Shown here: in pieces, positions 1 to 64,000 of the stretch | Position numbering within the stretch: position 1 is the first letter of the stretch | Layout: every line of letters starts with the position of its first letter | Origin: Tomocerus qinae | Lineage: Eukaryota; Arthropoda; Collembola; Entomobryomorpha; Tomoceridae | Length of the DNA stretch: 64,000 nt | Direction of reading: 5' to 3' | Assembly: GCA_020055645.1 (NCBI GenBank) | Contig: CM034546.1 | Span: 48,298,001-48,362,000 of the forward strand | The notes under the pieces: model-generated | What the model was told of the DNA's origin: nothing | Databases searched by the model: none | Seen by the model: the letters and a program-made list of their open reading frames with translations, nothing else | Position numbers and translations under genes: made by a program

Positions 1-2
1 AC

Positions 3-3000
3 AATAACCTTAATTCAGTGATAACATCTTGCACACTGGACACCAAACTACAAAAAACTTGTCTTGTATTTTGCAATGCTGGGTCCTGTTACAAGGAAAT
101 TGTAGAAAAGTTATCAAAAACATTTGACAATGTTATATCTCTGAAACATAGTCTGAAATTTGGCTCGAAAGATTCTCTATGCATGCAAAATTTGAATATG
201 CTAGACGAAATTGAGTTCACAGAAGGTTTAAACAAAATGACAGAATCTTATGATATCTGTGATGTACTTTATTTAATGGCTTTAGATTATGAAAATGGAG
301 GAGAAAACGATTTGTATATAAAAACACTAAACTTTTGTAAGTATTTCATAAAAAGGGGACATACTAATACTAAAATTGTGGTAGTTACAAAAGGTTCAGC
401 TTGTACAGCGAATCAAAAAACCGTTCTTCCTTCAGGTGCTGTTTTGTGGGGAATGTTTAAAAGTCTAATGAATGAATCTCCTAAACTTACTATACGTATT
501 TTGGATTTGGATCCTGATGTTACAGATACAAAGATCACAACAGAAGAAATATTTTACGAGATGTACAATTCTGAAACAAAATTTGTTTGCTATAGGGAAG
601 GGAAAAAATATGTTCCTAAGTATGTAAAATTTAGTGAAGCATATGAGGCTTTAAGTCTTCCTATAGGAGGGTATAAAATCCAGGTTCCTAAAACAAAACG
701 AATTGCAGATGTCGCTTTTGTGCCTTTAAGAAGACATCCATTAAAGCCTGACGACGTAGAAGTTGAAATAAAGGCCATGTCTCTTAATTTTAGAGATATT
801 TTCGTGATTATGAAACCAGATGGCTATAGTAGTTTATTTGACGAAGTAGGCACGGATTTTGCCGGAGTTATTTCCAGAATTGGTTCACAAGTTACAAAAT
901 TTAAACCTGGAGATGAAGTTTTTGGTTTTGGCACTACGGGAAGTGCTGCAAGTCATATTATTCAAAAAGAGACAAGCACAATTTATCAAAAACCATCCCA
1001 CTTTAGTATACCTGAGGCTGCCACAATTGCCTCATGCCATATAACAGCACACTACTGTCTTGTTACAGTTGCTAATTTAAAAAAGAATGAAACAGTATTG
1101 ATTCACGTAGCATCAGGAGGTGTGGGTCTGTATGCGGTCCAAATTGCACAATATATTGGGGCTAGAATTATAGTTACAGCAGGAAGTCACAGAAAAAGGT
1201 CCTATCTAAGATCTCTTGGTCTGGAGCATGTTTTACATTCAAGAGATTTGACTTTTGGTGATGGAATCAGAAAAATTACAAATGGCAACGGAGTGGATGT
1301 AGTTTTGAATTCATTAACTAGTGAAGGCTTCAAGGAGACCACTCTTGACAATTGTGCCAAAAACGCTCGTTTTGTGGAAATAGGAAAAGTAAATATTTGG
1401 CTACCAGAAGATGTACAAAAGCTCAGACCTGATGTTGCTTACTCAGTTGTTGATTTGGAAAAAGTCGAACCAAAATATTTGGTTGAGAATATTCAAGTTG
1501 TCTACAGAAAAGATATAATCAAGCCAGTGGCGTATTCTAGATTTGATATTACTAATATTAGAAACGCTCTAAATTATTTTATGAAAGCACAACATATTGG
1601 AAAAATTGTTTTGACAATGCCAGAAACTTTAAATGTAAGTGGTGAGTTGTTATCAAAGCAATTTATGTTTAGCAAAAATGCCACATACCTAATAACTGGT
1701 GGATTGGGAGGTATTGGACTAGTTGTGGCTAAATGGATGGTTGACTGTGGTGCTGGATGTTTGGTACTAATTCGTAGGTCAGCACCCAGTGCTAAAACTC
1801 TTAAGGAAATTAATCTATTGCGAGGTGAAGGATGTCGTGTTTTAACATTTGCAGTAGACGTAGGATGTTCGCAGCAGTGTGGAAATTTATTCGATAAAAT
1901 ATGCTCGGATGACTTTCCACCATTAAAAGGTGTAATTCATTCTGCAGGAGTTCTTTCCGATGCTATATACGCCAATCAAACTTGGGAAAAGTATGAGCCT
2001 GTTTTTAACGCCAAAATTGAAGGTTGCCTTAATTTGCATAAATTTACAAAAGATATGCATCTGGAACATTTTGTGCTATTCTCTTCAATGGCTTCTGTTA
2101 TTGCACCACTTGGGCAAAGTAATCATTGCGCGGCAAATTCATTCTTAAATGCGTTTGCGCACTACCGGCATTCAATTGGTTTACCTGCGCAGACTATAAA
2201 TTGGGGTGCTTGGTTAGAAGTTGGCTCTGCAGCCAATCTACAATTTGATGGCGTTTATTCATTTAATCCTAATCAGGGAATATCTGCTCTTCAATTTGCA
2301 ATGTCCCGACCTAGCTTGGTTCAAGTTGGAGTTGTGCAGCTAAACGTAAAAGAACTTCGTCACGTATCTCCAGTAGTGGACCAATATTTTGAAGATTCAC
2401 TTGTTGAACTTGAAAACAATGTACAACGGGTGAATACTTATGACCAATCGCAGAAATTTTGGGAGGTTATAAAACCAATGTCGGCAGATTGTAGGTCAAC
2501 ATATATTAAAACCCAATTAACAAACCTGATTAAAGAAACTTTGAAATTGCCAAATGCAGAGCCGCTTAATGATTATCAGATATTTTCTGAAATGGGATTA
2601 GATTCTCTCATGTCTGTAGAATTGAAGAACAAGATTCAAACTTTGTTAGGAGATAATTTTGTTTTAAACGCCCTGGTACTGATTGATTATCCTACTATTA
2701 GCAAGTTATGTGACTATTTAGTTGGCGTAACTTCAGGTATGGTAGATTTAGGACCACAAAATATTACCTCTGAAGTCGATGAAAATGCATTGAGAGAATT
2801 GATAAAGAAGGATTGCATCCTACCAGATGATATTAAAGGGAGTGGAAATATTGTAAAAGCAGGTCAAGTTCGGAATATTCTTTTGACAGGTGGGACAGGA
2901 CACTTAGGTGGCCATTTGCTTGAACAAATTCTAAAAATTCCTTCCATGAATGTGACTTGCTTAGTTAGAAGCTCTACTGAAGAACAAGCTCGGAAAAAGA

Positions 3001-4031
3001 TTGTCAGTAATTTTGAAAAGCATAAATTGTCAGTAGATTTCAATCGCATTTCTGTTGTAAAAGGCGATGTAGCTCAGGAGCGTTTTGGACTTTCAGTTGA
3101 AGAATATAATCGATTATCAGAAAGTATCGATTCAGTCTTTCATTTAGCAGCTAAAGTCAGTTTCGTAGAAGATTACATGACACGGTCGTCAAACAGAACT
3201 GATATTCGATCCGTAAATGTATTAGGAACAATCAACGTTCTAAGATTTGCGGGACATGGAAAGACAAAGCGAGTTTTTTATTCTTCGTCAATTGTGGCCA
3301 TAAATAAATTAAATAGCGATGGGTTTGCCTATGAAGATTTTCCAGATAATGAAAATAATGCGGAAGGAATTGCAATGGGATATTCCTTAACAAAATTCGT
3401 TAGCGAGAAATTAGTTGGGCAAGCAATATCTAGGGGAATCCCTTGCATTGTCATTAGGTATCCGAATGTAGCAGGAAATAGTCAGACCGGACATTTTACT
3501 ATAGGCTCCGATTTTGTACTCAATTTATTTTTAATGGCTATAAAATTGGGATTGATTTTTAATAATGAAGGTGGGTGGTCCTTATTATCAGCTGACATTG
3601 CTGCCGAATTAACAATGGACTTACTCTCAAATGACAATGTTGACTCTGAAATGTACAATTTGTTTCAACCTAATTCAATACAAGCGATCGAATTGGTAAA
3701 CATGGTTAGAGCTTTGGGCTACAATTTAGAGATAGTAAAACAAAATGAGTTTTTCGAAAAAGTTCAGCAAGAACGAGACAGTACAATCTTGTCACATTTT
3801 AAAACTGCTTATGGCCCAGATTTTTTAAATGAATTATTGGGCAACAATGACTTTATTGCAAAACATGCACTATCAGGATCGCTTACCGACACTAAATTAA
3901 GTAATAAAGTACTTAATGCAGTACCAAATATTTCTCAAAGGATTGGCAATTCTTATCATGGATTTAGGAGCTGCGTTTTGTATAGTGAATCTTTAGGAAT
4001 TTTGAACAAGGCAGGTGACGTCCATTTATGA
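3..4031 (+). CDS. Type I polyketide/fatty-acid synthase, C-terminal part, with terminal thioester reductase (5' end outside window)
   Basis: The frame is open to the left window edge, and the first ATG-like position (18, a GTG) is not a start, so the N-terminal KS, AT and DH region is missing. Visible order: a structural or pseudo-KR region (about 20-650); an enoyl reductase (about 700-1640) with the NADPH motif ASGGVGLYA; a ketoreductase (about 1670-2270) starting with TGGLGGIG; an acyl carrier domain (about 2500-2730) with the phosphopantetheine serine in GLDSLMSVEL; and a NAD-binding-4 thioester reductase (about 2870-3990) with TGGTGHLGG and a GYSLTKF active-site motif. Family knowledge: such reductases release the chain as an aldehyde or alcohol, whereas animal FAS uses a thioesterase. 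The KR has His at 2124-2126 where the catalytic Tyr normally lies (NHCAAN). No intron interrupts 4 kb, unlike the eRF1 and cyclin K genes here. The product is unknown. The gene converges on the gustatory receptor, 140 bp between stops. Confidence 0.9.
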   Translation, partial: NNLNSVITSCTLDTKLQKTCLVFCNAGSCYKEIVEKLSKTFDNVISLKHSLKFGSKDSLCMQNLNMLDEIEFTEGLNKMTESYDICDVLYLMALDYENGGENDLYIKTLNFCKYFIKRGHTNTKIVVVTKGSACTANQKTVLPSGAVLWGMFKSLMNESPKLTIRILDLDPDVTDTKITTEEIFYEMYNSETKFVCYREGKKYVPKYVKFSEAYEALSLPIGGYKIQVPKTKRIADVAFVPLRRHPLKPDDVEVEIKAMSLNFRDIFVIMKPDGYSSLFDEVGTDFAGVISRIGSQVTKFKPGDEVFGFGTTGSAASHIIQKETSTIYQKPSHFSIPEAATIASCHITAHYCLVTVANLKKNETVLIHVASGGVGLYAVQIAQYIGARIIVTAGSHRKRSYLRSLGLEHVLHSRDLTFGDGIRKITNGNGVDVVLNSLTSEGFKETTLDNCAKNARFVEIGKVNIWLPEDVQKLRPDVAYSVVDLEKVEPKYLVENIQVVYRKDIIKPVAYSRFDITNIRNALNYFMKAQHIGKIVLTMPETLNVSGELLSKQFMFSKNATYLITGGLGGIGLVVAKWMVDCGAGCLVLIRRSAPSAKTLKEINLLRGEGCRVLTFAVDVGCSQQCGNLFDKICSDDFPPLKGVIHSAGVLSDAIYANQTWEKYEPVFNAKIEGCLNLHKFTKDMHLEHFVLFSSMASVIAPLGQSNHCAANSFLNAFAHYRHSIGLPAQTINWGAWLEVGSAANLQFDGVYSFNPNQGISALQFAMSRPSLVQVGVVQLNVKELRHVSPVVDQYFEDSLVELENNVQRVNTYDQSQKFWEVIKPMSADCRSTYIKTQLTNLIKETLKLPNAEPLNDYQIFSEMGLDSLMSVELKNKIQTLLGDNFVLNALVLIDYPTISKLCDYLVGVTSGMVDLGPQNITSEVDENALRELIKKDCILPDDIKGSGNIVKAGQVRNILLTGGTGHLGGHLLEQILKIPSMNVTCLVRSSTEEQARKKIVSNFEKHKLSVDFNRISVVKGDVAQERFGLSVEEYNRLSESIDSVFHLAAKVSFVEDYMTRSSNRTDIRSVNVLGTINVLRFAGHGKTKRVFYSSSIVAINKLNSDGFAYEDFPDNENNAEGIAMGYSLTKFVSEKLVGQAISRGIPCIVIRYPNVAGNSQTGHFTIGSDFVLNLFLMAIKLGLIFNNEGGWSLLSADIAAELTMDLLSNDNVDSEMYNLFQPNSIQAIELVNMVRALGYNLEIVKQNEFFEKVQQERDSTILSHFKTAYGPDFLNELLGNNDFIAKHALSGSLTDTKLSNKVLNAVPNISQRIGNSYHGFRSCVLYSESLGILNKAGDVHL

Positions 4032-4171
4032 TGCATAAATTATTCCTTACTAAAAGTGATGAAAATATCTTTTTATGTTTTAATGTTATGCACGATAAAA
4101 ATAAATTATAAAAAATTCTATGTGATAATTTATATTATATCCCATTATTACTACAGAAACAAAAAGGTTTT

Positions 4172-5722
4172 TCAAGTTCGAGTACAATTTGTTAATTTTG
4201 TGTCTATTTCTCCTTGCTTGAATTGCATTAATATGATTATATAAGTTGCACAGGTTGCGCAAATCTGAAATAGAACATTAGAGATGTCATAAATTAATTA
4301 CTTTGTCTAATATACAAAATTTATGCATAATATTTTGAAAATATTAAAGTTCTGCTTACAGATGTTAGTAATGAATGATTCATTTCAAAAAATGATCCAG
4401 GAGAAATGTTTGCAGGATTTTTTGAAACGTTTGTTGAAAATATATGAAGCTGTAAAAAGAATGTAAAATTTCTTAGCATAATGTAATCGTTAGTAATAAG
4501 TATGTATTTATGATAAATAAATTACCTTTATTAGAATAGATGGTCGTAATTTTTTCTGTAAAAATTTGGGGGCGTTACAAATTTTCTGTTGTACTATTTT
4601 TCCGGTTTTATAAAGATAATTAGAATTTGTCACTAAGTGATAAATAATGCATGCGTGCACTACAAGTGGAAATAAGCAAAACGAAATTAGAGGATATTTT
4701 CCCTCTATAATCCATACTATAAAGAAAAAGACATATATAATTGTAACTACTAAACAAAGAGTTATGTTAATTAACAAATTGGGGCCGAGAGTCTCGTGAA
4801 ATTCGTCAATCATTGTCAGGGTTTCATAATAAGATTTCATAGCAGTGATTAATTTCTTCTCAAAAACATCTTCATTATTGATATGGAGAAATTTCTGAGT
4901 TTTTCTAAATACTCCTTCCATCACGATATCCTCCACATCTTGAGGTGCTACATTAAAATACTCGCCATGTTTCGGGGATTTATTTTTGTCGAAATTAGTC
5001 AAGGGTTTGTTAAAAATTACAGTAAATTCATCAATATACTGTGAAATAGACTTTAGAGTGCATTGGTATATTTTAATAAAATAAACAGCCCAGACGGCAC
5101 TGCAAGGATTCAAACATGAAAAGATACTTTGAGAAGTCACTAGAATAACGAATAGTGGGTTTTGGAGTAAAGTTGTTAATGCTTCGTGTTGTTCGTCGTT
5201 TAACGGCAATAAACTTATAGATATTAGTTGACCGGAATTGGTGATGCAGAAAAATAAAAACGCATTTCTGATTTGGGATTTAATTGCGTTGAAAAATTGA
5301 TTGTTTGGCTGAAAAAAATCTTGTTCGGTAAGCGATTGGATTTTATTAAGTCTGGAACAATTACTTTTCCAGAAAATTGACATTGATTCACCATAGACTA
5401 ACCCTAAAACTCGAAAAATGATACCAAATATTACAGATAAATAACCTACAACGGAGAAAATTAACAATTCTGTAGGTGAAGTGATATTTATCGAAGTTAA
5501 AATGTATTTCATGGCGAAACCAGAAGCCAAAAGGGCAAAGATGGAAAAAACGTTAAAAACTATATTGATCAAACCGCGATAGCTAAAAACATTTTTGATA
5601 TAGGGTTTTTCAAAATCTAAATAATCAAGCGGAAATGGTAAAAACGAAAGTAATCGCATTGGGATTATCGCCCATTTTCCACTTGCTAGTAGATTTTCTT
5701 CTAAACTCACTATTTTCTCCAT
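4172..5722 (-). CDS. Gustatory receptor (insect chemoreceptor superfamily), 3 exons, 459 aa
   Basis: Exon 1 is 5722-4526, exon 2 is 4449-4360 and exon 3 is 4264-4172, all joined in phase 0. Donors are GTAATT and GTAAGC; acceptors are TTTACAG and TTTCAG. Exon 1 alone runs on to a false stop at 4508, but splicing adds two small exons. The last one carries TYIIILMQF (residues about 436-444), which fits the TYhhhhhQF signature of transmembrane segment 7 in gustatory receptors. The protein has several hydrophobic segments (around residues 50-75, 85-110, 160-180, 190-215, 320-345, 350-370), no signal peptide, and a cytoplasmic-type N terminus, as expected for this family of seven-pass, inverted-topology ion channels. 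Length is normal. The ligand cannot be inferred. The gene lies tail to tail with the synthase at 4031. A decayed copy is unlikely because all three exons keep frame. Confidence 0.9.
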
Positions 5723-7374
5723 ATTTTCTCACTACTTGTTGTCGCCCGATTTGAATGACATTTGCAACTGCTGCTTTTAATATACATTAAAAACAACTAG
5801 CGCTCGTTTGTTATTCAATGCAAGTTAAATTGTTTTGGCAATTAACTTTAAACGAATATTTATACACCCAACATTCATTCTATAAAAAATTGATGACAGT
5901 GGGTTGAAATGATTACAGCGGTGAATCTTTTTCTATTTCACATCATAAGACAAATGTAAATATCCTATGTTTAAATATTTGTACACCTGTTTGCAAACAG
6001 GAAACAACAACAAACGTTTGTACACCTATTTATACATTCAATCATTCAATTCATTTAATTGGTTTCCAGTAACGTGGATTTGTATGGATTTAATATTGGA
6101 TTTAATAATTATCAAAGGTACCTATTTAATTATTCTTGTATGCTTCAATGAAGTTTACTTTCCATTATTTATACATCGATGCAGGTGTGGTCTAATTACG
6201 CATAATTACTACGAAACTAAACGTCACTGAAAACTGAATAGCCATTAAAAATATTTTATTATTGTCTTACTTTAATAAAAATGAACATTAAATGTAATTA
6301 ATATTTGAGGATAACAACTATTAACATTTATTATTCAATTACCAATCTAGTCATCTATTACAGCAATGAAATTTTTGGCAATAGTCCAGGTTACGTAGTG
6401 AGGATTTCAAATAGTTATACGCATACAATAAAAAAATGTTGTGACTTAATGGAGTCAGTCAAAGACACAAAGTCACTATGTAAAAAGATTTCGTTCGCAA
6501 CTTAAAGCAGAAAAATTGAGTTAGTATATTTAATGTAATTGTACATTTAGTTAGACAAGAAAAATCCATTGCCTATTGGTTGAAAATAATTTTGTAGTTA
6601 AAATGCTCTATTTGTTTTAACTACAAAATCTACTCGTATTGGTTAAGAGTGATATTTTGACATCTCTGGTGACAAATTGGGGAGGGTGGGGTAAGGGGTA
6701 GATTTGAAAAATGTCCTAATGCAACATTTGTAGTAGGTTTACAATTGAAAACAGATCGTTGGAGCTGCTTGGGAATATTTTACAACGATACCTATCTGAA
6801 AACAATTAGTTTTTTATTGGACATGGGAAATTCAAATGAAGGTTTAACAAGAATTATTTCAGACCCTGACTCTTTAAATGGTACTTGATGTAAACATCAC
6901 TGGGGTGAATGTAATTACAACTAGTGACGGCTAATGAGGAAATTGGGGGAAAATTTACGAGTGAAACGGAGACGGTTATGCTATAAAAGTATATTTGTAG
7001 AGTGTAGACTCTACAAATAAATATATAATGGCAAACTTATTTAATCAATGTAGGTGAGGCAAACTCAGTTAAACTAAGTGAAGAAAATTTGTTAGTGGAT
7101 CTGGTATAGTACTATCGACTACATATTTAAAGTCTATATATCAGTTAATTGAAATGACGAACCGCAGCAATTTCAAAATTCCATAGCAAAGGACAAAAGA
7201 TGAAGGCCGCTGAATGAATTCCTGGAGTGGTAAATTTTGTATTTGTTGACTTCAAAAGGTGAAGACCCGGAAGCCAGGTCTTCCGCGTCTAAATGGCAGC
7301 TTATTCTATGTCTTGGCGAGAGTCTTCGGTGGGGCTGCAGGCTTCTTCGCTTTTGAAGAAAAGGCGACTTTGGC
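5723..7374. other. Intergenic region with two short hairpins
   Basis: I see no gene here. Two near-perfect inverted repeats stand out: a 15-bp stem at 6588-6629 built on attttgtagttaaaa, flanked on both sides by tattggtt, and a 12-bp stem at about 6992-7018 (tatttgtagagt). The short open frames at 5967-6230 and 6305-6505 have no coding character. The region just downstream of 5722 should hold the gustatory receptor promoter, but no clear core motif is visible. The 7306-7374 part is discussed with the zinc-finger gene. Confidence 0.5.
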
Positions 7375-8917
7375 CTACTTCCCAGGCTTGGGGGCTGCAG
7401 TTGTCTTCTTGCGGGCGATGGCCTTCTTAGGGACTGCTTCCTCCTGCGGAGATGAACGAGAGGTTGACGGCTGTCTTGTCTCTTCAAGTCTGTCAGTGCT
7501 GGTGGCAGTGCTCATCCTGGCCTTCTTTTTTGGTTGGCCGTCCTCAGTACCCCCAGTATTCACACCCGCCTTCTTTGCCGCTTCACGCTCGTTCTGCAAA
7601 ACATAGAGCAATTAATTCATTAAGTACAAAGTGGTGTACTAGCTCAATTGAAAGCTGATTAAATGGCTCATAGTCATTCCCTGACAGGGGAAGTAGGTGA
7701 AAAAATTAAAAAATATAAATTTTTAATATTAAAACAAAAAGATACCCTTAAGCACGCGTGAGCTGCGTAGTTGTTGACAGCAATACCCTTCCTGCCACAG
7801 TGTGGGCAAGTTTTCCTGGGCTCTTCTTTCAAGCAGACCCGAATTACGTGTTTCCGGGCCCCACTCCTTGTGGAAAATGCTTTGCCGCAAATATTGCAGA
7901 TGAAGACGTTCTAGATGAACACAAATTATGAAAATAATTTTTAAATTGTGAAAATAATTTTTAAATTATGAAAATAATTTTTAAATTGTGAAAATAATTT
8001 TTAAATTGTGAAAATAATTTTTAAATTATGAAAATAATTTTTAAATTGTGAAAATAATTTTTAAATTGTGAAAATAATTTTTAAATTGTGAAAATAATTT
8101 TTAAATTGTGAAAATAATTTTTAAATGATGTAAATAATTTGTAAACAATGTAAATAATTTGTAAACAATTAGTAAATAATGTAAATAATTTGTAAACAAT
8201 TAGTAAATAATGTAAATAATTTGTAAATAGTATAATTAGATTTTAAATAGTGTAATTAGTTTTTAAATAATGTAATTAGATTTTAAATAGTGTAATTAGA
8301 TTTTAAATAGTGTAATTAGATTTTAAATAGTGTAATTAGATTTTAAATAGTGTAACTAGATTTTAAATAGTGTGATTAGATTTTAAATAGTATAATTAGA
8401 TTTTAAATAGTGTAATTAGATTTTAAATACTGTTAGATTTTAAATAGTATAATTAGATTTTAAATAGTGTAATTAGATTTTAAATAATATAATCAGATTT
8501 TAAATAGTGTAAATAAATTTATAAGTAATTTATTTAATTTTTAATTAGTGTAAATAATTTTTAAATTACCTCTGCAACTTGTTTTACTTCTTTTCGGCAG
8601 TCTTTACGTGGCCTACGTCGAGTGAAGTCCTTGGGATTAATATCCCTCCGTTGAAAGTGTGTCCATAGTTCATCTCGTCTTCTCTTCTCCTTTGTGAGGA
8701 ATAGATTGAGGATTGCTCCTTCTTTATTTTCTGCGTGATGCTAGAAATTAAATTATATTAAGAAATTAAAGTAATAATAAAATTAAAACTTAATTTTATT
8801 AATATTAAAACATCTTACCAAAAGCTCCAGTTCGTCGATGGTAATCAGCCCGCTTTCCAACCAGGCGTCCAAGGTTCTTCGAAGACTCCTAAAATCCATT
8901 TTTTGAAAATGGGACAT
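7375..8917 (-). CDS. Small zinc-finger protein with basic tail, 4 exons, about 216 aa
   Basis: Exons read in one frame, all phase 0: 8917-8819 (start MSHFQK; alternative starts at 8980 or 8899), 8740-8570, 7910-7746 and 7593-7375. Donors GTAAG, GTAATT and GTATCT and acceptors TTTCTAG, ATCTAG and TTTGCAG fit. Exon 2 is very basic (EKRRRDELW, RRRPRKDCRKE). Exon 3 holds a finger starting CNICGKAF and closing with H and C, then CPHCGRKG closing with HAC, so both are C2HC-like rather than classical C2H2. Exon 4 is a hydrophilic lysine/alanine/proline-rich tail (QPKKKAR, AIARKK), as in nuclear DNA-binding proteins. I do not recognise the family. The frame after the TAG at 7375-7377 stays open for 22 codons of the same composition before another TAG at 7306-7308. 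Intron 2 is a tandem array. Confidence 0.65.
7911..8569. repeat. Intron-filling tandem arrays, 20-bp period
   Basis: Almost the whole intron between exons 2 and 3 of the zinc-finger gene is tandem repeat. From about 7925 to 8125 the unit is 20 bp (aaaataatttttaaattgtg, with some atg variants). A diverged stretch with gtaaataatttgtaaacaat follows to about 8226. A second 20-bp unit (tagtgtaattagattttaaa) then runs to about 8510. Copies are near-identical, which suggests recent expansion. The splice sites at both ends remain intact. Confidence 0.9.
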
Positions 8918-9720
8918 TAGGTTAGAGTCGAACGAGGGACGGCGTGAAAATGAAAAAAATGGCAAGTGAAACCAATGCATGCCGTAGGAAAATTACATTT
9001 AGCTAATTTGACTTATTTTTCATGGCAATTGTGCAAAATGCCTCGCATAGACACAAATGAAATGCAATAGAAACAACAAATACAGATAAAAGAGGCATGT
9101 AGAACGGACGTTTAGGAAGTTTATATTTAAGTCGATTATTGCTATTGCAGTAATTTACGTCAATCTAATACCCAAAATCGGGAAATCAGAAGTACACCTG
9201 AATTGGTTAGTTTAATTGCGAACCATCGGAGGATTTCTCCTGTAATGTCCTTTCGGAAATCACCAGCTGGCCAAAAAGACAATTGTCCGACCGCGCCACT
9301 GTCACACCGTCCTTTCAAATCGTAGGCTATGAAATTCCACTCTCGCGATCTCGTAGCCTCGGCTGTCACGGTGACGGCCTGTCTTCTCACGGGCTACGAC
9401 ATATATATAATATCCACTCGTCATCAGGCACGCATCCAGAAATTTGGTCAAGGGGGGGCGCAACCAAAAATGAATTTTTCCAATTTTGGCCGTTTTTGGA
9501 AAAAATCCTTTTTCTTAGATTTAGGGGGGAGCGCTGCTCCCCCGTCCTCCTATAGGATACGTGCTTGCCACTCATTGTGATGTGGTCGGACAAATGTTTT
9601 GTTGACCAGCGGGAGAGTTTTAAAAGAACATTACATGAGAAGTCCACCGATGCTTTGCACTGTTTATAATTACAACATTGAAAGTTAAAACTGTTATAAG
9701 TTATAACCGTTAGAAATTAC
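8918..9720. other. Intergenic, with a dispersed repeat fragment at about 9430-9550
   Basis: No gene is evident. The stretch around 9430-9550 (rich in G runs, with caaccaaaaatg and a ggggagcgctgctcccc palindrome) resembles, in the opposite orientation, the one at about 22440-22565, which reads aaggggggtgcaaccaaaaa on its minus strand. It is probably one end of an uncharacterised transposable element. A zinc-finger exon of the kind found at 21198-22041 for the paralogous ZAD gene is not present here. Confidence 0.4.
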
Positions 9721-11898
9721 CACTTTTTATTTGTTGATTCCTTTGTAATAATTTCAAAACTCCTTTCTGAATCAGTTTTAGACCCTACATCACTACATGT
9801 TTCGTCCTTTTGATTGTCCTCTGTCTCTTTTGCCGTCCGGATTTTATTCCCTTCACAGTGAAGCTTCAATTCTGAAATGTTATGAATTACTACTGTTAGT
9901 AAATAATACTCCTTTTTTCAAAATTTTGTTTGATGGTAGTCGATAATGAAATGAATAATTATAATTGTTAAACAAATACTTAGAAGTCAACCTTGCTTGC
10001 TAAAAAGCAAGAAATCGCTATAAAATTAATTTACAGTTTAAATCCAAAGGAGGATATGCAATAGGAAACTGGAGTAGAGGTCTTGTAGCCCTTAAAATTT
10101 CACCCAGACAACATGTATATGTTCCTATACCTAAAATGAGACCCTGAGGCTGTAGGATTTTTTTAAGAAAATATAATACATGGCCGGAGTAGGGAAAAAT
10201 TTTTTTTCAAAAATCGATTTGGAGAGGTTGCCCGGTAATTTTGACACTTTCAAGCATATCCCCAGAGAGAGGGAAGGTTCCAGCAACTTTTATGAAAAAA
10301 TTGCGTGTGTTATTTTTTTTTGATTTTTAAATCAAGTTTGAAAACCACCAAAAACCAACGATTTTTGGCATCATAAATTAGCCGACGGCCGTTATGAGAC
10401 ATACCCATTAACATTACTTATTAGCCTACAATTATAATGCAGGTCGATTTAATATTATCTACATCAAACTTAAACATTAGTGCGCTACCACCGCGCGCGC
10501 TGACACAAATCATTCGTTTTGAAGGAATTGGGTAATTTTCATCACCCAGATGTAAAAATTGACGCTGATAACGGATCTGTAATCAGCGTCATTTTTACAT
10601 CTGAGCGATGAAAATTATCAAATTCCTTCGAAACTAATGATTTGTGTCAGCGCGCGCTGTGGTAGCGGGCTAATGTTAATTTTCATGTAACTGTAATTAT
10701 TTTAGTTGAAAACAGCGTCACTATTTACATCTAGGTACCAAAAATCGCCCAATTTGGTTAAAATTGATAATTTGTGTCACCGCGCGCGGTGGCTGCGGGC
10801 TGATCATATTTATTGGGGTATCCATACGCCCTAACAGGCATATGGATACCCTAATTATTCTAAAAGTTTAATGTAGATAGTATTAAATCGACCTGCATTA
10901 TAATTGTAGGCTAATAAGTAATGTTAATGGGTATGTCTCATAACGGCCGTCGGCTAAGTTATGAGGTCAAAAATCGTCGGTTTTTGGTGGTTTTCAAACT
11001 TGATTTAAAAATCAAAAAAAATATGACACACGCAATTTTTTCATAAAAGTTGCTGGAACCTTCCCTCTCTCTGGGGATATGCTTAAAAGTGTCAAAATTA
11101 CCGGGCAACACCTCCAAATCGATTTTTGAAAAAAAAAATTTCCCTACTCCGGCCATGTATTATATTTTCTTTAAAAAATCCTACAGCCTCAGGGTCTTAT
11201 TTTAGGTATAGGAACATATACATGTTGTCTGGGCGAAATTTTAAGGGCTACAAAATGGCCATCTCAGTTTCTTATTGCATATCCTCCTTTAATTTAATGA
11301 CAATACTTTGAAGTTTTAACACTGGAGTCTTTTTAAACAATGGTGTAATTTCTTGTCCATCGTTTGACAAATCCAAATTGTGAGTATTGCCATTCTCCTC
11401 CTTATCATCACTTTCTTTGGACACCCATCCTTGTAAATAGTTTTCGCATTTGAACTCTTCAATTGTAACTTCATCAGTAATATCACTGTTGACCACACAA
11501 GGGATAAGCAATGGATCTGTTTCTAAATCGTCGAATATTGGACTCGGCACATTCCAAGAATCAACAATAGGGAGGTCAGACACGTCAAATTCAATAATCT
11601 TTTTTCCACTGTCATTTTCTTTCGTTTTACGCCGGCGGTGGAGAATTTCCAAAGCGAAAGTGAAAACTGATTCAGAGATGTTCTTTTGAATTAATTTTAG
11701 TTGGTCTGATAAATCAACTAGTTGCATTCCTGATTCAAAACATTGTCTACAAATCGCCAAACATTTGTTTTTGTCTTCAAATTGCGTTACTATAGTAGAG
11801 TGTAAAAGTTTACGATACACTTTGTACAGATGTGGAGTGCTCGCGAATTGTTCATCACATCCACTGAAACAAAGCAGGCAAGTTTTCATTGACGACAT
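9721..11898 (-). CDS. ZAD-domain protein, copy 1, two exons, zinc-finger exon not found
   Basis: Exon 1 is 11898-11307 and begins with MSSMKTCLLC. Its paired CLLC and CRQC cysteines and spacing match the zinc-finger-associated domain (ZAD), which in arthropods dimerises C2H2 transcription factors. An acidic linker follows. Donor AAA|GTATTG. Exon 2 is 9871-9721 (acceptor TTTCAG), phase 1 in and phase 2 out, the same 151 bp as in copy 2. Both exons are open, with no stop or frameshift. The donor at 9720 (GTAATT) implies a third exon, but no C2H2 exon like that of copy 2 lies downstream, so the gene may be truncated, may use a distant exon, or may encode a finger-less ZAD protein. Without splicing, exon 1 reads on to a stop inside the palindromic element in its intron. 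A conserved repeat module lies about 820 bp upstream. Confidence 0.6.
10046..11290. mobile_element. 1.25-kb palindromic (long inverted repeat) element in the ZAD copy 1 intron
   Basis: The left arm (about 10046-10475) and the right arm (about 10863-11290) are inverted copies of about 430 bp, close to identical, starting aaaggaggatatgcaata. The centre holds a second hairpin: an arm with ccgcgcgcgctgacacaaat near 10490 pairs with tttgtgtcagcgcgcgct near 10640, with tgacgctgat and atcagcgtca around the loop. A third partial copy of the arm (ttgtgtcaccgcgcgcggtgg) lies at about 10770-10795. No coding sequence is seen. The flanks do not show a clean target-site duplication. Comparison with the shorter intron of ZAD copy 2 shows it is an insertion. 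Confidence 0.85.
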
Positions 11899-13372
11899 TT
11901 TGCTGAGAAGGCCGTAAATGAAATTGATGTTTTCAAATCTGTAGTGGTTACGGGTGAGTATTCAAGAAAACTTTGAACTTTCAGTTGCCGTTCCTCTTCA
12001 ATCTAGAACTATAAACCACAATGCATAAAGGAAATTTTAGAAACATTACATTGTTGGCATGGCAGTTAGGTAAATTGTAGAGATGTGGTTAATTGTCTAC
12101 GGTTAACATTTTCCCGCAATGATGTCAAGAACAAAAAAAAAGCACCAATTATTAAATCAGCAATCAATACTGAAACTACTTTGATTTACATGTACCTGCA
12201 ACCTAACTCTGATCAACCATCTAAGCACGAACTTCAATACCAGATATTACCTCACCAATAATACCCGATTAAGCGGGTAATAGTGGTAATACACACTTAT
12301 TAAAAATTAATAAAATCATAATAATTAAAATAAAATTCAGGGTGATTTCCAAAATGACATTAACCAAGACTCTTAACTTTTTCTGATGGTGACATTTTCG
12401 GTGATGATTTGTAAAATTTTAAATTACAAAACAGTTTTGGGCAAAATTAAGTTTCTTTTACCTTAATTACTTCGACCACTTTTACTTTTTTTTTTACAAA
12501 TTCTTATATCTACCCACAGTTCACTCACATTGTCCACATCACATCTACTATTTATTAGTTAATACTTTAATATTCGCGGGCAAGATGCTAATTCTCATTC
12601 CCAAGGTGCCCCCCTCAGAGCCCACTTCATTGCATTGCATTGAATGCGGAATGAAATTTAGCATTTAGCAACAGACCAGAGCAGAAACAGAAATGCCCCA
12701 CGCGGTCAATTGATTTTAGTGGAAGCTTTGGCAAAAGTACAACATCCAGACTCCTTAGTGAGGACTTACGGAACCTTACTTTCAAAATAGCTACAAATAC
12801 ATAAAGAAGAATAAATCTTGGGATAAAAAGAGAGTTAGTAGGGCAGAATAATACCCAAAAGTCTCTTAATTTTAACTTTTATTGCACTCATTGCACTGTG
12901 TTTGTAAGAACATTTTCCTCGCAATTTCATATACGATGTACGAAAAACAAATTATTAATTTTTTTATAACTGATGTGTATAAAACTAATTCGTGCTTTGG
13001 TGTTGAAACCATCCCAGAAATCCAATAAAAGGATTTTAATTTTCGATTGATTTTTTTTAATTCATTATGAGCTGGGAAGTTTTGTAGCCGCGATATGCTT
13101 TTTTCTGTGTACCCCACCCATACCGAAGCGGTATGATTTTAGTCGGACCTTGGATAATATCTGGTACAGTGCTTTTTAGAAGAGGTACGTACTTCTGAGC
13201 TGAGTATTAATTATATTAAATTTCATTTCAGAACCTTTTAATAGAATCGCAGAGAAATAATTCCAATTCCAGTATAGATGTTTATGGAATATTTTTGTGG
13301 ATCTTATAACGTTTCCTCGGCAAGTACTATAATTTTAATTGTTCAAAGTTTGTAGAATCAATTTAAACTAAT
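11899..13372. other. Intergenic upstream of ZAD copy 1
   Basis: No gene found. It contains a copy of the dispersed ggaagcttt module at 12720-12795 and AT-rich spacer. The 81-codon open frame at 12872-13117 (minus) has no supporting features. Confidence 0.4.
12720..12795 (+). repeat. Dispersed 'ggaagcttt...ggacttacgg' module, copy A
   Basis: The sequence runs tggaagcttt, then agtacaacatcc, then ggacttacggaacc. It is closest to copy B (28775), which lies at a comparable distance upstream of the other ZAD gene, so A and B were probably duplicated together with the gene. Copies C, D and E elsewhere in the window share the same order of blocks. Confidence 0.7.
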
Positions 13373-13377
13373 CTTGG

Positions 13378-13785
13378 TGTAGAAATGTGTGGGTTGAGGA
13401 TTGACAATTTGTTTCCCTGAAATTGGAGTGTCCAAGATAGGGAAAATGGTTGAGCCTCTGCTAATGTGTGTGTGTGTGAAAACTAGGAATTGTGTACCTA
13501 ATTTTATCTTTTAATTATTTGTTTTAATTGTCCTATACAGCTGATCATGCAGTAATAAATTGACGTACAAATACTGACAATTACAACTAAGAAACTCACT
13601 ATAAAATATTTATAAATCGAGAAGACAATTTTGACACACGACACACAGACAAATTTAAGCAGAACTGATTTGGGAACAGATTTTCTCTTCCCTCATAAAT
13701 ATAATAAATCTCACGCATGAGCATAACATAATCAAATTTTCAATGATAATCGTAATATTTCTCTATGGCTAAACTAGTCTCAACA
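13378..13785 (-). repeat. 3' LTR (408 bp)
   Basis: Direct repeat partner of 16576-16983. It starts tgtagaaatg and ends ctcaaca, and is preceded by the target duplication cttgg. Confidence 0.93.
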
Positions 13786-13864
13786 TTCTCCGGGGTTTAA
13801 CTTTGAAATACCCTATTTCAATTTAAAATTAATATTATACAAATTATTTCATATATTATAAACA

Positions 13865-15928
13865 TCATAATATTTTCGTAGAGTTAGCATTTCTGGATTT
13901 CCGCTTCATTTTCCACATTTGGTGGGGTAATCGATCATCATTCCATGGTAGGTATCGTTCGATTATGCACTTCACCTTGGGCCGTTGATCATTATTCCTT
14001 TGAACTCGTACGACATTCCACATCATAGAATCTTCGGTCATCCTAGTCGATGACAAATCTTTCAGTTCACTTTTGGTTTCTTGGACCTTGAACGCTGCAT
14101 GATGAATGCACAATTTTTGAATTCGGAAGTTTTGTTCATAGGAGCCAAGTAGAATCCAACCCAAAACTGAATCTCGAGCGTATGGTGTTCCCTCAGGACC
14201 TTTTCGTTTCTTTGTTTTCACGAGATCTTCAAAAACATCTCCGCCAAGTAATATATCGATGTTGCCAGGCTCATGGAATTTTGGATCTGCTAATTGTAAT
14301 TCTTGAATGTGATTCCATGAACTGTAGTCTATTTGATTTGATGGTTGTTTTTCTGTTATATTTTTCATGATGATGGCATCAACTGAAAATATCTTGTCTG
14401 AATTGTAAGTTGAGCTGAACATCAGATTTACTTCTGTGTTGACAGTATCCACTTGAGTTCCTCCTAATCCAGAAATTGGGAGGTTGACGGATTTTTGCTT
14501 CAATCCTAGTCGGTTAGCACATTCCTTTGTAATGAAACTTGTCTGTGATCCATTATCAAGTAGGGCACGACAGATAAAAGTTTCATTCTTCTTATTAACA
14601 ACTTTGATGAGAGCTGTAGCCAGCAAAGTTTGTCGACGTCCCCGCTGTCTTCCAAGGTGACTGCTCAAATGGTTTGTTGAGGGATGTTCTTCTCTTTTTG
14701 CATTTTCTACATCCATTTCAGAATCTCCATTATTTTGTGGTTCAAAATTTTCTTTGATAAAATGGATCGATGTGTGATGTCGATCATGACAAGTTCTACA
14801 GTTGTATTTTGATTTACACTCCGAACTTCTGTGTCCAATTTCCAAACAATTGAAACACCGATTGCTGTTCTTTAGATATTCTACTTTTTCTTCTCTTGGC
14901 ATGATTCTGAATTCATCACATTGATTGAGATAGTGTTTATATTTTTGACAAAGTTTACAATTCTGTGATTCTTCATTTTTCGAGCCATAATGCACTGTTG
15001 TAGTAAATTGACTTTCACTATTTTCTCTTGAACTGCTCACAGCGATATTCCTTATCTTAACATTAGCTGCTGCAGTAACTCTTGCATGGTGAACGATGAA
15101 TTCAGTAAATTCTTTAATTGTGGGGAGGGAGTTCGGCTTCTGAGATTTTTCCCATTCCAGTCTTGTTCCCCCGTCGAGCTTTTTTGTTATCATGTGGATG
15201 ATTATGGAATCCCTTGCTTGTTCAGGATTTATTTTCAATATGTCCAAAGCTTGAACGCATTCGTTGGTGGCATCGCCGATTTTTCTTAAACCCGCAGGAT
15301 TTTCCTGTTGGAGAGTAGGGAGAGACAAGAGGCGATCCAAATTGCATTTGATAATTTCTCTTCGATTTTCATATCTGGATTTCAACAAACTCCAGGCTTG
15401 ATCATAGTTGAGATCGGTGATAGGGATGTGATGTAGTAATTTTGAAGGTTCATCCTTCAGCAATCCTTTTAGGTACTGGAGTTTTTGAGCTCCAGAAAGT
15501 TTCTTATTATTGTGAACTGAAGCAATAAACAAATCTTGAAAACTGAGCCAGTCTTGAGATTCGCCGCTGAATTTCGGCATTTCAAGTTTGGGGAGTTTGA
15601 TTTCATCACTTCCTACTGTTTTTTCAATATTTGTAGTAATAGCAAAGGTAGCTTTCATTTCTGATAGTGTTTCTGCTGCAAGCTGCAACTTTTCTTGTAT
15701 CGCAACAAATTCAGGCTCCTTTGCATCAAATTCGGCATCAGTGGCAGCTTCTGCACTGAGTTTTCGCAAAAGATTCTTTGCTTCTTGCTTACATTGCTGG
15801 ATTTCTTTTTCCAAAGATTCAATTTTGCTTTTTGGGAGTGGTTTTGTGACATCGGAGGCGGCGATAACATTTTCTATGCGTCGAACATCCGATTTGAGGG
15901 CACGTAAGTTTCGCAAAACGACGTCCAT
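13865..15928 (-). CDS. Retrotransposon Gag plus aspartic protease (BEL/Pao type), truncated pol, 687 aa
   Basis: The N terminus is a coiled-coil-like stretch (residues about 30-110). It is followed by a Gag core of the DUF1759 type with PKFSGESQDWLSFQDLF, then zinc knuckles: CFNCLEIGHRSSEC is a perfect CX2CX4HX4C, followed by CRTCHDRHH. A retropepsin-like domain follows, with ALLDNGSQTSF as the catalytic loop; the catalytic Asp is present, but the usual DSG reads DNG. The frame ends shortly after the protease with MWKMKRKSRN and no reverse transcriptase. Gag packages the element RNA and the protease would process it. The lack of stops or frameshifts agrees with the young LTRs. The start at 15928 is the first Met, directly after the leader repeats. 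Confidence 0.9.
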   Translation of the reverse strand: MDVVLRNLRALKSDVRRIENVIAASDVTKPLPKSKIESLEKEIQQCKQEAKNLLRKLSAEAATDAEFDAKEPEFVAIQEKLQLAAETLSEMKATFAITTNIEKTVGSDEIKLPKLEMPKFSGESQDWLSFQDLFIASVHNNKKLSGAQKLQYLKGLLKDEPSKLLHHIPITDLNYDQAWSLLKSRYENRREIIKCNLDRLLSLPTLQQENPAGLRKIGDATNECVQALDILKINPEQARDSIIIHMITKKLDGGTRLEWEKSQKPNSLPTIKEFTEFIVHHARVTAAANVKIRNIAVSSSRENSESQFTTTVHYGSKNEESQNCKLCQKYKHYLNQCDEFRIMPREEKVEYLKNSNRCFNCLEIGHRSSECKSKYNCRTCHDRHHTSIHFIKENFEPQNNGDSEMDVENAKREEHPSTNHLSSHLGRQRGRRQTLLATALIKVVNKKNETFICRALLDNGSQTSFITKECANRLGLKQKSVNLPISGLGGTQVDTVNTEVNLMFSSTYNSDKIFSVDAIIMKNITEKQPSNQIDYSSWNHIQELQLADPKFHEPGNIDILLGGDVFEDLVKTKKRKGPEGTPYARDSVLGWILLGSYEQNFRIQKLCIHHAAFKVQETKSELKDLSSTRMTEDSMMWNVVRVQRNNDQRPKVKCIIERYLPWNDDRLPHQMWKMKRKSRNANSTKIL

Positions 15929-16141
15929 TTTTGATTGTTTTTGAGAATTCTTCTCTTGATTTTTTGAAGGTTCTTCTCTTGACTTTTCTTTCTTGATAGT
16001 CTCAGAAAAAGAAACTTGATTTTTTGATTAGTATGGGTCGACCAAATTTAAAAACGTAATGCTTTTACTTTGATTTTAATTTTAATTTGGTCAACTTACC
16101 CTACCGGAACAAGAACCCACGACGTATTTTTCAAGAAAAAA

Positions 16142-16296
16142 CTAATCCAAAGAAACAGCTAATCCAAAGAAACAGCTAATCCAAAGAAACAGCCAATCCA
16201 AAGAAACAGCTAATCCAAAGAAACAGATAATCCAAAGAAACAGCCAATCCAAAGAAACAGCCAATCCAAAGAAACAGCCAATCCAAAGAAACAGCT
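16142..16296. repeat. Short tandem repeat in the LTR element leader
   Basis: About nine copies of a 17-bp unit (taatccaaagaaacagc, with taatcc/caatcc variants) lie between the 5' LTR and the gag start. They make the open frame at 16210-16605 look coding (repeated SLDWLF-like residues), but this is probably a leader repeat. Confidence 0.85.
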
Positions 16297-16575
16297 ACTC
16301 CAAATTTTTGTTGCCAAGGAATATCTTGACAAATGTTGACAGCTAACCGGTGACTTGAGGGACGACAAGATGGAGGATAAACGACTTGAGATTTTCACCT
16401 CGGCTCCTTCCTCCAGGTCCAGAAAATCTTGACAGACGAGAGACCAGAAAAGCTTGACAGACGAATGACACCAGATGCACAGGCACAGACAGTCAAGTTT
16501 CACAATTTTTTGAATAATCCTCAACACAATAAACACAATAAAAAGTTCAGATAATATCTGGCTCGATGAGGACCA

Positions 16576-16983
16576 TGTAGAAATGTGTGGGTTGAGGATT
16601 GACAATTTGTTTCCCTGAAATTGGAGTGTCCAAGATAGGGAAAATGGTTGAGCCTCTGCTAATGTGTGTGTGTGTGAAAACTAGGAATTGTGTACCTAAT
16701 TTTATCTTTTAATTATTTGTTTTAATTGTCCTATACAGCTGATCATGCAGTAATAAATTGACGTACAAATACTGACAATTACAACTAATAAACTCACTAT
16801 AAAATATTTATAAATCGAGAAGACAATTTTGACACACGACACACAGACAAATTTAAGCAGAACTGATTTGGGAACAGATTTTCTCTTCCCTCATAAATAT
16901 AATAAATCTCACGCATGAGCATAACATAATCAAATTTTCAATGATAATCGTAATATTTCTCTATGGCTAAACTAGTCTCAACA
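16576..16983 (-). repeat. 5' LTR (408 bp)
   Basis: Partner of 13378-13785 with one difference in 408 bases. It is followed on the plus strand by the target duplication cttgg (16984-16988). Confidence 0.93.
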
Positions 16984-17756
16984 CTTGGTCTTGAATTGTC
17001 CCTTGTCGGTTATTTATAACATCATAAAATGAATTACCATTGGTTTAATCCGTTAACTGATTTTGAGAAATGGTAGAATAATAACGAGCATATATCGTGT
17101 ATCAATAAATTCTGTAGAAAAAATATTTTGTATCGTTGTCTAATATAGCAAAAGCAAAATATTCATGTAAAAATAATGTCTATGAAAAAAATTAGTCATT
17201 AAAAATATTTTAAATATTTTTATATGAATGCGTATTAATGTAATTAATATTTTAGGATGACAGTTATTATTCCAATGCTAGAGTGTTTACCCATCTCTAC
17301 GCTATTTCAAAAAAGATGAGTTTTGAGTGATCTGATCAAATTATCTGAAAACTACTTCCGCCGTAATTAATCAAGACATTTTATCCGATTAATGTTACTC
17401 GAATAACCCCATTTAAATATTTTTGCTTTTTATCGAAAAAGCTGAGCATTATATTTTTGGATTATTCACAGACATTATGAGAATTTATTAAATCGGATGC
17501 ATGATGCTCAACTCCACTATATTATAATGTTTTTCAGCATGTTGAAAAGAACCTAACAAGAAGCTAAGAAAATAGCTTAGCCTATCATTGTAAAAACAAT
17601 ACATGTTCCCATTACTTCATTACTTCCCATTAGTTCTCTTGTCAAAATTGTTTTCCATCCTAGAAATCACGAATAATTCTCAAATCTTTTTCTGCTTTGC
17701 CCCAATGTCAAACTTGTTCGAACTAGCGGCAAAGTATACGGCATTAGGAAGATAAA

Positions 17757-17820
17757 TGGAAGCTTTAAGAGATGTACAATAACCAAGCACAGTATTCTGG
17801 ACTTATGGAATGGCACTGCT
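17757..17820 (+). repeat. Dispersed module, copy C
   Basis: It reads tggaagctttaagagatgta, then agtattctggacttatggaa. It is similar to copies D (41393) and E (62861) but more diverged. Confidence 0.6.
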
Positions 17821-19423
17821 ATTCTGGCTCTGATTGTAGGGACAATTGCGCATTCAGTCAGATTTATTCGTTTTCGTTTCACAAAATTACAACGACAATT
17901 TTAGTTATATTGGTCAAAACAATTATTTAACAATAATATAGGTTAAGAAGCAATAAATCACACAATTAAATTTACTCTTTGTACTCACTCACTATTATTA
18001 TTGCCAACGATTGAAAGGCTTGGATAATTTTTGATGTTACAATAGTATGAGTATCCGTTGTTTCAACTTTCGGGGTTATGTGCTATCCATCATTTGGTGT
18101 GGCTGGCTCATCAGTTTTTTAACCGGTAAAATGATGCATGTAATAGTCAAAATCAGCATTAGTTCATGAATTACTAATATAATAAAAAATCAGAAAGCAT
18201 TATTTATTGTGGAATTTATTTTGAATATTTGCGCAATTTTTAATAAATATTTTATAAAACAAAATTCCTGAACTTTGTTAATTTCTTTCATAGTTTTCAT
18301 TTTATTCGTTCATTCATATGCGCTATTTAACCGTCATCGATGAGCATTCCAATATTATAATAATAAATTATAATCATAAGTGTAGGCATTCAATAATTGA
18401 TTATTCAAAATAATATTACAAAAATAATATAGGTATATAGTAGTATTTACAGCACGACAGCACAGATTATAGATAAAAGCTGTATGACGTATACCTACAT
18501 ATATATGGATTATATAACACGTTATTAGTACCTAATTTCATCTTGACTATATTCTTGACCTGTTGACCTTGACTAGGGAGGTACTAGCAGCCAACCTAGC
18601 CCAGCGTGCGAGAAAAATGTTGAAATTTCCAATTTCTGGGCACCTGTGCATTCGCCATAAAAAGGAGACCGGTGAGTGTACGAAAAGAGGAAGACGTAGA
18701 TGGGAAGATAATTCACAAGTTTTACCGTGGCTATCACACAGGTGAAGTAAGCATTGTCGGAGGTGCCAATAGGATAGCATTCGTTGATTATTCTTGTTTT
18801 GTGTGGGTGGAAAATGGTTATACGATGCCCCTTGTACCTGAATTTTGCAATTTTCGAATGATGGGAGCCAATTGCGAATGGGTTATTGCACGGTAAGCGA
18901 TAATTCAATACATGATGGATATTTTTCTATATAGTGATTTGATTATAATGTCAATGCAATATTTTTGGTTAGATATTCATTCATGATTAATTATTATTTT
19001 TGTTTTAGATGAAAAATGTCCTGCAAGGAAAATAAGAAAAGTTTTGGAGCTTTATCGTCAACATTGTGCAGGAATTGTGGACAAAGTTGTATACTTTCAG
19101 GATATCTTTTCAATTTTCACCATGAAGAATCTTAGAGTAAAAATTATTATTTCATTACACCATTTAGACAAAAATTCAAAATAGCACACTTTAATACTTT
19201 TAATTTTTGAAAATTCTTTTATTTCAGGCGATATCACAACCGGGCCGATGATATGCTGGTAGCAGATATCACATTCATGGCTATTAAAGTTATGTTCCAA
19301 CATTGAAACAGCTGCAGCAGTAATATTGTTCGCTTACTCATTCTTCGCAAAAAAGTATAATCTTTAACAACATTAATTTTTCAAAAGTAATAATAAGTAA
19401 TAGCTCAAAGCTCACTAAAACCG

Positions 19424-19895
19424 TTATCTAATTTTCGATGTTCTTTAATTGGAACAGTAGTTAAGTTACTAAAATGAATTGGTTTACCTTGAATAAAATG
19501 GGGATGTGAGCAGTTTTGAAAGCTTCGAATTTACAATTGTAGTTACTGAAAAAGTTTGAGTTTTCGATGTCCATTAATTGGAAAAATAGTTACCAAAATG
19601 AATTGGTTTACCTTGAATAAAATGGGGATATGAGTAGTTTTGAAAGTTTCGAATTAACAATTGTAGTTACTGAAAATGAAAAGGTTCTAATTTTCGATGT
19701 TCTCTAATTAGAACAGTAGTTGCTAAAATGAATTGGTTTACCTTGAATAAAATGTATAAAATATGTATATGTGCAGTTATGAAAGTATTCGATTTACAAG
19801 AGCTATAACTTGAAATTACTGAAAAGTTTTTAATTTTCGATTGTCTTTAATTCCAAAGATGTTATACTAAAATGAATTGGTTTACTTTTAACTGC
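19424..19895. repeat. Four-copy tandem repeat, unit about 125-145 bp
   Basis: Blocks recur in order: attttcgatg, tctttaattgg, aaaatgaattggtttac, cttgaataaaatg, gcagttttgaaag and ttacaattgtagtta. Copies start near 19424, 19558, 19685 and 19830 and are moderately diverged, so the array is old compared with the foldback arrays. Its origin is unknown. Confidence 0.75.
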
Positions 19896-22296
19896 AAGCG
19901 AATTCTGAAGATGATGATGATGTATAGAAGAATTATTCAAAAGTCTGTTAGTAGGTTTCACAAAAATATTCTTCACATCAAATGCTATCTGCTTGTGAGT
20001 GTGAGTAATCTTTCCACCGCTCCTTCTTTGGGAATTGAATGAGAGCTCCGGCAGGGAAAGTTGGCTTTCTCCGCAGAATGAGAGTTGTCTACTCCTAAAG
20101 GGAAAGATGTCAGTTCGTTCAACATTCTATTTTGTAGGATGATTGTAGTTGCAGGACACACGGAATTTCTTCGAAACTTTATAGGCTTAATAAGGACTCG
20201 TGGGAAGATAAGATTTATGCATACACAACTTACATATATGGGTACGTATTACATAATATATTAATGTTATTGTGTCATTTCATTATTTTAAACAGCCAGT
20301 TGGTTACTATTAACTTTCATTTACTATGACTGTCTATATAATTTGATAATTCTTTCACCATTTGCCCATAAATACTTATTTCATATATTCGATATATAAT
20401 ACATAACAATGTCTGTTAACGAAGAATGTAAAGTTAGTATCCTTTTCAAGTTTCCTACAACATTAAGCATGTTTGTCACTTTAATTTCCTTGTAAAAATA
20501 TTGTTCCCATTGAACACTGAAGTGGAATTTATAATAGCTTAATTCCCCATCTGTTTAAAGCCTCTCTGTGATAGCACTCTAGAGTTTTTGAAAATTGGTA
20601 TTATCACCTATTTGCGAAAGCAGTAAGGGTTATTTGGATGTGTACAGAGAAAGAAGGAATGGCATGTCCATTTTTAAAGCTGATTTTAAAACTAAAAATT
20701 ATATTTTTAACAATGTTAGAATAATTTAACAAACTAATATTTATGAATTGATGATTGATGACGCGTTTGATTTAAAAAAGATCTAATGAGTAGCGTACTA
20801 CGTAATAACCATGTATAATCTGAAAGTAGCACTAGAAATAACTAATATTGGAAATTTAAAAAAATGATTAAATTTATAATTTCCTTCATAACAAAACTGA
20901 TTATTATTTATCTACACTATATTATAATTGACATTATGAATCAATTTAACAAACAAATTGCTAAATGTGCATATAGTTTTAAAATATTAATTATGTATTG
21001 TACATAATATTATAAACCTTTTATTTTAAGGATTTAAATAACCTAATATTTAATTAGTACATTGGCATGGAATTGTTTATGTAGGAACTATTTGAAAATT
21101 AATTAACAGATTGCTGTCTGAATGTGGTTCAATCTATACTGATTTTCCAAAGATTGGTCAAGAAACTGGTAGTCTTCTGATGAGCGGACGTTTGAAATTA
21201 TTTACGTTTGCTAGGCTGTAGTCGTCCGGAATTTTTTATTGCTGAATGGCGGTCGATTTTAATGATACAGTCGTCAGTAAATTGAAGACGATAATGAACA
21301 CGTTTATAATGTCCTTGGACTAATTTTGGCATTGAAAAGTTTTTATCACATTCTTTGCATTTAAATTTAAACTTTGAATGTTGAGTAATTTTATGCTTCT
21401 TCGGAGTATCTGCTCGTGTACAAGCCAAATCACACTGATCGCATTTAAACGGCTTCTCACCAGTGTGACTACTGATATGACGATAAAGACTTGTTTTTTT
21501 AATGAATCCACTGCCGCATATTGTACATTTAAATGGCTTTTCATCCGAATGACAATAAAGGTGCTTTTTAAGATCATTTGCATCAATGTAAGATTTTGAA
21601 CAAAGAGAACATTTATGGGGTCTGTCTCCAGTGTGGAGTTTGAGATGTCTTACAACAGCGCCTTTACTGCTGAATCGTTTAGTACAAAAACCACATGCAA
21701 ATCGCAATTCACCCTTCAAGTGAATTATACGTTGATCCTTCTTCAATGAATATTTAGTTAAAGACTTTTCACTGTCTTGACTGTTCTTGATTTTCTTTCT
21801 TGGTAACTTATTTTTGACATTTCTAACTATTTTTGATCTTTCAGGACCGACATGAGAAGCAATATTCTTTATTTCAGGTTTAATGGATGTACTAGCAGAA
21901 CTAGATGATGTAAGTGATGAATTAATTTTGACAGTTTTGGAGACATTGCTATTTGAACTGTAGGACAACCTTGTTGAAGGTGAGAATATAGAAAAATTGG
22001 AATCGACTGGGGAAGTTTGCTGTAGTTTATCATCCAGTTCACTATTGTGAGAAAAAATATAGGTAAATATAAGCATTAAAGTCATATATACATATTATGC
22101 TACTAAAGATTACATTATTTAGTCATTTGTCATACAGAAAATATACTTGCTTACAAGTTAATGTAGAATAAATTATTTGACCTACATTACTGCTGACTTG
22201 TCGATACGCAGAACAACAGCGTCGACAACACATCTCGCGTGGGGAATAAAAGGTTGTCATATCGTTTAAAACATGTACCACATATTTCCCGAAAGC

Positions 22297-22605
22297 TTAT
22301 CGTGACCTTTGTCCCCAAAAAGTCCCATCAATTTTCAAAATAAAATAATTTTTGGAGTGAAAGAAATCTATGATTTCACAACCTCGTCTCGTTTTCTGGT
22401 GTATGAAAAGGTAAAAGAAATTGGAGCACGGTAATACGCCCAGGCACATTTCTAGAAGGGGGCGGGGTTCCGCAAAAAAGAGAAGTTTGGTCTCAAAAAA
22501 GGCCAAAAATTGCAAAATTTTATTATTATTTTCTAATTTTGTCATTATTTTTGGTTGCACCCCCCTTAAACAGATTTCTTCCTTCGTTTTGATCCAAAAT
22601 CCTTA
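22297..22605. repeat. Dispersed repeat fragment in the ZAD copy 2 intron
   Basis: A more GC-rich block with ggggcggggttccgcaaaaa and ggttgcaccccccttaaac. On the minus strand its G-run plus caaccaaaaa stretch resembles the fragment at 9430-9550. It is probably a transposable-element end. No open frame of note is seen. Confidence 0.45.
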
Positions 22606-23809
22606 AAATCTGATACAATACGAAGATACGTGCCTGAATAAGCCCTACAGAACTTAGTGATCTAATTTTTCAGGTGCCACTTCCACTGTTCGAAGTCTGA
22701 TGCCCCAAGTTGAGGTTACAGTTATCAATGTTCTGCTTTATTTTCTATACCTATTTTCCTGCTGTTACACATGAATGTATCAATTTTTACTACAGTTGCC
22801 AATTTAAAACAAAAATCATATTTTACTGATTGCGTTTGTTTATCATAAAGCACACCATGTTAAAATTGCTCGTAGCTAAACAATCGTACTATCGAGGCAG
22901 CCTTATGCATTCCAACATTTCAAATTGTTGTAATAACGTTTTTAAAGCCAGAAATAACATTTAAAATATTGAAAATGTAACCGTTAAAACAAATATATAT
23001 TACCACTTTTCGGTTGGTGCTCTTTTTGTAATACTTTAAGAGCAGCTCTCTGAATCAGTTTTAGACCATTCAGTGTTGTAGTTGCAGATTTCCTTCAGTT
23101 GCTGTTCTTCTTTTGCTACCACGATTGTATTTCCATCACAATGAAACTGCAGTCCTGTAAATCATCAATTATAAGCATTATTATTCATTTATTAATATTT
23201 TGCTTCATAATACTTGATATAATATGTTAAATAGAATATTTTTTATCAAATAATTTGTATTCAACTGCGCTAAAAAGCAAGACATTTCTATTTACAATTT
23301 GAGTAAAATGAATACTTAATTAATAACATTTACTTTTAACTTGCACCACTGGGTTCGTTGTATTTTGCTGCCCATTTTGCTTATTTTTTGCCACATCCAA
23401 ATTATTAATATTAATATTGTCATTTTCCTTATCATCACATTCTTCGGGCACCCATCCTTGTAAATAGTTTTCGCATTTGAACTCTTCAATTGTAACTTCA
23501 TCAGTAATATCACTGTTGACCACACAAGGGATGAGCAAAGGATCTGTCTCTAAATCGTCGAATATTGGACTCGGCACATTCCAAGAATCAGCAATAGGGA
23601 GGTCAGATACGTCAAATTCAATCTTTTTTCCACAAATTTCGTCATTTTCTTTCGTTTTACGCCGGCGGTGGAGAATTTCCAAAGAGAAAGTGAAAACTGA
23701 TTCGGAATTCTTTTGAATTAATTTTAGTTGGTCTGATAAATCCACTAGTTGCATTCCTGATTCAAAACATTGTCCACAAATCGCCAAACATTTGTTTTTG
23801 TCTTCAAAT

Positions 23810-24043
23810 CATACATAGGCAGCTCTGTCGTACTCTTAAGAAGAGATGTAGGGTTTGGAGCGGATCGCGCCATTTTTATCAGTAGAGGAGTACCATGGTG
23901 CTAATGGACAGCTCACATTGTGGTGGGCAGTCAGGGTTGTTGGTGGTGAGCACCACGGTACTCCGCTACTGATAAAAATGGCGCGATCCGCTCCAAACCC
24001 TACATCACATCTCTTAAGAGTACGACAGAGCTGCCTATGTATG
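23810..24043. mobile_element. 234-bp MITE with about 95-bp terminal inverted repeats and 8-bp target duplication
   Basis: The ends catacataggcagctctgtc and gacagagctgcctatgtatg pair, and the arms run about 95 bp each (including tggagcggatcgcgccattt). The flanks are cttcaaat at 23802-23809 and 24044-24051, a perfect 8-bp duplication. The size and 8-bp target fit hAT- or P-type non-autonomous elements. It sits at the left end of the foldback element, using the same target bases. Confidence 0.9.
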
Positions 24044-24065
24044 CTTCAAATTGGGTCAGGGTAGG

Positions 24066-24256
24066 TACACGAAACCCGAAAGGTATATACCCGAACCCGA
24101 AAGCGTGTATACCCGAAACCCGAAAGGGTATATACCCGAACCCGAAAGCGTATATACCCGAACCCGAAAGGGCATATACCCGAACCCGAAAGCGTATATA
24201 CCCGAACCCGAAAGGGTATATACCCGAACCCGAAAGCGTATATACCCGAACCCGAA
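24066..24256 (+). repeat. Foldback outer array, left arm (22-bp units)
   Basis: About eight to nine copies of a 22-bp unit with core cccgaacccgaaag followed by a gtatata-type spacer, alternating agcgtatata and agggtatata. Three frames stay open through it, giving false proteins rich in YIPEPE-like repeats. Confidence 0.9.
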
Positions 24257-24290
24257 TGACTTATTTTCGGAATTTTTTCCCCCAAAACAC

Positions 24291-25493
24291 ATTGGCGCGG
24301 GCGTTTGAACCAGGCACATCTGGGTTTTTACCGTGTCCGTCGATTGAAGAAAATGCCTGGAAATTCCTATATTTAGGATTTTCCAGGCATTTTCAAAAGT
24401 GTAAAACTGTAAGGCTGTACCTCAGGTAAGTGGTCCAACTTGCGGTTTTACTTTATCGTATTTAATTTACTATTAATTGTGCAGTGAAGTAAACTAAATT
24501 TTTCGTTTTATTAGGTTCATGGTCATTGCTGGGAACTTCGGCACTGCGCCATCTCGGGGGCACTCAGAGTAATGTGCTACTTGTTGACAGTGACCACAAG
24601 ATGTCGCAGGGCCGCCTTTCTGGAATGAAACTTAACCAACATTTTTCTCAACTTGTTCATGTATCAACATCATGAACTCGAGACTGTGTTGTGTGTGTGA
24701 TGTTGGGCATGAGACGATGATGCATTGCGCCACTGCACTCTGCCCATAATCCATACACACAACCTCATGCACGGTAAAAATTTTATTCGTTTTTAAATTA
24801 CGCGAGTGGATTTTAATGGGGGTGTCGGGTGGTGCTACTCGGGATTGTGGGCGTGGTCATGCGGGGGGGGGGGGACTGCCGCGGATTGGGGAGTCTGTAC
24901 CGGGGGTCTCACATTTGCTCTTTCCCCGGGGTGCCTTACCATACCGCCGTGTATAGCCGCCGCCTGGCCTCTCTCTTGGTTTCGGGTGGGGCTATTTGAT
25001 GGCTCCCATTGAAATCCTAGGACACATGTCAACCGTGTCCAGGAATCAGTACTCAGAAATGAGGACTGCATGAAAGAGATGGGGAGCCGCAGAGCCAACC
25101 TGTCTCAACGTACTCCATTTACGTAAGTAGGGATCATATGAGTAACCACTTGCCAAAGCAGCAGGTATACTGCCGACGTGGCAGCAAGAACTGCCAGAAC
25201 CGGAGAATAGGGGGCCAAAAGGAGCCCTAGAATCCTAATCCCCCTGGACCGCAAGATGAGGTAGGTGGGGCGGGGTGCCCAATTTCGTTCTTTTCTTATT
25301 TTATTTTGTGGTGGCAGGTGCTGCTGCTAAAACGCCATATCTAAGCACTGGTATGGTGTGGCAGAGCCTGCCGGGAATCAAAGTTGTCGCCAGGGGAGTT
25401 GGCAATGGGCCCGTACAGGCGGCCTGCGCCCTTGTCGTCAGTTCTACTCAATAGGCTGATGACAACCCCTTATAATACATACATACATACATA
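24291..25493 (+). mobile_element. 1.2-kb non-LTR retroposon with (atac)n tail, 12-bp target duplication
   Basis: The element starts attggcgcgggcg and ends in a catacatacatac tail. It is flanked by cccccaaaacac at 24279-24290 and 25494-25505, a perfect 12-bp duplication of a single site in the foldback arm; the right arm (about 27750-27770) keeps the empty site. A tail of short repeats plus a longer target duplication is typical of LINE- or SINE-type target-primed insertion. It is clearly GC-richer than the surroundings, with a G run at about 24863-24873. It has no reverse transcriptase, so it is 5'-truncated or non-autonomous. A hairpin lies near its 5' end (about 24351-24394, atgcctggaaa arms). 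Confidence 0.85.
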
Positions 25494-25800
25494 CCCCCAA
25501 AACACCCGAAACCTGAAAGTTCCGCAGGCAACACTAGTATGTAGTCGAAGTAAGTTGTTATTAAAATCGACTACCCCATTTAGTGGTACTTTGTCCTAAT
25601 TAATCAATATTACACTTAATTAAACCAACAGTGTTACAACTTGTCCAAATAAGAAGTATATAGTCAAAACAAGCCGTAATTGATAGAAATCTGCATTGTT
25701 TAGTCAATACAAGCATTAATCAATCAAAATAATTCATTTGTGTGAAACAAGTGTTGATTAGGGTAAACATACTGCAATTATTAAAAGCTGGCTTTAAATA

Positions 25801-26230
25801 ATGATAGTCATCTTTGAACAATGTTTCATCTTTGAATAATGTTATTCATCTTTGAATAATGTTATTCATCTTTGAATAATGTTATTCATCTTTGAATAAT
25901 GTTATTCATCTTTGAATAATGTTATTCATCTTTGAATAATGTTATTCATCTTTGAATAATGTTATTCATCTTTGAAAAATGTTATTCATCTTTGAATAAT
26001 GTTATTCATCTTTGAATAATGTTATTCATCTTTGAAAAATGTTATTCATCTTTGAATAATGTTATTCATCTTTGAATAATGTTATTCATCTTTGAATAAT
26101 GTTATTCATCTTTGAATAATGTTATTCATCTTTGAATAATGTTATTCATCTTTGAATAATGTTATTCATCTTTGAATAATGTTATTCATTTTCGAATAAT
26201 GTGATTCATCTTTGAATAATGTTAATGGTT
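25801..26230 (+). repeat. Foldback inner array, left arm (20-bp units)
   Basis: About 20 copies of gttattcatctttgaataat. The first and last few copies are degenerate and the middle ones almost identical. Confidence 0.95.
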
Positions 26231-26321
26231 TTGGAATAATGATAATCTGCTTTAAATGATCATAATCAGCTCTGAATAATAGTAATCAGCTTTAAATAAT
26301 GGTAATCGGCTTTAAATTTCT

Positions 26322-27500
26322 AGATGAATAACATTATTCAAAGATGAATAACATGATTCAAAGATGAATAACATTATTCAAAGATGAATAACATTATTCA
26401 AAGATGAATAACATTATTCAAAGATGAATAACATTATTCAAAGATGAATAACATTATTCAAAGATGAATAACATGATTCAAAGATGAATAACATGATTCA
26501 AAGATGAATAACATTATTCAAAGATGAATAACATTATTCAAAGATGAATAACATTATTCAAAGATGAATAACATTATTCAAAGATGAATAACATTATTCA
26601 AAGATGAATAACATTATTCAAAGATGAATAACATTATTCAAAGATGAATAACATTATTCAAAGATGAATAACATTATTCAAAGATGAATAACATTATTCA
26701 AAGATGAATAACATTATTCAAAGATGAATAACATTATTCAAAGATGAATAACATTATTCAAAGATGAATAACATTATTCAAAGATGAATAACATTATTCA
26801 AAGATGAATAACATTATTCAAAGATGAATAACATTATTCAAAGATGAATAACATTATTCAAAGATGAATAACATTATTCAAAGATGAATAACATTATTCA
26901 AAGATGAATAACATTATTCAAAGATGAATAACATTATTCAAAGATGAATAACATTATTCAAAGATGAATAACATTATTCAAAGATGAATAACATTATTCA
27001 AAGATGAATAACATTATTCAAAGATGAATAACATTTTTCAAAGATGAATAACATTATTCAAAGATGAATAACATTATTCAAAGATGAATAACATTTTTCA
27101 AAGATGAATAACATTATTCAAAGATGAATAACATTTTTCAAAGATGAATAACATTATTCAAAGATGAATAACATTATTCAAAGATGAATAACATTATTCA
27201 AAGATGAATAACATTATTCAAAGATGAATAACATTATTCAAAGATGAATAACATTATTCAAAGATGAATAACATTATTCAAAGATGAATAACATTATTCA
27301 AAGATGAATAACATTATTCAAAGATGAATAACATTTTTCAAAGATGAATAACATTTTTCAAAGATGAATAACATTATTCAAAGATGAATAACATTTTTCA
27401 AAGATGAATAACATTATTCAAAGATGAAACATTATTCAAAGATGAATATCATTATTCAAAGATGAATAACATTATTCAAAGATGAATAACATTATTTAAA
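26322..27500 (-). repeat. Foldback inner array, right arm (20-bp units, inverted)
   Basis: About 58 copies of aagatgaataacattattca, the reverse complement of the left unit. Most are identical; scattered variants have acatttttca or acatgattca. A spacer of about 90 bp with diverged units separates the two arrays. Confidence 0.95.
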
Positions 27501-28094
27501 GCTAACTTTTAATAATTGCAGTATGTTTACCCTAATCAACACTTGTATTGACTAAACAATGCAGATTTCTATCAATTACGGCTTGTTTTGACTATATACT
27601 TCTTATTTGGACAAGTTGTAACAATGTTGGTTTAATTAAGTGTAATATTGATTAATTAGGACAAAGTACCACTAAATGGGGTGGTCGATTTTAATAACAA
27701 CACACTTCGACCACATACTAGTGTTGCCAGCGGAACTTTCAGGTTTCGGGTGTTTTTGGGGGAAAAAATTTCCGAAAATAAGTCATTCAGGTTCGGCTAT
27801 ATACGCTTTCGGGTTCGGGTATATGCCCTTTCGGGTTCGGGTATATGCCCTTTCGGGTTCGGGTATATACGCTTTCGGGTTCGGGTATATACCCTTTCGG
27901 GTTTCGGGTATACACGCTTTCGGGTTCGGGTATATACCTTTCGGGTTTCGTGTACCTACCCTGACCCCTTCAAATTGTGTTACTATAGTAGAGTGTAAAA
28001 GTTTACGACACACTTTGTACAAATTTGGAGTACTGGCGTTTTGTTGATCACACCTACTGAAACAAAGCAGGCAAGTTTTCATTGACGACAACAT

Positions 28095-29742
28095 TTTGTT
28101 GGCAACGCCGAAGTATTGTCAGTTATTTGGTTTTTTGATTGTCGGTGTTATTGTGTTCTATTGCCCATAACTTATTTATCTAACAATGCTTCCAGTTGCA
28201 AATTATATTCTCCTTCTGTCTAGGAACTCTAAAAAATAAACAAAATGGTAGAGACATTAAATTCTAAATTATTGGTTGTTGGAAGACTAATTTTAACAGG
28301 AAAAAGTGAGCATTTGTTTATGGTTAATGATTAGTAATGTTAGTATTATCCTACAGAGATGTCAAGAGAAAGACAAATTAAAAACCATTATAAATATAAA
28401 CAAAATACACCATTGTATGAGCTTGTAGTAACATTGAACTTGAACTTAAACTGTCAAACTAGTAAACTAACTTTGAACTTTAATTAACAGTTAAATGAAT
28501 TTATTTTATTTACATACACCTCACCTCAACGATAATTGGCGGCCATCTAATCATGATTTTAGGACTTAGGACCCACAATAACTGAAAAGGTTTTTGGTTA
28601 ATTTCTTATTACGAACTGTATTTACAAAGGTACACGCGTGTATAGAAACCGAAATTTCCTAAAAATGTTTTTGCAAATTACATAAAGAATTCAAATTTGA
28701 AAACTCGCGGTCTAGAAATACTTCTTATTCTCAAATCCCATTTCATTACACACATGTTCAAGTTGTGCTTCAGATGGAAGCTTTGACAGAAGTACCATAT
28801 CCAGGCTATATAGTGAGGACTTACGGAATCTTACTGTAAAATAGCTACGAATAACAAAACAATATTTTGAAGGAGTCATCCCAACAAACAGTCACATAAA
28901 ATTACCATCACAAGCCTGGATCGTTGACATTTAGCATTTATTGTACAAAATGCATTTTGCGCTTTCTTATGAAAACATGTAATCATTTATTATTTTCACC
29001 CGAATCCGGATTAGTACGTATGCATCAACTGTCAACAAAAAGGTTAATTCGAAGTGGGCATAGAGAAAGAATATGAAATTAGGAATGACAACAATTGATT
29101 TTATTATGTCGTTGTCGTTACATTGGATTGGTTTAATTAATTTAAAATATAGCAAATCGAGAATTTTTTAATATAATTTGGATAATCGAGAATGTAGAAG
29201 GAATTTAACAATATTATAATTAATAACCTTATATTATATTGATTGCGAAATAAAATTGTTTATTTATTGATTCTTCCTACGAGGTATAGTATAATATTTT
29301 GTTTAAGATTGAGCGTATACTCAACAACTCAACCTATCTGGCATTCATAGCGTGATAGATAAACATGGAACTATAAGCATACAAACTTGCTGTCCGAGTT
29401 ATGTCTGTTATGTAGGATTATGCTTTGAATTGTATTGCGAGTTGCGACGATGACAATACGTTTGATTTTGCAACATATTTTGCAAACGTTAGTTTTACGT
29501 ACAAGTTACATACCTATCTCTATAGGTAGATTTATTTGGAGTGGCTGTAAAACTTATACATGCATGTACATGTACATGGTTTATTTCATTTTCTGACAAG
29601 CAAAAGCATTCATGCACTATTCATTATACATCGTCCTATGCTTGGAGGAGCTGACTATATTATCTTCTTACGATATTTTTAATATATCATACAAGTTCCA
29701 GAGATTTAAAGACATCTAAACAAAAGCATTAGCAACATCATC
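28095..29742. other. Divergent intergenic region between ZAD copy 2 and eRF1
   Basis: No gene found. The plus-strand end must hold the eRF1 promoter and 5' UTR, and the minus-strand end the ZAD copy 2 promoter. Copy B of the dispersed module (28775-28850) lies about 680 bp upstream of ZAD copy 2. No clear TATA or initiator could be assigned. Confidence 0.4.
28775..28850 (+). repeat. Dispersed module, copy B
   Basis: Very close to copy A at 12720, including aatagctac downstream, as expected if both derive from the duplication that made the two ZAD genes. Confidence 0.7.
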
Positions 29743-32700
29743 ATGTCCTTAGAAATTTTGTCATCAGATCAACATGTGGAAGAGTGGAAAATAAAGAAAC
29801 TGATCAAAAGTTTGGAAACCGCAGTTGGGTAAGTGTAAACTATCTCCCTTTTATTTATTTTCACGTTTACACACCTAACTTAACTGTTCATTACTTTCTG
29901 TAAGTAGAAATGGAACGAGTATGATTTCATTGATTATTCCAACAAATGGCCAAATTCCACGAGTGAATAAAATGTTGACTGAAGAATATGGGACAGCAGC
30001 GAACATCAAATCCCGTGTTAACCGCCTGTCAGTGCTGAGTGCAATTACGTCTGTACAGAATAGGCTCAAATTATATAATAAAGGTATTTAACTGACTTAC
30101 AAATAAATAAAACTAAAAATACAGGAATATTATTTTTAGTGAATACAAAAATGGTCCAACCAATTATAATTTGAACAGTTCCTCCTAACGGACTTGTCAT
30201 TTACTGTGGAACTGTCGTCATCGATGAAGGGAAAGAGAAGCTAGTCAACTTTGATTTCGAACCGTTCAAGCCTATTAGTAATTCGCTCTACCATTGTGGA
30301 AATAAGGTTGGTTTATTAATTCATGTCTTGTAGTAGTAATTATTAAAATTAAAAGTAAAAAATTAAAAATAATTAAAACCCATAACCATGTATCAAAACC
30401 ATCGTTTTCCATTTCTCCTAAATTGCCCTGGCCCTGAAATATAGACATGCAAGTCTCGTCATTTCCCTAATCCTTATAATCAAATATAACCTTAGGGCCC
30501 GATTAAGCCCTAACAGAAGCTCGTCTGTGCAAGGGTACCTGTCACATTATTAGAAAAGAATAGTAAAAATAGTCCAAAATTGGATAGAAACCCAATAATT
30601 GGGATTCTCAGTGCCCATAAACATAAAAACTGCTTTTGCCAAGTTTGGCCAGGGAACAAAAAAGGTAAAAAGTACTACTTTTTTGTAAAAAAGCATTCCG
30701 TTTTACATTTTAACCTTATGTACATGTAAAGTGGAAGTATATAAATGGGGCCGGCTGCTGCATCCTAAAAGTGAATAGGAAAAAAAGGATTGATTTTTTA
30801 AACTGTTACTCCTACATTTTTTTATAAAAAAGGAAAAAAGGCAAAGAAGTTCTTTGTTCCCTGAGTTTGGTCAACTTCCCTCTTAGCATCCAAACTTTAA
30901 CGTTGAATGAACGGACTGTGTGGACCTATAAGTTCGCTTCCTCATGCAGGCGAGCTAAACTTGAGAATAAGATAACTAAATTTCTTTGTTGATCTCTTTT
31001 TATAGTTTCTTACAAAGGATCTGAGAGAATTACTGGAGGACAATGAGAAATTTGGATTCATTGTTGTGGATGGAAATGGATGCCTTTTTGGCGAGCTGCA
31101 AGGAAATACCAGAGGAGTTTTACATAAATTCTCTGTAGATCTCCCTAAAAAGCATGGTAAACAGTTTAAATTTTTAGAATTATAACGTAGTAAAGGAAAA
31201 CGCAATTTAAAACGTATTTTGTGTTTCCGAATGTTCAAAAAGTGTTTCGTATAAATAATATATATGCGAAACATAAACGTAAAATGCGAAAATATTGAAA
31301 AATTAGTTTACTTATTTTCCAATTACCTGTATATATCCTTTTTCGCATCAATGTAAAGATGCCACAAGATCATGAATTTTATTATTTAATTTATGATTTG
31401 AATGATTTGACATTTTGGAATGTTAGGGAGGGGCGGACAGTCAGCTTTGAGATTTGCCAGACTAAGACTGGAGAAAAGGCATAACTACGTGCGTAAAGTA
31501 GCAGAATTAGCAACTCAACTTTACATTACGAATGATAAACCCAATGTCGCCGGTTTGATTCTAGCAGGTTCCGCAGAATTTAAAACGGAGCTTGATCAAT
31601 CCGACATGTTTGACCAAGTACATATAATTGCGTTTCAGATTATTTTTACAAAAAAATTTGATTTTTTTGAAATTTTGAAACATGGATGTGATTAAAATAA
31701 TTTATTTACAGAGATTAAGGAGTAAAGTTTTAACAATAGTAGATGTTTCCTATGGAGGAGAAAATGGGTTCAATCAGGCTATAGAATTAGCATCAGAGTC
31801 GCTTCATTGCGTGAAGTTCGTTCAAGAAAAGAAAATGATTGGTAAGAAATAATAGTACAATTACAAAATATATTGTGGGAATGAAAGACAAAATAGTTAA
31901 ACGTATTTTGTGATGACAGGTCGATTTTTTGACGAAATAAATCAAAATTCTGGGAAGTTTTGCTTTGGAGTAGATGACACTATGAAAGCGTTAGAGATGG
32001 GAAGCGTCGAAATACTTTTGTGTTGGGAAAATTTAAGTGTTGCAAGATATGTTTTGAAAAACAATAAAACTGGAGAGGAGAAAATTTTGCTTTTGTCCCC
32101 AGATCAAGACAAAAAGAATAAATCTCATTTTACTGATAAAGAGGTAAGTCATCGGAAACTTTGGTTGTGAAAAGATTTCATTTGTAATGAAAAGGCTGTT
32201 CCATTTCTCAAAAGTCGGTTCACCAAAGTGCAAACTTTTTTCATCACATACAATAAATAGCTTTTGATTGTTAAACTAAAGGAGATGGATGGTTTGAGAC
32301 TTTGAACCTGAGATGGGAAGTCCAAACCGAAAGAAACATTCGTATTAAAATGATTTGCTAATAATACAGGACGGTGTAGAGTTGGAGTTAGTGGACCGCC
32401 AGCTTTGGTTGGAGTGGATAGCCGACAACTACAAGAATTATGGAACAGTCCTGGAAATTGTTAGCGACAGATCCCAAGAAGGTTCTCAGTATGTCCACGG
32501 ATTTGGTGGTGTTGGTGGTAAGAAAATGGTCCTAATAATATTATTTATAGTCATATTCCCTATGAATGTGGAAAAAAAGAAATCAATTTAAGTAACTTCA
32601 TACTGAGGAGTCAAATTAATTTTTGATCTTTTTGCATTTATTTAACTGATTAGGTCTTCTTCGTTATCAAGTGAATTTTGAAGCAATTGATCCAGATATA

Positions 32701-32757
32701 GATAAGTTGGAGAACGGGAATGACAGTGATATCAGTGCAGACTCTGATTATGATTAA
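29743..32757 (+). CDS. eRF1: Eukaryotic peptide chain release factor eRF1, 9 exons, 445 aa
   Basis: Exons: 29743-29828, 29908-30083, 30179-30306, 31006-31156, 31427-31617, 31712-31841, 31920-32143, 32370-32517 and 32654-32757. All junctions are GT-AG and the phases sum to a clean 445-codon frame. eRF1 reads stop codons in the ribosomal A site and triggers peptide release with eRF3. The GTS motif is at residues 31-33, NIKS at 61-64 and the catalytic GGQ at 183-185 ([14 protein letters not shown]). Numbering equals the human protein up to GGQ. Three decoding-domain positions that are normally invariant differ: TAANIKS instead of TASNIKS, and YHCGNKF instead of YLCDNKF. The acidic C-terminal tail (ISADSDYD) is longer than in human. 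Conservation elsewhere and an intact frame argue for a functional protein, possibly a diverged paralogue. Confidence 0.95.
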
Positions 32758-35097
32758 GCATGAGAAAATCATTATTCTTACATATTCGTCGACAATTGTT
32801 TAAGAATGCTGAGGCTTACTTGGCTGAAACCTCATTTCTATTTGGTATCCTGATACTCAAGATATATATTCTGTCTGCAGCGTAAATATGCCCAGTTATA
32901 AAATAATCAAAATCGAATCGAAATAATCTAATATTACTTTCAGCTTGTAATTTATTGAATTTTTTTCATTACAAAAATTATATCTATCTTTATTGCGTTT
33001 AGGATAAAATTCTACTAATCTCAAATTATTTTACATAGGCTGTCATAATTTAACAAGGGGAAAAGAAGGCCATCAGTCAGTACTGTATTTATTGGTGGAT
33101 TTTATAATAAGAAAAGGTAGAATCAAAAAACTGAGCAGCTATTTCATTTGCACTTTATAATTTTATAAAGTTGTATCAACCATTGTATTGTTATTACGTA
33201 ATTATTCATTGACATTATATGGCTCTGTAAATGGTTGACTCGATCTACACTTCGAAAATCGTTTGTCATCGAAATGTTTTATATAACTTTTTCAATACAT
33301 CTCGAAGGTTTATTATCAGCATCGATATAGTACCACAAAATTTCCAGAATAATAGTAAAAAAACAACTAAGTAGGAATAGGAAGTATCCACAAGCGACGA
33401 ATATGATGCGGATTTTTATTGTGACACGTATACGTACACGGTACACATCGAGATTTTTCATGCATCAGTTTTGCATGAGATATTTTCTTTTTTAGATCAA
33501 TTTTAAAGTCATAATGTTCAAGAATATATTTCAGAAAGCCTATTTTTTGCATAAACTGAAAATAAGACAGAAATTTTTGACGATAGTAGTAACAAAATTC
33601 ATAAGAATACGGGTTAGTGATATCTGCTTCCTTTACAGTCATGCAGACTCCGTCAGAAGGTTCTGATAAGTCTTCACTTTGTCGTCTATCAACAAATATA
33701 TGAATCCACAACGTTTGTCTTTTTTTTCCAAACCATATACCCTGCCTAGCATAAACCGCAGTGAAGTTGAGTCATTACTACAACCGCTCTTACCGAATTT
33801 TTACATTTAGCATTTCTTTTTAATTTTAAATATCGGTGTACATTACATTAACAGCAAACAATTGCATAAAAAGGCTACTGACTACTAATACAATACAATA
33901 TATGGTTTAGAGTTGAGTTGAGGCGTGTAGGTGAATAGCATACTACACAATAACAATTACCCGTACGTAATAAAATATTACATATTGATTCTTGTGATTG
34001 GACTTCATGTCACCTAATTCCTTTATAAATCTATTTCGTCATTGAGGTTTTTAAAAAAAATACTCGAAATTTCTTGTCACGGTCTTTCTAAAAGTTTCCC
34101 AATAAATACGCTTTCAAACAATATTTCTATAGTCCAGAATATTTTTAAAACTATTAGATATTTTCATATTGTCCGAACATTTTTAGTATCTTAAATATCT
34201 GGTAAGATTGTGCATAACCCCGCTATAGGGAACCTCATGTTGTATTTTATTGCGTCTTATAACTTGAACAAATTATGCATAGGCATCGTTGCTACTCTTA
34301 AACATAACAAACAAACTGGGACATGAAAGCTGTTTTTACATATCAAACCGAATAAACCGATGTCTTATTATGCAGTTTTTCTTAGCTTTATACTTAACTA
34401 TACTAAAGTACAGTATAAACGGATTTTTATTAAAATCTTTTAGTAAAGGACGAAACAAAATGATATTTAAGGTAAAGAAGCAGAAAATAAGATCGTAGCC
34501 AAATATAAAATTTTTAGTCCAGACTGAAATTCTAAGCTGGAGCTTGTGCTAGTAGACTATTAAACTAGTTATACCTTGGAGTGTGGCTTTTAGTCCCTGC
34601 CAGGTATCGAAAACATGTGACGCGACTATGTCACCTCTTCTGACAACGTATTAAGCAGAATATGGAGACACACATACACATGAATTATTCCTTTCTTTCT
34701 CCACTCAACCTTCTTTATTATTGACAATAGAGTATAGGTTTAGCTTGGCATTTGACTTACCAAAACAACAATCAAATATTTATAAAATACTGACTCCGCA
34801 TTGAGGTTCGGAAAAAGCGAAGGATTGGCTGACTTTTCCTTGATATGCTTCCGTCTCCGTCCACTTTTATCATGACTTATGACTGCGTATTAAATACTAA
34901 TTATGTATTCTGTGTTCACGGACAATATAATATTATTAAGTTCCAAAGCCATAATTATTTTGTCTATAACACTTAAATTGATATCAAGTTGTCTTTAATA
35001 CAAGCCCTACCAATAATTATAACATAACATAATTAATTTGTATTAATTTGCTTTTTAAAGCTCACATTTATAAACAATTCACCAGTGATCACCAAAT
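32758..35097. other. eRF1 3' flank and upstream region of receptor copy 1
   Basis: About 34020-35097 is homologous to 51530-51640 plus 53930-54909, the upstream region of receptor copy 4, and 34640-34870 to 41715-41960, so it belongs to the duplicated receptor unit. A 114-codon open frame at 33367-33711 (minus) has no recognisable domain. No other gene is seen. Confidence 0.45.
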
Positions 35098-37715
35098 ATG
35101 GCACTAAATTGTGTTTACATTCTACTAATTATTGGATTATCCTCAGCCTGGGAAATAAAAGATATAGCAGACTTTGAAAAAGAATGCTACATTAATGTGA
35201 TATTCAATCAATCTTATGTGGAAAAAACTCAAGATACAGTCCTAAATATGCAGCTTCAAAAAATGGATATCCCATACTCAATTACAAAACCACAATATAA
35301 TTATACAGATGATTTGATTATATATCGCAAATTTAGCATCTTGAAATTTCAGAAGCATGTAGTGTGTATAACTGACATATTATTTGACGTTGGTGCAAAT
35401 CGTCTGCCTAATATTACAACGTAACAAGCCATTTCATCATGACTGCTACAAAGTAACAAACCATTTTATCATGGCTGAGACAAAGTAACAAACCATTTTA
35501 TCATGGCTGCGACAATGTAACAAACCTAACTCCTGATACATTGGTTTGTTACATTGTCGCGGTCATGATAAAATGGTTTGTTACTTTGTCTCAGCCATGA
35601 TAAAATGGTTTGTTACTTTGTAGCAGTCATGATGAAATGGCTTGTTACGTTGTAATATTAGGCAGACGAAATGCTTTAACGGATTTATATTATTTTGAAT
35701 ATATCAGTGACTATTTTACAACTCGAGATACGTTAGTGGTTAGATTTAAACAATCGGTTTCTTCACAATGGTTGTACAACGCAGAACATTCTTCTGTTTA
35801 CATGCTTGCCCAAAAAGAAGTTGTGGATTTAGTGAAATTAAATATTAACAGATTATTTTTTGATACGCCAAGAAAAAGTTATAAAAAGTCAATTATAAAT
35901 GAGCTAATTATCCATAGACTTTGGTTTATCTTGTCTTGGTCAGGGGCAGATGAAAATTTATTTTTTTTGTGCCCAGTTAATAGCGCATGGGAGAGCAAAG
36001 CAAATTATATATTTGCTTATAATATGGTGCCTTTGTGTTGGGGAATAACTTGTTATGGGAAAAAACTGCGGCAAACGGCGATAGAAAACTTTATTACAAG
36101 TAGCAAAGTTGCGAAAACAGTAAAGGTTTCCACACACGATTTGACACATAATGATAATGACTATTGTGGGCCACCACTCCGTGATGATTATTTCACATAT
36201 TTTAGTCCAAAATATGGAATTTCTGTTATAATTAATTCAATTATATTTCATAATTTCCCAAATTCCACAGTAGGAAAGTGCTTACATTTAAAAAATGTTT
36301 TTCCAGTAGTACCTCTTTTTTTCCAATCGCAAGATTTCGTACATTGGCTTCGTGGACATCCTTATGTCTTTATGATTCCCACTACAGAAGACTCTTTCAA
36401 TTTTATTTCTTGTGTCGTTTTAGAAGACGAAAGTCTTTCTTTCTATGGCTACATTCGACCTTATCAATTTCATGCCTACATTGGCATAATCATTTCTGTT
36501 TTTGCTGCTATCATCTTTCTCCGTGGGGTATCATTCTACAAAGGTGATAATAGCGACCCGTTTTTCCTTATCTTCTATGCGTATATTTTGGAAATCAGTT
36601 ATTCTCTATCATCTCAAGCTGATAAAAAAGCGTGGATCAAATTAGTTATCGGCCCGTTCCTACTTATGTTCATTGTATTAACAAATGCCTACAAAGGAAT
36701 CGTCACTACAGACTTAGTTGAGCCACGTCCAGTCAAGAGAATTGAATCCATGGAACATTTGGCAAATTTATCTCAAATTTCTACTTTTGGTCAATTGGTT
36801 AATACAAATGAGTTTGAACCTTTCAATTTATCGTACTTTTTTCAACATAGCCTTTTAAAATGGTACTACGATAAACTCAACAAAAAAGTGAAACTTAAAT
36901 ATTTTCATGAGCAAAACAAAAGTATAATACTAGAAGCCTTACAGATGCAAAATTTCAAAAATATAACTTCAAAGAATCTGCTTGATCATAAATTAAACGA
37001 TTTATTTAAAGTGATAGAGCTATATTGGGATTTATACGGTAACAATCCTCCTCCTAACATTCTTCACCAGGAAATTGTAATCAAAATTGCCAATTCACTT
37101 AAATTCTATCGTGGATTCCCGGACATTACTCCTTATGAGTGGATTTCACAATGTAATTACTCTGCGATGATTCTTCAAAAGTCTACTATGCATAGATTTC
37201 TTAATGACTCACATTGGAATCCTGAACTTGGAGGAGTTAAACCTCTCAAAACTTTATATCTCGGAGTGGAAGAACATCCTATTATTCCAACATCATTTTA
37301 TATGATTCTCGACACTTCTGACATACCTTTACTCACACCGCTTGTAAGACTAAATTTCTTTGTTGTTAGTCAATCTGGGATCTTAGATTTCTGGTTTGAG
37401 AACTACAAATCATATAATTATACAAGATGTCGTACATGCTGGCTCAGAAATCCACCTCGGCCTCTAACCTTTGACAATTCCAATATCGCTACAATATTTG
37501 CAATTTCTGGATGCATTTTACTAGCATCTTTAATAGCTTTCTTTGCGGAAATTACGGTGTCATTAAAAAGTAAAATATGGAAATTTCTTATTGAGATTTG
37601 GAAAGTTGCAAGAGTCCCCAAAAATAGAATCATCACTGGAATATATTATTCAATTTACAACAGCATATTTTGTACTCATTCTTCTACTCCCATTATTATA
37701 ATTCGTAATCGTTAA
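35098..37715 (+). pseudogene. Divergent ionotropic receptor (IR-like), copy 1, broken by a hairpin MITE
   Basis: The protein is a close paralogue of copy 4 (54910-57276), with the same signal peptide start (MALNCVYILL). A 268-bp palindromic MITE at 35401-35668 interrupts it after about codon 101, adding 272 bp with its 4-bp target duplication, which shifts frame and brings a stop. From ALTDLYYF (about 35669) to the stop at 37715 the frame is intact, so the break looks recent. The C-terminal part keeps all three membrane segments (around 36480-36540, 36640-36710 and 37480-37560) and the CRTCWLRNPPRPL motif before the last one. Unless the MITE is spliced out (no GT-AG at its ends), no full receptor can be made. 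Confidence 0.88.
35401..35668. mobile_element. 268-bp hairpin MITE in receptor copy 1, 4-bp target duplication
   Basis: The ends are cgtctgcctaatattacaac and the matching inverse, and the arms of about 125 bp pair with only a few mismatches around an 18-bp loop (ctaactcctgatacattg). Each arm contains about three direct repeats of 32 bp with core gtaacaaaccattttatcat. The flanks are aaat at 35397-35400 and 35669-35672; the empty site (gcaaatgcttt) is seen in copy 4. Confidence 0.93.
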
Positions 37716-38628
37716 TACAGTAAATTATATCTGGAGCAAAATTTATACTCTTGTCATTTACGTATAATTTCTATAATAATTTCACAATCATGCACAGATA
37801 AAAGCGTCGAGAAACGCTGTTGATTGAGAATTTTGAATATCTACTTTTGCATCCATATCTTGATTGATTAACAGTAGTGGTTACGTTTTAATTGATAATG
37901 ATTATCTATGATTGTAGTTTTAGTTAAAAAGGTATAAAATTCATTTGCGAATACTTTCAATAATTTTGTTAGATAATAGATACGTCGGCTATTTCATATT
38001 ATCATATTACAACCGCAATTCGCATTACTTAGCTATTATTGCTATTTTATAGTTAACAAAGAAAGCATTGGCTCAAAACCGAAGCGTGTTGGAGTACTTT
38101 ATTCTCATTATTTTGTTCATATAACGTTGGCGTTAGATAGATCAGGAACTGTAGGTTAAGGTTGTGAGACAGAGTATAAAGTCGGCACGCCTTACATTGA
38201 TTTGATGTACAGCATGCCGTATATGCCGTAAATGCCGAAAATGCCGCATATGCAGTAAATTAAGCAAAGACATCGTCTTTGACAGGGAATAAATCCGATT
38301 TTGGCGATATTTTTTAGTTTACGGCATTTACGGCATTTACACTATTTTTGTGCGGCATTTACGGCATTTGCGGCAATTTACAGCGTGCGGCATTTAAGGC
38401 ACACTCGATACCTTGTTGTGAGATAACCTACACTACGCAGAAATGAGGTCACAGGAAGCAAAAATCGATAGAGTAAACCAACTATCTATATAAACTTATA
38501 TAAAGTCAAAAGAGTGGGTAGTCCAATCATATCATAGCCAAGAATAAGAGTTGTATTGTCTCCAACATGTAATATATTTTCCTTCCTTCAATACAATGGA
38601 TAATAATTATGAAAAGGTTTTTTAAAAG

Positions 38629-39245
38629 CAGGGCATGAAAAACCCAAAAACCCGGGTTTTTGGTTGGGTTTTTGGGTAGCAAAATTAGCAAAAACCCGGG
38701 TTTTTGCTATTAAATGGGGCGACTTGAACACCCAAGGATTAGAGCAGAATACAAGAACTCTAGTTTAAAATATCCGTTATTTCAATCCCAATCAACGATA
38801 CAAGTATTTATTTATTGTCAGTTCAAAATATTGAGATAATCAAATTATGTTTATCTCAATATTTTGGAAATAAATGGAATACTTTCAATACTATAGTTTT
38901 CAAGTTCGTCTATATTAAGTCGCCTCTATACCTAATAACTACTTAATAACTTACCAACCGAATATTTGATCAATATACTTTTGAGTTTACTAACAAATTA
39001 CTACTAAACGAATCGACAAATTCACTTACATTAAAATAAATTAAAATACAGATTGCCCAAATAAAGAATCAAAATAAATATTATTTTAAGTTTGAATATG
39101 GAACAATAATAGTAGAAGTCCAGTGAACCACAGTAGATGGCGGATGCTACTGCAAAAACCCAAAAACCCCAAAAACCCAGCAAAAACCCAAAAAGGCGGG
39201 TTTTTGGGTTTTTCCTAGGAAAAACCCTGCCTTTTTCATGCCCTG
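38629..39245. mobile_element. 617-bp hAT-like non-autonomous element, 8-bp target duplication
   Basis: Terminal inverted repeats cagggcatgaaaaa / tttttcatgccctg, flanked by tttaaaag at 38621-38628 and 39246-39253. Both subterminal regions are made of reiterated aaaaaccc/gggttttt motifs. No open frame. CAGGG ends and an 8-bp target are typical of hAT. Confidence 0.92.
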
Positions 39246-40126
39246 TTTAAAAGCAGTTAAGCGATTAAAAATAAATCTGTCATTTTAACAAATTGGGTAT
39301 TTGGAAAATTAATTATATAATTTCAATTAAAGAGTAAAAATATTACAAACTACGGTTTCACATGAATTATTTAATAGTATAAGAAAAAGGAAGAATTTAC
39401 AACCATAACTCTGTCATACTGTCATTGGTGACACAGACTATGTGTACTTGGAACCTGTATTCAAGTATTCATTCGGTGTAAGCCCAGTAAGCCGGGTGTT
39501 AAATAAAAAATCATGAGCAAACACAAAGCGTGAGCAATATCGGTAGATACAACTTCTAGGAAAGGTATTTACTCCTGTAAAGGTTTAAACATAACATAAG
39601 CATTGCTAAGTATGATATTACATAGGAATATTTTGTTTTATCTATCTAACTTAGTGAGTTTATTTGAAATGTATTTGGACTTAAATATAAAACAGAACTA
39701 TATGACATAATATACTTGTTACGCTGCTAGCTCCTGGTGTTTCTCTTTATGTTCCACTTCTTTTGGACGGCCATTAAAATGTAAGAACTTAATGACCACA
39801 GTCTTTAATGACAAATGTTAAATCCTAAGCCCATATCATATGCAGTTTAGCTCTATTAGAAATAATTTTTAAGCATTTACTTAGTTGGTAGATACGTAAG
39901 TGCTATTAAACTGATAAAAAACTGACTTATAAAATTCAAAAATCGAAAAGATAGATTAAGAGAGAGACATTTCTTGTCAACTAATCTATTAGTATGTTAT
40001 ACTTTTCATGTCGAGTCTTAATATTTTGATCAATATTGTTAAAAGTGGAAAATGTTTATTGTATAAATGAAATAATTTAAAATGTACCTGAATAGTTATT
40101 TGACGGTAATTCTTGATGGTCATGTC

Positions 40127-41165
40127 TAGGGAATCCAAAACCGGACCCAAATTTTAAAACCGGTTTTCGGTTTTTTCGGTTTTTGAACTTTTAAAACCGG
40201 GTTTTCACCGGTTTTAAAAACCCAAAATTTGTTTTTAAAAATTCAATGCTAATACTACCAAATTAATGTGTTTGCAGATAAAGACAGACAGAACACAATT
40301 TCATTAAGTGGAATTTTAACTTTTACTAACAATTTAATTTTATTTTATTTTTTAAATAAGATATAAATCTCAAAAGTAGTTTTTGGTATTATCGTTTAAA
40401 GGGTCCTGATAGTACTAAATGCATTGCAATTGGAGGGGACCCTTCTACAAAACCAATTCTATCGAGTCATTCTCATGAGAAATAATCAAAATGTTTTAAA
40501 TTTATGTACTAAAATTATTGGCCACTCCAAAAACGCTCTGAGAGTTTTAACTTAAATCTGTGTAGTAAGTTTTTTCCAACTCATATTCAGTTTTCGATAA
40601 TTCTCGAAGAGAAATAATGCAATCATAGAATACAGCGTCTTTGAAGCAAATAAATTTTTCTCATATTTTTATGCTTTCTAAATTTTTGAAAATTAGAGAA
40701 AATTGATTTAAAATGATTCAATCTAATTAAGAATTTTATTTCAAAAAATATATCGAGGATAGAAAATATTTACTGCCATTTTTGTATTGCGTTCTAAAGT
40801 AAAAAAAACTCTAAACGGAACTGGTATTTGCCCTTCTATTACTTTACTGTTATTGTAAATACTAGTTTATTGTGTTTTACTTTACTGAACTCTACATAAT
40901 TGCACGTATCCAAACATTAAGGATTTTCATGTTATTATTAATAAACGTTTTACTATTTTATATAATTTATGCGACTTTATAATTGTATCTCAATTTCTGA
41001 TTTTCGAATTTTCAGGCTTTATTGTTATTTTAACTGCATATCAGATATAGTTAAATATCTTCTATCAACACCGGTTTTCAGAAAATGAAAACCGGTTTCC
41101 GGTTTTGAAAAGTTCGGTTTTTCACCGGTTTTAAAACCGGTGTAAAACCGGCTTTGGATTCCCTA
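40127..41165. mobile_element. 1.04-kb hAT-like non-autonomous element, 8-bp target duplication
   Basis: Ends tagggaatcc and ggattcccta, flanked by gtcatgtc at 40119-40126 and 41166-41173. Both ends hold clustered aaaaccggttttc-type motifs (about 80-100 bp each). The AT-rich interior has no open frame. Confidence 0.92.
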
Positions 41166-41392
41166 GTCATGTCCCTGCGGTTAATTTAAATAAAATATCC
41201 TCAAACAATAATTAAACTGTATCCACAATGATTGAAAAGTTAAATCGTAGTTGATGTACATAGAAATCATATTATTTAGATGGATTTCTCTAAGAAAGCC
41301 GAAAGTGACAAAGTATAAGGAGAGCAGAGCGTAATACGTGTATCGTTGCATGATACATTTCTATGGCGGGCATAAAAATTTTGCGTGCCTGA

Positions 41393-41720
41393 TGGAAGCT
41401 TTAAGAAAAGTACAATATCTACGTACAATATTCTGGACTTATGGAATCGCAATTCCTCCTGTGTGAATTATTTATGTGGATTAGTTTACAATTCACAATT
41501 ATCGCGAAAGCAGGATTCTATCGGATTTGGGACTCCCTACAGCAACATTTCTAAAAGTGAGCCCTTAATTCACAAGAAAACCTATAATCCTACTTTCGTT
41601 AATTCATGCATATTATTTCTTTGACTAATAAACCGTAGGTTAGCTTATACGGTGATGCTTTGTCATTAAATCGACTTGTCGATTGTCGACTCACTAAATT
41701 CACTATATGGAACATAAGGC
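41393..41720 (+). repeat. Dispersed module, copy D, with extended homology
   Basis: The module reads tggaagctttaagaaaagta, then acaatattctggacttatgg. Homology to copy E continues through the tgtgtgaattatttatgtgg-like block and gtcgactcactaaattcact (about 41690-41715). The same downstream blocks occur at 48070-48430 without the ggaagcttt start. Confidence 0.65.
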
Positions 41721-41982
41721 AGACAAAGGTATTAAGCAGAATATTGAGACACACAGACACAATAACTATTCCTTTCTCTCTCCACTCATCCTCCTTTATT
41801 ATTGACAATAGTATATAGATTTAGCTTGGCATTCGACTTACCAAAATAACAATCAAATATTTATAAAATACTGATTCAACACTGAGTTTCGGAGGAGCGA
41901 AGACCTTGACTGACTTCTAAATTTTCCTTGATATCCTTCCGTCTCCGTCGACTTATGATATTATCCCTATCATATGGAAAAA

Positions 41983-42562
41983 AGTGTACAAAATACCATT
42001 TACCACTTACCAGTGGTAAGTGGTTTTTAATGGTATTTAACGTTAAATACCACTATCTACAAAGTAGTGGTAAGCGCTATGAATGGTAAAAATGGTAAAA
42101 AATAGTTTCATTTAAATTTTGTGTTTAAATTTTGAACAAAATTCCGTGCGAAAGTATGAAATAGCTTAGTAGCTGATGATTGTTGTCACAAATTGATAAG
42201 TGTTCATTATTCAGAGTTGGATTCAACCAATGACAGAACTAACAGCCCTTATTCGCCAATTGAGGTATTAATTGCAATTAAATTGGCACATTCATATCGA
42301 TTTTAAATTGGCATTAGTCTTGGTTTTAGTATCATTTTTTATAAGTTTCGGTGAACGATCAAATAAATTGGATAAATTTGATTAATTAAGGGGAAATATT
42401 TCATAGAAAACAAAGTTTTAAAACCTATATTTTAGGAAGTCTAGTGTATCTGTACTATATAAGCTATCTAAACAATCACTAAAATTTACCATTTTTACCA
42501 TTAAATGCATTTTTACCACTGTGGTGTTAAAAAAGGCTAAAAAGTGGTAAATTTTGTACACT
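41983..42562. mobile_element. MITE of about 580 bp next to the eRF1 exon copy
   Basis: The ends agtgtacaaaat and attttgtacact are inverted, followed on both sides by accatttaccact-like motifs; more gtggtaa repeats lie in the subterminal regions. The target duplication could not be settled because the left flank (ccctatcatatggaaaa) itself resembles the eRF1 intron 8 sequence found at the right flank. Confidence 0.75.
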
Positions 42563-42840
42563 GTGTCTATGAATGTGGAAAAGTAAAAATCAATTTAAGG
42601 ATGATACCTACCTGTGTATTAACATTTGATCTTTTTGCATTTATTTAACTGATCAAGGAATTCGTTATCAAGTGAATTTTGAAGCAATTGATGTAGATAT
42701 AGATAAGTTGGAAAGCGGGAACGACATTGATATCAGTGCAGACTCTGATTATGATTAAACATGAGAAAATCATTATTCTTGCATTCGTCAACGATTGTGT
42801 AAGAATTCTGAGGCTTACTTGCTGGCTGAAACCTCAAATT
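42563..42840 (+). pseudogene. Isolated copy of the last eRF1 exon (exon 9) with flanks
   Basis: The sequence matches eRF1 from within intron 8 (32560), through exon 9 and into the 3' flank (32840). The exon part (42658-42758) keeps its acceptor AG and an open frame, [11 protein letters not shown] to ISADSDYD and the TAA, with a few amino-acid changes (for example VDIDKLESGNDID). No other eRF1 exon is nearby, so it cannot make a release factor. It lies upstream of receptor copy 2, so it was probably carried by the segmental duplication that multiplied the receptor next to eRF1. Confidence 0.9.
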
Positions 42841-43571
42841 CAAACTTTTTATGCAATTTCACACCACTTTTTTACATACATTTGGACATGATTTATTATT
42901 GCATAGAATTATTAGGCTTGTTAAGCTTCCATCCTCAAAACATAAAAAATTACATTCTCATAATTCAAATAACTTTTTAAATAAGTGTTGAAATGTTTTT
43001 GCAATTTGGTTTATTGAAATTAAATAAGTTTATAATTGTAATATGTTTTACTCTGCGAGGACAGTTTTGAAACCCTGTTTTGTTTCTGAACTGAATAATA
43101 CGAGGAATTTTGGTGTAAGTAAACACAAAAGTATCACGCAAGTTAGAACATGAAAACTTCTACGAACAAATTTCAGAAAAATTTAAGTGCAGGCCGTTGG
43201 ACTACGTGGATATTAAAACTATCAAAACAAATTTTCCAAAATAATTGTTTTAATGTTATTCCATTCCCCTATTCTGTTAACACAATTACAGGACCTTTCT
43301 AAGTTAAAAATATCAATTGAAACAAAACCTGAGTTTAGAAAGTTTGACTCGTTTGACTGCCATCATTATTTTCTTCATAACGATAAAATTAACTTCACAT
43401 ATTAATTAATATATATCAAGTTGACTTTAAAACAAGCCCTAAATTATGAATCAATAGATATAAAATGTTCTAGTTTAAATTAATTGCTGAATCATATCTC
43501 ACCGAAAATAGAAACTGCTTTTTTCAAAGCTAAATTGTAAACGATTCTCCAGTGACCAACAAATATTAAAT

Positions 43572-46462
43572 ATGCACTCTTAAAAATGACAACAGTCATT
43601 CCTGTCATTTTTAACATTATTCGCAGTTATTTATCCTGTTTTTTTGGACTTACATTTTTTCCCGTTAAAATGACATGAATCAAGACTGTCAATTTTCTAA
43701 CTTTAATTAATGTCAGCTTTTAACGATTGATCACGTATCCATAACATGAACTCATGTGAAAAAATAACGGGACAAAATGTCATCAAAGCAAAAAATTGTA
43801 CCGTGACAGAGGTTTGAACCACATACGCTCACTTGTGTATCCATCCATTTTAAACCCGTATAATGCCACCCTGCTACCAATGCTTTATATGATTAGGGTA
43901 GACTTTTGACGATACGTATTCTGTTCATAGCTTCTAAAATGACTACATTATTATTTCTTGTTATTTTAACAGTCAATTTTGTCAATATTTTGACATCGAT
44001 AAAGTTGTCATTTTAAAATCGTTTAACAATATTTTAATGTCATTTTTACATTTGTTAATGTTACAAATGACGTGATGAAGATAACGTTAGCGTAATTTGA
44101 CGTTTATTTTTAAGAGTGTGGTATCATTTTGTGTTTATATATTGTATTAATTGTTGGATTATCTTCAGGGTGGGAAATAAAAAATGTAGCAGATTTTGCA
44201 AAGGAATGCTACATTAATGTGTCATTCAATCAATCTGATGTCGACAAAGCTCAAGAAACAGTCCTGAATATGCAGCTTCAAAAAATGGATGTTCCATACT
44301 CAATTACAAAACCACAACTTAATAAACGTCATGACTACTATAAGTATATTAATCGCAAATTTATTAGCTTGAAATTGCAGAACCGTGTGGTGTGTATAAC
44401 TAACATAGTGTTTGACGTTAGTGCGAATGCTTTAACGGATTTCAATTATTTTGATTATATCAACAACTATTTTTCAATTAGAGAGAATTTAACTGATAAA
44501 CGGTCGTCGGGTTTAAAATGGTTCAACTACGCAGAACATTCTTCTGTCTACATGCTTGTCCAAAACGAAGTTTTACATTTAGTGAAATCAAATGTTAACA
44601 AATTATCTTTCGTTACACCAGGAAAACGTATTTCACAATCCATTTTAAATAGACTAATTGGCAACAGACCTTGGTTTATCTTGTCTTTGTCAGGGGCAGA
44701 TGAAGATTTGTTTTTTTTGTGCCCAGTCAACATTAAAGATACAAACCCTTACTTTGGTAGAGTATTTTCTTATAGCGTGGTACCAATGTGTTCAGCAATA
44801 AATTGCTATATGAAGCAATTGCGGCAAATGGCGATAGAAAACTTTATTACAAGTAGCAAAGTTGCAAAAACTGTATTGCCTTCAATCCTTGATGACAATA
44901 ACCAGCAGCATCGTGATTATTGTGGGTCACCATTGCGTGATGCTTATTTCAGAGACACATATAATAATCTAAAATACGGCCTTCCAGTTGTAATAACTTC
45001 GATAATATTTCAAAATTTTTCAAATTCCACAATAGGGTATTCTTACCACAAAAACAAATGCAAATACTTGCAAGATAATACAATAATAGCAATTAATTTC
45101 CAACAGCAATATCTCGACTTCCATTTGAATGTAAATCCTTATAGCTTTATGATTTCAACTACAGAAGATTCTTACAATTTTATTTCTTGTGTTATTTTAG
45201 AAGACGAAAGTCTTTCCTTCTATGGCTACATTCGTCCTTATCAATTTCATGCTTGGATTGGCATAATCATTTCTGTTATTATCGTTATCACATTTCTCCA
45301 TGGGGTGACATTCTATAAAGAAGATAATCGCGACCCGTTCTACCTTATCTGCTATGCATATCTCTTGGAAGTCAGTTATTCTCTATCACCACAAGCTAAT
45401 AAAAAGTGGTGGATCAAGTTACTTATCGGCCCGTTTATAATTATGTTCGTTGTGTTAACAAATGCCTACAAAGGAATCGTCACTACAGATTTTGTTCAGC
45501 CACGTCCAGTCAAGCGAATTGAATCCATGGAGCATTTGGTAAACTTATCTCAAGTTTCTACTTTTGGTGCATTGGTTGACACAAATGAGTTTGAACCTTT
45601 CGATTTAGGAAACTTGGCACAATATTACCTATTAGTGCAGTACTACGCCAAACACAACAAAACAAATGAAAAATTTTATTTTCAGGAGCACAACAAAAGT
45701 ACAGTTCTAGAAGTCTTGCAAATTCAGAATTTGGAATATCAAAAGTCAAATAGTATATCCGAGTCTTTGTTACCTTATCTATATAAAGTAGTAAAAGCAT
45801 ATGTGACTTTGTACGGTGCCTTTGTTCCTTTTAACATTTTGCACACGGAAATTATAATTAAAATTGCCAATTCACTTCAATTCCCTCCTGGATTTCCGTA
45901 CATTACTCCTTACGAGTGGATATCACAATGCAACAACTCTGCAATGATTCTTCAAAAGTCTACTATGCATCGATTTCTTAATGATTCACATTGGAATCCT
46001 GAGAGTGGCGGAGTTCAACCTCTCAAAACTTTATATCATGGAATGGAAGAAGACTCTATTATTCCAGTATCATTTTATATGTTAATCGATACTGATGATA
46101 TACCTCTACTCACTCCTCGTATAAGACAAAAATTATTTGTTGTGAGTCATTCTGGTCTATTTGATATCTGGCTTGAGAACTTCAAATCATATAATTATAC
46201 AAGATGTCGTACATGCTGGCTCAGAAATCCACCTCGGCCTTTAACCTTTGACAATTCCAATATCGCTACAATATTCGCAATTGCTGCGTCCATTTTACTA
46301 GCATCTTTAATAGCTTTCCTTTCAGAATTTATAGTGTCATTTAAAACTGACGTTTGGAAAGTTGCAAAAATTGCCAAAAATAGAATCATCAACGGAATAC
46401 ATTTAATTTATTTGTACATCATTTTCTTTACTCGTTCTTCTACACTCATCGTTGAATTTTGA
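43572..46462 (+). pseudogene. Divergent ionotropic receptor (IR-like), copy 2, start codon cut off by a MITE
   Basis: The open frame from about 44129 to 46462 covers the entire receptor after the first few codons (LIVGLSSGWEIKNV onward) without a stop, about 777 codons. The ATG that aligns with the start of copy 4 (43572-43574) is separated from it by a 544-bp MITE, and reading from it gives a stop after three codons. The first in-frame ATG lies in NMQLQKMD, past the signal peptide. Membrane segments occur near 45250-45310, 45410-45480 and 46260-46330, with the conserved CRTCWLRNPPRPL just before the last. The preserved body suggests either recent inactivation or rescue by a new upstream exon. 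Confidence 0.8.
43575..44118. mobile_element. 544-bp MITE at the start codon of receptor copy 2
   Basis: The ends cactcttaaaaatgac and gtttatttttaagagtg are inverted repeats. It lies directly after the ATG at 43572-43574, followed by tggtatc. The apparent duplication is only tg. On its minus strand at about 43890-43810 a tRNA-like pair of motifs (tagcagggtgg and ggttcaaacc) resembles RNA polymerase III A and B boxes. Confidence 0.78.
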
Positions 46463-48525
46463 AGGGAAATTTAAACTCTTGTGATTTTTATTTATTAGGA
46501 TTATTTAGGATTATTTTATATCACAATCAAAACAGACAACAAGCTTTTAAGTTTCAGAATTTTGAACATTTAATTTTGTCATCTAAAATCTAATTATTAC
46601 TAGTGATTACATTGAAATTGATATAAGCTTTGATTGTACTTTTTGGTAATTAAAAATGAATTTCCTTTCCCCACACTTCAAATAATTTCTGATTGGCTAG
46701 GTTAGATATTTTACGTTTTAATACAACGGCAATTTGTACTACTTAGCTTAGAATTTAGAAAAAAAGCATTATTGGCGTTATGTTATTAACGAACCGTGTT
46801 GGAGTCCTATTCTCATTATATTCAATTATTCAACCAATTGTATTGGTGCACGTCGTCTTATAGTATTGGTGTTAGGTAGAACAGGCATTGCATGTTCGCG
46901 AAAATATCTACACTACAGCAGAAATGAGGTGACATGAACAAACATATTTATGGAGTAAACCAACTATAAACTTATATGGTCAAATGAGTGTGAAGTCAAA
47001 TCATATCAAAGCTAAGAATAAGAGTTTTCTTGTCTCCATCACGTAATGTAACATTCCCACTTTGCTTTTTTCGAAAAATGAATTATAATTGTAAAAGCTT
47101 TTTAAAAACTGTTTTAAGCAATGAAAAATAAATCGGTCATTGTTGGTCCTATAAATAATTGAGTTTTTGGAAAATTAATTATATAATTTCAATTTAGAAG
47201 TTAAAATATTACGAACTACGGTTTGGCATTGGCATGAATCATTTTATGGTATACGAAAAAGGAAGAATCGTCAACTTAACTCTGTCATTGGTGACACAGA
47301 CTATGTGTATTTGGAACCTGTAATCAAGTATTCATTCGTTGTAAGCCGGGTGTTGAATAAGAAATCATAAGCAAACACATTCAGCACAAAAGTCGGTAGA
47401 TACAACTTTCAGGAATGATAATGGTATTACTCCTACAAGGGTTTTAACATAATAATAAGCATTGATATAAGTATGATATTACATAGGAATATGTTGTTAT
47501 ATCTATCAGACTTTCTGACTTTATCTGAAATGTATTTCGGCTTAAATAGAAAACAGAACTATTTACATACCTGTAATGCTGCCTGCTCCTGCCATTTCTC
47601 TTCTTGCTCCATTTACCTTGGACGGCCACTAAAAACTAACAAGTTAATGACTACAGTCTTTAATGACATATTAAATACTAAACCCTCATGCAGTTTAGCA
47701 CTATTAGATATAATTTCCAATCATTTACTCAGTTGGTAATTACTAATTACGTAATGTGCTATATTAAACTCCTAAAAAAGCTGACCTATTAAATTTGAAA
47801 ACTCATATTAAGAGAGACATTTCTTGTGAAACAATCTAGTAATGTTAAACTGTTAATAAAGTCTTAATGGTTTGATCAATATTGTTGTACACATGGAATA
47901 TATTTAATGGATAATTGAAATAATTTAAAATGTCCTAAATAATTATTTAAATGGAAATTTTTTATGGTTTCTTTGTAGAGGATTTAAAATGTCGCGAAAG
48001 AAAAGTTAAACTGTCCTCTCAATCACTGTTGATGTAAAATGATGTTAAATCGCAGTTGATTGAATAAGAAAGGCAGAGGAATTGTGTGTGAATTATTTGT
48101 GTGGATTCGCTTACAATTCACCAATTTGTCAGAATGTAATTTATTTGACTTTAAAGCCCTAGGTTTCCTGATACGTTGTGGAAGTCGACGCACTAAATTC
48201 ACTATGGAATATTAATAATTTGGTAGAAGACAAGGATAAGTTTGTTGTGTACAATTATAATTTACTAATATTTATATAATATTATGGTGAAAATAGAAGA
48301 ACGTAGTTTTGTTCAATGTACATCTATATTTTAATGTCAATTGTAATTTGTATTTGTAATGTAATTTAGTATGGGAAAATGCAGAAAAACTTATTTTGTA
48401 GTTTAAGCACTTTTTGTATTTTCAAAACACATTTTACAAGAAATTCCTCCTTATTTTATCCCCTTAAATAATGCGTTTAATTGTAATTTTCTATTTGAAG
48501 AACCGACTGCTATGCTGAGCTATGC
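46463..48525. other. Inter-receptor region 2 (duplicated 3' flank of copy 2)
   Basis: Homologous block by block to the flanks after copies 1 and 4 (for example ggaacctgtaatcaagtatt at about 47312 and the tttatctgaaatgtatttcg block at about 47520). At 48070-48430 it matches the dispersed element of 62900-63370. No gene is seen. Confidence 0.6.
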
Positions 48526-50336
48526 CGTATGAGCGTTTTATATTGTCTATGTCAGGGGCAGATGAAGATTTGTTTTTTTTGCGCCCAGACAATACATAAT
48601 TATCCTCGCATAATGTATTTGCTTATAATATGGTCCCTCTGTGTTCAGGAATAAATTGCCATGGAAAGCAACTGCAGGAAATGGCGATAGAAAACTTTTT
48701 TACAAGTAGCAAAGTTGCAAAGTTGCAAAAACAGTATTGGCTTTAATAATCGATGAAAACAATAATGACAAGTATCCCTACTATTGTGGGCCACCATTTC
48801 GTAATGCTTATTTCACAGACGCTTATTTAAATCCAAACCAGGGAATTGCAGTTTTGATTACTTAAATTATATTTCATGATTTTCCAAATTTCACAATAGG
48901 GTATGATTACGTCAAGAACCCGTGTTTCGAAGAAGATAATTATGTAACGGTGGAAATTAAATTTCAACTGCAGCATCTGAACTATAAGATGTATGGAGAT
49001 CCTAATATCTTTATGATTTCAACAACGGAAGACTCTTTCAATTTCATTTCTTGTATTGTTTTGGAAGACGAAAGTCTTTCTTTCTATATGGCTACATTCG
49101 ACCTTATCAACTTCATGCTTACGTTGGCATAGTCATTTCGGTTTTTGTCGTTATCATCTTTCTCCATGGTGTATCATTTTACAAAAGAGATAATCGCGAC
49201 CCGTTCTTCCTTATCTGCTATATACATATCTGTTGGAAGTCAGTTATTCTCTATCACCACAAGCTAATAAGAAAGCCTGGATCAAATTAGTTATCGGGCC
49301 GTTCCTACTTATGTTCGTTGTATTGACAAATGCCTACAAAGGAATCGTCACTACAGATTTGACTGAGCCACGTCCCGTCAAAAAAATTGAATCCATGGAA
49401 CATTTGACAAACCTATCAGAAATTTCTACCTTAGGTGCTTTGGTTGCCACAAATGAGTTTGAACCTTTCCATTTTTCCAGCTATTTTCAATATGGGCTTT
49501 TAAAACGGTATTACGAAAAAAACGACGAAGAAACGGAAAATGTTTATTTTCATGAGCACAACAAAAGTACAGTCCAAGAAGCCTTGCAAATTTACAATTT
49601 GAACTATCGAAACTCAAAGAATATATTTTTGCCTTTGGGACCTGTTAAAGTGATAAATGCATATAAAAATTTGAACGGTATCTCGGTTTCTCCCAACATT
49701 ATGCACACGGAAATTGTAACTAAAATTGCCAATTCACTTCAATTCCCTTCTGGATTCCCATACATTACTCCTTACGAGTGGATTTCACAATGCAATAACT
49801 CTGCAATGATTCTTCAAACGTCTACTATGCATCGATTTCTTAATGATTCACATTGGAATCCTGAGAGTGGCGGAGTTAAACCAATCAAAACTTTATATCA
49901 TGGAATGGAAGAAGACTCCATTATTCCCATATCATTTTATATGTTCATCGAAACGAAGGATATACCTCTACTCACTCCACGGCTAAGACGAAACTTATTT
50001 ATTTTGAGTCAGTCTGGCCTTTTTGATATCTGGTTTGAAAACTTTAAATCATATAATTATACAAGATGTCGTACATGCTGGCTAAGAAGTCCCCCTCGGC
50101 CTTTAAAGTTTGACAATTCCAATATCGCTACAATATTTGCAATTGCTGCTTCCATTTTACTAGCATCTTTAATAGCTTTCTTTGCCGAAATTACAGTGTC
50201 CCATAAAAGTAAATTAGGGAAATTTCTTTATGACATTTTGAAAATTGCAAAAGTCGCCAAAAATATAATCATCACCGGAGTAGATTCAATTAGAATATCA
50301 TATTTGGTACTCGTTCTTCTACACTCAACATTGTAA
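48526..50336 (+). pseudogene. Divergent ionotropic receptor (IR-like), copy 3, 5'-truncated and frameshifted
   Basis: Homology starts within the receptor at the FILSLSGADED-like stretch (about 48536), so the first 190 or so codons are missing. Between 48536 and 49233 there are several breaks: a duplicated gttgcaaa (about 48712-48728), an in-frame TAA at about 48862, a 2-bp insertion at about 49088 (ctatatggctac) and another indel at about 49228. From 49233 to 50336 the frame is open again (367 codons), covering the second and third membrane segments and CRTCWLRSPPRPL. It is the oldest-looking copy. A dispersed repeat abuts the truncation point. Confidence 0.88.
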
Positions 50337-51691
50337 TTCGTAATCGTTAACACGGTAAATATTATCTGAAGAGAAGTTTTAACTCCCGTCTTTTAAGGAT
50401 CGTTTCTATAATAATGTTACAATCACATACAGACAAAAGCTTCGAGAATCGCTGTTGATTAAGAATTTTAAATATCTAATTTTGCATCTATATTTCGATT
50501 AATTATCATTGGGGATTACGCTATAATACTTGATAATGTGATAATGATATGCTTTGATTGTTCTTTTGGTTAACGAAGATTAATTTTCGAATACTTTCAA
50601 TAATTTTTATAATTTAGAAAAAAAGCATGGGCATTGCTACTGAAGCGTGTCGGAGTCCTTTATTCTCATTATAACATATTGTCCAACCAATTGTTATATG
50701 GTGCAAGTCGACATTATAGCGTTGGTGTTAGACAGAAAAGCATGTTCTTGAGAAAACCTACACTACTGTCACTACCGCAGAAATGAGGTCACATGAAGCA
50801 AAAAAGAGTAAACCAACTATTTATATATAAACTTATAAAGTCAAATGAGTGGAATGTCCAATCATATCATAGCCAAAAATAAGAGTTGTATTTTGCTACG
50901 CAAAAAGGCAACCAAAATGGCCAAAAGGTAACCTTTTTGCCTTTTTCATGCCCTACATTAAAATATTTACAGTGGATAAGGTTTTTGACAGATCTTTAAG
51001 GTAATATCTATCGTGAAGAAAGACGGATTGGTCATAATCTGATGTTGCAAGTGTCCAGGGTTGACCATTCTGGTTAGAGAGCATAAACTCTGTCTGCCTC
51101 TTGGATTGGTTTTAAATGACAATGTTAAAATCACTTTCACTATAAAATGCCAAATTTCGAAAACATTTTACATGGTTGATAAAAATATTAATTAAAAATA
51201 ATTTGAGTGGATAAGTGAAATGCTTTCTGAAATGTATTTTGCACAATCTCCTTCAGGTAACGGACGATTTAAATTTAGAAATATGTTTTTTAGAATATGT
51301 GGCGTCTACAAGGGTCGGCTTCTGCCGTTTCTTATCCAGCTTATCATATACAAAACATGTATTATAACCCAAAGCTATGACTACGGACGGGCCGATAAAC
51401 TGACTGACTAGTGGAACTCTTCTCTTCTGTTAAAAGTAGACTTTGTAGACTAAACTTTCATCTCAAAATCTGTCATTAAATTTAGTATCACGTAATTTTT
51501 TGCAAAAGACTTCATTTTACTTAATTCCTTTGTAAATCTATTTCGTCATTGAGTAAAAAAAATATTCCAAAATTCTTGTCACGGTCTTTCTAAAAGTTTT
51601 CCAATAAATATATTTTCAAGCAATGTCGCCAATTCCTGAAGTTATTCAAAGATGTTTCAAAATATAGTTTATTCTCAAAACACTCTTTTGA
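50337..51691. other. Inter-receptor region 3
   Basis: It contains the 3' flank of copy 3, homologous to the other units, then from about 51480 the start of the upstream block of copy 4. A fragment of a hAT end lies at 50891-50954. The open frame at 51220-51411 has no coding support. Confidence 0.5.
50891..50954. mobile_element. Relic of the 38629-type hAT element
   Basis: A 64-bp piece ends in gcctttttcatgccct, the same terminus as the element at 38629-39245, and shows a short inverted repeat (aaaaaggcaacc / ggtaacctttttgcc). Confidence 0.55.
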
Positions 51692-52039
51692 CTCGAGTAT
51701 AGTGGTGATTAACGGACCCTTGTAGGACTTTTATAGGACGGACTTCTTATCGGACGGACTCTTAACGGACGCGGACCCTTAACGGACGGACTCTTATCGG
51801 ACGCGGACTCTTATCGGACCGACACCTAACGGACGGACCTTAACGATACAGTCCGCTATGAGTCCGCCAGACTCAACCTCATGCACAGTGGCAGAAAACA
51901 TCAAACATGCGGCCAATACTAAAGCTTGCACCGAAATTACAAACTGTGGGGGATTTCAGTGCTATTGTTGCCGACCAACTAGGTCAGTGGAATTTATTAT
52001 GTTTAAGATATTAACCGACTGTTTTTAAATATTTTCGAA

Positions 52040-52520
52040 AAGTTTCGAATGGTTTCGAATATTTTCGAATGGTTTCGAATAATTTCGAATGGTTTCGAAT
52101 ATTTTCGAATGGTTTCGAATAATTTCGAATGGTTTCGAATATTTTCGAATGGTTTCGAATATTTTCGAATGGTTTCGAATATTTTCGAATGGTTTCGAAT
52201 ATTTTCGAATGGTTTCGAATATTTTCGAATGGTTTCGAATATTTTCGAATGGTTTCGAATATTTTCGAATGGTTTCGAATATTTTCGTATCTTTTCGAAT
52301 GGTTTCGAATATTTTCGAATGGTTTCGAATATTTTCGAATGGTTTCGAATATTTTCGAATGGTTTCGAATATTTTCGATCGGTTTCGAATATTTTCGATC
52401 GGTTTCGAATATTTTCGATCGGTTTCGAATATTTTTGATCGGTTTCGAATATTTTCGATCGGTTTCGAATATTTTCGATCGGTTTCGAATATTTTCGTAT
52501 CTTTTCGAACGGTTTCGAGT
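52040..52520 (+). repeat. Foldback 2 inner array, left arm (20-bp units of two 10-bp halves)
   Basis: The unit ggtttcgaat plus attttcgaat shows an internal 10-bp half-repeat around ttcgaat. A variant with ggtttcgaat attttcgatc is clustered at 52370-52490. Confidence 0.95.
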
Positions 52521-52739
52521 ATTTTCGAATAGATTCGAATTTCTTCGAAAAATTTCGAAACTATTTGAAAATATTCGTAACTATTCAATAGAAACTAGTC
52601 GAAAGTATTCAAAACTAGTCGAAAATATTCTAAACTGTTTGATAAGATTCACATATATTCGTCACTATTCAAAAATATTTGAAACAATTCGAAAAGATTG
52701 GAATTTATTTGAAAATGTTCGAAAATATACGAAAATATT

Positions 52740-53565
52740 CGAAACCATTTCGAAAATATTCGAAACCATTCGTAAATATTCGAAACCATTCGTAAATATT
52801 CGAAACCATTCGTAAATATTCGAAACCATTCGAAAATATTCGAAACCATTCGAAAATATTCGAAACCATTCGAAAATATTCTAAACCATTCGAAAATATT
52901 CGAAACCATTCGAAAATATTCGAAACCATTCGAAAATATTCGAAACCATTCGAAAATATTCGAAACCATTCGAAAATATTCGAAACCGATCGAAAATATT
53001 CGAAACCATTCGAAAATATTCAAAACCATTCGAAAATATTCGAAACCGATCAAAAATATTCGAAACCGATCGAAAATATTCGAAACCGATCGAAAATATT
53101 CGAAACCATTCGAAAATATTCGAAACCATTCGAAAATATTCGAAACCATTCGAAAATATTCGAAACCATTCGAAAATATTCGAAACCATTCGAAAATATT
53201 CGAAACCATTCGAAAATATTCGAAACCATTCGAAAATATTCGAAAATATTCGAAACCATTCGAAAATATTCGAAACCATTCGAAAATATTCGAAACCATT
53301 CGAAAATATTCGAAACCATTCGAAAATATTCGAAACCATTCGAAAATATTCGAAACCATTCGAAAATATTCGAAACCATTCGAAAATATTCGAAACCATT
53401 CGAAAATATTCGAAACCATTCGAAAAAATTCGAAACCATTCGAAAAGATACGAAAATATTCGAAACCATTCGAAAATATTCGAAACCATTCGAAAATATT
53501 CGAAACCATTCGAAAATATTCGAAACCATTCGAAAATATTCGAAACCATTCGAAAATTTTCGAAA
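52740..53565 (-). repeat. Foldback 2 inner array, right arm (inverted)
   Basis: Units of cgaaaatattcgaaaccatt, the reverse complement of the left array, about 40 copies. Variants with accgat cluster at about 52980-53100, and mirror-image variants occur in the left arm. Confidence 0.95.
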
Positions 53566-53906
53566 ATATTTAAAAACAGTCGGTTAATATCTTAAACATA
53601 ATAAATTCCACCGACCTAGTTGGTCGGCAACAATAGCACTGAAATCCCCCACAGATTGTAATTTCGGTGCAAGCTTTAGTATTGGCCGCATGTTTGATGT
53701 TTTCTGCCACTGTGCATGAGGTTGAGTCTGGCGGACTCATAGCGGACTGTATCGTTAAGGTCCGTCCGTTTGGTGTCGGTCCGATAAGAGTCCGCGTCCG
53801 ATAAGAGTCCGTCCGTTAAGGGTCCGCGTCCGTTAAGAGTCCGTCCGATAAGAAGTCCGTCCTATAAAAGTCCTACAATGGTCCGTTAATCACCACTACT
53901 CGAGTA

Positions 53907-54909
53907 AGGCAACACATTTCTGTAGTGGAGACTATTTTTAAAACTGTATTAGATATTTTCATATTGTCAGAACATTTTTAGTATCTGAAATATCTGTTAA
54001 GATTGTGCATAACCCTGCTTTAGGGAACCTCATGCTCATGTTGGAATCTATTGCGTTTTATAACTTGAATAAATTATATAGGCATCGTTGCTACTCTTAA
54101 ACATAACAAACAAACTGGGACATGAACGCTTTTTTTACATATCAAGTCAAACAAACCAATGTCTTACTATGTAATTTTTCTTAGCTTTGTACTAAACTAT
54201 ACTAAAGTACAGTGTAAACGGATTTTTATTTAAATGTTTTAGTAAAGGATGAAGCAAATTGATATTTTAGGCAAAGAAGCAGAAAATAAGATCGTAGGCA
54301 AATATAATAGTTTTAGTCCAGACTAAAATTCTAAGGTGGTCCTTGTGCTAGTAGATTATTAAACTAATTAGATATTGGAGTGTGGCTTTTAGTCCCTGCC
54401 AGGTATCGAAAGCATGTGACGCGACTATGTGGCCTCTTCTGACAACGTATTAAGTAGAATATGAAGAGAAGCAGACACATGGATGAATTATTTCTTTCTC
54501 TATCCACTCAACCTTCTTTATTATTGACAATAGTATATAGGCTTAGCTTGGCATTCGACTTACCAAAACAATAATCAAATATTTATAAAATACTGACTCA
54601 GCACTGAATTTCGGAGAGGCGAAGGCCTTGGCTGACTTCGAAGTTTTCCTTGATATCCTTCCGTCTCCGTTCACTTTTATCAATGACTTATGGCTGCGTA
54701 ATTAGGTATCCAGTGTTCACGGGCATCATATTATTATTACGTTCCAAACCATAATTATTTTGTCTACAAAACTTAAAGTGACATCAAATTGTCTTTAATA
54801 CAAGCCCTAACAACCAATAATTATAACATTCTAATTTGTATTAGTTTGCTTTTAAATTTAAAACACACATTTATAAACAATTCACCAGTGATTATAGTGA
54901 TCAACAAAT
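53907..54909. other. Upstream region of receptor copy 4
   Basis: It aligns with 34140-35097 upstream of copy 1 with small indels, so it must contain the receptor promoter. No separate gene. Confidence 0.6.
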
Positions 54910-57276
54910 ATGGCACTAAATTGTGGTTATATTCTACTAATTATTGGATTATCCTCAAGCTGGGAAATAAAAGATATAGCAGACTTTGAAAAAGAATGCT
55001 ACATTAATGTGATATTCAATCAATCTTATGTGGAAAAAACTCAAGATACAGTCCTAAATATGCAGCTTCAAAAAATGGATATCCCATACTCAATTACAAA
55101 ACCACAATATAATTATACAGATGATTTGATTATATATCGCAAATTTAGCAGCTTGAAATTGAAGAATCATGTGGTTTGTATAACTGACATATTATTTGAC
55201 ATTAGTGCAAATGCTTTAACGGATTTGTATTATTATAAATATATCAGTGACTATTTTCAAACTCGAGAAACGACATGGGCTAGAGTTAAACAATCGGTTT
55301 CTTCACAATGGTTGTACAACGCAGAACATTCTTCTGTTTACATGCTTGCCCAAAAAGAAGTTTTGCATTTAGTGAAATTAAATGTTAACAGATTATTTTT
55401 TGATACGCCAAGAAAAAGTTATGAAAAGTCAATTATAAATAAGCTAATTATCTATAGACCTTGGTTTATCTTGTCTTGGTCAGAGGCAGATAAAGATTTA
55501 TTTTTTTTATGCCCAGTTAATACAAAAATATGGACGGATGAAAAGAAAAATCGGAATGAATATTATGCATTTTCTTATAATATGGTGCCTCTGTGTTCAG
55601 GAATAACTTGCTATTGTAAGAAACTGCGGCAAACGGCGATAGAAAACTTTATTACAAGTAGCAAAGTTGCGAAAACAGTACTGGCTTTCACACACGATTT
55701 GACACATAATGATAATGACTATTGTGGGCCACCACTCCGTGATGATTATTTCACATATTTTAGTCCAAAATATGGAATTTCTGTTATAATTAATTCAATT
55801 ATATTTCATAATTTCCCAAATTCCACAGTAGGAAAGTGCTTACATTTAAAAAATTTTTTTCCAATTGTACCTCTTTATTTCCAATCGCAAGAGGTCGAAA
55901 ATTGGCTTCGTGGACATCCTTATGTATTTATGATTCCAACTACAGAAGACTCTTTCAGTTTTATTTCTTGTGCCGTTTTAGAAGACGAAAGTCTTTCTTT
56001 CTATGGCTACATTCGGCCTTATCAATTTCATGCCTATATTGGCATAATCATTTCTGTTTTTGCTGCTATCATCTTTCTCCATGGGGTATCATTCTACAAA
56101 GGAGATAATAGCGACCCGTTCTTCCTTATCTGCTATGCGTATCTGTTGGAAGTCAGTTACTCTCTATCACCACAAGCTAATAAAAAAGTGTGGATCAAAT
56201 TAGTTATCGGCCCGTTCCTACTTATGTTCGTTGTGTTAACAAATGCCTACAAAGGAATCGTCACTACAGATTTGGTTGAGCCACGTCCAGTCAAGAGAAT
56301 CGAATCAATACAACATTTATCAAATCTAACTGAAATTTCTACTTTTGGTCAATTGGTTAATACAAATGAGTTTGAACCTTTTAATTTATCAGAATTTTTT
56401 CAAGATAGCGTTTTAATAGAGTATTACGAGAAATACAACAAAACAATCAACAATAAAAGTCTTTATTTTCATGAACACAACAAAAGCACAATCCTAGAAG
56501 CCTTCCAGATCCAAAATTTCAAAAATATAACTTCAAAGAATCTGTTTGGTCATAAATTACACGATTTATTTAAAGTGATAGAGCTATATCGGGATTTATA
56601 CGGTTACAATCCTCCTCCTAACATTTCGCACCCGGAAATTGTAATCAAAATTGCCAATTCACTTCAATTCCCTCCTGAATTCCCGTACATTACTCCTTAC
56701 GAGTGGATTTCACAATGCAATAACTCTGCAATGATTCTTCAAACGTCTACTATGCATCGATTTCTTAATGATTCACATTGGAATCCTGAGAGTGGCGGAG
56801 TTAAACCAATCAACACTTTATATCTCGGAGTGGAAGAACACCCTATTATTCCAACATCATTATATATGATTCTCGACACTTCTGACATACCTTTACTCAC
56901 ACCAGCTGTAAGACACAATTTTTTTGTTGTTAGTCAATCTGGGATCTTTAATTTCTGGTTTGAAAACTTCAAATCATATAATTATACAAGATGTCGTACA
57001 TGTTGGCTCAGAAATCCACCTCGGCCTTTAACCTTTGACAATTCCAATATCGCCACTATATTTGCAATTGCTGGGTCCATTTTACTAGCATCTTTAACAA
57101 CTTTCTTTGCGGAAATTACGGTGTCCCTAAAAAGTAAATTTTGGAAATATCTCTATGACATTTGGAAAGTTGCAAAAATCACCAAAAATAGAATCATCAA
57201 CGGAATATATTTAATTTACAACATCATCTTTTGTAATCGTTCTTCTATACTTAACATTGTTATTCATAATCGTTAA
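54910..57276 (+). CDS. Divergent ionotropic receptor (IR-like), copy 4, intact, 788 aa
   Basis: A single-exon frame starts MALNCGYILLIIGLSSS, a signal peptide. A long extracellular region with many N-glycosylation sites follows (NQS, NYT, NNS and others). The membrane layout fits ionotropic receptors: M1 about residues 376-396, a re-entrant-like stretch (FFLICYAYLLEVSYSL, about 404-420), M3 about 430-452 ending in LTNAYKGIVTTDL, which stands where SYTANLxAFLT lies in glutamate receptors, a second ligand-binding half, and M4 about 713-737 after the strongly conserved CRTCWLRNPPRPL. Such proteins are chemosensory cation channels in arthropods. The ligand is unknown, and the ligand-binding residues of classical receptors are not evident. 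A polyadenylation signal aataaa lies at 57280. It is the only copy of the four without damage. Confidence 0.85.
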   Translation: MALNCGYILLIIGLSSSWEIKDIADFEKECYINVIFNQSYVEKTQDTVLNMQLQKMDIPYSITKPQYNYTDDLIIYRKFSSLKLKNHVVCITDILFDISANALTDLYYYKYISDYFQTRETTWARVKQSVSSQWLYNAEHSSVYMLAQKEVLHLVKLNVNRLFFDTPRKSYEKSIINKLIIYRPWFILSWSEADKDLFFLCPVNTKIWTDEKKNRNEYYAFSYNMVPLCSGITCYCKKLRQTAIENFITSSKVAKTVLAFTHDLTHNDNDYCGPPLRDDYFTYFSPKYGISVIINSIIFHNFPNSTVGKCLHLKNFFPIVPLYFQSQEVENWLRGHPYVFMIPTTEDSFSFISCAVLEDESLSFYGYIRPYQFHAYIGIIISVFAAIIFLHGVSFYKGDNSDPFFLICYAYLLEVSYSLSPQANKKVWIKLVIGPFLLMFVVLTNAYKGIVTTDLVEPRPVKRIESIQHLSNLTEISTFGQLVNTNEFEPFNLSEFFQDSVLIEYYEKYNKTINNKSLYFHEHNKSTILEAFQIQNFKNITSKNLFGHKLHDLFKVIELYRDLYGYNPPPNISHPEIVIKIANSLQFPPEFPYITPYEWISQCNNSAMILQTSTMHRFLNDSHWNPESGGVKPINTLYLGVEEHPIIPTSLYMILDTSDIPLLTPAVRHNFFVVSQSGIFNFWFENFKSYNYTRCRTCWLRNPPRPLTFDNSNIATIFAIAGSILLASLTTFFAEITVSLKSKFWKYLYDIWKVAKITKNRIINGIYLIYNIIFCNRSSILNIVIHNR

Positions 57277-59810
57277 CACAATAAATAAAATCTGAAGGGA
57301 ATTTTCTATTTCTTGTCATTTAAATATCATTTCTATAATAATTTCACAATCATGAACAGACAAAAGCTTCGAGAATCGCTGTTGATTGAGAAATTTGAAT
57401 ATCTAAGTTTGCATCCATATCTTGATTAAATAACATTAGTGTTACGTTTTAAATGATATGCTATGATTGCTATGATTGTACTTTTAGATAATAAAATATA
57501 AATTTCATTTGCGAATACTTTCAATAATTTTGTTAGGCAATAGGTACATCGGATATTTCAAACTATCATATTACAACCCCAATTCGCATTACTAAGCTAT
57601 TTTTATAGTTTAGAAAGAAAGCGTGTTGGAGCACTTTATTCTCATTATCTCATTATTTTGTTTAACCAATTGTTTAGGGTGCTCGTCGTCATATAACGTT
57701 GGCGTTACATAGAACAGGTATTGTAGGTTCGTTAGAAAACCTACACTACCGCACTAATGAGGTCACATTAAGCAAAAATCGATAGAGTAAACCAACTATC
57801 TATATCTATAATATAATCTCAGACTTGGAAAAAATTACCTGTCTATGTCTGTACGTGTGGTAGGGAGAGCCTAGGGAGCCTGCATATATTACGTAACGCA
57901 AAACCCCCTCCCCCATGTGTAACGCAAGTGTTGATTGCAACACATTTGAGTACCTCCTCCTCCCATCAACTGCACACGTAATGTATACATGCTCCATAAT
58001 AAAAGCAAAATGCGCAAGCCCAAATTAATGTTTTCAATAATGTACTCCAACGCATACCTTCATGTGCTAAATTTAGTACATGCTAGGGTACATTATTGAA
58101 AACATTAATTCTTCTAAACAACCGAAATGAGTCGTTTCATAATATTATTGCAACATTAAAATAATAATAGAAATTTACATAAGAAGGTTGATTGGTGGTG
58201 AGTCGTGATTAAATGGAAATGATTAGCGAAAGGGGACGTTTCGTAATGGTCGCAATGTTGAATATGCCTTATTAAATAGCATTTCAAAACTTCTAATACA
58301 AATTGGTTCCCCTATATCGATAAACTTATTTAACATTTTTTAGTAGAGCTGAGCTGGGTTTACTTTTTTACTACCCTCTTGATTCCTTTGGCAGTTGGCA
58401 CACCTTTTTTAGAATTAAATAACAGTCTGGGTAACTAACTATTTATTCTTTAAAAATATTTATTCGTACGTTGACTCATGCGGTTTGTACGTTTATCTAA
58501 AATCCCACGGGGAATCTAATTTTTTTTGATTTAGAAAAGGAGCTTTTTGGTGACTTTTTTCAAAAATGGAGTGTTTCATTGTTCCCTGTGTTCGGCGCTA
58601 CGATCTACAGTTATTATTTTGGTTTAGGAAATTCTTTTTTAGCACGAAGTTGGGGCTGCAGCTAATTTTTCCAACCAAAAGAATATTAATTTAAATAAAC
58701 TTTGTATTTCCAAAGTTAACATAATAACATTGGATCTTTTCGAAATTGTTTTTATTACTGTGTTGGGTGGCCTGCTGAATTTCTCTTGAGTGCTAGGTTT
58801 GCCCCTTAGCTGGGTTCACTAGTAAACTTATAAAGCCAAATAAGTTGGAAGTCCAATCATATCATAGCCAAGAATAAGAGTTGTATTGTCTCCATCATGT
58901 AATATATTCCCATTTTGCTTCCTTCAAAACAACGGATAATATTTCTGAAAAGGTTTTTTAAAAGCAGTTATAAGCCATTAAAAATAACTCTGTAATTTTA
59001 ACAAATTGGGTATTTGGATTTCTTATCAGCTATCAGATAATTTCAATTTAAGAGTTAAAATATTTCGGACTACGGTTTGGGATGAAATATTTTATGGTAT
59101 ACGAAAAAGGAAGAATCTACAACCCTGTCATAGATGACAAACAGACTATGTGTACTTGGAACCTGTTTTTAAGTATTCATTCGGTGTAAGCCGGGTGTTG
59201 AATAAAAAATCAGGATCAAACACAAAGCATGAGCAATATCGATAGATACTACTTCCAGGAATGAGAACTACTACTATAGAATACTCCTGGAAGGGTTTTA
59301 ACTTAACATAAGCATTGATAAGTATGATATTAAATAGGAATATTTTGTTTTATCTATCTAACTTTGTGACTTTATCTGAAATGTATTTGAGCTTAAATAT
59401 AAAACAGAACTACTTAAATAATATTTGTGATGCTGTATGCTCCTGCTCTTTCAATTCATGCTCCATTTATCTTAGACGGCTATTAAATAGGTACTAAATT
59501 AATGACTATAGTATTTAATGACAAATGTTAAATACTAAATCTTCATTCAGTTTAGCACTATAGATATAATTTCCAATCATTTACTCTGTTGGTAATTACG
59601 TGATGTGCTATCTATATATGAATCCATAAAAGCGATATCGTGCATGGCATTTATACATTGAAATAGATAACTTATGAATGACCATTGATTTACACTCATA
59701 CTAAATGAATTTAGCGCAACGTAAACAAAAATGTTTTATTATATTAATCAACAAATACAAAATAAAAATGGCATAACTCGTAAACCAAACACATCTAGAC
59801 ATTGCACATT
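57277..59810. other. 3' flank of receptor copy 4, with an inserted block
   Basis: 57277-57806 and 58827-59640 align with the flank after copy 1 (37716-38510 and 38510-39900). The block between them is unique. On its minus strand the end near 59740-59735 has AATAAA, a likely cyclin K polyadenylation signal. No gene. Confidence 0.55.
57807..58826. mobile_element. Insertion of about 1 kb of unknown type in the receptor copy 4 flank
   Basis: It is defined by comparison: copy 1 runs ctatctatataaacttata without it. It holds a strong hairpin at about 58028-58112, whose arms ttaatgttttcaataatgta pair over at least 20 bp, and a GC-richer left part (57830-57970). The target duplication and ends were not resolved, and there is no convincing open frame. 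Confidence 0.55.
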
Positions 59811-62453
59811 TTACTTTGGAGGAGGCGGAGGTTGGTAGGTCCTCGTGCTAGGCAATGGAGGTGGCGGGTAGAAAGGTTGTCCGGGAGGATAATTTGGAGG
59901 TGGATGTGCTGAAGTGGAGCCTCTGACTTTAGTAAATGTTCCTGGGACTGAAGGGCCCGGCGGTTGAGCACCATATGTGATTCCTGGCATGGGTGGTGGG
60001 TAATTAAATGGTACAGGAGGAGCATTGTGACTGTGATAGGATCCTGATGATGGATGCCCTGCTCCAGGCATCGTGGGAGTCATCGCAGCTACAGGTGTAG
60101 ATGACTTTGATGATCCAGCTAAGACGCCACAAAAACAAAAATTAGCAAGCCCGATCATTAGTGTAAAGTAAAATGTTAAAATACATGCTACATTATTAAT
60201 TATACCCATTGGAGTGGTTGGACCCGTTAAAGGTGAATTTTGATCAGAATGAAAATGAGGAGGGAATCCCATTCCGGATACTTTTGGTGGAGGCGATTCG
60301 CTTGGTGTTGGATTTTGGGTTTGAGAATATAAATCAAGTACTTGGTGACAAATGTCCTCCAGTAATTCTATAGTCATGTCTTCCACAAACATATCCCACC
60401 ATCTAAGGTGATCACCTGTTCTTCCATTCCAGTCTACAACTTTGAACTTACTTAGCTTACCAGCCAAGTGCATTAATGCGATTGCGATGATCTCCGGTTC
60501 CCACTGGAGACACAATGTCGTGCAAAGACTGCAAAGGAACAAAATTACATGTCTTTTATTAAAAGTTTTGGTATTCGTTTTATTTTAGAAAATAAATAAC
60601 GAATTTTTCAATAATATAAATAATAATATGCCACCATAAACAACAATAATAAATATAACAAATGCCAAATTTTAATTTAAAAAAATATAACTGTCAATAC
60701 TAATATAAATTTCACATTTCTTAATATTTTTATAAAATTATTAAATGACAACATTTTACACAGTGTATAATTTCACTTGCAAATTCCAAACAATGAGTTT
60801 TTCTGCGTTTAAATTCAATATTCCTTAACAACTTGGTTTAAGTTCGTGGGTCTTACTCAAAAAGAGTTTTACTTAAAGAATTTCTTGAGAAACAACTATT
60901 GAACAAATTTCTAAGGTTTTCCTAATACCAAATACAGCGGATACTTCAATAACAAAAACACAGTCCTTGAACTGGATGAAAATGTCACATAAAGTCATTG
61001 GTAGAATAGTGTAAAACTTAGTTAAAATTCATATCTGCCTCAAAGTGAGTCATATAACAGAATATTAAATAAAGATGTATTAATGCGAACAATAAGATCC
61101 CTTAAAAAACCAATAATGACCTACCGGGCTTATTTTTAATAGACCTTTTCCCTTTATATTTACTCAAGGTCCAAGGCACATAATATCAAATAACAGAACC
61201 TAAGTTGTAAAATAGAAAAGCAAAAAAATGAAAGATACAGGTCAACCGAGAAGAATGTCATAAATACATATAATGTAAAATTTTTCTATATACGTTTAAA
61301 TGAAAACGTTTACCGCTTTAGAGGAAACTAAAGCGATTTAAATTTTTAATTCCAGTAGAGGACGTTGGTATAAGGCTAAAAAATCGTAATCATTTGAAAT
61401 TCAAATCAACATTATATACCTGTCATTTACGAAAGTCCATGCCATGTTGACCATTTTTTCAAGTCGAACTTTGTCTCCTTTTAGACATGTGGCGTACTGA
61501 AGCAGAAATGTGTACGGGTGCTCGACTTGAAGGTCAAACTTAATTGTCTGAAGAAGAATACGCTCTAGTGTCATTACTTCTTCCTAAAATAAATATGCAA
61601 AGTAAATAACAAATTATTATCCCGATTACAATCGATTAATGGAATAGCCAATTACATTGTAATTGTAATTGACTAATCTCCAAAAAATATAATTTACTTT
61701 ATAAACTACAACAAACCATTTCAAATTAAATTAATAATAATAATAATATTAAGCTTTATTACAAATATCCAGCTATAGAGTAGTCACATACAAGAGAATT
61801 TCGAATGTCTCCACCAAACTGAGCAAACTTATTATCAGGTAGCAAATCTCGGGCCCATTTAATAAAATCTTTACATTTCTTCGGAGTTTCTTCAACTTTT
61901 CCAGCCAAAAATAGACAAGCACATGAAGTAGGCTGAAATAAACGAGTAAAACATAATAATATAGACTGACATATTTCACAGTTTCCTTACTATTAAGTAA
62001 GTTTGTTTGGATTAGAATATTTAACATCATAAATATGTAATGATCCGTGATAATGATAAATAAGTAAATAAATATTTGACAATCCTCACTCACTACTAAA
62101 ATATAAAAAGTACAAAAGAATATGATGATACTAAATTATTACAAAAAGAAAGGAAAAAAAGAAATTATGCAAAGACGTTTAACACAAGACTACAGCAATT
62201 TTCTTAAATAATATAAAAGAGGTGTAAATCTTACATATCTTGGAAAATCTTGAAACGTGTGTTGCATATAAAAGCGGTGGAAATATACAACACCTGTGGC
62301 CATAGTAGGCAAACTTAGCTTGATAGCCGTGCCCATATCGATAATAAATCTAGCTCCTTCACGACGGTACCTTGCTTCTAATTCTGAATCCATACCCTTT
62401 AGAGTGGATGGAGTTTGTTGTAATTCTTTTTTTTCATAATACCACCGAGGCAT
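59811..62453 (-). CDS. CycK: Cyclin K, 5 coding exons, 384 aa
   Basis: Exons: 62453-62235, 61932-61792, 61583-61420, 60528-60206 and 60118-59811. The phases join cleanly. Cyclin K pairs with CDK12/CDK13 to phosphorylate the RNA polymerase II C-terminal domain in the nucleus. The start [11 protein letters not shown] lacks the longer vertebrate N terminus. The first cyclin box includes [30 protein letters not shown] and [14 protein letters not shown]. The second includes [24 protein letters not shown] and [15 protein letters not shown] proline-rich tail ends in QPPPPPK, shorter than in vertebrates. The last intron (60205-60119) is 87 bp, a multiple of three without a stop, so retention would add 29 mostly hydrophobic residues in frame. 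The neighbours are unrelated. Confidence 0.95.
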
Positions 62454-62760
62454 CTTACTGAACAGTAAATAGAAATTGGCGATTGTCAGATTGTCACAGA
62501 TGATAGTAATCAGTAGTTAGGATGAAAATAACGAATTATTCTGATATGATTGAGTTGATTGAAATACGCAGCGTAAATCCTTTCCCTGTATAAATGAAAA
62601 TGAAAGGCCTATTTTTTAAAACTTTTAAAGAAATCCAAAATATAAAAAAATATAAAAAATACTTACAATTGTCGAGTTCTCGAGTTAGTTGACGAAAGAC
62701 GAAAGTAGTAGTATGTATAGAGTTTAGAGTAATAACGGTAGTCAAAAGTAATCAGTATAC
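62454..62760 (-). promoter_or_regulatory. CycK: Cyclin K 5' UTR exon and intron
   Basis: On the minus strand an acceptor (TTTACTGTTCAG) ends at 62458, four bases before the start codon. A consensus donor (CAATT|GTAAGTA) lies at 62667/62666. This suggests a first non-coding exon reaching upstream from 62667 to roughly 62760. The transcription start was not identified. Confidence 0.65.
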
Positions 62761-62860
62761 TAGTCAGTATGCAGTAGTGTAAGTCAAATTTAGGACTAGA
62801 TTTCAAGACTCGCGGACTAGATTAGCCATTTCTGAACATCTGTGCACAAATTTAGCCAGG

Positions 62861-63370
62861 TGGAAGCTTTATGAAGGGTACAATATCCATGTACAATATT
62901 CTGGACTTACGGAATCGCACTTCTTCCTGTGTGGAGTTTGTTACTTGTGTTTGTGTGGATTCCTTTACCATTCACCTTCACCATCATCACCATTCAATCA
63001 ATCATGGGACTTCGTTGACAGAAGATTTTCTGATGCGGTGATGCGTTGTCGACGTCGACTCACTAAATTCTTTATGGGACTATACTATGGAATGAAGTAT
63101 TAATAAAAATTGTAGTATAGTAATAGAGAAGGGTAATTTTGTTGTGTATAGCTATAATATAATGCATCAATACATAGTGAAGATGAAAATTCTTAGTTTT
63201 GTTCGAAGTATATACATGTATTTTAATGTCAATATACATTTCGTATAAAAATATAGAAAAGCGTATTTTGTAATTTAAGCGCTTTTAAACACTTTTAAAA
63301 AGTAGTTTTATACATAAGAAAATCAGCTAGTATGTTTTTAAGCACTAAGCACCCCCTTAATTTGATTTTC
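62861..63370 (+). repeat. Dispersed module, copy E, longest copy
   Basis: It starts tggaagctttatgaagggta and continues with gtacaatat twice in direct repeat, ggacttacggaatcgcac, tgtgtggatt, gtcgactcactaaattc and a long AT-rich part matching 48215-48430. It ends near 63370. It is probably a decayed transposable-element family, lying just upstream of the cyclin K 5' UTR exon. Confidence 0.65.
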
Positions 63371-63401
63371 TGGATACGCCCTTGTCTGCATGAGTATATA
63401 T

Positions 63402-63520
63402 AATAATAATAATAATAATGGTTTTATTGAGACGATATGGCCTTTGGCCTTTACATCTTTTTACAAAGAATTATGACAAGTTTAATATGCATGAGTAACA
63501 AGAGGCAAATGTCCAATTGC
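63402..63520 (-). mobile_element. LINE 3' end fragment with (att)n tail
   Basis: On the minus strand it reads ggccaaaggccatatcgtct, then caataaaacc, and ends in repeated att (63402-63420 as aataat on the plus strand). This is the typical terminus of a group of insect non-LTR retrotransposons. The extent towards 63700 is uncertain and no reverse transcriptase frame is seen. Confidence 0.6.
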
Positions 63521-64000
63521 AAAGAGGTCCCCTAATCTCCATAAAATGGTCTAATTGCTTCGTTGGCCTTAAAAAGTAATAACTTATTGTTAAGCTGAAA
63601 AATAGAAAAATGATCCATCGTTTTATGGAAATATCGGCTCGACCCAAGGGAATTACCGAAGACGGGAAATTAAAGATAGTATGCTGGGAATGTATCTTGT
63701 ATCATGTATCTTAACGAATTTAAATGTACTGAAGTTAAGCATTTTAGAAGAAAATATTATGGTTTCGTAATAAACTATCACCGCATGTAGACATGTTATT
63801 CGTAATGTTTATGTTTCTTTTACAATACTTAAGATTTTATTAGTCCTTAAGTCGACCAACTATGTTCAAATGTACCTTAAAATACAGAACAACAAATTCT
63901 TTACAAAATCATTAAATCTCACGGTTATAACAGTCGAATTCTACATCGCTACTCAGACTTCAACATAAACTTCATTTGGTGTTCAAGTCCCAAGTCGTAA
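63521..64000. other. Right edge of window, no gene seen
   Basis: It may include more of the LINE 3' region. Otherwise AT-rich sequence without coding signals. Confidence 0.4.

What the first reader, a model, noticed from the sequence alone, without database searches (positions are those of the whole stretch)
24053..27967. Foldback element with inverted 20-bp arrays of unequal length and a 9-bp target duplication
The three-zone arms (22-bp array, unique block, 20-bp array) and 9-bp duplication recall Drosophila FB elements but with unrelated sequence. The inner arrays differ almost threefold (about 20 versus about 58 copies), so they expand or shrink independently. The empty site is preserved in the ZAD paralogue, which proves insertion.
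Basis: partly seen in the sequence, partly recalled or inferred. Interest (0 to 1): 0.75.

Follow-up and report, generated by a model that had tools for sequence, protein, structure and literature searches.

The report
Foldback transposon with unequal repeat arms
This is a real, non-coding jumping element with repeat-filled mirror-image ends that landed in a gene copy; it has sister copies elsewhere in the same animal genome, and its inner repeats grow and shrink freely, a new family of an already known kind.

Summary
At 24053-27967 lies an inverted-repeat element flanked by a 9-bp duplication, CTTCAAATT. A paralogue at 11363-11914 shows the empty site. Of 20 further loci read from the 334-Mb assembly, 17 are complete copies with the same ends. 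Of these 18 copies, 10 have exact 9-bp duplications, 6 have 10-bp and 2 are imperfect. Outer arrays of period 21-22 bp occur in 36 of 36 arms. Inner 20-bp arrays run from 0 to 131 units and differ between arms in all 14 copies that have them. Three array-less copies at different targets share one centre, so inner arrays are not needed for movement. No transposase frame was seen in any copy. In the same genome 5 of 20 examined Mutator-like (MULE) loci have inverted arrays around the transposase domain, all of period 21-22; two others have firm 9-bp duplications. Best reading: a non-autonomous foldback family, most likely moved by a MULE transposase, with passenger inner arrays. New member of a known kind.

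The parts
24044..24052 (.). left copy of 9-bp target duplication CTTCAAATT (its first 8 bases are also the right duplication of the hairpin element)
24053..24256 (+). outer zone of left arm: terminal motif GGGTCAGGGTAGGTACACG plus 22-bp array
24257..24290 (+). start of left unique block, interrupted by the nested insertion; 24279-24290 is the first copy of the insertion's 12-bp duplication
24291..25493 (+). nested 1203-bp (CATA)n-tailed insertion, by inference a truncated retroelement; not part of the foldback; no match to it in the 17 other copies
25494..25791 (+). second copy of the 12-bp duplication (25494-25505) and rest of left unique block
25792..26321 (+). left inner array, 20-bp units, 26 by segmentation; inner end (26210-26321) made of degenerate units
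26322..27501 (-). right inner array, 20-bp units, 59, abrupt inner edge
27502..27785 (-). right unique block; 270 identical and 8 mismatched columns against the left block, one 38-bp gap
27786..27967 (-). outer zone of right arm, 22-bp array plus terminal motif, one unit shorter than left
27968..27976 (.). right copy of 9-bp target duplication
23810..24043 (.). separate 234-bp hairpin element at the same target, 8-bp duplication CTTCAAAT at 23802-23809 and 24044-24051
23320..28094 (-). interrupted gene copy (coding parts 23320-23801 and 27968-28094); frame open on both sides of the insertion
11272..11898 (-). uninterrupted paralogue ORF, the empty site at 11775-11783

Best explanation
It is one of at least 18 complete copies of a non-autonomous foldback DNA transposon family. 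SHOWN: the same termini in the 18 copies read (at most 2 edits in 24 bases); 9-10-bp target duplications in 16; an empty site for this insertion; no transposase frame seen; outer arrays of period 21-22 in every arm read; inner 20-bp arrays of 0-131 units. INFERRED: a Mutator-like transposase supplied by another element binds the terminal motif and the 22-bp repeats, cuts the element out and pastes it in with a 9-10-bp stagger. The inner arrays are passengers that lengthen and shorten by unequal exchange or slippage, each arm on its own. This copy landed in a coding exon of a duplicated, probably zinc-finger, gene.
For: Empty site. Copies, boundaries and duplications: 10 of 18 exact 9 bp, 6 of 18 exact 10 bp, of which L025 and L026 are one insertion duplicated. 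Genome-wide terminus count: 42 places at up to 1 mismatch, against 1 for the reversed-pattern control; 36 of the 42 are the two ends of the 18 copies. Outer arrays in 36 of 36 arms; inner arrays 0-131. L009, L010 and L015 have different flanks and duplications but one common array-less centre. L014, L018 and L019: corresponding arms show 0 differences in 151 sites in each of six comparisons, yet arrays of 15.4, 11.4, 11.4 and 14.4, 16.4, 22.4 units. MULE link: 59 MULE-domain places; of 20 fetched, 5 have paired inverted arrays around the domain, periods 22, 22, 22, 22 and 21; two others, L039 and L040, have 9-bp duplications at their ends, with 0 of 40 control ranges matching in each.
Against: No transposase-bearing copy with these ends was found, so the MULE link rests on duplication length and array period, and no MULE read here shows both firmly: the 8- and 9-bp matches found for L033 and L035 turned up in 14 of 40 and 7 of 40 control ranges, so they may be chance, and none was found for L038. 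Two of the five array pairs are weak (unit similarity 0.77 in L030, 0.71 in L037, threshold 0.7, no shuffled control). Unit sequences of this family and of L033, L035 and L037 are unrelated (p 0.34-0.97; L030 not compared). Periods 21 and 22 are also the commonest in all TRF rows of the 20 MULE loci (26 of 128, these arrays included). 15 of the 20 loci showed no paired arrays. L020 and L022 lack an exact duplication. Partner arms are each other's nearest relative for only 5 of 36 arms, so arm homogenisation, a working idea of mine, is not supported.
Confidence: 0.75

Rival explanations
1. A foldback of another cut-and-paste superfamily (P/Galileo-type or hAT-type) that evolved the same look.
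For: Foldback architecture occurs in several superfamilies (PMC3573991 passages; PMC3688188 passages). A passage of PMC7642927 calls the Drosophila FB elements P element-related. Another three-zone foldback in this window, 51700-53898, has an 8-bp duplication.
Against: Duplications are 9-10 bp in 16 of 18 copies; hAT and P elements make 8 bp or shorter as a rule (recalled). A passage of PMC4079207 says most foldback elements seem to be Mutator. Array period matches MULE loci of this genome.
Confidence: 0.17
2. Not a mobile element: a local palindrome and satellite made by rearrangement.
For: Arrays and hairpins are common in this window.
Against: Empty site, 18 dispersed copies with fixed ends, duplications.
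Confidence: 0.01
3. The insertion is spliced out and the host gene copy still works, the element acting as a new intron.
For: Frame open on both sides; aligned reading frames keep pace with the paralogue; dN 0.059 and dS 0.183 over the first 180 aligned codons.
Against: Those rates average over the whole time since duplication and fit a recent insertion into a gene that was working until then; no transcript data. The ORF read from the gene start stops inside the element, at 27783.
Confidence: 0.1

Closest known systems
Drosophila FB (Foldback) elements (PMC7642927, passages)
   Same: Long end sequences (467-479 bp there; 524 and 466 bp here before the inner arrays, nested insert left out); inverted blocks of short tandem repeats unequal between arms (2 versus 7 or 8 blocks there); middle region with degenerate repeat vestiges; 9-bp duplication.
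   Different: Repeat units 27-31 bp there, 22 and 20 bp here. Sequence relation not tested.
Tm1, a Mutator/Foldback family of root-knot nematodes (PMC3169594, passages)
   Same: 8-10-bp, mostly 9-bp, duplications (45 of 53 complete elements there); arms with variable numbers of short tandem repeats that differ between the ends; non-autonomous copies; empty paralogous site.
   Different: One array zone of about 14 bp; asymmetric 7-bp end motifs; a member encoding a Phantom-type transposase is known, none found here.
Muta1 and other Aedes MULEs (PMC5225508, passages)
   Same: 8-9-bp duplications, terminal motif followed by subterminal tandem repeats; 10 of 12 long-TIR families there have them.
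   Different: Repeat 12 bp in Muta1 (9-15 bp in the families); no inner array mentioned in the passages; active transposase.
Galileo (PMC3573991 and PMC3688188, passages) and Tetris (PMC4079207, passages)
   Same: Tandem repeats in the arms vary independently in the two arms (Galileo); no transposase in Tetris copies; Tetris duplications 8-10 bp.
   Different: Units about 210 bp (Galileo F) and 220 bp (Tetris); Galileo is a P-superfamily element.

Membership tests
Foldback elements (structural class) | long terminal inverted repeats built of tandem arrays, flanked by a target duplication | tested here: met
Foldback elements (structural class) | multiple dispersed copies with the same ends | tested here: met
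Drosophila FB family | 9-bp target duplication | tested here: met
   9 bp here and in 9 of the 17 other copies; 10 bp in 6, imperfect in 2
Drosophila FB family | sequence homology to FB or NOF | not tested
Mutator-like (MULE) superfamily | 8-11-bp target duplications (range recalled; 8-9 bp in PMC5225508) | tested here: met
   16 of 18 copies exact 9 or 10 bp
Mutator-like (MULE) superfamily | an autonomous MULE sharing the termini | tested here: inconclusive
   none among 18 copies or 20 of 59 MULE places; 39 MULE places and 4 one-mismatch termini not read
Mutator-like (MULE) superfamily | subterminal arrays of the kind seen in MULEs of the same genome | tested here: inconclusive
   period agrees in 5 of 20 MULE loci, unit sequence does not

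The most novel reading that the evidence does not exclude
The inner 20-bp unit is held nearly constant across the family. Subfamilies whose unique blocks are only 76-81% identical to the window copy (L014, L018, L019, L025, L026) have arrays with the same 20-bp consensus; four other copies (L011 right arm, L012, L017, L023) differ by one base. Either the copies exchange array sequence as one dispersed satellite, or the unit is kept by binding a host protein. A mobile element would then be carrying and renewing a satellite that it does not need for its own movement.
Probability: 0.25. Interest if true: 0.55.

Novelty: new member of a known kind. Interest (0 to 1): 0.38.

Why it matters
Within one assembly it gives a natural series of one foldback family, from no inner array to 131 units, with fixed ends. 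Such a series can separate what the outer and inner repeats do; PMC3688188 says that whether the repeats of Foldback and Phantom elements act as binding sites was untested when it was written (passage). Here the outer array is kept in every arm read and the inner array is dispensable.

Tried and rejected
Inner units as palindromes: not more self-complementary than shuffles (p 0.16 for this element); dropped.

Shared order of variant units between the two inner arrays of this element: not above chance (p 1.0). For the second foldback at 51.7 kb weakly so (p 0.029).

Arm homogenisation by gene conversion: partner arm nearest in only 5 of 36 arms; dropped.

Terminus and inner-array patterns in viral contigs and the inner-array pattern in bacterial/archaeal genomes: no exact match, as expected for an animal transposon.

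Six-frame reading of the nested 1.2-kb insert gave no frame over 89 aa. Loci L027 and L028 (one end only) were looked through for a transposase frame; none was recognised by eye, and L027 shows frames resembling a retrotransposon reverse transcriptase (not scanned against families).

Literature: the listings showed no report of this family; the organism is unknown to me, so this is weak. Passages only were read of PMC3169594, PMC4079207, PMC3573991, PMC5225508, PMC8504770, PMC3688188 and PMC7642927.

Full report
Observation. The element runs from 24053 to 27967. Read without gaps, its two ends are perfect inverted repeats for 140 bp; the gapped alignment of the outer zones has 183 identical and 3 mismatched columns and one 22-bp gap. 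CTTCAAATT abuts both ends. Among 2,000,000 random boundary pairs in the window none shared 9 abutting bases and 163 shared 8. TRF finds outer arrays of period 22 and inner arrays of period 20 in inverse orientation. The inner arrays have 26 and 59 units; 63 of the 85 units are the same 20-mer. The left inner array ends in degenerate units at its inner edge and the right does not, so the centre is not symmetric.

The left arm is broken by a 1203-bp insertion (24291-25493) with a 12-bp duplication and a (CATA)n tail; no match to it was found in the 17 other complete copies. A 234-bp hairpin element (23810-24043) stands in the same target with an 8-bp duplication, so CTTCAAAT is present before the hairpin, between the two elements and after the foldback. 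The order of the two insertions cannot be told from the sequence.

Empty site. The paralogue at 11363-11914 runs through the target with one CTTCAAATT. The alignment of the flanks with it has 509 identical columns, 37 mismatches and 7 gaps. The target is coding: the paralogue ORF (11272-11898, minus strand) reads across it, and in the filled copy the frame is open on both sides. Over the first 180 aligned codons dN is 0.059 and dS 0.183.

The family. The genome search placed the window in a 334-Mb assembly of 115 contigs and gave 48 matches to the outer end (40 of 74 candidates scored, so a lower bound). I fetched 20 loci; the weak matches at C3:41791385-41791791 were not read. Seventeen loci are complete, three (L013, L027, L028) lack an intact second end. 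With the window copy, 18 of 18 share the boundaries, with up to 2 edits in the 24-base terminus. Duplications are exactly 9 bp in 10, 10 bp in 6 and imperfect in 2 (L020, L022). L025 and L026 have reverse-complementary flanks and are one insertion duplicated with its surroundings, so the independent insertions number 17. A pattern search for the terminus found 42 places with up to 1 mismatch (34 exact): 36 are the ends of the 18 copies, one each belongs to L013 and L027, and four were not examined; the reversed-pattern control gave 1.

What varies. Inner arrays (left:right): 0:0 in L009, L010, L015 and L020; 2.5:7.6 L011; 4.3:0 L012; 15.4:14.4 L014; 6.2:2.2 L016; 11.1:0 L017; 11.4:16.4 L018; 22.4:11.4 L019; 0:19 L021; 32.9:6.9 L022; 0:19.8 L023; 130.8:26.9 L024; 30.2:0 L025; 0:28.2 L026; 25.6:59.1 window. 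The duplicated pair L025 and L026 differs by two units. Corresponding arms of L014, L018 and L019, identical at 151 of 151 compared sites, carry arrays of different length. The outer array is present in 36 of 36 arms, down to 2.4 units in one arm of L020. L009, L010 and L015 have one common centre without inner arrays and three different target duplications, so that form has itself moved.

Who moves it. In the 17 other copies the two longest stop-to-stop frames listed for each are readings of the repeat arms, 174 aa at most; in the window copy with the insert left out the longest is 109 aa. These frames were not scanned against families, and an intron-split gene could be missed. The genome holds 59 places that match the MULE domain. 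Of the 20 that I fetched, none has the foldback's ends. Five have inverted arrays on both sides of the domain, with periods 22, 22, 22, 22 and 21 (L030, L033, L035, L038, L037); L033 and L038 share one unit, and the pairs of L030 and L037 are only just above the similarity threshold. L039 and L040, without such array pairs, have 9-bp duplications at their ends, with 0 of 40 control ranges matching in each case; those found for L033 and L035 are not better than controls. Pfam confirms the MULE domain in seven of seven reading frames tried, and FLYWCH in L034. The unit sequences compared (L033, L035, L037) are unrelated to those of the foldback. I therefore call it MULE-type by likely mode of action, not by proven membership.

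Known context. From passages read: Drosophila FB has unequal inverted repeat blocks, degenerate vestiges in the middle and a 9-bp duplication (PMC7642927). Tm1, Muta1, Tetris and Galileo show repeat-built arms that vary in length. Galileo's transposase domain binds its tandem repeats, while those of Foldback and Phantom were untested (PMC3688188). The present family adds a two-array arm in which the outer array is constant and the inner one optional.

Noticed in passing
window 51700-53898: A second three-zone foldback of unrelated sequence: outer 15/32-bp arrays, unique block, inner 20-bp arrays of unequal length (26 and 48 units by segmentation), 8-bp duplication CTCGAGTA, arms 336 identical and 4 mismatched columns. 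Rare variant units occur in the same order in both arms (p 0.029)..
   Followed up: partly
window 35401-35668: A short foldback of 32-bp repeats with duplication AAAT inside a receptor-like gene; the gene copies at 44423 and 55207 show the empty site. A relative lies in L029 at 1545-1722..
   Followed up: partly
window 23802-24052: Two unrelated elements, 8-bp and 9-bp duplication, inserted at the same target bases..
   Followed up: partly
window 40127-41165: Element with 13-bp perfect ends TAGGGAATCC... and 8-bp duplication GTCATGTC, hAT-like by its ends (recalled motif)..
   Followed up: no
window 10046-11290: 1.2-kb inverted-repeat element with nested hairpins just downstream of the paralogue ORF; no clear duplication..
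   Followed up: no
window 7923-8567: Array of period 20 (32 copies), AT-rich, not inverted..
   Followed up: no
L033, L035, L038: MULEs whose two ends may differ in the outermost bases (GGTTGGG at one end, GGTATAC or GGTATTC at the other), recalling the asymmetric 7-bp motifs of nematode Tm1; uncertain, because the duplications that set these boundaries are no better than controls..
   Followed up: no
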